A DNA stretch of 36,047 bases from a virus, in the IMG/VR virus record IMGVR_UViG_3300028840_003592, positions 1-36,047 of that record; one strand, written 5' to 3'. Positions within the stretch are counted from its first letter, which is position 1, and each line of letters opens with the position of its first letter. Of the stretch, positions 1 through 36,047 are shown piece after piece. Below the pieces are notes generated by a model. The model was given only the letters and a program-made list of their open reading frames with translations, did not search any database and had not been told where the DNA came from. A program made the position numbers and the translations under genes.

Positions 1-29
1 CCCTTGAAGGTGTGAGTCAGTGTTTTCAT
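1..29 (-). CDS. Start of a truncated gene at the window edge
   Basis: An ATG at 29-27 opens a frame that reads MKTLTHTFK and runs off the left end of the window. An AGGGA ribosome-binding-like sequence lies about ten bases upstream. A promoter-like TTGGAT/TATATT pair (50-78) lies directly in front of it. Only nine residues are visible, so no function can be given. Being a real gene start is inferred from the promoter, the ribosome site and the same strand as all its neighbours. Confidence 0.4.
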
Positions 30-49
30 GCTTTTTGTTCCCTATTTAT

Positions 50-78
50 AATATATAATTATTTTTCGTTAAATCCAA
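50..78 (-). promoter_or_regulatory. Candidate sigma70-type promoter
   Basis: On the minus strand TTGGAT (78-73) and TATATT (55-50) are separated by exactly 17 bases in an AT-rich gap after the 109-residue membrane protein gene. It would drive the gene starting at 29. The -10 hexamer is identical to those of the candidate promoters at 2996-3024 and 34507-34535. The -35 match is only moderate. Confidence 0.4.
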
Positions 79-104
79 ATATTTCGTAGTGACTTTTTAT
101 TACA

Positions 105-434
105 TTAATCTCCCTCTCGTAGCCTGTGTTTTTTCAAATATTTTCGGGTTCTTCTGCGTTCTTCTCGCTCAATAATTTGTTTACAATTTTCCATGAACGT
201 GCGCCACCAAGTAGCTCGGCTCATTTCATGCATATCCGCATCAATAACAGCCTGATGAATCTTGCAAAATTCATTCTGCTGAAACCAACGGTCTGATTTA
301 TTCTGCGCTATTAAAGTATCAAGCCTGTCAGTAATTTCACTCGTAAACATAGCCAAATTAAATGTAGCGATACACATTAATAGACAATTCACAACAAGAA
401 AAACAATCACAAGAATCTTTGTCTTTTCTATCAT
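105..434 (-). CDS. Small membrane protein with N-terminal TM segment
   Basis: A 109-residue protein with one hydrophobic segment at about residues 7-29, preceded by lysines. About 80 polar residues follow, ending in a very basic tail (ERRRTRKYLKKHR). The layout fits a single-pass protein with an N-terminal anchor. The start overlaps the stop of the upstream gene (ATGA), and the AAAGGG sequence upstream serves as ribosome site. Its anchor plus helical outer part resembles an inner-membrane spanin, and a lipoprotein candidate for the partner lies at 3704-3829. They are 3 kb apart, however, and the basic tail is unusual, so this is only a possibility. No family recognised. Confidence 0.6.
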   Translation of the reverse strand: MIEKTKILVIVFLVVNCLLMCIATFNLAMFTSEITDRLDTLIAQNKSDRWFQQNEFCKIHQAVIDADMHEMSRATWWRTFMENCKQIIEREERRRTRKYLKKHRLREGD

Positions 435-913
435 GGTTTCCCTTTCACCTTAAGGGCTACGGATTCCTTGATGTCCACAAGGGCTTCCAGATCCTTGTCG
501 GAGATCATGCCTTGCAGATTCAGAGCTTCAAAAGAGTCCATGTCGGCAACGACTTCGGTATGAGTAAGCTGTTGGAGCATTTTCTTTTCTTCGGCATATT
601 CAACCGCCTTGTCCTGATTCAGAATAGTGGACACACGCTTTTCCAGTTTGATCTCCGTTCCATCTTTGAAGGTGACAAATTCATTGCCCTTATCATCAAT
701 GGTTTTAGAGGGAAATTGTCCTACCCCAACAAAAAGTTCCTTCCGCAGTTGCGCTTTTTTTGCCTCAAGCTGTTTGATATCTTCGTTGACCTTCACATAA
801 TGATTTGCGGTGGCGTGAAGGTGCGCTTCCGTCATTCTTGATTTAGGGGCTTTGATTCGGTTCTTGAGATTGTCCAACCGTTCCTGATTCCGTTTCGTCT
901 TTCTTATAGGCAT
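431..913 (-). CDS. Hypothetical phage protein, coiled-coil N-terminus
   Basis: A 160-residue charged protein. Residues 1-62 are rich in lysine, glutamate and glutamine, with a probable coiled coil (VNEDIKQLEAKKAQLRKEL). The middle has a beta-like stretch (GNEFVTFKDGTEIKLEKR). The end has an acidic helix followed by a basic tail (SVALKVKGKP). A strong GGAG sits six bases before the ATG at 913, which supports this start even though it lies 71 bases inside the end of the upstream gene. An internal Met27 (about 835) would remove the overlap but has a poor ribosome site. I do not recognise a family. Its place after the helicase suggests DNA metabolism or regulation, but that is context only. Confidence 0.7.
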   Translation of the reverse strand: MPIRKTKRNQERLDNLKNRIKAPKSRMTEAHLHATANHYVKVNEDIKQLEAKKAQLRKELFVGVGQFPSKTIDDKGNEFVTFKDGTEIKLEKRVSTILNQDKAVEYAEEKKMLQQLTHTEVVADMDSFEALNLQGMISDKDLEALVDIKESVALKVKGKP

Positions 914-1463
914 CGAGATCTCCTTTGTATAGGGTTAATTTGATTTGAGTACCCTGCATGTGTATAGAATGTTCATTAGAAAATTTTGCCAAGCCTAAAT
1001 GAACAAGCTCTCTACCAAGTTGAATCATTAAGTTAGTCTCGGCATCTTTTTCCAATTTATCTTTATCTTCTGCTTGTCTTATTAGCAAATCAGAAATTGT
1101 TTGTACACAAGTAACAACAGTGTCCTTTTTAAGCGCATCTTTTCTAACCTGATATTGAATCTTCTTTTTCATTTCATAGAGTTTGTCGTCCAGAAGATCC
1201 TTTACCTCTTTAAAATGATCAGCGTGAAAAATTGCGCCTACATAAACAATGAGTCCGGCAACGAGATCTCTTAAGAATAACCCATTATCATTATTAAGTA
1301 TGTGATCTCGTAAAGTACAATTTACGTTCCTCATTCCAACTTCAAGAAGATTAGCAAAGGTCGGTGGTCTTTCAGCAATAATAGAAAGCTGTTGCTTAAC
1401 AAGTTCATTAAAATCAATTTTTGGTACAGGACCAAAAGCATTTACACCCGGAACAGAAGCCAT
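843..1463 (-). CDS. Hypothetical protein, 206 residues
   Basis: The frame has a strong GGAGG ribosome site just before the ATG at 1463. The protein looks largely helical. A hydrophobic patch lies near residues 64-80 (LFLRDLVAGLIVYVGAIF), followed by a long charged helical region (about 85-150). The C-terminus is low-complexity and polar (ETESGTVGQSQEPNQSP). The hydrophobic patch is too short and interrupted to call a clear membrane helix. The last 71 bases overlap the next gene in another frame. It lies ten bases after the helicase gene and is probably co-transcribed with it. No family recognised. Confidence 0.7.
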   Translation of the reverse strand: MASVPGVNAFGPVPKIDFNELVKQQLSIIAERPPTFANLLEVGMRNVNCTLRDHILNNDNGLFLRDLVAGLIVYVGAIFHADHFKEVKDLLDDKLYEMKKKIQYQVRKDALKKDTVVTCVQTISDLLIRQAEDKDKLEKDAETNLMIQLGRELVHLGLAKFSNEHSIHMQGTQIKLTLYKGDLDAYKKDETESGTVGQSQEPNQSP

Positions 1464-1472
1464 AATTCCTCC

Positions 1473-2933
1473 TTATAGGTTATAATCTAGTTCTTTTTTA
1501 ATTTCAACGACCTGAAATTGTCCTAATTTTTTGTAGTTACGCCTTCTTTCAAGTGAATGTTCCATAAGCTTGTTATGAAAGTTATCCATGAAATCAATAA
1601 TAAGAGCCTCATCCTTCATGCCCTTGCGCTTTTCCTTGGTAGTGGGTCGGGCAGAAACTTGAATGTTCTCGATTTTTGATTTGCCTCCCGAAGCGAATAT
1701 AACACTCTTGCCTTTTATCTTAGGGTTCTTTAAGCCTACGAAATCGACACCTTCATTATATATCTTCGTGCCTATCAAGAAGGGAATAAAGCCCTGACAG
1801 AAGCGTTTCAAGACCTGTTGGCGGGTTCTCTTATCTTCTTTGCCATTCATAAAGCGAATAGCTTGAGGATTATTAACTACATTTAATAACAAATTCTGTA
1901 TCTTCTTTCCGTGAACGATCTCCTTTACAATGATAAGGACGGTCATATTTGCCTTGTAGAGTTTTTCAGCCCATTTCATTATAAGCTCGTTCCTGTAGTC
2001 ATTGTGAACAATACCCCACGCATACAGCTTGTTCCAATCCCTTGAGGACATGGGAAAGTGGGGGCGTTTATTAACGTGTTGCATCAAGATCTTGGTTTTA
2101 TAGACAATATCCAGATCCTCTAATTCTTGTGTAGTTACTTTTGATATTATCTCTCCGCACAGGGCATTCAAAAGAATCCCTGCATCGTCATTGCGGAAAG
2201 CAGTACCCGACAGCCCAAATCGGTAGGGTGCGTTGAATTTCATGGCTCCCCGAAAGAATTGTATTCCGCCGAAATTATGCACCTCATCAAAGAAGATTAA
2301 TTTAAAGTAGTGATATAATGTATCAAATTCATCCTTTTCCCTGATAAGAGTCTGAATCAGAGCAATGGTTATTTCCTGTAGCTCAAAACGACCAGATCCT
2401 ATCATCCCGATTTCTTTGTGAGGAAAAGCCTGTTGCCACGATTTAATGGCTTGCTGAAAAAGCTCCTCACTCTTTACAACGAACAGGGTGGGTAGCCCGA
2501 TCAGTCCGGCAATGACCTGGGCTATGACGGTTTTCCCTCCCCTTGTAGCTACATTTAATATGCCATGCCTGTGCTTTAATGCGCTTGCAACGGACGGCTT
2601 TTGATAAGGTCTTGCAACCCGAGTACAACGCCAGAGGTTGCGCCAAGGGTATTTTCTGCGGTCATTCAGAACGTAGGTATAGCCGTTATCATCGAGCCAT
2701 TTTATGACCTTCGGCAGAAGCCCTGTAGGGAATTTCTGCGTTTGCAGGCTTAATAGGTTTATAGTTTGACCCTTAGAAGCTATCTTCTTTATAAGCCACA
2801 ATGGTTTATTTGGCATCTTCGCTTTAAGCATAAAGAAATTTGTTGGAATATTGAAACTCAACAGGCTCCGCAATTCCGACAGGGGGGCAACGCCCTTAAT
2901 TTCCGTAAAATTGTGCTTAACGTGTAATTCCAT
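1473..2933 (-). CDS. Superfamily 2 DNA helicase, UvsW-like
   Basis: A 486-residue ATP-dependent helicase. Visible motifs are a Walker A variant ATRGGKT at 129-135, the DEVH box at 216-219 and motif III SGTAFR at about 242-247. Motif V is present (IYNEGVDFVGL). Motif VI is degenerate (QVSARPTTKEKR instead of QRxGRxxR). An N-terminal domain of about 110 residues precedes the motor core. This layout matches T4 UvsW and related phage helicases, which unwind branched DNA and help restart replication by recombination. The start has AAGGAA about seven bases upstream. A promoter candidate at 2996-3024 gives it a leader of about 55 bases, so it may be expressed separately from the late structural genes. 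It leads a small set of non-structural genes. Confidence 0.88.
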   Translation of the reverse strand: MELHVKHNFTEIKGVAPLSELRSLLSFNIPTNFFMLKAKMPNKPLWLIKKIASKGQTINLLSLQTQKFPTGLLPKVIKWLDDNGYTYVLNDRRKYPWRNLWRCTRVARPYQKPSVASALKHRHGILNVATRGGKTVIAQVIAGLIGLPTLFVVKSEELFQQAIKSWQQAFPHKEIGMIGSGRFELQEITIALIQTLIREKDEFDTLYHYFKLIFFDEVHNFGGIQFFRGAMKFNAPYRFGLSGTAFRNDDAGILLNALCGEIISKVTTQELEDLDIVYKTKILMQHVNKRPHFPMSSRDWNKLYAWGIVHNDYRNELIMKWAEKLYKANMTVLIIVKEIVHGKKIQNLLLNVVNNPQAIRFMNGKEDKRTRQQVLKRFCQGFIPFLIGTKIYNEGVDFVGLKNPKIKGKSVIFASGGKSKIENIQVSARPTTKEKRKGMKDEALIIDFMDNFHNKLMEHSLERRRNYKKLGQFQVVEIKKELDYNL

Positions 2934-2995
2934 GATGTTCCTTATATTAGATTGAAAAAGCCTTTAAAGTATGATAGTATTATTCCTCTAATAGA

Positions 2996-3024
2996 AATAT
3001 AACACATCTATGCAGAATAAACAA
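2996..3024 (-). promoter_or_regulatory. Candidate extended -10 promoter for helicase gene
   Basis: On the minus strand TTGTTT (3024-3019) and TATATT (3001-2996) are 17 bases apart. TG stands one base before the -10 hexamer (TGTTATATT), which is the extended -10 form. It lies in the 108-base gap between the amidase stop and the helicase start. I see no hairpin with a T-run in that gap, so read-through from the lysis genes is also possible. Confidence 0.45.
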
Positions 3025-3041
3025 GTAAAATAGTATTAAGG

Positions 3042-3707
3042 TTATTTAAAGCGGAAGCGTCTGAAAAACTCCATAAAAGAGCGTCTTTTTGGCTTGACAG
3101 GAGGAGTAGGCTTTGGAATAAAATGCATCTGGCTGTACTGGCAGATATATTCGTCATGGAACCGATCCCAATCGAATAGCTTGCCGGGGTCTTTTTTGAT
3201 ATCTTTCCTGAGTCCGAGCTTATAAGCTGTCTGCCCTGCAACCCAATCATGCCCGACAAAGTGAATCATTTTGCCGAGATGTTGATTCATCAGCCGTTCA
3301 TTGTCCTGAAGAACGGCTTCAGCAAGGGACTCATATTGTTCTTCTGTATAGCCCGAATTTTCTGTAGCGACAAGCTCATAGCCATTAGAGAAATTATTGA
3401 CACTAGTTCTGTATTTGCCAAAATCAGTGTAACTGTCTCCAACATGCCAAGCCCTATCCCTAAGTGCAACGAGATTATATCTGTCACCATTACGATTAAT
3501 AAGCCTGTGAGCAGAGAAATGATGAGTCTTGCCTCCCCATTCAACCCCCTCTTTGAACATACGAAGGATTTCTTGAATATTAAAAGGCTTGTCATGAAAC
3601 CCCGGCATATTGATAGCGGAGATAAAATGAAACACGCCTACAATAACATCTTCATGCCTGCCTGTATAAGACCATTTAATAGGATATGTTGTTTCAGTAT
3701 ATTTCAT
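3042..3707 (-). CDS. Endolysin, N-acetylmuramoyl-L-alanine amidase (Amidase_2/AmpD-like)
   Basis: The protein should cut the bond between N-acetylmuramic acid and L-alanine in peptidoglycan at the end of infection. Family hallmarks are visible. The first zinc histidine is in GVFHFISA. The substrate-pocket stretch SAHRLINRNGDRYNLV is followed by AWHVG. The second histidine is in FVGHDWVAG, and the aspartate ligand is in KKDPGKLFDW. A proline-rich basic tail (PKPTPPVKPKRR) ends the protein, perhaps for binding the cell envelope. I chose the ATG at 3707 (221 residues) because AGGG lies at proper distance before it. A TTG at 3722 in frame has no ribosome site. The start overlaps the stop of the lipoprotein gene (ATGA), which suggests a lysis cassette. 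There is no signal peptide, so release would need a holin. Confidence 0.88.
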   Translation of the reverse strand: MKYTETTYPIKWSYTGRHEDVIVGVFHFISAINMPGFHDKPFNIQEILRMFKEGVEWGGKTHHFSAHRLINRNGDRYNLVALRDRAWHVGDSYTDFGKYRTSVNNFSNGYELVATENSGYTEEQYESLAEAVLQDNERLMNQHLGKMIHFVGHDWVAGQTAYKLGLRKDIKKDPGKLFDWDRFHDEYICQYSQMHFIPKPTPPVKPKRRSFMEFFRRFRFK

Positions 3708-3829
3708 GGCAATTCCCTGCAATCATAAAGTTCTCTATCACAAGGTTCTTTTTTAGTATGCCACTTTATAGGTTTTGAAGAACAGCCTATAAATAATAAC
3801 AATAGAATTGCTATGTAGTTATATTTCAT
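3704..3829 (-). CDS. Tiny lipoprotein, candidate outer-membrane spanin
   Basis: A 41-residue frame starts at the ATG at 3829 and ends in a TGA that overlaps the amidase start. It begins MKYNYIAILLLLFIGC, a short signal peptide followed by a lipobox-like FIGC with SS after the cysteine. The mature part is about 26 residues (C16-P41), with two more cysteines (30 and 37). Size, lipid anchor and position beside the endolysin fit the outer-membrane subunit of a two-part spanin (lambda Rz1 type). It lacks the proline richness of Rz1, and no adjacent inner-membrane partner is evident. The first 11 bases overlap the end of the decarboxylase gene. The ribosome site is weak (GTGGAA), so translation may depend on coupling. 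Confidence 0.6.
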   Translation of the reverse strand: MKYNYIAILLLLFIGCSSKPIKWHTKKEPCDRELYDCRELP

Positions 3830-4214
3830 ATTGAGGTATTCCACGATCTATGGTTCTGGTATTGGAGCTGATCATCTCAAACTCATTGCTCAAGTAGGAA
3901 ATGGCTTTCATGGGGTCGCTTTTATCTCCACAGGACGATAAATCAATGGTGATACCCCGGTGCTCTGGATAAGTATGAAGGGTAAAGTGAGATTCTTCTA
4001 AAAGGAATATTAAGGTAATTCCCTGCGGTTTAAAGTTCTTTTCAAGGATAAGGTCTGTTCCGTCTGGATTCTTGGCTACTTTAATGTTAGAGAGCCTTAA
4101 AGCGTGTCTACAGGACGATTTAAGCCTGTCTATGTCCTCCATGTCCTCAAGAGACAGGTTTACACTCATATCGCATAGAATTTGCCGTTCTACACGCTTT
4201 AGCCCCTTATTCAT
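3819..4214 (-). CDS. speD: S-adenosylmethionine decarboxylase proenzyme
   Basis: This enzyme removes CO2 from S-adenosylmethionine to give the aminopropyl donor for spermidine synthesis. The family cleaves itself to make a pyruvoyl cofactor. The signature LLEESHFTLHTYPEHRG is present. Ser75 would be the cleavage and pyruvoyl residue after Glu74. His80 (five residues on) and Cys95 (twenty residues on) match the spacing of the catalytic histidine and cysteine in the bacterial class 1B enzymes. The motif SSCGDKSDP follows. At 131 residues it has the normal length for the small bacterial and archaeal form. No spermidine synthase is seen in the window. The ATG at 4214 has no Shine-Dalgarno sequence; instead it is preceded by TAACTACACTTAATT. 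Phage copies are known from cyanophages, so it may be an auxiliary metabolic gene. Confidence 0.88.
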   Translation of the reverse strand: MNKGLKRVERQILCDMSVNLSLEDMEDIDRLKSSCRHALRLSNIKVAKNPDGTDLILEKNFKPQGITLIFLLEESHFTLHTYPEHRGITIDLSSCGDKSDPMKAISYLSNEFEMISSNTRTIDRGIPQYEI

Positions 4215-4230
4215 AATTAAGTGTAGTTAT
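4212..4230 (-). other. RTAACTAC motif before a start codon without Shine-Dalgarno
   Basis: The minus strand reads ATAACTACACTTAATTATG, with the last three bases being the start of the decarboxylase gene. No purine-rich ribosome site is present. The same layout, TAACTACA-NNN-AATT-ATG, occurs at 9984-10002. The function is unknown. Confidence 0.35.
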
Positions 4231-4365
4231 TTAAACAGTGCGCCTTTGCCCCGGAATATCAGAAACCCGAGCTACGCCGTTAATGACAGGGCTTGCTTTC
4301 GTTTTCTTAGGCTTTTGTTGTCCACGAATGCGCCCGAATTTTTTTGAGTTCGCTGTGTTTGCCAT
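4231..4365 (-). CDS. Small basic protein, 44 residues
   Basis: The frame starts at the ATG at 4365, six bases after GGAG, and stops with TAA at 4233-4231. The protein has 11 lysines or arginines and one acidic residue. It opens MANTANSKKFGRIRGQQKPK and ends in PGQRRTV. It is the last of four consecutive tiny basic genes. It is probably real because of its good ribosome site and tight packing against its neighbours. No family recognised; binding to nucleic acid is an inference from charge. Confidence 0.6.
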   Translation of the reverse strand: MANTANSKKFGRIRGQQKPKKTKASPVINGVARVSDIPGQRRTV

Positions 4366-4379
4366 AATATTCTCCGTAG

Positions 4380-4487
4380 TTATTTTTTTCTTTTTCGTCT
4401 GCCTAAAGGACCCTTTCCCTTGCCGATGCCGAGTCCACGTCCTTTGCCTTTAGAACGGATTTTTCCACCTGGACATTTTTTAGCCAT
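4380..4487 (-). CDS. Lysine/glycine-rich peptide, 35 residues
   Basis: The frame starts at the ATG at 4487 (or the ATG directly before it at 4490, same frame), overlapping the TGA of the preceding gene. It stops with TAA at 4382-4380. About 15 of 35 residues are lysine or arginine and none is acidic. The core is glycine/lysine alternation (KGKGRGLGIGKGKG) and the end is RRKRKK. The start overlap suggests translational coupling. The composition resembles protamine-like or virion core peptides, but that is analogy only. Confidence 0.55.
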   Translation of the reverse strand: MAKKCPGGKIRSKGKGRGLGIGKGKGPLGRRKRKK

Positions 4488-4678
4488 CATTTCCCCTTTC
4501 GCACACGTTTTAATCGAGGATTCTTACGAACAGCTTTGGCAGAGGCTTTGCGTGTACTGGAAGCGAGAATAGCCCCGGCACGAGCCATTGAAACGCCCTT
4601 GCTCCCTGCAATTTTTTTCTGGACAGCCTTGAAACCGGGATGAGCCTTGGTTTTTTTAACGGAACGCATTTTTGCCAT
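4487..4678 (-). CDS. Small basic protein, 63 residues
   Basis: A strong GGAGG lies seven bases before the ATG at 4678. The protein has 21 lysines or arginines in 63 residues and no acidic residue. A possible helical core (GFKAVQKKIAGSKGVSMARA) is followed by AILASSTRKASAKAV and a basic tail (NPRLKRVRKGK). I recall similar small proteins in other tailed phages but no known role. Charge suggests binding to DNA or RNA, possibly packaged with the genome. The stop overlaps the start of the next tiny gene. Confidence 0.75.
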   Translation of the reverse strand: MAKMRSVKKTKAHPGFKAVQKKIAGSKGVSMARAGAILASSTRKASAKAVRKNPRLKRVRKGK

Positions 4679-4688
4679 GAAATCCTCC

Positions 4689-4862
4689 TTAGTTACCGGG
4701 AGTAAAAAATTGTCGCCCGCTTCCGATAACTTTTCGTCCGTTCATGGAAGCCAAGCTTTTCATACCACGAGCATTTTCAGTTTCCATTGATACGGTGTTA
4801 AGTGTATCAGTCAAAGGAATTTGCTTTTGTTTTTTCTTGGTACGCTTTTTTTGACGTGCCAT
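4689..4862 (-). CDS. Small basic protein, 57 residues
   Basis: The frame starts at the ATG at 4862, about seven bases after AGGA, and ends with TAA at 4691-4689. The first 14 residues are almost all basic or polar (ARQKKRTKKKQKQ). The rest is mixed and includes METENARGMKSLASMNGR. It sits eight bases after the upstream structural gene and ten before the next basic gene. No family recognised. A conserved-looking C-terminal half argues against a random frame. Confidence 0.6.
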   Translation of the reverse strand: MARQKKRTKKKQKQIPLTDTLNTVSMETENARGMKSLASMNGRKVIGSGRQFFTPGN

Positions 4863-4870
4863 AAATGTTC

Positions 4871-5377
4871 CTATTGGTTAATGATTGCCTGATTCACGCC
4901 TGCATCAAATTCAGGAGTATTGCGCTTGTACACTCCAAATTGCAGGAACAGATTATGTTCCCTAAACAAATTATCTGTATTTACATAAGATATCTTATAA
5001 AAGACACCTTTAAAAGAGAACAGGTCTGTGACAGCAATTTCCCGATCATCAAAATCGGCTTTATGAACGGTAAGAATGCCATCAATGTCTCTGGCAGTAC
5101 CAATCTCCTTCATAAGATCTTCGGACGGAGAAGTATCGAGTCTGCCCTTAACGGTGAATGGATCGCCAAAAATTTCAGTAATCCATTCATCAAAAACATC
5201 GTGGCGCACAGAGGCATTGAGATCGAGCTTCCAATGGGTAATAGTAGCAGTCAATCCATATTCCCACAGGTTTTGTCCGTCCTTAATGTACTCCTGCTCG
5301 TCTTTTTCGTCAACGTAGTCCCTTGTGTATTCACGCAAGGGAGAACGATCCATTTTGATTTCAGATTTAAGATCCAT
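4871..5377 (-). CDS. Hypothetical protein after the fibre genes
   Basis: A 168-residue acidic, soluble protein. It has several aromatic strands (GLTATITHWKLDLNASVRH, FSFKGVFYKISYVN, HNLFLQFGVYKR), which suggest a mixed alpha/beta fold with a small barrel. There is no signal or membrane segment. It lies one base after the 995-residue fibre gene and directly before the basic small genes. This position would fit a virion or neck-type component, but I see no diagnostic motif and do not assign a function. Confidence 0.65.
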   Translation of the reverse strand: MDLKSEIKMDRSPLREYTRDYVDEKDEQEYIKDGQNLWEYGLTATITHWKLDLNASVRHDVFDEWITEIFGDPFTVKGRLDTSPSEDLMKEIGTARDIDGILTVHKADFDDREIAVTDLFSFKGVFYKISYVNTDNLFREHNLFLQFGVYKRNTPEFDAGVNQAIINQ

Positions 5378-5378
5378 C

Positions 5379-8366
5379 TTAAGTTCCTACCCTTTGCATA
5401 AACATATTTGCAGAATAAATTTTTATGCTGTTAGTAGCCCCTATATTAGCTACCCATAATTCCAAGGTATCACCATCAGATAATTCTATAACACCTGATA
5501 TGGAAACACAAATTCTTTCATCCACAGCGTAAACTGTAGCCTCATTTTGTAAATTTTCAAAAGCTGTGGCTCCATTATTTTTAAAAACTTTAAAGCGAAT
5601 AAGATCTGCTGCATTAGTTCCAGAAAAAGTTGCGCTTATAGAAACAAAATATTTACCAGCAGAATCAGCAGTAATGTGATAATTAGTATAGTCAGGAGTA
5701 GCGCCCTCATAATCATCATTAGTAGTAAAACCATTATATTGATAATAAGTTCCGTCTACAGCAAGTGTTCTTGTTCCGGGGGAATCTATATTTGTATCAG
5801 AAATTCCTCCATAAATATTACTCAGACTTTCATGTGTATGCAAAGAATCTGCATCACTTCCATCAGAAAGAGTATTAAGTTGTGCGCCTGTAATAGTCGT
5901 TACAGTGCCTTTTAAAGTAAACACCACAGGAGAAGTTAAAGTAGATCCTATTGTAAAAGATCCAGATGATGCAGGACTAAAATCAAAAGTAGATCCTTGT
6001 CCTAATATTTGAAAAACGGAATTAACAGTATTTATACTAACGCTTTGAAAAGATAAATTTCTTATATAGCCTTCATAAGCACTGATTTTTCCAGATTCTC
6101 CATCTATAATAACAGCAACGTTTCCATTTGAAGGATTAACATTTAAAACAGAACCCGGAAAATCTGTTCCAAAGGGTACAGCAACAATGCCGTTTCTTCC
6201 TTCAAGAACAATCATACCGCCACTAGTAGCATGAAGTCCTGTTCCAGATCCATAATAAGTTCTTAGCTTTAAAAAGGTTCCCCATGTTCCAACAGCAGAA
6301 TCAATTTGTCCAGACATTTCAATAATAGGATCACCATGAGAAGTAGAAACTCCTTGATCATCTGATAAAGCTCTGGTGACATTAATAAGCTGAGTAGTCA
6401 ATTCTCCTTTATCAAAAGACGTGTTTCCGTAAGGCATCTGAATATGAGTACCTCCTACAAGCCTTTCTCTAGTAGGAGCTTTACAGATAAATTGTCCCCC
6501 CGTTAATCCGAGTTCATCTTCACAGAGAATAATCTTCGGAAGCTCTATGCCTTTCTTATGAAGTTGATTCCAGTAGTTTGTCACCTCAACAACGGTGTCT
6601 CTTAAAGTAGTAGGCAAAAGAGCCGCAAAAGCACCACGAATCTTTGCCAGTGCCGTATCAAGACTTGAAGGAACAGTCTGTAAATCGCTCTCGTCATTGT
6701 CAGCATCATGATCATAAGGCAAAAGAGTAGACCCTTCTTTATAATCAGTATCGCCTTTTACAATAACAGGAGTGTCCAAAGGAGAAGCCACGATTTCTTG
6801 TATGGTTGCAGTTTTTGAAGGACTTGCTCCTGTATCAGTAATCACATTGCCGACAAGGGGTGTTCCTTGAGACATAGTGACATAGAGAAGATTAGGAGCA
6901 ACAACTTTTATAACTCTGCCAGATAAACGATCTCCAACATAAACATTTTCAACACCAAATGTGCCAACAGCATCCACCCGAAAAATATAGCGAGAATGAA
7001 GATTGGCAACATTTTCCTGAAAACTTGATTTAATTTTATCAAGAGCATTGATCTGATAGGTTCTGCGATCCCATAAGTAGCTGATATCGCCCGCATCAGT
7101 TTCAAAACCGACATAGCCATCAGTTCCTCCGACAATATCATAAAGAACGAAACGAAATGTAGCGATAACAAAATTTGCTTCATCAGAATCAACATCCCAT
7201 CGATCCTTAACGAAATCAGAAACAGAGTTGTTACCAAGTTTTGTTATTGAATAAGAAGTTGCTTTTGTCAGGTCAAGCGCATTCGCCTTGAGGACATACA
7301 CTCCATCGGTAACATCATCCTCACTCGGAGAAGCTCCAAATTCGTCAAGAATAGATTTTAAAAAAACATCAGAAACAATGTTGACAATGTTAAACGCCTG
7401 ATCAGAAGCCAGATCAGTATAAGCATTCAAATCAGGAAAATGCAGTTGTTCCCCTGTTGCTGTTTGTTTGATATTAATTTTTTTAATATACCAAGTGGTT
7501 ATTCCGCTTGCGTGAGCAGGATAAGAGTAAGGAGAACCAGGAACAGCTCCTAGAGAAGCCTGCAATCCATCATAGCTTCCTATAGCAGAAGAATAAATAA
7601 GTCCTGCACGTTCCGTATCTCTGCGGTGAGCTAAATCACCGCCAGTGTACAGTTCAGTATCAGGTGCTCCGTTAAATTCCTGAGAAGAAGCCTGATCAAA
7701 AGTAGGGGGGTTAGGAGACTGTAAATTAATATCTCCAAGATAATAAATATATCCTGTATATCCGTTTATTGCTGAATCCGCAAAAGACTCCTTTCCATCA
7801 AAAGCGTGTCCAGTGCTATCATCGAGAATCTGTGCTTCATTGGAATCTATGCGATCAACATTTGTTCCAGACTCATCAGAATCCCAATCAATATAAATAT
7901 CCCACAAACGCCTTTCGACAACAGCAGTATCAACCTGAATCGCCTGTCCTGTTTTGTCTAAAACAGTAAGCTTTCGAGCAGGATCTAAATAATCCTGTTT
8001 GGCATGAACAAGATAAACACGCCCATTACGATTTACAGCAGGAGAAGGAGCTACTGATTTATAGTCTTTAGTTGTGTCAATGGTTTGGTTTGAAGCAATA
8101 TTTAATCTGTAGCCATCCTGCCAGAGAGTTCCAGAAGATAAACTTAAAGATCCGCCAGAGTAGCTAAGAATAAAATCCGTAGAGTATTTTTTTCCTTGTG
8201 TAAATCCGTCAACAATAATCCTTCTCCGCATAAATTCATCAATGGCTGACTGCTCATTGAGATCAATATTCTGCGGTGCGCCTCCGTTTACAACTTTAGT
8301 CTTTTCGTAGCCGTTAGCTGAATTGAAGGTGTTCCGTCCTTCATAGTTTAAGAATTGCTCTGCCAT
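5379..8366 (-). CDS. Large tail fibre/baseplate-attached protein with C1q-like end
   Basis: A 995-residue protein. The N-terminal 350 residues (MAEQFLNYEGRNTFNSANG... with FMRRRIIVDGF) look like the virion-anchoring part found at the head of phage fibres that carry DUF4815; this match is from memory and moderate. The middle is beta-rich, with a collagen-free shaft and stretches typical of beta-helical fibres (about 650-850). The last 130 residues (about 866-995) look like a C1q/TNF-type jelly roll: YNGFTTNDD, AGKYFVSISATFSG, FKVFKNNGA, ISGVIELSDGDTLELWV. Such domains trimerise at fibre tips and often bind receptors. The start has AAGGAG upstream. It follows the gpI-like gene, as fibres commonly do. 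Confidence 0.75.
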   Translation of the reverse strand: MAEQFLNYEGRNTFNSANGYEKTKVVNGGAPQNIDLNEQSAIDEFMRRRIIVDGFTQGKKYSTDFILSYSGGSLSLSSGTLWQDGYRLNIASNQTIDTTKDYKSVAPSPAVNRNGRVYLVHAKQDYLDPARKLTVLDKTGQAIQVDTAVVERRLWDIYIDWDSDESGTNVDRIDSNEAQILDDSTGHAFDGKESFADSAINGYTGYIYYLGDINLQSPNPPTFDQASSQEFNGAPDTELYTGGDLAHRRDTERAGLIYSSAIGSYDGLQASLGAVPGSPYSYPAHASGITTWYIKKINIKQTATGEQLHFPDLNAYTDLASDQAFNIVNIVSDVFLKSILDEFGASPSEDDVTDGVYVLKANALDLTKATSYSITKLGNNSVSDFVKDRWDVDSDEANFVIATFRFVLYDIVGGTDGYVGFETDAGDISYLWDRRTYQINALDKIKSSFQENVANLHSRYIFRVDAVGTFGVENVYVGDRLSGRVIKVVAPNLLYVTMSQGTPLVGNVITDTGASPSKTATIQEIVASPLDTPVIVKGDTDYKEGSTLLPYDHDADNDESDLQTVPSSLDTALAKIRGAFAALLPTTLRDTVVEVTNYWNQLHKKGIELPKIILCEDELGLTGGQFICKAPTRERLVGGTHIQMPYGNTSFDKGELTTQLINVTRALSDDQGVSTSHGDPIIEMSGQIDSAVGTWGTFLKLRTYYGSGTGLHATSGGMIVLEGRNGIVAVPFGTDFPGSVLNVNPSNGNVAVIIDGESGKISAYEGYIRNLSFQSVSINTVNSVFQILGQGSTFDFSPASSGSFTIGSTLTSPVVFTLKGTVTTITGAQLNTLSDGSDADSLHTHESLSNIYGGISDTNIDSPGTRTLAVDGTYYQYNGFTTNDDYEGATPDYTNYHITADSAGKYFVSISATFSGTNAADLIRFKVFKNNGATAFENLQNEATVYAVDERICVSISGVIELSDGDTLELWVANIGATNSIKIYSANMFMQRVGT

Positions 8367-8378
8367 TTTGTATCTCCT

Positions 8379-9986
8379 TTATAACGGATTATCGTCATTA
8401 AAAATTACAGATACTCCTGCTTGTACATATCGGTTAATATAAGTTTTTATGATGTTCATTTTTCGAGCGTAGAGAGGTCGATTATGAGTAAACTCTCCAG
8501 AAGAATCAATATCAATAATGAGTGTTGATGGGTAGGTAATTCTGCCTGCGCTTACATAGGCACCGAAAGATGTATTAAGAACTCCTGATCCTGATAAATT
8601 ATATAGAGTGCCAACAAGATTGATAGTAGATCCAGAATCAGAATCAAGAATATTGGCAAGATTAAAGTAGAGCAATACAGATTTACTTGTTGCAGTAACA
8701 ATTTTTTCCAATAAGAGATAGTTGCCATAATAACGGATATTTCCACCAGCATTAAATATACTGGGAGTAACTAAATTAGCAGGATATGTTTTAAACGTGC
8801 GGTAATATAAATTATACAGCAAGATGATGTCATTATCTGCGTAAAATAAAATGTGTCCGTTATAATAAGTAGCTGAATAAATAGTACCAGAGTAATTAAG
8901 ATCTCCAAGAGTAAAAGTTTCTTCTCTAATAAAATCATAGCCCTTGAGAATGCCAGAGTCAACCCAAAAGCATTTTGTGTTAGAGAAACAGGCATAGTCT
9001 TTAACAACCATTATTTCTGTGAGTGTCCTTGTTGCCAAATCGAATTTGAACAAACGATTGTTAGCTGTATCTCCGTTGCGGTGTCCAATAAAATAAAATT
9101 TATCTCTGAATGTTTTGGTCTGATTACTTTCGGCTATGTCAATATTTGTGGTTCCTGCCGGAAGGGTAATGTCAGTTTCAGTTTCCCATACGTTAGTATT
9201 AAAATCATAATAGGAATATTGAGGCATGAATGTACCAGATCCATTCTGCCCAAAAAGAATGTAGGCTCGATTGTCATAGAAAAAAGCTATCCCTGCATTC
9301 AAGCCGAGATCGGGAATCACTTGATTATTAATGTCTGTTCCATCAAAAGTTCTAAAATCAAATAAAACAGATCCCAAGCCTGTATGAACGTAATTAACAC
9401 CAACTCCATTCATGTAAGTAGCAGGCGAAGATGCATAATGCGGAAGCTCATCGAGATACATGATCCTGTTTGTGCCAGTGTCGGGATCAATCTCATAAGG
9501 ATGAACGGCTGTCCATTCTGTATAGGCAAGCTGTCTTTCAAGAGCCACTCGATAGTTGAGCCAATCTACAAACATCATTGGATTGATGATCGGATAATGG
9601 GTAATGGAAATATCGTAGCCTGTCAGAGCTTTAATCCATAACCCTATTCCCTGAACATCAGTATTGTTTGAATCAAAAGTGCCTTTGCTCCTGTAAATTG
9701 TAATTGCTTTTTGTAATGCTCGTCTTACAAAGGTTTCAAGATCCTCATCGGAAGGAATTTCCATGCCGAGGTTATAGGCAACAGCCTTCAAAAGTTCGGG
9801 AGGACACTTTAACAGGTCGTAGATATCAAGAATCTGATTGTCTCGTTCATGGTGTTCATTGAATTGCTGTCCGAGAAAATCGAGATATTGCTCGTATTCC
9901 TGATAGTTTCTCCATGCAGGCGGTACAATATCTTGAAACGGTTGCGCCTGTAATTGGATAATGGTGTTTTCTGCTACTTCCAGCAT
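8379..9986 (-). CDS. gpI-like baseplate wedge protein fused to a propeller domain
   Basis: A 535-residue protein. Residues about 55-135 match the P2 gpI tail protein family: LLKCPPELLKAVAYNLGM, then ETFVRRALQKAITIYRSKGT and LWIKALTGYDISI. In P2-like phages gpI links the baseplate wedge (gpJ) to the tail fibre. From about residue 190 to 450 come repeated strands with aromatic/aspartate endings (YSYYDFNTNVWE, NRLFKFDLATRTLTE, DIILLYNLYYRTFKTYP), which look like Kelch-type propeller blades. The end (ARKMNIIKTYINRYVQAGVSV) resembles the C-terminus of phage fibres. The start at 9986 has no Shine-Dalgarno sequence. It lies 10 kb from the gpJ-like gene, although the two are normally adjacent. Confidence 0.75.
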   Translation of the reverse strand: MLEVAENTIIQLQAQPFQDIVPPAWRNYQEYEQYLDFLGQQFNEHHERDNQILDIYDLLKCPPELLKAVAYNLGMEIPSDEDLETFVRRALQKAITIYRSKGTFDSNNTDVQGIGLWIKALTGYDISITHYPIINPMMFVDWLNYRVALERQLAYTEWTAVHPYEIDPDTGTNRIMYLDELPHYASSPATYMNGVGVNYVHTGLGSVLFDFRTFDGTDINNQVIPDLGLNAGIAFFYDNRAYILFGQNGSGTFMPQYSYYDFNTNVWETETDITLPAGTTNIDIAESNQTKTFRDKFYFIGHRNGDTANNRLFKFDLATRTLTEIMVVKDYACFSNTKCFWVDSGILKGYDFIREETFTLGDLNYSGTIYSATYYNGHILFYADNDIILLYNLYYRTFKTYPANLVTPSIFNAGGNIRYYGNYLLLEKIVTATSKSVLLYFNLANILDSDSGSTINLVGTLYNLSGSGVLNTSFGAYVSAGRITYPSTLIIDIDSSGEFTHNRPLYARKMNIIKTYINRYVQAGVSVIFNDDNPL

Positions 9987-10002
9987 AATTTTATGTAGTT
10001 AT
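9984..10002 (-). other. RTAACTAC motif before a start codon without Shine-Dalgarno
   Basis: The minus strand reads ATAACTACATAAAATTATG, with the last three bases being the start of the gpI-like gene. The stop of the upstream LamG gene (TAA, 9993-9991) lies inside it. Its spacing from motif to start is identical to that at 4212-4230. Confidence 0.35.
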
Positions 10003-11652
10003 GGGTGAGTATTTTAAAATATTATTCCTGCTTCGCACCTCATATTGAGATGTTCCCATGGGTATATTTGAATTAAGAGTGTTATGCTCAAGCTGAAAAG
10101 CAAAAGCATAATCACCCGTAACGGTTGCCGAATAAATAGAAGTCTTGGCAATTATCTCTGTCCATACAGGTGTGCCGGAAACAACATCGTTTCGCTCATA
10201 ATAAGCCAGAGAATAATTGATGCCTCTGAATACTCTATCCAGATAAAGAACAAAGCGGTATTCCTTATCGGAAAAAGCATCGAAAGCTATGTCAAGGGTT
10301 TTCTCAAAAGTTGTGGAAGATCCGTCCACATATTTGTAGCCGACTTTAAGCACAGGTTTGAATTGTCCGTCACCGGCAGAATATTGAACAACGATCTTGA
10401 AATAGATTTCAGTCGTTCCGTCCTTGAGCGTTGCAATGAGTTCGCCATCTCCACCTCCTCCTGATCCTAATCTCGCATCGACATATAATTGTGTAGCGAG
10501 ATTAAATTCTTTTGTTCGTACACGATCATTGGTTACAATCAATGCTCCGTTGGAAAGTAAGGCAATTCCATCGGCAACAGTAACAATGCCAGAGTAATCC
10601 CATTCACTTGAAAGTGCTGTGCCGGGAAAATTATCAAACTCAATAAGATTATGCCTGTGCCTGTAATCGGTAATGACATCAGAAAGAGTCAGATCATGAC
10701 CTCCTATCCGTAGCTCATCAATAAGAACGCCTGATTCGGTTCCTATCTTGGTGCTTCCACCATAAACAAGCTCTCTCGGTGCGCCAGAATCGCTGACAAA
10801 TAAGGATGTGAGCCTTTCCTGTCCGTCTACAAAAACACGGATAATGGGAATGCCTGTTTCTCCATTTACAAGTAAAGATTTACGATATGTAACTACAAAA
10901 TGTTGTATATAAGAAGTAGTGAGATAAGGCTGTTCAGTGTACCAGATAAGATAATTAGTCCCATCATCAATAGTTACTTTAATTCGTCCGGCAGGCGTAA
11001 TCTCGATTTTAAAATTAGTAGTGCCATTGTAATTCTGATAGATCATTAATTCATTATTAATCTCAACAGAACTTTCAAGAGGCAGAGCGATCCATCCAGA
11101 AACGAACATTGCTGTAAATCCACCAGAAATATTCGGGTACAAGCAATCATCGGTGTAAGCCATGCTTGATCCGATTTTCTTAGGCAATAAAGCAGTTCCA
11201 TATTGTCCATCCACAAAAGTTGGTTGATTTGCTCCACCGATAAGAGTAAGATCGTGTCCTTTGCCTGATTTATCCTCAAGCTTTTCAGCAGTAGTATCTC
11301 CATCAAAAGGATAGTACGCTGTCAGGTCTGAAAATTTATATTCAGCACCCGGTTCATGAAAAGCTTCATATTGATTAACGTAAGAGGCAACGATATTGAA
11401 ATGCTCTGTTCGATAACGCTTTTGAATTTCTGCAAACCCATCAATTAAAAGCTGAAATTTCCTATGCCTGTGTCCATAAGGTCTACAGGTATAGGAATAA
11501 TTTACGTTTGCATTATTGTGTAAAGGTGCAGGGATTTGAACGCCTTGAGGCAGACGTTCCGAGGGAATAGGCTCTACTCCTGCTCCGGCAGAGCCATATC
11601 CCCTAGTAGGAAGCAATCCCTGACCATAACCGTCAGTTGCTAGTATGCCCAT
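9991..11652 (-). CDS. LamG/concanavalin-like adhesion protein
   Basis: A 553-residue protein. The N-terminus is glycine-rich (ATDGYGQGLLPTRGYGSAG). Residues about 105-335 form a laminin-G/concanavalin-like jelly roll: AYYPFDGDTTAEKLEDKSG, GFTAMFVSGWIAL, IQHFVVTYRKS, IRVFVDGQERLTS, VLIDELRIGGHDLTLSDV. A second beta-rich domain follows (about 340-540: FDNFPGTALSSEW, YRFVLYLDRVFRGINYSL), probably another sandwich. Such domains bind sugars on cell surfaces in known phage tail proteins. It lies between the giant fibre and the gpI-like gene in the host-recognition block. The start at 11652 is used because the next gene follows closely and the glycine-rich head is kept. Confidence 0.72.
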   Translation of the reverse strand: MGILATDGYGQGLLPTRGYGSAGAGVEPIPSERLPQGVQIPAPLHNNANVNYSYTCRPYGHRHRKFQLLIDGFAEIQKRYRTEHFNIVASYVNQYEAFHEPGAEYKFSDLTAYYPFDGDTTAEKLEDKSGKGHDLTLIGGANQPTFVDGQYGTALLPKKIGSSMAYTDDCLYPNISGGFTAMFVSGWIALPLESSVEINNELMIYQNYNGTTNFKIEITPAGRIKVTIDDGTNYLIWYTEQPYLTTSYIQHFVVTYRKSLLVNGETGIPIIRVFVDGQERLTSLFVSDSGAPRELVYGGSTKIGTESGVLIDELRIGGHDLTLSDVITDYRHRHNLIEFDNFPGTALSSEWDYSGIVTVADGIALLSNGALIVTNDRVRTKEFNLATQLYVDARLGSGGGGDGELIATLKDGTTEIYFKIVVQYSAGDGQFKPVLKVGYKYVDGSSTTFEKTLDIAFDAFSDKEYRFVLYLDRVFRGINYSLAYYERNDVVSGTPVWTEIIAKTSIYSATVTGDYAFAFQLEHNTLNSNIPMGTSQYEVRSRNNILKYSPITT

Positions 11653-11665
11653 TTAGTAGTCCTTT

Positions 11666-14600
11666 TTATGGAACTGCTACAATCTGCTGTCTTGATGCAA
11701 TGTCAGTAGCATTCACCGTAGGATTGGTAGTTCCGTCTTTTGCAAACAGCCTGCTTTCGTAAATCACATCTCCTGATGAGTAAGGAGGTGTTGCGGTCTT
11801 ATCGAAGATCTGTAACCATACCTGTCCGGCAGTTTTCCATGAAGGCTCCCAAGTGCGGAAAGGATAGGTCAGAGCAATGAAGTTCTTGCGAATCATTGCT
11901 CCTACAAGATCCTCATCTGATCCATAACCCGAAACGTCCTTGTTCCAGACAGCATCGGCAACAGTGGAAGCGGAGGGTACAGAGATTCCATCGATCTGAT
12001 CCGAGATGTCTTTTAAGGTATCTCCGTCAGCACCGCTAAGATCATCGAGCGTATTGAACGTGCCTTGAATTACAACACGTCCAGATCCGTCAATCGAGAG
12101 GCTACTCCAATTGGTAGGCATTGAAGAAGCAAGTAACGCAGAGTCCGTTCCTCTCATATCCGTATTAGTTGTTGTGGTATCAACAACTTTTACGCCTTCG
12201 ATCTTATTGGTAGCAGGATCGTAGCCAGAGTCGGCAAAGTCTTTGAGGTCTGTCATGGATTGTGCGCTTCCACCGATTGAAACAATGTCTGCGCTTACAG
12301 TGCCAGAGACAGTGACAGCAGGATGATTGATATAAGATCCACCAGAAAGCACGATAGTGCTAGTTCCTGATGCATCTATTCCTATACCAGTACTTCCTGT
12401 ATCACGAATGACAAAGCTTCCTAAGCCTCCACCACTAGTGACATCAACAAACAATCCGGCAGAGCCTCCTGACAAATTAGCTCCATAACCCGAAGTGGCG
12501 ATAGAACGGATGCCATCTCCTGTAACAGCAAGACTAATGCCATGCTGTGTAGAAGCAATATTGATACCGTTTTTGCTTGCATTAGTAGTATTGATGTCGA
12601 TACCATGTCCCTGATCCACATCCATGAATATGCCTGATCCGCCTGCAACGCCAGAAGTGAGGTCAATCTCAATACCATGTCCTCCGCTATTAGCTACAAG
12701 TTTAACAACGGAAGCATCGGTGCTTTGTATATGCACACCTTCTGCTCCTACTCCGGCAATAACAACGCCTGCTCCTGCGGAATTCTGAATATTCAGTTGC
12801 TTGAGATTAAGTGTAGCGTTATTTCCATTCGTTGCCTGCCCGTCAATCTGAATAAGGTTGACATCGGTGACACCGCTATAGAGCTTATCCTGAATCGCAT
12901 CAAGGTAGGCATCAATAGAATTGGCAGGATAAGGCTCGGAGCTTGTAGTAGGTGAGAGTTGCATTGCATCACGCACCTGCTGTTGAGTTAAGCCTCCTGA
13001 TCCGCCCACGTTGTCCACGATCTTAGTAGTATCTCCGCCTGCATTCTGGAAGAACACGTTGAAGTTATCTCCGACCTTGCCTGACAGTGATATGCCTTCC
13101 ATCGAAGTAACATCAGCAGTTACCTGATTAGTTACGTCAGTCACAGTTCCGACAGTTACGCCAGATTGATCAGCATTCAGATCCACATTAGGATGATTGA
13201 CGTAAGACCCCGGTGTAAGAATAAGTGAAGTTGTACCCGAAGCAGAAAGGTTGCCAGTAATGACAACGTTGCCTCCGGCATTAATGGAGTCTCCTGTGAT
13301 ACCGCTAAGATTAATGCCTCTTGCGCCTTGTGCAACGTGGATTCCTGCATCTGTGCCTGCTGTGCCTGCGGTAATCTTAATTCCGTCAGCACCACTTGTA
13401 AGATCGATAGCAGGATTGCCTGCGCCAGAGCAAGTTACAACGACACCCTTTCCAGAGGTATTAGCGAGAATGGTAACAACGTCCTGATTAGATCCAATGG
13501 AGGACATTATGAGTGCGCCTCCTGCGCCTGTGCTTATAGCACCGCCAGTAAGTGCGACAGCATCTTCATGGCTTTCAATGTTGAGTCCATAATGACCATC
13601 TCCATCAGAGCCAAAGTACACAGCATCTCCATCAGTAGTGGTAACATTTACGCCCTTTCCTGATGTTTGACCACCATTAATCTGTAAGCCATCTCCTGTT
13701 CCGCCTGTTTGCTGTCCTTGAATAACACCGCCTTCACCAGATCCGTGTCCTTCAAAGATGAAGCCTGATCCATTGCCTCCGATAGAAAAGCCATGAATGG
13801 CATTACCGCCATTATTAGCAGTAATATATATGCCTGATCCGCCTGCGCCTTCGCCTGCAAGTATATATACGCCCTCAGTGCCGGATCTAATTTCACAGCC
13901 TCTTAAAACTCCATCCATACGAACTGCTGATTCAGCAAAAGAAGTAAGATAAACAGCACGTTTAGCAGATCCATTGGCATCCGTATAAATGCCGTGTCCA
14001 GAAACAGTAGTAATTTTTATACCATCTCCTGATGTTGTACCTCCAGCAATGTCAACGCCTATTGCAGTATCGCCTCCATCAATGTCAACACCTACGCCTG
14101 TTCCGTCACCGGCAATGATAAGTCCTATGCCGTTGCTTTCACCCGGAGCAGTAATAGAAGCTCCTGCGGTGTTTCCAGTAGATTCAATTCCAAAAGTAGA
14201 TCCACTGGTATAAATTCCAGAACCCGCAGAATTGACAATGTGAAGCTGTTTAAGTTTTAAAGTAGCATTATTTCCGTTTGTAGCCTGTCCATCGATCTGA
14301 ACAAGATTAACGTCCGTCACGCCACTAAACAGCTTGTCCTGAATGGCATCGAGATAAGCGTCAATGGAATTTGCAGGATAAGGTTCGGAAGATGAGGTCG
14401 GTGATAATTGCAGAGCATCTCTAACCTGTTGCTGAGTAAGTCCTGCGCCTCCTGTTCCGACATTATCCACGATTTTAGATGTTGCACCTCCGCTATTCTG
14501 GAAGAAGGAATCAAAGTTATCTCCAACCTGTGCTTGGAGTGTAACGCCCTCCATCTGAATAGTATTGGCATCAATAGTGGTATTGATATCAACCTTTCCA

Positions 14601-16213
14601 GATCCATTTGTATTAAAGCTGATCCCATGCCCATCAGTAGTTTCAAAAGTAAGGGCATCTCCTGACGTTCCACCACCATCGATCTGAACACCGGGAGAAG
14701 TTCCTCCTCCCTTTAGCCACATGGCTCTTGTGGTAGCTTCAATATCAATGCCAGTAGATCCGTCAATGTCAATGCCTGTTCCACTCTGCGCCCAGATATC
14801 AACGCCCATGCCTCCACTTCCTGATGCGTGTATATATACGGCTCTCTGTCCTGATCCTGTAGAGTACGCATAGATTCCACTTCCACCAGCAGATTTAGTC
14901 TGGATGCCATCTTTAGCAGATCCATTGGCATCAATGATAACGCCATGTCCATCAACGGTAGTGATATTAATGCCATCTCCTGATGTTGCACCGCCGTTAA
15001 GATCAACAGCGTGTCCTGTATCGCCTCCATTTATCCGCAAGCCGGGATTAGATCCTGAACCTCCAATCTCAACACCAATAGTAGCATTGCTTTGTGCATA
15101 TAACGCACGTCCACCATTAGAATCAAGAACAACAGCATCACCAGATCCGCCTCCCTGCGAAGATTGAATATGAACGCCTGCATCATAGCCAGTTTGTATA
15201 TAAACACCCTTGCCTCCAGAGCTACTGGCATTAAGATAAACAGCGTGTTGATTTGATCCAGAGGAATTAATTCTTACGCCATAACCTCCTGTGGAGTCCA
15301 TGCGTAAACAATCACCGGCTGTGCTGTCAACATCAATGGCAGGATTGGCGGTATCATTATTGATGATGAGTCTCCGAATTGCAATATCCACATCTGCTGT
15401 ATCGCCTGTTCCTGTAACAACTGCTTCAACATTATCTGCGGCGGTGCTTGAACCGGAAATCTTTACAGCGTCAGCAGAAACCTCATTAGTTACAGCAGTT
15501 GTTGTATCAACAAGAACAACGCCCTGTACCTTATTCGTTGCGGGATCGTAGCCTGCATCTGCGAAATCGGTGAGGTCGATAGCGGATTGTGCAACGCTTC
15601 TCATTTCCATGAGATTAGATTGTACAACGCCACCCACAGAAATATTGAGGGAGCTAAAGTTTGAAGGCAGATCCGCAGGAACAACAGCGTCATAGTCTGT
15701 CAGTGCGGTATCACATTCAGCATTGACACTGTTCTTCATATTAGTGGTCAGATCCAGAGTGCTTTCAAAAGTCTTGGTGTTGACATCGAGATTTCCGCTA
15801 AGATCCTGTGCGTCCGTAGAAATAAGGATCTTATGATCCGTGCCCTTTGCATTTTCGACCAGAAGTTCCAGATCATCGGCTGCGGTTGCATCGTCACTGA
15901 TCTTCTTCGCATTGGCAGGAGTAGCTCCTGTGAAGCACATGATCGAATTGTCCTGCGAGTTCGTTGCAGTACACTTAATCATAATTTGATCATGGTTCAT
16001 TTCGGCGGCGGTCAGGGAAATTTCATAAACCCCTGTCGAGCCTATTTCGGAGAAGGTGTCAGTAATAGCGAGGCTTGTCCACGCTCCTGCACCATCTTTA
16101 TAGTAAGCCGTATCTGTAACCGTTTCCCCTGTCTTGAATGATTCAGGGGATGCTTTATCGATCATAGGGATCGAAAAATAAGCGGCTACATTTTTGTCTC
16201 TTTGACACTCCAT
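11666..16213 (-). CDS. Giant beta-helical tail fibre with internal repeats
   Basis: A 1515-residue protein, the largest in the window. The N-terminal 120 residues form an immunoglobulin-like sandwich (SPESFKTGETVTDTAYYKDG) of the kind found at the base of phage fibres or receptor-binding complexes. Most of the rest consists of short glycine-rich turns and strands, such as SGDGINITTVDGHGVIIDANG, repeated with variation and typical of a right-handed beta-helix. Two long blocks of about 100 residues are near-duplicates (about 563-665 and 1047-1149), each holding LTQQQVRDA, SSEPYPANSIDAYLDAIQDKL and IDGQATNGNNATL. A shorter pair holds GYDPATNK. The C-terminal 150 residues form a separate domain ending DIASRQQIVAVP. 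There is an AGGAG ribosome site before the ATG. It is presumably a trimeric side fibre. Confidence 0.78.
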   Translation of the reverse strand: MECQRDKNVAAYFSIPMIDKASPESFKTGETVTDTAYYKDGAGAWTSLAITDTFSEIGSTGVYEISLTAAEMNHDQIMIKCTATNSQDNSIMCFTGATPANAKKISDDATAADDLELLVENAKGTDHKILISTDAQDLSGNLDVNTKTFESTLDLTTNMKNSVNAECDTALTDYDAVVPADLPSNFSSLNISVGGVVQSNLMEMRSVAQSAIDLTDFADAGYDPATNKVQGVVLVDTTTAVTNEVSADAVKISGSSTAADNVEAVVTGTGDTADVDIAIRRLIINNDTANPAIDVDSTAGDCLRMDSTGGYGVRINSSGSNQHAVYLNASSSGGKGVYIQTGYDAGVHIQSSQGGGSGDAVVLDSNGGRALYAQSNATIGVEIGGSGSNPGLRINGGDTGHAVDLNGGATSGDGINITTVDGHGVIIDANGSAKDGIQTKSAGGSGIYAYSTGSGQRAVYIHASGSGGMGVDIWAQSGTGIDIDGSTGIDIEATTRAMWLKGGGTSPGVQIDGGGTSGDALTFETTDGHGISFNTNGSGKVDINTTIDANTIQMEGVTLQAQVGDNFDSFFQNSGGATSKIVDNVGTGGAGLTQQQVRDALQLSPTSSSEPYPANSIDAYLDAIQDKLFSGVTDVNLVQIDGQATNGNNATLKLKQLHIVNSAGSGIYTSGSTFGIESTGNTAGASITAPGESNGIGLIIAGDGTGVGVDIDGGDTAIGVDIAGGTTSGDGIKITTVSGHGIYTDANGSAKRAVYLTSFAESAVRMDGVLRGCEIRSGTEGVYILAGEGAGGSGIYITANNGGNAIHGFSIGGNGSGFIFEGHGSGEGGVIQGQQTGGTGDGLQINGGQTSGKGVNVTTTDGDAVYFGSDGDGHYGLNIESHEDAVALTGGAISTGAGGALIMSSIGSNQDVVTILANTSGKGVVVTCSGAGNPAIDLTSGADGIKITAGTAGTDAGIHVAQGARGINLSGITGDSINAGGNVVITGNLSASGTTSLILTPGSYVNHPNVDLNADQSGVTVGTVTDVTNQVTADVTSMEGISLSGKVGDNFNVFFQNAGGDTTKIVDNVGGSGGLTQQQVRDAMQLSPTTSSEPYPANSIDAYLDAIQDKLYSGVTDVNLIQIDGQATNGNNATLNLKQLNIQNSAGAGVVIAGVGAEGVHIQSTDASVVKLVANSGGHGIEIDLTSGVAGGSGIFMDVDQGHGIDINTTNASKNGINIASTQHGISLAVTGDGIRSIATSGYGANLSGGSAGLFVDVTSGGGLGSFVIRDTGSTGIGIDASGTSTIVLSGGSYINHPAVTVSGTVSADIVSIGGSAQSMTDLKDFADSGYDPATNKIEGVKVVDTTTTNTDMRGTDSALLASSMPTNWSSLSIDGSGRVVIQGTFNTLDDLSGADGDTLKDISDQIDGISVPSASTVADAVWNKDVSGYGSDEDLVGAMIRKNFIALTYPFRTWEPSWKTAGQVWLQIFDKTATPPYSSGDVIYESRLFAKDGTTNPTVNATDIASRQQIVAVP
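12769..13073 (-). repeat. Intragenic repeat in fibre gene, copy B
   Basis: This segment encodes about residues 1047-1149 of the 1515-residue fibre. It is similar at protein and DNA level to copy A at 14219-14526. The shared core at protein level is EPYPANSIDAYLDAIQDKL and QIDGQATNGNNATL. DNA differs mostly at third codon positions, so the duplication is old or under protein-level selection. Confidence 0.7.
14219..14526 (-). repeat. Intragenic repeat in fibre gene, copy A
   Basis: This segment encodes about residues 563-665 of the fibre and is the partner of copy B at 12769-13073. It marks the boundary between two beta-helical shaft segments. The fibre therefore looks like a module duplicated as linker plus shaft. 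Confidence 0.7.
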
Positions 16214-16234
16214 ATATTTTCTCCTGTGTTTGGA

Positions 16235-17335
16235 TTATCTGCCGACTCCTCGTGCAACGCCATCCATGATGCCACGTCTATGTATGGTAGCAACTTCCAA
16301 TGCCCATTCAATAGCGAACCAAGCAACAGAAACATCTCCATTGCCTGTAAATCGTTCATATTGCATATTGGTAGTGCTCGTAAGCTTTTTTGTGTGTAAA
16401 CTTTCCTGTGCGGAATCTCCTGCTGTAGCATCCGAAGAAAAGTTCATAAAGCGATAATGGTTCATTATACTTGTATTGCTTTGATCAATAGTCGTAAGAG
16501 TTATATTTAAAGTAGTATTAGTATCGGTAATATTGCTAGTGCCATTTTGGACGGTTGTTCCATCCAGAAATTCAACGACAAACCATGTACAATAAAGAGT
16601 AATAATCGAAGGTGAAGTGATAATATTTTCCAGATACAAGGATGTTGAATCTGATAGATAATTTCTGGAAAGATTTTTTCCAAATTTTGTAGAAACACCA
16701 ACATCAGAAGTAGCATTGAATCCAAGTACCCAACAATTATTTATAGTTACAGAAGATATTGTCACATCTTTCGGGCTTTGGTTATTGTTCCAAGATGCCG
16801 ATCCGGTTTGAATAGAAACATCGGCAGAATTAAATTCAACAACCTGCCATGTCAAATAATAATCGTCAGTGCCGGGAGTAGCTTGAAAATCCAAGCGCAA
16901 ATTAGTGGTACTTGTAAAAGAAGGTTCAGGCATAAATTCTTTTTGTGTATCGGCAAGCAGATCCGTTTTAAAGAATAATATGGGTACAGCTTTTCCAGAT
17001 GTAATGGCACTTATCGTGATGTCCGTAGGATCTGCCGTACAAGCCTGTGCGCCTGATTGAACACTGATTTCTCCCGATTCAAATTCAGTAACCTCCCATT
17101 CAACATATTCATCATCTGTATATCCTGTTTCATCCCGTTCAAAACGAATAGTAGTAGTATCTTTAAGAAAGCACGTCCAAGAATCTTTATTGGGACGATT
17201 CTCACTTTCTGTTCTGATAGTATATGTAACTACAGCATTAGCAATCGTGACAGCCGAAATAGTGATTTCTTTATAGCTGTCAGAAGTGCCTAAATCACTC
17301 CAATTGCCTGTCTGTATAGATTTAATTATTGGCAT
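16235..17335 (-). CDS. Four-repeat beta protein in fibre region
   Basis: A 366-residue protein built of four tandem units of about 83-88 residues. Each unit opens with a strand like DITISAVTI or VTISSVTI and ends with a W-x-V-x-E-F strand: WEVTEF at 80, WQVVEF at 163, WFVVEF at 251 and WFAIEW at 339. Each unit probably forms a small beta-sandwich or lectin-like (H-type-like) domain; the fold is inferred. The last 16 residues form a basic glycine-rich tail (RRGIMDGVARGVGR) that resembles the end of the protein at 17841-18674. Its start overlaps the stop of the previous gene by one base (TAATG). A role in adhesion or fibre assembly is likely from context. Confidence 0.65.
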   Translation of the reverse strand: MPIIKSIQTGNWSDLGTSDSYKEITISAVTIANAVVTYTIRTESENRPNKDSWTCFLKDTTTIRFERDETGYTDDEYVEWEVTEFESGEISVQSGAQACTADPTDITISAITSGKAVPILFFKTDLLADTQKEFMPEPSFTSTTNLRLDFQATPGTDDYYLTWQVVEFNSADVSIQTGSASWNNNQSPKDVTISSVTINNCWVLGFNATSDVGVSTKFGKNLSRNYLSDSTSLYLENIITSPSIITLYCTWFVVEFLDGTTVQNGTSNITDTNTTLNITLTTIDQSNTSIMNHYRFMNFSSDATAGDSAQESLHTKKLTSTTNMQYERFTGNGDVSVAWFAIEWALEVATIHRRGIMDGVARGVGR

Positions 17336-17829
17336 TATTCTACCACATCAATTATTAAGGGCGTTTTTATTTTAAAATTTTTTGTTGAGTCAATAATCCT
17401 GCGCCTGCTCTTTTCAAAGGTCATTGTGTATTGAGCAACGCCTCCATTAAAATTAACACGAAACAGCCTTTGATTGAAAGGAAATTTTACTGTTTCATTA
17501 AAGGATTCATCAATAGAATCATCCTCTGGATTAAGCTTTCTTATAGTAAAAGTAATTTCTTCGGTTTTAATAAGCACCTCAGATTTATCAGCAATGATAT
17601 CAAGATAAATACGCTCGTCAGGAGAAAGGGTAAGTTCACCATCTTCTTCGGTGATGTGCCTGTTTTCAAGACGTGCCGTATGTGCCATTCCATGATAAGC
17701 AGACATTTGTTCATCAGTTAATTCAACCTGACGAACATTCTCTGGACAGGGAGGCAATTCATTTGCCCCTGTGTTCTGATAGCCTAGAACACGGTCATTG
17801 CTAATATCAACGTTTACCCATTGTTTCAT
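17335..17829 (-). CDS. Hypothetical protein in fibre region, 164 residues
   Basis: The protein starts MKQWVNVDISNDRVLGYQNT, a beta-hairpin-like opening seen in several phage fibre-associated proteins. It continues with an acidic helical part (about 35-70). The C-terminal half is strand-rich (ITFTIRKLN, RLFRVNFNGGVAQYTMTFEKSR). GGAG precedes the ATG at 17829. It has no membrane segment or catalytic motif. It lies between two adhesion-type proteins and may be a fibre accessory or assembly protein; this rests on position only. Confidence 0.6.
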   Translation of the reverse strand: MKQWVNVDISNDRVLGYQNTGANELPPCPENVRQVELTDEQMSAYHGMAHTARLENRHITEEDGELTLSPDERIYLDIIADKSEVLIKTEEITFTIRKLNPEDDSIDESFNETVKFPFNQRLFRVNFNGGVAQYTMTFEKSRRRIIDSTKNFKIKTPLIIDVVE

Positions 17830-17840
17830 TTCGTTCTCCT

Positions 17841-18674
17841 TTATCCCACGCCAACCTGAACGCCTCTGCCAACGCCTGTCATAACGCCATGCCCTCTAGG
17901 TGTAACGCCTGCTTCGGCAAGAGTAATCATTAAAGGTTGCATTTTAAATATTTGCCAAGGATTTTGATGTACACGCCTGATCTCCGCACGAGAAAGTACA
18001 CGACCCCATCGTAAGCATAAAATGGTATGTGTTCCTTCATCATTTCCAGAAGAATTATCGCTCGCTCCGACAAAAGGCTCATCGTAAGTAGCACCGGAAG
18101 TATAATAAGTCTTTCCCTGCAAGCCTGTATCGTTGCCAACATAATTTCCTTCTTCATCATAAGCTTCCAGAGTTAAATCAGAAAGAATAACGCCTGTCCT
18201 TTTATATGAACGTCCAGTTGCTATACTTCCAGAAACAATATCAACATTTGAGGTTTGTCCGTTGCCATCTGAATCTCGTGCATAGACAGAAACTTGTCCA
18301 TAAGATTTCATAGATCCTAAACGTAAACCTTCATCATTTGGCCATGCAGAAGAACAATCTCCATAAGAAAATGATCCAGAGTTCCAAGCAGGCTGAATAG
18401 TAAAATATTCCCAACAAAAAATAGTTGAGCTTTCTACACCATATTCAACAGGCTCTCCTCCCTTATGATGAATCCTCCCTTGAAGCTGTGCTGATGATGC
18501 TCCAGAAATTGCCAAGCCTTCTTTTACAACAGTCAAAGTAGGAGGCTTTTGAACCCAACGAGCATTGGCGTGTCCTGCAACAAGCAGATCCTTGGCAAGC
18601 GGATTATTCCAATCCACCTGCTGTACAAAGCGGTTCGCTAAAGGAGTAAGAATGCGCGGTCTAACCATTATCAT
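17841..18674 (-). CDS. Concanavalin/LamG-like virion protein
   Basis: A 277-residue protein that resembles the jelly-roll proteins common in phage tail regions. Toward the C-terminus a LamG-type signature reads THTILCLRWGRVLSRAEIRRVHQNPWQIF. In this family a conserved RxLSxxEI helix is followed by NPWQxF. Earlier parts hold strands such as STIFCWEYFTIQPAW and RTGVILSDLTLEAYDEEGN. The end is a glycine-rich tail (RGHGVMTGVGRGVQVGVG) resembling the tail of the four-repeat protein at 16235-17335. The start has two ATGs (18674 and 18668) and no clear Shine-Dalgarno sequence. Sugar binding on the host surface is the likely role. Confidence 0.68.
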   Translation of the reverse strand: MIMVRPRILTPLANRFVQQVDWNNPLAKDLLVAGHANARWVQKPPTLTVVKEGLAISGASSAQLQGRIHHKGGEPVEYGVESSTIFCWEYFTIQPAWNSGSFSYGDCSSAWPNDEGLRLGSMKSYGQVSVYARDSDGNGQTSNVDIVSGSIATGRSYKRTGVILSDLTLEAYDEEGNYVGNDTGLQGKTYYTSGATYDEPFVGASDNSSGNDEGTHTILCLRWGRVLSRAEIRRVHQNPWQIFKMQPLMITLAEAGVTPRGHGVMTGVGRGVQVGVG

Positions 18675-18676
18675 AA

Positions 18677-19066
18677 TTAACTCAGTGTTGAAAGCTCCGA
18701 CATATAGGCTTCAACAGTAACAGCCTGTCCAGTATTGCCGGTAAATTCCACTTCAAGATGCATCACAGAAGGATCTACAATCATGGCAAATTCTGTAACC
18801 TCGCTGTTTGCCGTTCCGCCTCCGAAAGAAGCGATTGTTTTCCAATCCGATCCTGCACTGGCAGCAGAAGGAGTAGCCCCATCATTATGAGCTATGAGAA
18901 CACGCCCTTCACATTGTACAGTAGGACCCGTTCCTCCATTCGTGATCTTCATCGTAAGGATGCCTCCACCCTGTACAGTACGAAGATCAATGGTGGCTCG
19001 TGTGGTAGATCCTGCACCGTTTGACGTGGAGGATCTTATGGTTCTTGCGGTTTTTGTGAAAGCCAT
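18677..19066 (-). CDS. Small beta-rich virion protein, 129 residues
   Basis: A polar serine/threonine/glycine-rich protein with alternating strands (GILTMKITNGG, GRVLIAHND, EVTEFAMIVDPSVMHLEVEF, QAVTVEAYMSEL). The pattern suggests a single beta-sandwich. GGAGC lies before its ATG, and the stop of the previous gene overlaps the start by one base. It probably belongs to the tail or fibre group, since it is flanked by such genes. No family recognised. Confidence 0.6.
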   Translation of the reverse strand: MAFTKTARTIRSSTSNGAGSTTRATIDLRTVQGGGILTMKITNGGTGPTVQCEGRVLIAHNDGATPSAASAGSDWKTIASFGGGTANSEVTEFAMIVDPSVMHLEVEFTGNTGQAVTVEAYMSELSTLS

Positions 19067-19536
19067 TATATTGCTCCTGTTCCGTCAGCATTTCTCAAAG
19101 CCATTGCCACGTCTTTTTGAGTGACAGTGATATTTTCCCCGAAAATATTTTCAGCACGAGAGCCTACTCTTTTAGTGAAAGAGTCAATATATTCCTGCGT
19201 TAGTAATCCGTCAGAAACAAGGGCAGAAAATATTCCCTGCATCTGCGGAGTGCCTACACCAATTTCCCTTAAGCCAACAAGAGTAGTGAGCATTCTGTCC
19301 CACTTTTTCTGAATTGCTTCATCCTTATTGGGAAGCTCAAGAAAAATGGGTGCAATGTGGAGAACGAAAGTGTCATGATCCAGATTCAAAATATCTATTT
19401 CTTCTGCACCATTTCCGGTAGTTGCGTTTAATAGCTCAACAAGCTGTGCATCCTGATTGTCCTCAACAAGAGGCGCATAGCCTATATTTTTAGGATCGGT
19501 GGAAAGCTCCGTTCTCAAGGTTTCAATATCGACCAT
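19066..19536 (-). CDS. Conserved phage tail-region protein, 156 residues
   Basis: The opening LRTELSTDPKNIGYAPLVEDN matches a pattern I recall from many phage proteins near fibre genes, which begin with LxxEL-T-DP-xxxGYA followed by an acidic Asx-rich helix. The rest is mainly helical, with VSDGLLTQEYIDSFTKR and a C-terminal VTQKDVAMALRN. AAGGAG lies before the ATG. The function of that family is unknown to me. Its position among virion genes suggests a structural or assembly role. Confidence 0.65.
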   Translation of the reverse strand: MVDIETLRTELSTDPKNIGYAPLVEDNQDAQLVELLNATTGNGAEEIDILNLDHDTFVLHIAPIFLELPNKDEAIQKKWDRMLTTLVGLREIGVGTPQMQGIFSALVSDGLLTQEYIDSFTKRVGSRAENIFGENITVTQKDVAMALRNADGTGAI

Positions 19537-19561
19537 AAGTTCTCCTTATGATTAATTTATA

Positions 19562-19891
19562 TTATTCTCGCCTGTTTTGCTTCTTTTCAAAAAAATTTTC
19601 TGCATCCTTCCTGATATCAGGATTGATACTCTGCCAATTCATTAGGTGTCCAAAAATAAAATGGCAGTATTTTCCGCAGAGTGTAATAAGGTTTCCCCAT
19701 TCAAGTTCAAGATGTGGGCTTGTTGAAAAATCCTCAATATGATGTACTTCTAATCCTTTTTCTCGTCCACAGCAAGCACAGACATTGTTCGCTTTAATAA
19801 AAGCCTTTCTAACCTTACGCCAGTCAGAAGATCTTTTCTTTCGGACAACATCAATGATTCCTTTTTTAATCTGTTCACGAAAAAAAGCCAT
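19562..19891 (-). CDS. HNH endonuclease
   Basis: A 109-residue DNA nuclease of the small phage HNH type. The motif elements are CACC (zinc cysteines at 38 and 41), VHHIEDF (His50-His51), NLITLC (Asn67, Cys72) and YCHFIFGHLMNW (Cys76, His77). So the HH-N-H core and the CxxC/CxxxC zinc site are intact. The N-terminus is basic (VRKKRSSDWRKVRKAF), suited to DNA binding. Its start overlaps the stop of the upstream gene by one base (TAATG). It sits inside the tail operon and not near a terminase, where such genes are often found, so it may be a free-standing homing-type nuclease. Confidence 0.85.
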   Translation of the reverse strand: MAFFREQIKKGIIDVVRKKRSSDWRKVRKAFIKANNVCACCGREKGLEVHHIEDFSTSPHLELEWGNLITLCGKYCHFIFGHLMNWQSINPDIRKDAENFFEKKQNRRE

Positions 19892-20181
19892 TATGTCCTT
19901 CCGTTAGCAATTTTATTTACACGTCCACCGAGTCCGTTGATATCAGCTTCAAGACGCTCATGATCTTCTTTATTTCTGTCACCTCTTTCGGTATTTAGCT
20001 TATCTCTGCTTTTGCGAATCTCCTCACAGCCTGCAATTGTCTGCATGAGATCCAACTTATTAAAAATAACTCCAAGTTTCTCGTTAATGCCAGAAGAAAA
20101 TAATTTGACAAGCGGGATCACGAGAATCACGAAAATAAGAGTAATTACAGAAACTACATCTCTCACAGAAATATGCTCCAT
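19891..20181 (-). CDS. Small membrane protein with coiled-coil tail
   Basis: A 96-residue protein with one hydrophobic segment (about 10-30, VVSVITLIFVILVIPLVKLF). A charged helical part follows, rich in Glu, Lys and Arg (KSRDKLNTERGDRNKEDHERLEADI). This architecture is shared by XhlA-type holin partners and by inner-membrane spanins. A lysis role would fit the lipoprotein and amidase, but they lie 16 kb away. The gene follows the gpJ-like gene by eight bases, with an AGGAGAA ribosome site. Assignment as lysis protein is tentative. Confidence 0.6.
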   Translation of the reverse strand: MEHISVRDVVSVITLIFVILVIPLVKLFSSGINEKLGVIFNKLDLMQTIAGCEEIRKSRDKLNTERGDRNKEDHERLEADINGLGGRVNKIANGRT

Positions 20182-20189
20182 ACGTTCTC

Positions 20190-21713
20190 CTAAAGGGTTT
20201 GATTTTGATTCAAGGGGTCGAATATCGAGGTGTATTCATCACCCTCTTGGCTTATCACAGTTATAGTAATCACGCCATTTTTTATTATTTCAAAGTCATC
20301 GACAGAAATATCAGCAATAGGCACAGAAACAGAATCAACCAAAAGCTCAGTGATGTTTCCATATTCTACTCCACTTGTGTTACGCATGACAGTATAGATA
20401 GAGTCTATATGAAGGTCTGCTCCAAAATCATTAATAAAGAGAGAAATTTTTCCGTCCTCTCCTTGAAGATCTGGCGGATCAGATACAGGGCTTAAAAGAG
20501 CAGTTAAATTATCTTTAACTTCATTTAATACGTCTGTTGCTTTCCCCGAATATCCTTTCTTAACCTTAACGGATACAGTCATGCCTACAACCTTATAAGT
20601 TGCCTGCATAATATTGATAACGTATCCCTGTTGACTCTTTGAAGCAAAGTATGTTTCCAAAGCAGTTTTAAGAGATTGTGTAAGCTCTCCTGCTGTGCTT
20701 GGCACGACAAAAATGTATATAGCCTGTGCAATGGCAAAGGATCTGGCAATGGCAACCCCATCAAAACGCTCCGCAAGGGTTTTAAAATCTTCCGTAGCGA
20801 TTGCCCGATCATTAGCTTTAATAGAAGCAGGGATCGTATTCCTTGCAGAATTGATACTTTCCTGTTCCAATCCACCGTAGCTACGATCTGGATTAGTCAC
20901 AGTGTCCACAGCTAATCCTTCCGTGACGAGGATATTAATAGCGTCAGCATCAACATTGCCTCTTTCTCCTCCTCCCACTCGATAGGTAGCAGAGATTGCG
21001 GATCCTGCTTGCGGTATCAATCCTGTTTTATTATCTCCAAACACGATGAAGAATTTGTTTTCAGAAACTTCAATAGAATATTTGCGTTCAAGAGATCCTG
21101 CGTTGATTAAAGAATCTATGTATTCCCATCGACGTTGAATACCTCCTTCGGTAATGTCCACGTCAATAGCATATTCATCGTTAGCAAATACAAGGGCATC
21201 GGTGGGTACTTCAAATCGCTGGAAAGCCGATCCTTCTGAAACCCCTATTGAAACATCAGGAACAGTCTCGCCCTCTGTAGAAAGCACATTTCCTGTTTCG
21301 GAAGATCCAATGTACAGATCTTCGCTCGTTTCAAAGATAACCTCCTCGTCAGTTTTAACCTGAGTTCCTGCCGGAATAAGATAGGGCGTAGTTGTTCCTG
21401 CTGTAAGATCAAATTTTAAAAGTGCGGTTGCAGAAGTTTTAGGTCGAATAGATGTACCCGCCAGTAACGCAAAGTTCGCCATCTGCTTTAAGAGAGTAGC
21501 AGATTGATGATCAAGATTTTGGACAATAAAATCGTCATAACGTTTGAGTACATCGGTCATGTGGGCACACAGTTCCACAATAGCCATACCTGGCTCTGAT
21601 GGAGCAAGATTTGTCCATTTGGCAGACAGTTCGGGTATTCTCCTGATTGCTTGCGTCAACAATCCAGCGAGATTTACTTTTGTATAATCCCAATTAATGT
21701 TAGAAAGTGCCAT
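20190..21713 (-). CDS. Baseplate wedge protein, gpJ/gp6-like (Baseplate_J)
   Basis: A 507-residue baseplate protein. The N-terminus includes TNLAPSEPGMAIVELCAHM and LKRYDDFIVQ, the usual helix set of the P2 gpJ/T4 gp6 group. Then comes a conserved strand region, KTSATALLKFDL with YLIPAGTQVKTDEEVIFET, typical of Baseplate_J. The C-terminal half has RAIATEDFKTLAERFDGVAIA, another family mark, and a domain ending near TVISQEG. These proteins dimerise to form the iris ring of the baseplate around the hub. The gene overlaps the end of the gp25-like gene (21700-23418) by 14 bases. Confidence 0.9.
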   Translation of the reverse strand: MALSNINWDYTKVNLAGLLTQAIRRIPELSAKWTNLAPSEPGMAIVELCAHMTDVLKRYDDFIVQNLDHQSATLLKQMANFALLAGTSIRPKTSATALLKFDLTAGTTTPYLIPAGTQVKTDEEVIFETSEDLYIGSSETGNVLSTEGETVPDVSIGVSEGSAFQRFEVPTDALVFANDEYAIDVDITEGGIQRRWEYIDSLINAGSLERKYSIEVSENKFFIVFGDNKTGLIPQAGSAISATYRVGGGERGNVDADAINILVTEGLAVDTVTNPDRSYGGLEQESINSARNTIPASIKANDRAIATEDFKTLAERFDGVAIARSFAIAQAIYIFVVPSTAGELTQSLKTALETYFASKSQQGYVINIMQATYKVVGMTVSVKVKKGYSGKATDVLNEVKDNLTALLSPVSDPPDLQGEDGKISLFINDFGADLHIDSIYTVMRNTSGVEYGNITELLVDSVSVPIADISVDDFEIIKNGVITITVISQEGDEYTSIFDPLNQNQTL

Positions 21714-23418
21714 AAGGTAATCCTATTGCTTGAGTGTCTAAATTTCCCGATTCCAAATCCGTATAACTGATATCAACAACAAGTGCTTTCTCGTTGTTGC
21801 CTGTTTCGTGAATTTTGAATTGAATTGCATTAACCCTTATTCTAGGTTCAACAGCTTCCAATTCTGATCGTATATGCTGTCTTGCAAGATCCATTAAATC
21901 AGGATCTAATGTTCCCTCAAAAATAAACGGTCGTAATCCTGCACCACGGTTATGCAAAATTCTTTCGCCAACATTGGTCATTACAGTTTGATAAATTCCT
22001 GCTTTTATGCTGTCTGATCTTTGAACAGTTTTAAATTCTCCATTGACAAGACGAATAGGATAATCTAGTCCATAACTGTAGTCCGGTTTTTCTCCCAATT
22101 CTCGAATAGGTATAGCCAAAAGGGGTGAAGCTTCGGACAAGTGAACGAGCAAACGTTCTCCCAATAACATTTGTGCTTGGACAGCAAAATACCAAATTCT
22201 GTTGGATTTAAAGTTAAAGAGTGAGTCAGCAATTCCATCTGAATCCCCATCGTTATCTGACGGATATCCTGTCAAGGTCATTTGATTATAAATCCTGACA
22301 CTCTGCATATCTCCTGCATCAATGTACATTGGCATGAAATAAGGAAGTTGACTCTCATCAATGCTCATCCTGACACGATAAGAATTAGCAATCTGCGGTT
22401 GTTTTTTAGTCCATTTTATTCTGTAGTTACGTTCACCAAGACGTTCAGAATCAAGTTCATCAAGTTGGTCAAGATAATTCAAGCCCCCATTCACGCCCAA
22501 GCCTACCTTTCCATAATCTTGAATATATCCATAGCTTTCAGGAATAGGATCAGTGCCAGTAATATTGCCACGATAATTTTCCATCTCCTCAAGAGTGTCA
22601 ATGGTGTACCAATTAGGAATGGTTTCTATTGTGGGCAAAGTTTCGGAATTTAATTTTTGAGCGGTATTAATGTAGTTATTTCTAATTACATCTGTAAAAT
22701 CAGTAGAACCACTGTCTAGAATAAGAGCTTGAATTATATTATTGCGGATATCTACAGTTGCCGAAGAATTAAGGTCGGTAATTTTGAGAATACCGTCAAA
22801 TATATTATTAAGTGTAGTTATTGTGCCTGTGTATGTAGAAAGGATTTCAAGCCCATTTACGCCTGTTTCGTCAAAAAGGGTATTCTCGATATGGGAAACA
22901 GCCGAAACCCCCTTAGAAAGCCTTATTCCGGCGTTTAAATAGGCAGAAATAAGCACATTATCGAGTATAAAGCCCTCTCCTTCGCAATGGCTGAACTTAT
23001 TCATGGTATCATAAGATGAGATATAAGATTTCTGATAGCGATCTGCAACCATAATAAATTTGCCAACGTAATTTCCATTAGTTACAGTTAATATCGCATC
23101 AGCAGGAAGATACAGGCTCATGCCTTCTTCAACCGCAATTATCTCATCATCTGTAATTGTGAGAAGTATGCGATCAGACGGATCAAGAGCAGAGCCATTA
23201 AGCACAATGTCGCCAGAAATAATAGAGCCAATCTCTCGGACATAGCTACCTCCTTGCGGATTAGCTTCATCCTTCCAACAATAGATCTTTCCATCGTTTT
23301 CAGGCATAGCCGTAGTTGCATTTAATTTCGCTTGAGTGCTTCCCAAATTAATAGTACCCTGAGAAGTCCATCCCAAGCCGTTAGTAATATTAATTGGTAG
23401 TGTATATTGTTCTCTCAC
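21700..23418 (-). CDS. gp25-like baseplate wedge protein fused to beta-helix
   Basis: A 572-residue protein. The last 100 residues (about 471-572) match the gpW/gp25 wedge domain: IYQTVMTNVGERILHNRGAG, then a helix, RIRVNAIQFKI and VVDISYTDL. That domain normally makes up a whole protein of 110-150 residues that starts sheath assembly. Here about 470 residues precede it. A stretch at about 150-245 has the asparagine-rich ladder of a parallel beta-helix (ENTLFDETGVNGLEI, LNNIFDGILKITDLN, IRNNIIQALIL). A fibronectin-like region at about 340-445 contains a calcium-site-like DNDGDSDGIAD. The 5' end overlaps the 98-residue gene by four bases. The fusion is unusual and might place a surface domain on the baseplate rim. 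Confidence 0.82.
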   Translation of the reverse strand: MREQYTLPINITNGLGWTSQGTINLGSTQAKLNATTAMPENDGKIYCWKDEANPQGGSYVREIGSIISGDIVLNGSALDPSDRILLTITDDEIIAVEEGMSLYLPADAILTVTNGNYVGKFIMVADRYQKSYISSYDTMNKFSHCEGEGFILDNVLISAYLNAGIRLSKGVSAVSHIENTLFDETGVNGLEILSTYTGTITTLNNIFDGILKITDLNSSATVDIRNNIIQALILDSGSTDFTDVIRNNYINTAQKLNSETLPTIETIPNWYTIDTLEEMENYRGNITGTDPIPESYGYIQDYGKVGLGVNGGLNYLDQLDELDSERLGERNYRIKWTKKQPQIANSYRVRMSIDESQLPYFMPMYIDAGDMQSVRIYNQMTLTGYPSDNDGDSDGIADSLFNFKSNRIWYFAVQAQMLLGERLLVHLSEASPLLAIPIRELGEKPDYSYGLDYPIRLVNGEFKTVQRSDSIKAGIYQTVMTNVGERILHNRGAGLRPFIFEGTLDPDLMDLARQHIRSELEAVEPRIRVNAIQFKIHETGNNEKALVVDISYTDLESGNLDTQAIGLPYGTF

Positions 23419-23711
23419 GTTATTGCTCCTGTGCCACTTCCAGAGCCGGGACCAGATACACCTACGCCAGTAGTAACGCCAGATACAGATGCAACAGTTA
23501 CAGTAGTGTTGACTGTTCCAGTTCTGATATAAGCATCAATACGAGCAGATAATTTATCTGCCCATGCATCAGCTATCTGATCTATTTTATTATTTTGATC
23601 TGATTTTTGTTGAGCAGTTAAGCCCAAAGAATCCTGATTTAAAAAATCAGTAAATAAAGAAATAAAATCTGATTTTAAATCAGCTTTAAAAGTAACTACA
23701 TTTAATGCCAT
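23415..23711 (-). CDS. Small baseplate-region protein, glycine-rich tail
   Basis: A 98-residue protein between the spike and gp25-like genes. Residues 1-65 look helical (FKADLKSDFISLFTDFL, IDQIADAWADKLSARIDAYI). The last 33 are a threonine/valine/glycine low-complexity tail (TVTVASVSGVTTGVGVSG, then GPGSGSGTG). Small proteins of this shape occur at this place in related tail clusters, and I recall no assigned function. The start overlaps the stop of the spike gene by one base. Confidence 0.65.
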   Translation of the reverse strand: MALNVVTFKADLKSDFISLFTDFLNQDSLGLTAQQKSDQNNKIDQIADAWADKLSARIDAYIRTGTVNTTVTVASVSGVTTGVGVSGPGSGSGTGAIT

Positions 23712-24649
23712 TAGTCTTTACCCTCATATCCAACATAGTTATTCTTAGACAAGTAATAATTAGCTTGTCCTTCACTTTTTGCTAAATTATGAAAAGGCAC
23801 AAGCAAAGAAGTAATTAAAGCTTTTAAAGCCGCACCTCCATCAGACGGAACAGGAACCCAGTTATTAAGTACATCAAAAAGATTATCAAGATATGCCTTG
23901 AGTTTATCTCCGAGTACCTGATGCTCTGCATTCTCATCTGCGCCAAGGCGAATCTCTCCGTCCTTGCCTGCATCAATAATAACCTTTCCCTTGGAGGTAA
24001 AGTTTTTTATTATAAGCTCATTATCTTCGGTATCATGGGTAATCTCAAAAGCCTTTTTCCCATCAGTGCCTTTTGTACGCAAGATAAAGTATGTTTTTCC
24101 GTCAACCTGTTCAACGAGAATACGGTTGCCCATAGGATCTTCCATACCCCAATGGAAATCCCTACTTGCATCAATTTTTTCCAGAGCTTTTTCAAGAGTA
24201 TCTTTTAAAGAAGCATCTCTTAAATGCTGTCGGTTTAAATCATCGTTGGCAAAAAAGACAATTCCACCTGGGGTTTTCACAGGAGTAAATCTGTCGGGAA
24301 CATTGAAACTTTTGGCTTCGGTATCTTCAACGACATTTATATTGCCTGATTTGTCCTTTTCAATTTTATAGACCGCCGCATTTCCTGTCCGTTCAGCTAT
24401 ATCTCCAACATAATTTTCAACGCATCGTCTTGGACGATAGCCCATGATAATAAGATCAGAGGTATCTTGTTTTCGTGTAGTTACCCACACATATTCCCCG
24501 ACAGCAGGAAGCTGAAAAGTACGAAAAGGCATACAAACATCAGCCCATGTACCTCTTTTGGGATTGCCATGAATCTCAGGAACAGACACAAACATTCTGC
24601 CTAATCCTTGAGGGTCAATGTTATTTAATACTCTCGCTTCATAAAACAT
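23711..24649 (-). CDS. Baseplate spike protein, gpV/gp5-like OB-fold
   Basis: A 312-residue protein. The first 90 residues form the OB-fold domain of tail spikes: FYEARVLNNIDPQGLGRMFV, then WADVCMPF, LPAVGEYVWVTT and LIIMGYRPR. A middle part (about 110-180) is variable. Next comes a strand-rich repeat typical of the spike beta-prism: NELIIKNFTSKGKVIIDAG and GEIRLGAD. The C-terminus is helical and ends KNNYVGYEGKD. Unlike T4 gp5 it has no visible lysozyme domain. It sits beneath the hub (24665-26701) and should form the cell-piercing tip. Confidence 0.85.
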   Translation of the reverse strand: MFYEARVLNNIDPQGLGRMFVSVPEIHGNPKRGTWADVCMPFRTFQLPAVGEYVWVTTRKQDTSDLIIMGYRPRRCVENYVGDIAERTGNAAVYKIEKDKSGNINVVEDTEAKSFNVPDRFTPVKTPGGIVFFANDDLNRQHLRDASLKDTLEKALEKIDASRDFHWGMEDPMGNRILVEQVDGKTYFILRTKGTDGKKAFEITHDTEDNELIIKNFTSKGKVIIDAGKDGEIRLGADENAEHQVLGDKLKAYLDNLFDVLNNWVPVPSDGGAALKALITSLLVPFHNLAKSEGQANYYLSKNNYVGYEGKD

Positions 24650-24664
24650 TTAAAAAGCATTCTC

Positions 24665-26701
24665 CTATACAATGACATTAGAAGATGAAATACCTTCTTC
24701 TGTTAATTCCCAAGGTTGTTCAATGGGCTTTCCATATAGTATTGAAAGAGCTTCTTCATAAGACACCATAGGAATGTCAGAATCTATTAAAACAAATTCT
24801 TCAACATCTTCATCGTGCGTATGCTTAGAAAGAATATTTTTATTTGGAAGCCCATTATTAATTAAGGCATCATAATCATCACTAGATAAGTGATGTCTTA
24901 AACTCGGATGAATTTTAGGATCTTCGGAAGCAACACGATCCCAAAATAAACTTGGCTCTAGGAAAAATTTACTTTTCCAGAGTCCTATAAATCCGTTTTT
25001 TCCTTCTTGGTTATTTTTTAACATTGCCTGTCGATCAATAGCGGTTATTCCTTGAATGGCTCTTGTTTTGCACTTCATACGCATAGTATAGCCGTTAGCT
25101 GTCCAATCGTGAGTAATTTCTTCAATGCGATAATTGCCATCAAAACGTTGTCCGGCTTCGGCATCTCCACTCATACCAATTATCTGAATGGTCATTCCTG
25201 CCATGATTTCTGGATTGCCCTCAAGAGTAACCTCTGCTTCAAGAATATCGGCTTCGGTTTGAGTAATAGATTTTATAAATTCTTCAATGGCAGAATTGTA
25301 AATGCTGTTTATAATTAAAGATCCTCCTGATTGGTCATAAACATCTTGGCGCACATCCTTTGAAGGAATAACTCTTATGTCTTTTGGATCTCCTAAAGGC
25401 TTATCTCCTGCAAAATTTTGCATTCTGTATAAATGTGTAGTTACATTATTTATATAATCTTCTCCCTTAGTTTCAGCAATAGAGCTTCTTATATAATTAA
25501 CCATCCCATTTTCTTCATCATATTCCATTGCGTAGTAGTCAACACCTATTTTCAGAATGTTCAATTTAGGCGTAAAGGAAATAAGTTTTCCATCGAAATT
25601 TATATCTTCGGCATTCTGAGGATTACCATAGACATAAACAAAATCTGGAACAGGTTTTATTATCGGGGGCATGAAGAACAGACAACGATCTTTTACAAAG
25701 ATATCAAAATTGTGCCGTCCTGCCAAGTACTGTAAATAATCAGAATAGCCGATAGAAAGTTTTTGAGTGGCTTTGTTGGTACGGACACGAGGATCATAAC
25801 AGGTCATAGTAGAATAGGTATTTCCACCCTCTCCTGTCATGGCTATGAAGCATTTTTTAATAGTGTATTCATCTCCAAAGAGTGCTTTTGCTTTTTTATT
25901 ATATCTTTTCATTACTTTGGCAACAACTTGACTGTCACGAAGCCCAACAGTTTCAATGAGCTGTTTATTTGATCCATAAACTTTAGTTTTTTCAGTAGTG
26001 TTTGTCCTTCCCTTTTTCTCACTCCAACGGAGATTTTCGCTCGTTCTATCAGCTTGAAGAAGCGGATTTCTTCGATCCCCTCCCTTGGTTTTAATACCTT
26101 TTGATATATTAAGAGCTAATTCAACGCTTTCCTTTGTAGCATTGCTCATATAGAATTGCTCAAGTGGTAAAGGTTCTCCTTTTTCACCCTCAAGCATCAT
26201 TGTCAAATCGCTGTTCTTCAATCTTGGATTTCCCATAAATGTAAATCTGTCGGTGACAAGAATGCTGATATTTGGAGTGCCTTGAGAATTATATGAAAAG
26301 CTCATGTGAGAAATTTGACCTTTTAGGCGGAGCCTTAATTTAGAAAAATTATTGCCAGAATAATATCCCATATAAATAGAAACAGCCAAGCCTTCGGCTA
26401 AAAATTGTCCTTCCGTTTCCTTAACGTCTAAATCATCCCCGAACAAAGCAACCCTACGAATAGCATTATCAAACATCTTGCTCGTAAATTTTCCCCCTTC
26501 ATTGTCAAGGGTAATCTGAGCAGAGTCATATCCCATGAACGTATCAGTGACACTCACAGCGATAATATGCTCGTGCAGTATTTTGTTCATAGGGCTTTCG
26601 CTTAATATCTGATATGGATCAGGAGAAAATTTCTTAATCTCCTCATCATAGTCAAAAAGACCATCATCAAAAAAGCAAAAGGTTTTCGGGTTTTTTATCA
26701 T
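24665..26701 (-). CDS. Baseplate hub protein, gpD/gp27-like
   Basis: A 678-residue hub protein, longer than P2 gpD (about 390). Recognisable parts are an N-terminal beta domain (VSVTDTFMGYDSAQITLDN, RLRLKGQISHMSFSYNSQG) and the C-terminal barrel EAEVTLEGNPEIMAGMTIQI, then GNYRIEEITHDWTANGYTMR. That C-terminal pattern is characteristic of gpD-type late control proteins. A final 110-residue extension (about 565-678) is acidic and ends near EGISSSNVIV. A central insert contains SGGSLIINSIYNSAIEEFIKS. The trimer joins the tail tube to the spike encoded next. The start overlaps the stop of the small upstream gene by four bases. Confidence 0.85.
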   Translation of the reverse strand: MIKNPKTFCFFDDGLFDYDEEIKKFSPDPYQILSESPMNKILHEHIIAVSVTDTFMGYDSAQITLDNEGGKFTSKMFDNAIRRVALFGDDLDVKETEGQFLAEGLAVSIYMGYYSGNNFSKLRLRLKGQISHMSFSYNSQGTPNISILVTDRFTFMGNPRLKNSDLTMMLEGEKGEPLPLEQFYMSNATKESVELALNISKGIKTKGGDRRNPLLQADRTSENLRWSEKKGRTNTTEKTKVYGSNKQLIETVGLRDSQVVAKVMKRYNKKAKALFGDEYTIKKCFIAMTGEGGNTYSTMTCYDPRVRTNKATQKLSIGYSDYLQYLAGRHNFDIFVKDRCLFFMPPIIKPVPDFVYVYGNPQNAEDINFDGKLISFTPKLNILKIGVDYYAMEYDEENGMVNYIRSSIAETKGEDYINNVTTHLYRMQNFAGDKPLGDPKDIRVIPSKDVRQDVYDQSGGSLIINSIYNSAIEEFIKSITQTEADILEAEVTLEGNPEIMAGMTIQIIGMSGDAEAGQRFDGNYRIEEITHDWTANGYTMRMKCKTRAIQGITAIDRQAMLKNNQEGKNGFIGLWKSKFFLEPSLFWDRVASEDPKIHPSLRHHLSSDDYDALINNGLPNKNILSKHTHDEDVEEFVLIDSDIPMVSYEEALSILYGKPIEQPWELTEEGISSSNVIV

Positions 26702-26922
26702 TTTGCTATTATTTTCTTGCTAGGCTCCGCATCGAACATGAAGCCTATGTTGTTATCATTCATAACTTCATTATATAACAGATTGCTTCCTTTGACAACA
26801 TTGGCAACGTTGTCTAAGCGTTCCCTGCCAAGAGGCAAAGACAGATTATCCTTTTGAGAGAGAACCTGTCTCTTTCCTTCGGGAATGTTTATAGATTGAT
26901 TTCTGAAAGTAGTCGTTTTCAT
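26698..26922 (-). CDS. Small baseplate-linker protein, 74 residues
   Basis: A 74-residue protein in the place where P2-like and many myovirus clusters carry gpX or a LysM protein, between the tube initiator and the hub. The visible segment NVVKGSNLLYNEVMNDNNIGF could be a reduced LysM-like unit, but I cannot show the full motif. A GGAG lies before its start, which overlaps the upstream stop (TAATG). A role in linking tube and hub is inferred from position. Confidence 0.6.
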   Translation of the reverse strand: MKTTTFRNQSINIPEGKRQVLSQKDNLSLPLGRERLDNVANVVKGSNLLYNEVMNDNNIGFMFDAEPSKKIIAK

Positions 26923-27824
26923 TATGCGCTCCCCGGTACAGGAACACCTCTGATAGATCCATCAGATAAATCCCCAAGTTGCCGTTGATACAGTGTAGAA
27001 TAAACCACATCATCCTCAAGGTTCTTATTTTCAAGAACGCAAAAACCTAAATTTAACATACATCGAGTTATGTTCATGCGCCAATCTGATTTTTGAATTT
27101 CCACATCACAGGTTTCACAATAACAACGTACCATCCAATCCTGATACGCAACGAAAAGCTCTGGTATGCGCTTTGTCTTTTTGTCCGGTCTGCAAAGACG
27201 CTCATACCAATTAATGACAGGAGCCAATGAAGCCAAGCCTGTTTCAAAAGGATCTTCTGCACCTCCTTCAATTGCCGAAGCGGTGTGATAAGTTTGTAGT
27301 TCCCTGATAGTGGGAAACAATCCGATTGCGCCCTCTACAGCACTCGCTAGTAAAGATCCATCGGTATTATTCCACAAGGACGCATCGAACATCAATTGAA
27401 AGCTGAATTTCTGCGGAGGAATATCAGCTTGGTGAAAACGAGGTTTATTACCCGGAATATTTATTTGAGCAATGCCTGATCGGGTAGATCTGCTCCATGT
27501 TGTAGGATTATACATAAAGAACATGGCATTGCTGAATATTTCATCATTGAAAAATAATTTTTCGTAGTTACGCTTAAATCCCTGTGCAGGAAAGAACATT
27601 GAGTTTAAAGACTCTTTCTCACGTTCAACGGCTTTCTTCAAGCCTCTAATGCCTGTGTTCTCGGCATAGATATTATAAATGGAGTTGTAGCGTGTCTCTC
27701 CAATGATTTCCTGCGGATCAGAGAGTTTTATAATAGCACCCTTACGAACAGTCCTTTCCCAAGGAGTGCCTGTAATGCGCCCTGCAAGGGCTTTATTCAT
27801 CATGGAGAATGCTTGACCCCACAT
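26922..27824 (-). CDS. Tube initiator protein, CIS-tube/gp53-gp48-like
   Basis: A 300-residue protein resembling the contractile-injection-system tube family, whose members start the inner tube at the baseplate (T4 gp48/gp54 analogues). Its hallmark is FMYNPTTWSRS, then INIPGNKPRFHQADIPPQKF and SFQLMFDASLW: an F-x-x-NP strand, a polar loop and a second strand ending in L-x-FD. The distal part IQKSDWRMNITRCMLNLGFC fits the second half of the fold. It is next to the tape-measure gene with a one-base overlap, as expected for this family. Several cysteines (RCYCETCDVE) are clustered and could bind metal. Confidence 0.72.
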   Translation of the reverse strand: MWGQAFSMMNKALAGRITGTPWERTVRKGAIIKLSDPQEIIGETRYNSIYNIYAENTGIRGLKKAVEREKESLNSMFFPAQGFKRNYEKLFFNDEIFSNAMFFMYNPTTWSRSTRSGIAQINIPGNKPRFHQADIPPQKFSFQLMFDASLWNNTDGSLLASAVEGAIGLFPTIRELQTYHTASAIEGGAEDPFETGLASLAPVINWYERLCRPDKKTKRIPELFVAYQDWMVRCYCETCDVEIQKSDWRMNITRCMLNLGFCVLENKNLEDDVVYSTLYQRQLGDLSDGSIRGVPVPGSA

Positions 27825-30421
27825 TATACGCCTCCTGCGAGTCGAGAAGCAAAAACATTTCCACCCATCTGAGTCATCATGGTGCGCCTTGTAAATTCAT
27901 CAAAGATCTCTCTGAATATAGGTGGCAGTAATTCCTGTGTCTTGCGAGTGTTGTTTGCGGTTTCTTCGGTATTCTCGTTACCTTCTTCCATTAATTTAGC
28001 ATGGTTGCCAAATAAACGAGTGATGTTTTCAACAAGAAATTCCGTGTCTTTGGATTTTGTAGAAAGTGCTTCTTTAATTAGTTCTGGAGCACCTCTCTGC
28101 TGAATTTGCTTTTCAAGAAATTTATTTTGAGCCGCAGTTAATTTTTGAGTTCCAGAAGGAATACCGGGAAGCTCTGCTCCCCCAATCCTGATTCCGTGAC
28201 GATATATTTCCTTAACCCATTGTTCAGGAGTTAATTCTTTTCCGGCTTCTCCAAGAATCATGTTAGCAATAGAGGCACCACCTTCTTCTCCTGTCATAAA
28301 AGGCATTAATAATTTAGATTGTAATAGTCCTTGTCCTTTAATCTTGCCTGTTAAAGTTCCCTTTAAAATTTCTGACGCACCAGAAATTTTAGCCTCTGCC
28401 ATTCCAGCATAAGGAGCACCCGGTTCTCCTGCAAGTTTCTTAAAGCTTTTTTCTCCTCTGATGTAAGACATTAAATTTTTAATGGCTAATGCTCGTTCAG
28501 TAGCAGTTCCCTTTCTGCCTAAGACCATCTCAGCCGCTTTTCTTCTTCTTTCCCTAATCTGATCAAGCACAGAAGTTTTCCATTCTGTATATTCTCGATT
28601 CCATTGTTTTTGTTGTTCAGTTTCAAGAATTCCACCGGGAAGGGTGCGAAGTGCCTCAAGCTGTTGAGCCGAAGTAATCATACTTTCTCTTAAAGCAGAA
28701 ACTCTTTTTGCAGTAATAGGCATTACTTCTAATCCGCCTTTACCAACAGTTAATTTGCCTTTTTGCCACGCTTCTCCTAAAATTACTCTTTTTTCTCCCT
28801 TTTCTCCTGTAGTTTCTTCAAGATATTTGTACAAGCCTACATCACGATACATTTTTTCAGCCGCAAACTTTGATATACGCTTACCTATAAGCTGAGTTTG
28901 AATATATTGATGTATTTTTTCATAGGCTTCTTTTGTTTCAGGAGATTTAGCGGGCATTCCTTCAAAGAGTGTTCCTTTTCCTCCAACTTCTGTATATTCT
29001 TTTAATTGCCTTGCTCCCTCTCGCAATTGAGTGGCGATAGATGTGTATTCTTCTGTTTGATAACCACGAGCTATGCTGACAAGTTTATCTGTTTCTTCTC
29101 GGCTCTTTTTGATCATCAAATAAATTTTATAGATGCCTGCTCCAACTAAAGCAAGTGCGCCTACAACGCCTGCAAAACGTAAAGCAACTCCCAATCCAGT
29201 AACAGAAGCTTGTGCTACTCTAGCAGTAACGCCCACAGAGCCAAGCAATGCTCTCATTCTTGTCAATAAGCCAAGAGAAACGGCAATTCCTCCTGTAAGA
29301 CTCGATACCCCCAAAGCAAGTGCTCCGAACAGAGTAACGTATTTAACAATTTGAGGATGCAATTTTACAATGTTTACAAGCGTCTTAGCTATGGATAAAA
29401 AGTATTTTGCAAGAACCATTATGGATTCTGTCATGCCAGTAAATACTTTAGCAATTGCCTGCACAGATTCCTTATCTCTACGAAAAGCTTTAAGGTAGGA
29501 AAAAATCTGCTGAAAGTATGGTGTCATTTCCTCAATAGATTTTCTGAACACATCATAAGCCAAGTTGGTCATAACGTCTTTAATATTATCCAAGGCGAAA
29601 CGTGCAGTATGCTCCACAGATTTCATTAAACCGCCGAATTTATCTGTAATGCCCTGCATAATGACATTAAATCGTTGCTGTGTGCTCATGGTTTTGTCTA
29701 TTCGTGCTCTGATCTCATCAATTATATTGAGGGGAATATCGAAACGCATCTGCAATGAACGCCACTGTCCAGAAAGAGCATTCCTGATGGCGAACAATGC
29801 ACCTTGCATTCCCTGTTGAGGAACGAGAGTAGCCAAATCAGACAACGATTTAAGAGAAGATTGAATCTCCCCTTTCTTAGTGACCATCTCAGAAAAAGGA
29901 TTGATTTTCAAAACGCCGAGAGAGCGTGTGACATCGAGAACTTCACGAGTGGAAATATTGGTTTCCTGTGCAATGTTTAAAGCGTCACGCATTACAGCCT
30001 GAGATTTTCTACCAAAGGCGAAATCTAATCCACCTTTAATATATTCAAAAGATGTTCCAATATCAAAAAGCTGTCCATAAACGCCAGAGAATCCTCTCAT
30101 TATTGCTTTTGACACGTTAAGGCTTCTTTGTCCAACGAAATCGAACATATTGGCAAGATCATGGAGTCTGGAAATATTCGTGTGAGAGGCGATATCAGTG
30201 ATAGATTTTCCGGCTTGTCTCGCTCCTCTCTTGGCACTATCAATAGACTTTGCCAGAGTCATCATCTTTCTCGTTAATTTGGAGGATGCCTGTGCTGTTA
30301 AATGAGAAGAACGAGCCAGTTGCTCTTGGGCTTTAGCCATTTGACCGAACATTTGGGCGGCTGCTTTTCCACCTTTTGTCCGTAAATCAAATTTAAAAGC
30401 GTATTCTTTACCTCTTGCCAT
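27824..30421 (-). CDS. Tape measure protein
   Basis: An 865-residue tape measure, which sets tail length and is ejected before DNA. The N-terminal 100 residues are alanine/lysine/glutamine-rich helix. A conserved-type region follows at about 130-300 (IAQETNISTREVLDVTRSLG, QGALFAIRNALSGQWRSL). Two hydrophobic spans lie at about 361-387 and 405-437, common in tape measures and thought to enter the host membrane. The C-terminal half is charged helix. By the usual rule of about 0.15 nm per residue the tail would be roughly 130 nm (inference). It directly follows the chaperone frameshift region, the classical arrangement. Confidence 0.9.
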   Translation of the reverse strand: MARGKEYAFKFDLRTKGGKAAAQMFGQMAKAQEQLARSSHLTAQASSKLTRKMMTLAKSIDSAKRGARQAGKSITDIASHTNISRLHDLANMFDFVGQRSLNVSKAIMRGFSGVYGQLFDIGTSFEYIKGGLDFAFGRKSQAVMRDALNIAQETNISTREVLDVTRSLGVLKINPFSEMVTKKGEIQSSLKSLSDLATLVPQQGMQGALFAIRNALSGQWRSLQMRFDIPLNIIDEIRARIDKTMSTQQRFNVIMQGITDKFGGLMKSVEHTARFALDNIKDVMTNLAYDVFRKSIEEMTPYFQQIFSYLKAFRRDKESVQAIAKVFTGMTESIMVLAKYFLSIAKTLVNIVKLHPQIVKYVTLFGALALGVSSLTGGIAVSLGLLTRMRALLGSVGVTARVAQASVTGLGVALRFAGVVGALALVGAGIYKIYLMIKKSREETDKLVSIARGYQTEEYTSIATQLREGARQLKEYTEVGGKGTLFEGMPAKSPETKEAYEKIHQYIQTQLIGKRISKFAAEKMYRDVGLYKYLEETTGEKGEKRVILGEAWQKGKLTVGKGGLEVMPITAKRVSALRESMITSAQQLEALRTLPGGILETEQQKQWNREYTEWKTSVLDQIRERRRKAAEMVLGRKGTATERALAIKNLMSYIRGEKSFKKLAGEPGAPYAGMAEAKISGASEILKGTLTGKIKGQGLLQSKLLMPFMTGEEGGASIANMILGEAGKELTPEQWVKEIYRHGIRIGGAELPGIPSGTQKLTAAQNKFLEKQIQQRGAPELIKEALSTKSKDTEFLVENITRLFGNHAKLMEEGNENTEETANNTRKTQELLPPIFREIFDEFTRRTMMTQMGGNVFASRLAGGV

Positions 30422-30427
30422 AAGAAA

Positions 30428-30565
30428 TCACTTTTTTAAGTGTTCACATAACAGCTTTCTTTTTGTCTTAGGCAAACAGAGTGCTTCTGTTTTCGTCCAG
30501 TGTAGTTCGGAGCTTATTTTGATAACTTCAGCAAGAAGCTGATGGTCTGGAGTTATCAGACTCCG
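30428..30565 (-). CDS. Frameshift extension of tail assembly chaperone
   Basis: After a -1 shift on T TTT TTC (30565-30571) the ribosome would read CGG AGT CTG and 42 further codons to a TGA ending at 30428. That makes a product of about 337 residues. The extension contains LLAEVIKISSELHWTKTEAL and then LPKTKRKLLCEHL, a helix pair ending in a W...LP..KR.ll pattern that I recall from C-terminal extensions of other chaperones. The extension has no ribosome-binding start of its own. It is placed exactly between the chaperone and the tape measure, as in lambda G-T and P2 E-E'. Confidence 0.7.
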   Translation of the reverse strand, partial: RSLITPDHQLLAEVIKISSELHWTKTEALCLPKTKRKLLCEHLKK

Positions 30566-31440
30566 AAAAAATGAAGCACAGAAATAATCCCTGCAAATTT
30601 TTCTCCACAGGAACATTCAATAGGAGCTAAGATGTCTAAACCTGTTGTATTTTCTCCGATTGCTTCACTGATTTCCTCTCGATCAGTTTTCGCTAAAGAT
30701 CTGGCTACATCCAAATTAAAAGGAATAGCCTTATTCTTATTATTAATTGTCGATATACACATTGAAAAAAGAACTGATTGAGCCTTGGATTCGGCTGTAA
30801 GATACAGAGGCAAAGTTTCTTCCTGTGCTTTTCCATTAGGAAGATCGATAGTTACAGTTTTGTAAATGCTACCGTCTGTGTGCTTATAGCCTCTCTTAAG
30901 ATCTCTGGTAAAGGGTACAAACGGCTGATCAAGATAACGGACAGTCTGCTCGTGTAAGTGAGCAATGAAACCTTTCGCTCTACAGGAAGGACAGGTGGTT
31001 TCTTTAAGCTCAATCTCCTCTCCCTCACTCAGAATGTACACGCAGTACATAATGAAATCCCTGTTTGTCATGGGCATATCGAGAAAAAGTTTTCTCCATT
31101 CCACAGGCTTCATTTCTGATTTTTTATAGTCATCACCGAGTTGGGTTGTACAAGCGGCACACAAAGAGGTCATGTAGCGACCATGATTCTCTTTGTTCTG
31201 TGGAGTGTTATATTCTTCCTCAACGTAGCCGGTCACTTCTTGAATATAAGCTTTTTTAATAACCTTTCCCTTATATTCAAAAGGTTGTGGAAGAGTAATA
31301 ATGTCAGGAATTTCAACGAAATCTTTGAGCTTTTTTCGCTTGATATCGTTGGTAATGGCAGGCTGTTTTTCGGGGGCAGGCTTTTTAGTAGGTGCTTTTA
31401 GTATCGCTCCCTGATCAGTGTCCATTTTTGTGTTAGTCAT
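30556..31440 (-). CDS. Tail assembly chaperone / gp26-like protein with split zinc site
   Basis: A 294-residue protein immediately before the tape measure, in the place of lambda gpG and P2 gpE. The N-terminal 40 residues are basic and disordered. The body contains CPSC at 150-153 and CSC at 276-278, cysteine pairs that could close one zinc ribbon across 120 residues, as in gp26-type baseplate/chaperone proteins of large myophages (from memory). The zero frame ends two codons after the slippery site, so the -1 product replaces only the last two residues with 45 new ones. AAAGGAG lies before the ATG at 31440. It should bind the tape measure before tube assembly. Confidence 0.78.
   Translation of the reverse strand: MTNTKMDTDQGAILKAPTKKPAPEKQPAITNDIKRKKLKDFVEIPDIITLPQPFEYKGKVIKKAYIQEVTGYVEEEYNTPQNKENHGRYMTSLCAACTTQLGDDYKKSEMKPVEWRKLFLDMPMTNRDFIMYCVYILSEGEEIELKETTCPSCRAKGFIAHLHEQTVRYLDQPFVPFTRDLKRGYKHTDGSIYKTVTIDLPNGKAQEETLPLYLTAESKAQSVLFSMCISTINNKNKAIPFNLDVARSLAKTDREEISEAIGENTTGLDILAPIECSCGEKFAGIISVLHFFGV
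30565..30571 (-). promoter_or_regulatory. -1 programmed frameshift slippery site
   Basis: The minus strand reads T TTT TTC in the phase needed for tandem slippage (CAT TTT TTC GGA). The zero frame stops two codons later at TGA (30558-30556), while the -1 frame stays open to 30428. This is an X XXY YYZ heptamer in the conserved place for tail chaperone frameshifting. A downstream stem or pseudoknot is not obvious by eye. Confidence 0.75.
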
Positions 31441-31507
31441 AATGACTCCTTTTAGTTTAGAATTTAGTAAAATGATACGGTTAGTGTTCGATTGTTATTA
31501 AGTGTAG

Positions 31508-32032
31508 TTACCCCCTGTTAAATGATCCCATCAAAGGATATTCAGCGTTCACGCCATGATGCTGAATAACCACGGTATTGACACGAAAGGCAGAGGTTAA
31601 AGAATCGAAACCGCCTTCTTCGAGCTTTTTTATGAAGGCTTTATATACACGAAATACAATGATAGCTTCATTGTTATTGTCCAATGCCTCTATCTTAATA
31701 TTCCGGGTAAAGGATGGTTTTACAACGCCAGATCCTTCAAGCTGAAAATATGTGCGGAACCAATGCCATAAATCAGAATCATTAGTAACTTCTCCCTTTG
31801 ATAATGAAATGTCACTCCATTTCATATAATCGGGAAAAAGGTGGGGAGCGTTATTCTCCCCACCTTCCCGATATTCAAAGGTCTGTAGTTCACCGCCCAA
31901 GCCAGAACAAGATATGAAATCAGCATTATAATATCCGCTTATGCTGACTCGGAACAGGTGAGCCATTGCAAGCGCACGTTTGACACCAAAGGCATTAAGC
32001 CCTTGTCCATAAAGATCTCGTACAAAAGGCAT
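31508..32032 (-). CDS. Tail tube protein, gp19-like (second copy)
   Basis: A 174-residue protein of the T4 gp19 tube family. Typical parts are MAHLFRVSISGYYNADFISC, GGELQTFEYREGG and KWSDISLSKGEVTNDSDLWHWF. The last pattern (strand, K-G, S/T-xD-LW-x-W) is a family mark. It lies three bases downstream of another gp19-like gene, so two related tube proteins are made side by side. One may form the tube and the other a terminator, an initiator layer or a minor tube ring. It ends in a TAA that is part of a GTAACTACACTTAAT motif. Confidence 0.85.
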   Translation of the reverse strand: MPFVRDLYGQGLNAFGVKRALAMAHLFRVSISGYYNADFISCSGLGGELQTFEYREGGENNAPHLFPDYMKWSDISLSKGEVTNDSDLWHWFRTYFQLEGSGVVKPSFTRNIKIEALDNNNEAIIVFRVYKAFIKKLEEGGFDSLTSAFRVNTVVIQHHGVNAEYPLMGSFNRG

Positions 32033-32035
32033 AGC

Positions 32036-32578
32036 TTATACGAGGGCTATGGGCATTCCGCTGTCAACGTTCACTTCCTCAAAGTAACGCATCTGGACGA
32101 CACAGCTTACGCCAAGCACGTCAGACGTGTTCGCATCGAAGTTGCCGAGATTCCATTCGGACACCCAGGTATCGAAGCATTTCCATGCCTTTGATACAAT
32201 GGGATCGCCTCCCTGTCCGGCTTCAAGAAGCTTGATGGTGATATCCTCTTTCACCGCATCTTCTTCATTGATCGTGCCTGTGATCCCTGCGCCTTGAGCA
32301 GAATACACCTCATTGGTGAGCTTCCAGAGGTCGGATTGATCTCTGAAAATGCCCTGCTCCATCGTAATAGGATCATAGGTCACAAGCCCTGACAGTTTGC
32401 GAGAATAACGTGGATCTCCACCCTCACGGTAAGTAATCACATCGATCTTGCGTGAGAGTCCTGAAATCGTGCGGAATCCCGCCTGATCGTCGGCTTCAAG
32501 ACCGATTTGGCTTTCGCCAAGCTTCGTTCTCGTTACCCTGAACAGGAAGTTCTTTAGAGGATCAATATTGTTTGCCAT
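32036..32578 (-). CDS. Tail tube protein, gp19-like (first copy)
   Basis: A 180-residue tube-family protein. It has FLFRVTRTKLGESQIGLEAD, FRTISGLSRKIDVITYREGG and RKLSGLVTYDPITMEQGIF, then SDLWKLTNEVYS. The YREGG motif and the strand followed by DLW are shared with the gene directly downstream. The strong ribosome site (GGAGGAACT) and position right after the sheath gene are classical for the major tube subunit. It is probably the main tube component, with the following paralogue specialised. Confidence 0.87.
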   Translation of the reverse strand: MANNIDPLKNFLFRVTRTKLGESQIGLEADDQAGFRTISGLSRKIDVITYREGGDPRYSRKLSGLVTYDPITMEQGIFRDQSDLWKLTNEVYSAQGAGITGTINEEDAVKEDITIKLLEAGQGGDPIVSKAWKCFDTWVSEWNLGNFDANTSDVLGVSCVVQMRYFEEVNVDSGMPIALV

Positions 32579-32593
32579 AATTAGTTCCTCCGT

Positions 32594-34405
32594 TTATAAT
32601 TGAGAGATTTGTTCGATTTGTGTTCCTGCTCTGGTCTGCGTGAAGCGATAGATCAAGAACTCCGCAGGTTTCAGATGAGCAACACCCACGTCAATGATGA
32701 AGCGTCCATCGTCAATGGTGTCTTGAGTATTATTCGTTGAATCGCACCTGACGATAAAAGCATCAGCAGGATTTTTGGAAGCGAGCGTTCCTGCAACAGC
32801 GAGTTTGGTCATAAAGGAAATAACGGCTTCACGAACATTTCTCCGAAGCTCTGATTGGAGAACCTCGTGAGGCTCAAAAGCAGCCCAACGAGTTGAGTTC
32901 ATAACCGATTCCTCGATCCACGATTGGTAACGCCTGACGGAAATGTAACGCCATTTAATGTTGTTGCTCTGCGTTCTTGCGCCCCAAACGATAGTGCCTA
33001 CACCCAAGAAAGTACGGATGCAGTTGAGTCCGATAGGATTAAGGACATCCTGATCTTCATCAGACACTTCATGTTTGAGAGCAGTAACACGAGGAAGAAT
33101 AGCGGTTTCCCCGGCAGGAGATTTGTGAATGCCTCTTTCCTGATCGGTGAGTGTCCACAATCCTGCGATATCACCGACAGTAGGCATCATCCACGGACGA
33201 TTCGTGCGAGCATTGTTGACCTGAATCCACGGATAGTAAAGTGCGCCGAACATATTCTTGTAATTAATTGTGGATTGCACTTCATAATATGCAGATCCGG
33301 CTGTCGAGCCTGTACGAGTGGCATCTTCGGAGATATCCCCGATGAACATTCCAAACCGTTTGGATTTGGCAAGAAGGACACCGTTCTTGTACAACGTGGC
33401 ATTGTTGGGAGTCACAAGACCCCAGTGGTCAACGCAGAAAAGGATTTTAGCCTGTGCCACATCTTTGACGAGATTCAAGCCCACGTTGTCTGTGCCGACA
33501 AAATCCGTATCGTCAATGCTAGTCAGACCGTCATTTCCTCCTGCAAGCGTAATCGTGTTGTTGTTCTTCGGGCGGTCGTCCGTAGTCGTGTCGATTGTAC
33601 CGGAAAGTTCAGCAATGCAGATCGTGGATTTGGAATTAATGCCGTAATTGTCGGCATTGAGGATTGCATAGATGTAGCGAGAAGATGTTTCAGAAATGGA
33701 GAGGCGGTCAAAAACTTCAACGCTTCCACGGTGGTTAATAGTGGCTTTGAACGTTAGGACTTCGATTGTGACGCTTCCTGTCGGGGAGCCTGAGAGGGCA
33801 TCCTCAACAGTAACCGTATTCTGTCCATCATCCATTTCGGAGACAACAGAATATTCGGCAGAGCCTAAGCCTCCGCCCGAGATTTTGACATGATCTCCGA
33901 CCTCAAAGCCATCGGCATTGTCGAGATTGTAAGTCTTTGCGCCAGTGGCAGGCGTGTCAGACGTGTCAGATTTGGCTTTGGGATCGCTGTCCTCATTTTC
34001 AGTGAGCATGGTGGCACCAGCCGCCCATGTCCCTTCGTTGCGTCCTTTAAGAACGCCAATGGTCGTATCACCTGTGTTCACGATGTTGACCTGGGCATGA
34101 GTAGCGTCATAAACGCCTAATGTGCCTCCGTAGTGTGCTGTACGCACAACGATTAGTGGTGCTCTGGCTGTTGAAAAATACCCGAGCATGGCATCGTAAG
34201 AGTAATATCCCTTTACGGGACCGCCATAGATAGTACGGTATTCATCCGGTGAACGGACAACGACAGGAACGCCGAGAGGACCCTTTTCGGCTACCACAGG
34301 CATAGCTCCAAAGCCCCTTCCTGCGCCGGAAACTAGTCTTGGACCAATCTCCACTTCCTGTAAGTATTGCCCCGGATGAGCTACCTCTATAATGGGTGCT
34401 GGCAT
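32594..34405 (-). CDS. Contractile tail sheath protein
   Basis: A 603-residue sheath subunit that forms the contractile outer cylinder around the tube. The opening PIIEVAHPGQYLQEVEIGPR, then PVVAEKGPLGVPVVVRS and YYSYDAMLGYFSTARAPLIV, is the usual sheath N-terminus. An insert at about 125-225 is beta-rich (GFEVGDHVKISGG, NTVTVEDALSGSPTGSVTIE) and likely forms a surface domain. The C-terminal domain is conserved: LNPIGLNCIRTFLGVGTIVWGART, WRYISVRRYQSWIEESV and FIIDVGVAHLKPAEFLIYRF. A consensus-like promoter is 102 bases upstream and the ribosome site AAAGGAG is near the ATG. It is the first gene of the long tail operon. Confidence 0.95.
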   Translation of the reverse strand: MPAPIIEVAHPGQYLQEVEIGPRLVSGAGRGFGAMPVVAEKGPLGVPVVVRSPDEYRTIYGGPVKGYYSYDAMLGYFSTARAPLIVVRTAHYGGTLGVYDATHAQVNIVNTGDTTIGVLKGRNEGTWAAGATMLTENEDSDPKAKSDTSDTPATGAKTYNLDNADGFEVGDHVKISGGGLGSAEYSVVSEMDDGQNTVTVEDALSGSPTGSVTIEVLTFKATINHRGSVEVFDRLSISETSSRYIYAILNADNYGINSKSTICIAELSGTIDTTTDDRPKNNNTITLAGGNDGLTSIDDTDFVGTDNVGLNLVKDVAQAKILFCVDHWGLVTPNNATLYKNGVLLAKSKRFGMFIGDISEDATRTGSTAGSAYYEVQSTINYKNMFGALYYPWIQVNNARTNRPWMMPTVGDIAGLWTLTDQERGIHKSPAGETAILPRVTALKHEVSDEDQDVLNPIGLNCIRTFLGVGTIVWGARTQSNNIKWRYISVRRYQSWIEESVMNSTRWAAFEPHEVLQSELRRNVREAVISFMTKLAVAGTLASKNPADAFIVRCDSTNNTQDTIDDGRFIIDVGVAHLKPAEFLIYRFTQTRAGTQIEQISQL

Positions 34406-34506
34406 AAGACACTCCTTTATTAAAGGTTTGTTATGTTCGTAGGGATTAGTGGGACGATTGGTTCTGCTGTTATTTAGGGATTTTTACGCTTTTTAACCCT
34501 AAGAAT

Positions 34507-34535
34507 AATATATATTTAATCCCTTTTTGTGTCAA
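34507..34535 (-). promoter_or_regulatory. Strong sigma70-like promoter for tail operon
   Basis: The minus strand has a perfect TTGACA (34535-34530), a 17-base spacer and TATATT (34512-34507). It lies in the 149-base gap before the sheath gene, the largest gap in the window. It is the best promoter match seen. A 6-base palindromic pair TTAGGG/CCCTAA follows it and might act as an operator, but it is too weak to call. Confidence 0.65.
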
Positions 34536-34554
34536 TCTATAATTACAAAAGATG

Positions 34555-35133
34555 TCAGGGCGAAGGCAAATCAAGCCCCAAATACATATTTAGCTCTGGA
34601 TCTTCTGTAACGAGCTTCACGGAAGCCCCTATAGGATCGGTGTCCACCCATCCCCATACTTTCAATTGAAATACGTTATGAATCTCCCTGTCCAAGCCTT
34701 CAATAATAACAGGCTCAATGCTCTCCCTGTAGATCTCAAAATCATAATCTCCGTCCGATAATGTTGCCGTCAGCTTGAAAGAAAAAGGTGTCTTTTCCAT
34801 AACCTTCTGATTAAGGTTTGATGCAATGGCTTGGCTGTCCTGTGCAAACGTATGAACGTAGATCATGAAATCGATCTGCTCAAGCTCACGTTTTACAATG
34901 GCAGTTCCGGCTTCCAAATCTTTAGTGACCCTTCTGTGACGGTTCAGCCTGTTTCTGTTTAAAACACTCGTTACATATTCCAAGCCTATGCAGGGATAAG
35001 CGATCTCTCTGAATCCATGTTGAGGATTTTTAATAGTGACAGGTACAACGGTATCACTCGGATCTAAAAGAGTGCCAGAATAATGAGCCTTGAAAGCGGC
35101 AAGATAGGGTAATTCAAAATGAGGTGATGCCAT
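34555..35133 (-). CDS. Tail completion/terminator-like protein
   Basis: A 192-residue protein. It sits between the head-tail joining gene and the sheath operon, where tail terminators are normally encoded. It is rich in strands and contains TAIVKRELEQIDFMIYVHTF (a basic strand leading to a hydrophobic one), ATLSDGDYDFEIYRE and NVFQLKVWGWVDTDP. No catalytic motif or membrane segment is seen. Its start overlaps the stop of the upstream gene by one base. I assign it by position and general look only. Confidence 0.6.
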   Translation of the reverse strand: MASPHFELPYLAAFKAHYSGTLLDPSDTVVPVTIKNPQHGFREIAYPCIGLEYVTSVLNRNRLNRHRRVTKDLEAGTAIVKRELEQIDFMIYVHTFAQDSQAIASNLNQKVMEKTPFSFKLTATLSDGDYDFEIYRESIEPVIIEGLDREIHNVFQLKVWGWVDTDPIGASVKLVTEDPELNMYLGLDLPSP

Positions 35134-35681
35134 TAAACTAAAGCCTTTGTTTTTCTGTCCACGATTTTAATAAGCTCCTCCCCGATATCCACCATCTGCA
35201 AGGTACGCCAGAATGCAGGATTTATAACAGGACGAGCAGGCATTCTTTTGGTTCCATACTCCATCCAGTTGAAAACATCATAGGTGCTGACAGGATAGCT
35301 TTTGTTCTTAGGATACCAGACAAATTTAACAAGCCCTTCAAGAAGGTTATATTGAATTTCTCCCGGTGTTCCAGAATAATTTTTGAGCCTAAGAACATTG
35401 GCATTCGCCTGTAAATTCCGTTGAAAAAATCCTGTCCTATACCAGAAACGTCCATGCCCTTTAGCCGAGACATATCTTGCAGATAACGGTTGCCATGCTT
35501 TTGAAGCCCATCCTGCACTTTTAACAATTGCCCGATAAACATTTCTCCTGAATGTTCCTGCAAATCTGGTAATAACCTTCTCAATATACTTTGGAAGGTA
35601 TCTTTGCAAATCATGAAAAGCTTTTATTGCCTTCTTAAATTCATTATCGTCATAAGTAAAATCAAAAATAGCTTCTGCCAT
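35133..35681 (-). CDS. Head-tail joining/virion morphogenesis protein, HK97 gp10/P2 gpS-like
   Basis: A 182-residue protein. Its N-terminal half has a helical FAGTFRRNVYRAIVKSAGW, then WQPLSARYVSAKGHGRFWYRTGFFQRNL. This W-x-PLS...K...TG...L pattern is typical of the phage virion morphogenesis (gpS) and HK97-gp10-type families. The later MEYGTKRMPARPVINPAFW is the conserved G-T-K...PARP-x-x-x-PA motif. Such proteins sit at or near the neck and complete the tail. It overlaps by one base with the genes on both sides. Confidence 0.8.
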   Translation of the reverse strand: MAEAIFDFTYDDNEFKKAIKAFHDLQRYLPKYIEKVITRFAGTFRRNVYRAIVKSAGWASKAWQPLSARYVSAKGHGRFWYRTGFFQRNLQANANVLRLKNYSGTPGEIQYNLLEGLVKFVWYPKNKSYPVSTYDVFNWMEYGTKRMPARPVINPAFWRTLQMVDIGEELIKIVDRKTKALV

Positions 35682-36047
35682 TAAGTTGATCCTGTCGGAT
35701 TTTCAACAAGAATCCATTCGGAAACTTTAGAAAATTGATTCCTGTTATCTACAACGTAGATGACATAGTAGATGTTTTCTTCCGTTTCATCGGCAATGTT
35801 TATTAAAAGCTCGGTGGTATAATTGTACTGAATGGTTTCAACAATTGAGCCGGTATCTTTGTTCACATCGGGAGTATAGCCTTTGTAAATTTTATAGCAC
35901 CAAAAATCCCATTCATTTGAACGCTCCCAAAAGAGCTTGCGATCTCCTGTGACAAAGCCAGTAGCCCCTTCCATGTTCTCCTGTTTTGTGAAAAAGACCG
36001 GATCAGGAGGATTGTCCGAGACACGAGTTTCTTCTTTGAGATCTTCC
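35681..36047 (-). CDS. C-terminal part of a fibronectin-like protein, cut by window edge
   Basis: The frame ending at 35681 has an ATG at 35974, but it stays open to the window edge with no stop (121 residues visible). The upstream part reads NPPDPVFFTKQEN and continues as GATGFVTGDRKLFWERSNEWD. That resembles the start of a fibronectin type III domain (proline-rich linker, then a strand ending in L-x-W). The ATG at 35974 has a GGAG only three bases away, too close for a good start. A longer protein entering from the right is therefore more likely. The last part, YYVIYVVDNRNQFSKVSEW, is the typical final strand pair of the domain. Confidence 0.6.
   Translation of the reverse strand, partial: EDLKEETRVSDNPPDPVFFTKQENMEGATGFVTGDRKLFWERSNEWDFWCYKIYKGYTPDVNKDTGSIVETIQYNYTTELLINIADETEENIYYVIYVVDNRNQFSKVSEWILVENPTGST

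Follow-up and report, generated by a model that had tools for sequence, protein, structure and literature searches.

The window analysed here, which is the entire 36,047-base virus record IMGVR_UViG_3300028840_003592, very probably encodes a tail assembly chaperone whose long form is made by -1 ribosomal frameshifting. As such, it is a further case of the already known G/GT-type chaperones with -1 frameshifting. Beyond the window, it is likely that one chaperone family, carrying the same extension, arrives at its long form by at least three routes: a -1 shift at U6 or A3U3 sites in phages like that of the window, a +1 shift at UUU|C in one clade of phages, the Streptomyces BRock-like phages among them, and a -1 shift at GGGGGAA in bacterial and archaeal extracellular contractile injection systems. 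On this reading, injection systems would also build their tubes with a G/GT-type chaperone made by frameshifting, and the direction of the shift would be exchangeable while its product is kept.

Gene layout of the tail module

The minus strand of the window carries a contractile-tail module that runs from a sheath gene through two tube genes, the chaperone and the tape measure to a set of baseplate genes. The order of sheath, tube, chaperone and tape measure matches that found in relatives. The relevant features are:

32594..34405, minus strand: tail sheath protein (PF04984, PF17482; phrog_23)
32036..32578, minus strand: tail tube protein, gp19-like, copy 1 (PF06841, E 2.2e-23)
31508..32032, minus strand: tail tube protein, gp19-like, copy 2 (PF06841, E 5.7e-23)
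30556..31440, minus strand: zero-frame gene, 294 amino acids, gp26/T4_baseplate-type tail assembly chaperone, short form (TAC-N)
30428..30565, minus strand: -1 frame extension, 45 codons plus TGA, C-terminal part of the predicted long form (TAC-NC)
27824..30421, minus strand: tape measure protein, 865 amino acids, assigned by position and length

The interval between the tube genes (31508-32578) and the long open reading frame (ORF) at 27824-30421 houses the chaperone gene, which is preceded by a strong Shine-Dalgarno (SD) sequence, AAAGGAGU. Family searches with the tape-measure ORF, including Pfam and PHROGs, returned no match. The SD of this ORF is weak (-1.6 kcal/mol). Because its ATG (30421) lies only 6 nt past the stop of the -1 frame and its SD is almost absent, translation of the tape measure may depend on frame-shifted ribosomes. 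With regard to the gene model, the 45 codons 5' of the tape measure would belong to the long form of the chaperone and be neither a separate gene nor intergenic DNA. The two adjacent gp19-like tube genes (31508-32032 and 32036-32578) are divergent, being 19% identical, and are paired as in injection systems and some myophages.

The predicted shift site and its surroundings

The 3' end of the chaperone gene reads CTT CAT TTT TTC GGA GTC TGA. The original prediction had placed the heptamer T TTT TTC at 30565-30571, with the zero-frame stop two codons later and a -1 frame that stays open for 45 more codons up to just before the tape measure, and each of these elements is seen in the sequence. The zero-frame stop TGA occupies 30558-30556, two codons past the heptamer. 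Reading in the -1 frame after a slip gives CGG AGT CTG ATA..., which is translated as RSLITPDHQLLAEVIKISSELHWTKTEALCLPKTKRKLLCEHLKK (RSLITPDHQ...EHLKK) and ends at a TGA (30430-30428) located 6 nt before the tape-measure ATG. The predicted long form would therefore comprise 337 amino acids (292 + 45), as opposed to 294 for the short form. Three features make up the site:

30565..30571, minus strand: slippery heptamer U_UUU_UUC (T_TTT_TTC)
30559..30564, minus strand: spacer of 6 nt, sequence GGAGUC
30520..30558, minus strand: stem-loop UGAUAACU...AGUUAUCA, 8 bp plus a nested UCAGC/GCUGA hairpin, candidate frameshift stimulator

The stem-loop, which was absent from the original prediction, has its base at the zero-frame stop codon, 6 nt 3' of the heptamer and hence at the canonical spacing. 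Its minimum free energy is -12.3 kcal/mol, with a z-score of -4.2 for the exact 39 nt and of -3.4 to -4.7 at other lengths. On the 5' side, an AGGG is found about 17 nt from the site, beyond the usual 10-14 for an SD-like stimulator, and it is not counted as one.

The heptamer carries little weight by itself. Of the approximately 11,300 codon positions of this AT-rich window, 54 have an in-frame heptamer of the form X_XXY_YYZ (Y = A or T), and a few other window genes also have such a heptamer near the 3' end. The site in the chaperone gene stands above chance because it is conserved in relatives and is accompanied by a stem-loop at the canonical spacing.

The chaperone protein and its family

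The zero-frame protein is too divergent to be listed in a Pfam scan, in which PF12322 was not reached, and PHROGs returned only a weak 'baseplate hub' match (E 0.0016). In an iterated profile of relatives whose seed contained the window, it scores 186 bits and joins its relatives at E 3.5e-55. Among those relatives, PF12322 (T4_baseplate) is over its cut-off in 10 of the 10 tested, including two loci (L003 and L044) with the extension in the +1 frame.

An AlphaFold2 model of the chaperone, predicted from 48 aligned sequences, has a pLDDT of 92 and a pTM of 0.85. In its second half, the model aligns with HK97 gp13 (2OB9), a tail assembly chaperone, at Z 6.5 and 3.0 A over 81 residues. This match comes from a second structural aligner and not from Foldseek, which found no PDB match for the model at E <= 0.001. 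A Z below 8 is modest when taken alone, and the weight of 2OB9 comes from its lead as the best PDB match over the runner-up at Z 3.0. A comparison of the sequence profile with the PDB produced zinc-finger and designed-protein matches only, which were taken as chance. In BFVD, several T4-like hub assembly proteins are among the matches of the model, as is Gp26 of Aeromonas phage 25 (E 7.9e-6).

Taken from sequence profiles and a predicted fold, the grouping of the window protein with T4 gp26-type chaperones is supported. The original prediction had called the protein gp26-like, which agrees with PF12322 in the relatives tested and with the gp26-type matches in BFVD; its broader proposal of a tail chaperone on the G/GT theme with -1 slippage at U_UUU_UUC gains support from the 2OB9 match and from the shift sites of relatives. 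The domains of the protein are arranged as follows:

30946..31335, minus strand: first chaperone domain copy, residues about 36-165, ending in a zinc-knuckle-like CPSC pair
30568..30945, minus strand: second chaperone domain copy, residues about 166-291, ending in CSC and matching 2OB9
30982..30993, minus strand: CPSC, residues 150-153, invariant cysteines of the chaperone family

The zero-frame protein had been described as about twice the usual size, and its doubled length is explained by a tandem duplication of one chaperone domain. When the two halves of the protein are aligned with hhalign (alignment A7), the probability is 99.6 and the E-value 9e-24, and relatives of 121-136 amino acids carry a single copy of the domain. 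The cysteine pairs (CPSC and CSC) had been singled out as the mark of a variant. They are present as described, but they are a hallmark of the family and not a peculiarity of the window, C150 and C153 being invariant in 48 sequences.

Relatives with the extension in the -1 frame

Close relatives of the window were not found by a phage DNA search, by chaperone and sheath scans of viral contigs or by a tape-measure search. The nearest chaperone relatives are about 25% identical at best, with the Streptomyces phages of the BRock group, which hold the gene at the same position, at about 24%. Relatives were gathered by scanning viral contigs with a sheath profile, which yielded 80 loci, and an iterated profile whose starting alignment included the window identified 83 gp26-like ORFs in the collected loci.

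The extension is homologous across loci despite differing frames. When the window is left out of a profile built from the -1 extensions of relatives, its -1 peptide still outranks every other six-frame peptide of the window, with E = 0.016 against 1.2 for the runner-up. There are 26 distinct loci with a -1 extension, the window included, and all 26 have TTTTTTN or AAATTTN in frame within the last 12 codons of the chaperone gene, whereas only 1 of the 520 other ORF ends in these loci does. L041, a near-copy of L038, also belongs to the -1 class. Among loci fetched later, six (L229, L231, L239, L247, L262 and L275) have GAT TTT TTC or GAT TTT TTT before the stop and one (L257) has A AAT TTT. The original prediction had looked to related phages for a missing slippery site or a stop in the -1 frame; instead, every member of the -1 class keeps both the open frame and a slippery heptamer, and the clade without the heptamer carries a homologous +1 extension behind TTT|C, which leaves the interpretation standing.

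Stimulatory elements are less uniform. For the -1 class as a whole, downstream structure is not supported as a shared trait, the mean z being -0.69 and that of controls -0.27. Because the class has no clear excess of structure, the stem-loop is best regarded as a trait of the window phage and some others. An SD-like stimulator for -1 slippage hardly sets the class apart, with -3.3 in the class and -2.9 in controls.

A clade with the extension in the +1 frame

In 32 loci, namely those of the Streptomyces phages BRock, pSt2308 and LuckySocke and 29 others, the homologous extension is in the +1 frame, and a profile of -1 extensions recovers these +1 extensions at E 4e-7 to 4e-3. The loci of the clade are L002-L010, L037, L039, a subset of L042-L090, L287, L290 and L299. 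A TTT followed by C (TTT|C) lies 1-6 codons before the stop in all 32, whereas only 13 of 732 background ORF ends have one, and loci fetched later also fit this rule. An SD-like element is found 2-5 nt 5' of the site, with pairing at a mean of about -2.9 kcal/mol for the best gaps compared to -0.3 at other TTTC sites; this spacing suits +1 shifting (PMC5009743). A +1 frameshift is also very likely used by the archaeal myovirus HSTV-2 (PMC5009743).

The +1 loci fall together in one clade of the chaperone tree, supported at 99/95, and a single change of direction therefore accounts for the data. The branch of the window is long and its placement uncertain. Public annotations of the +1 phages miss the extension and show either unrelated small ORFs or nothing in its place.

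Contractile injection systems and DUF6760

When the sheath alignment was used to scan genomes of bacteria and archaea, contractile injection operons came up, one of which (L097) contains two sheaths, a gp19 tube, CIS_tube/LysM and hub genes. In the injection operons, a one-domain chaperone is followed by a DUF6760 (PF20546) peptide in the -1 frame. Of 12 genomes tested, 10 have DUF6760 above the cut-off of the family, and it is present in 80 of the 189 genomes that were sampled from one bacterial phylum and in 19 of 296 from another. In all 58 loci read out, it occupies the -1 frame of the preceding ORF. The loci with DUF6760 are L171-L228, L092-L105, L129, L133, L139, L144, L150 and L161.

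The heptamer GGGGGAA lies within 6 codons of the stop in 29 of 41 distinct junctions, and 16 of those 29 are without a nearby ATG, GTG or TTG. The other 12 junctions are without GGGGGAA in that stretch; five of them have an ATG that overlaps or adjoins the stop and another (L208) has GGGGGAA just outside. Among ORFs of at least 110 amino acids in these loci, 47 of 814 have GGGGGAA in frame within their last eight codons, a figure in which the chaperone junctions are counted. In SEA-PHAGES chaperones, this same heptamer is the slippery sequence seen throughout the 'fivetwo' sites (PMC10885494).

When compared to DUF6760, the window extension scores 15.7-16.9 bits (E 0.0065-0.015). Since the curated cut-off is 27 bits, it is not assigned to the family and the likeness is treated as a resemblance only. 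In the open-access literature, no paper was found on DUF6760 or on frameshifting in contractile injection systems. If DUF6760 is a frameshifted chaperone extension, the family gains a proposed function. At one locus from Dormibacterota (L104, 9763-10650), a single frame runs through the chaperone and a DUF6760-like end, and the long form would therefore need no shift there.

Alternative readings of the junction

It is quite improbable that the -1 ORF stands as a small gene of its own, with translation starting at ATG 30616 through coupling to the upstream gene, so that no fusion protein is made. The original prediction had held that the extension has no ribosome start. This is correct as far as SD pairing is concerned, but an ATG does open the -1 frame of the window: the sole one in that frame, it lies at 30616, immediately past the frame's upstream stop, and its SD pairing amounts to 0 kcal/mol, where the genes of the window average -5.8 and most of them have an SD. 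In favour of coupling, there are four injection loci (L222, L224, L227 and L228) in which an ATG overlaps the zero-frame stop and a slippery site is absent. A separate gene is harder to reconcile with the 17 of 26 junctions in the -1 class and the 18 of 32 in the +1 clade that are without a nearby start codon yet keep both the extension and the shift site. A further 7 junctions of the -1 class are without an SD, and none of the +1 extensions has a start codon with one.

The chance is very slim that RNA polymerase, and not the ribosome, slips on the T run and that the extension is read from mRNAs that have gained or lost one base. While the site is a homopolymer, and one locus (L027) has eight consecutive T's at the gene end, RNA polymerase slippage usually needs runs longer than six T's and the run of the window has six only. 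The AAATTTN sites of five loci (L014, L020, L033, L034 and L046) have runs of four at most, GGGGGAA has five G's, and the +1 sites at TTT|C are without a long run.

A sequencing or assembly error that breaks one continuous ORF is scarcely credible: homopolymers are error-prone, the window is one metagenome-derived record and L104 is in a single frame, but dozens of independent records, isolate genomes among them, show the identical break at this position, and always with a slippery site. Almost no credence can be given to an accidental overlap with an untranslated extension, for even if an open run of 45 codons is not unusual by chance and the codon usage of the extension does not discriminate, at z -1.0 relative to real genes and +0.9 relative to off-frame reading (relatives as controls), the leave-one-out homology of the extension, the conserved shift site of the family and the canonically spaced stem-loop all speak against it.

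Proposed mechanism and comparison with known systems

In the frameshifting mechanism that we propose for the window, most ribosomes would reach the TGA at 30558-30556 and release the 294-residue short form. A minority, aided by the stem-loop 6 nt downstream, would slip by -1 on U_UUU_UUC and read the 45 further codons to give the 337-residue long form. We infer this slippage and its rate, as well as the roles of the two forms, the latter by analogy with the G/GT proteins of bacteriophage lambda (reviewed in PMC5009743). The chaperone domains of the short form would coat the tape measure during tail assembly, the helical extension on the few long forms may recruit tube subunits, and both forms would be expected to be absent from the finished tail. 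Ribosomes that finish the long form may, in turn, help to initiate the tape-measure gene just downstream.

The window shares its layout, a slippery site near the 3' end, the open frame beyond it and the fold with chaperones of the lambda G/GT type, a group that takes in HK97 gp13/14, P2 E/E' and Mu gp41/42. It differs from lambda G/GT in that its zero-frame protein has two chaperone domains, with cysteine knuckles, where lambda has a single one, and the slippery site of lambda is G_GGA_AAG where the window has U_UUU_UUC. T4 gp26 and gp51 probably belong to the same family as the window protein, as judged by PF12322 in the relatives and by the structural matches to T4-like hub assembly proteins. 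In T4, however, gp26 and gp51 are the short and long forms made from two genes with no frameshift, according to Vladimirov, Gautam and Davidson 2022 as cited in PMC10885494 and PMC12846349, whereas the window has one gene with a -1 shift site.

A poly-T -1 shift (GTTTTT) has been proposed for the chaperones of Vandenendeviridae and Andersonviridae myophages such as Pseudomonas phage Adele (PMC12846349). By its description, Adele resembles the window in its contractile tail, poly-T motif and open -1 frame 5' of the tape measure, but its motif is GTTTTT, and the window has a complete T_TTT_TTC heptamer that precedes the stop by two codons. The Streptomyces phages BRock, pSt2308 and LuckySocke have a homologous chaperone and extension and the gene order of the window, with the difference that they reach the extension in the +1 frame, past a UUU|C that has an SD-like element 2-5 nt to its 5' side. 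The DUF6760 injection operons have a similar extension in the -1 frame after a single-domain version of the chaperone, but their site is mostly GGGGGAA and they are encoded by the host and not by a phage.

In the open-access literature, no report was found of a -1/+1 split inside one homologous chaperone family or of DUF6760 as a frameshifted extension, and both the change of direction within the family and this reading of DUF6760 appear to be unreported. The family amounts to a natural experiment in which a homologous extension is reached by a -1 slip, by a +1 slip or, at a few loci, by a coupled start codon, and it makes testable whether the ratio of long to short form, and not the mechanism, is what is selected.

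Other features of the window

Pfam and PHROGs scans of the main ORFs of the window did not find capsid, portal or terminase genes, and for this reason the record probably covers one part of a larger genome. The chaperone model and the baseplate J protein both have Leptospira phage LE4 among their matches, which is a weak hint of a spirochaete host. An HNH endonuclease gene (PF01844, 19562-19891) lies in the baseplate module and has A AAT TTT and T TTT TTT 8-9 codons before its stop. An S-adenosylmethionine decarboxylase gene at 3819-4214 (PF02675, E 1.3e-20) is a possible polyamine-synthesis gene. Finally, two long ORFs on opposite strands, at 4865-5401 (plus) and 4871-5377 (minus), overlap almost completely.
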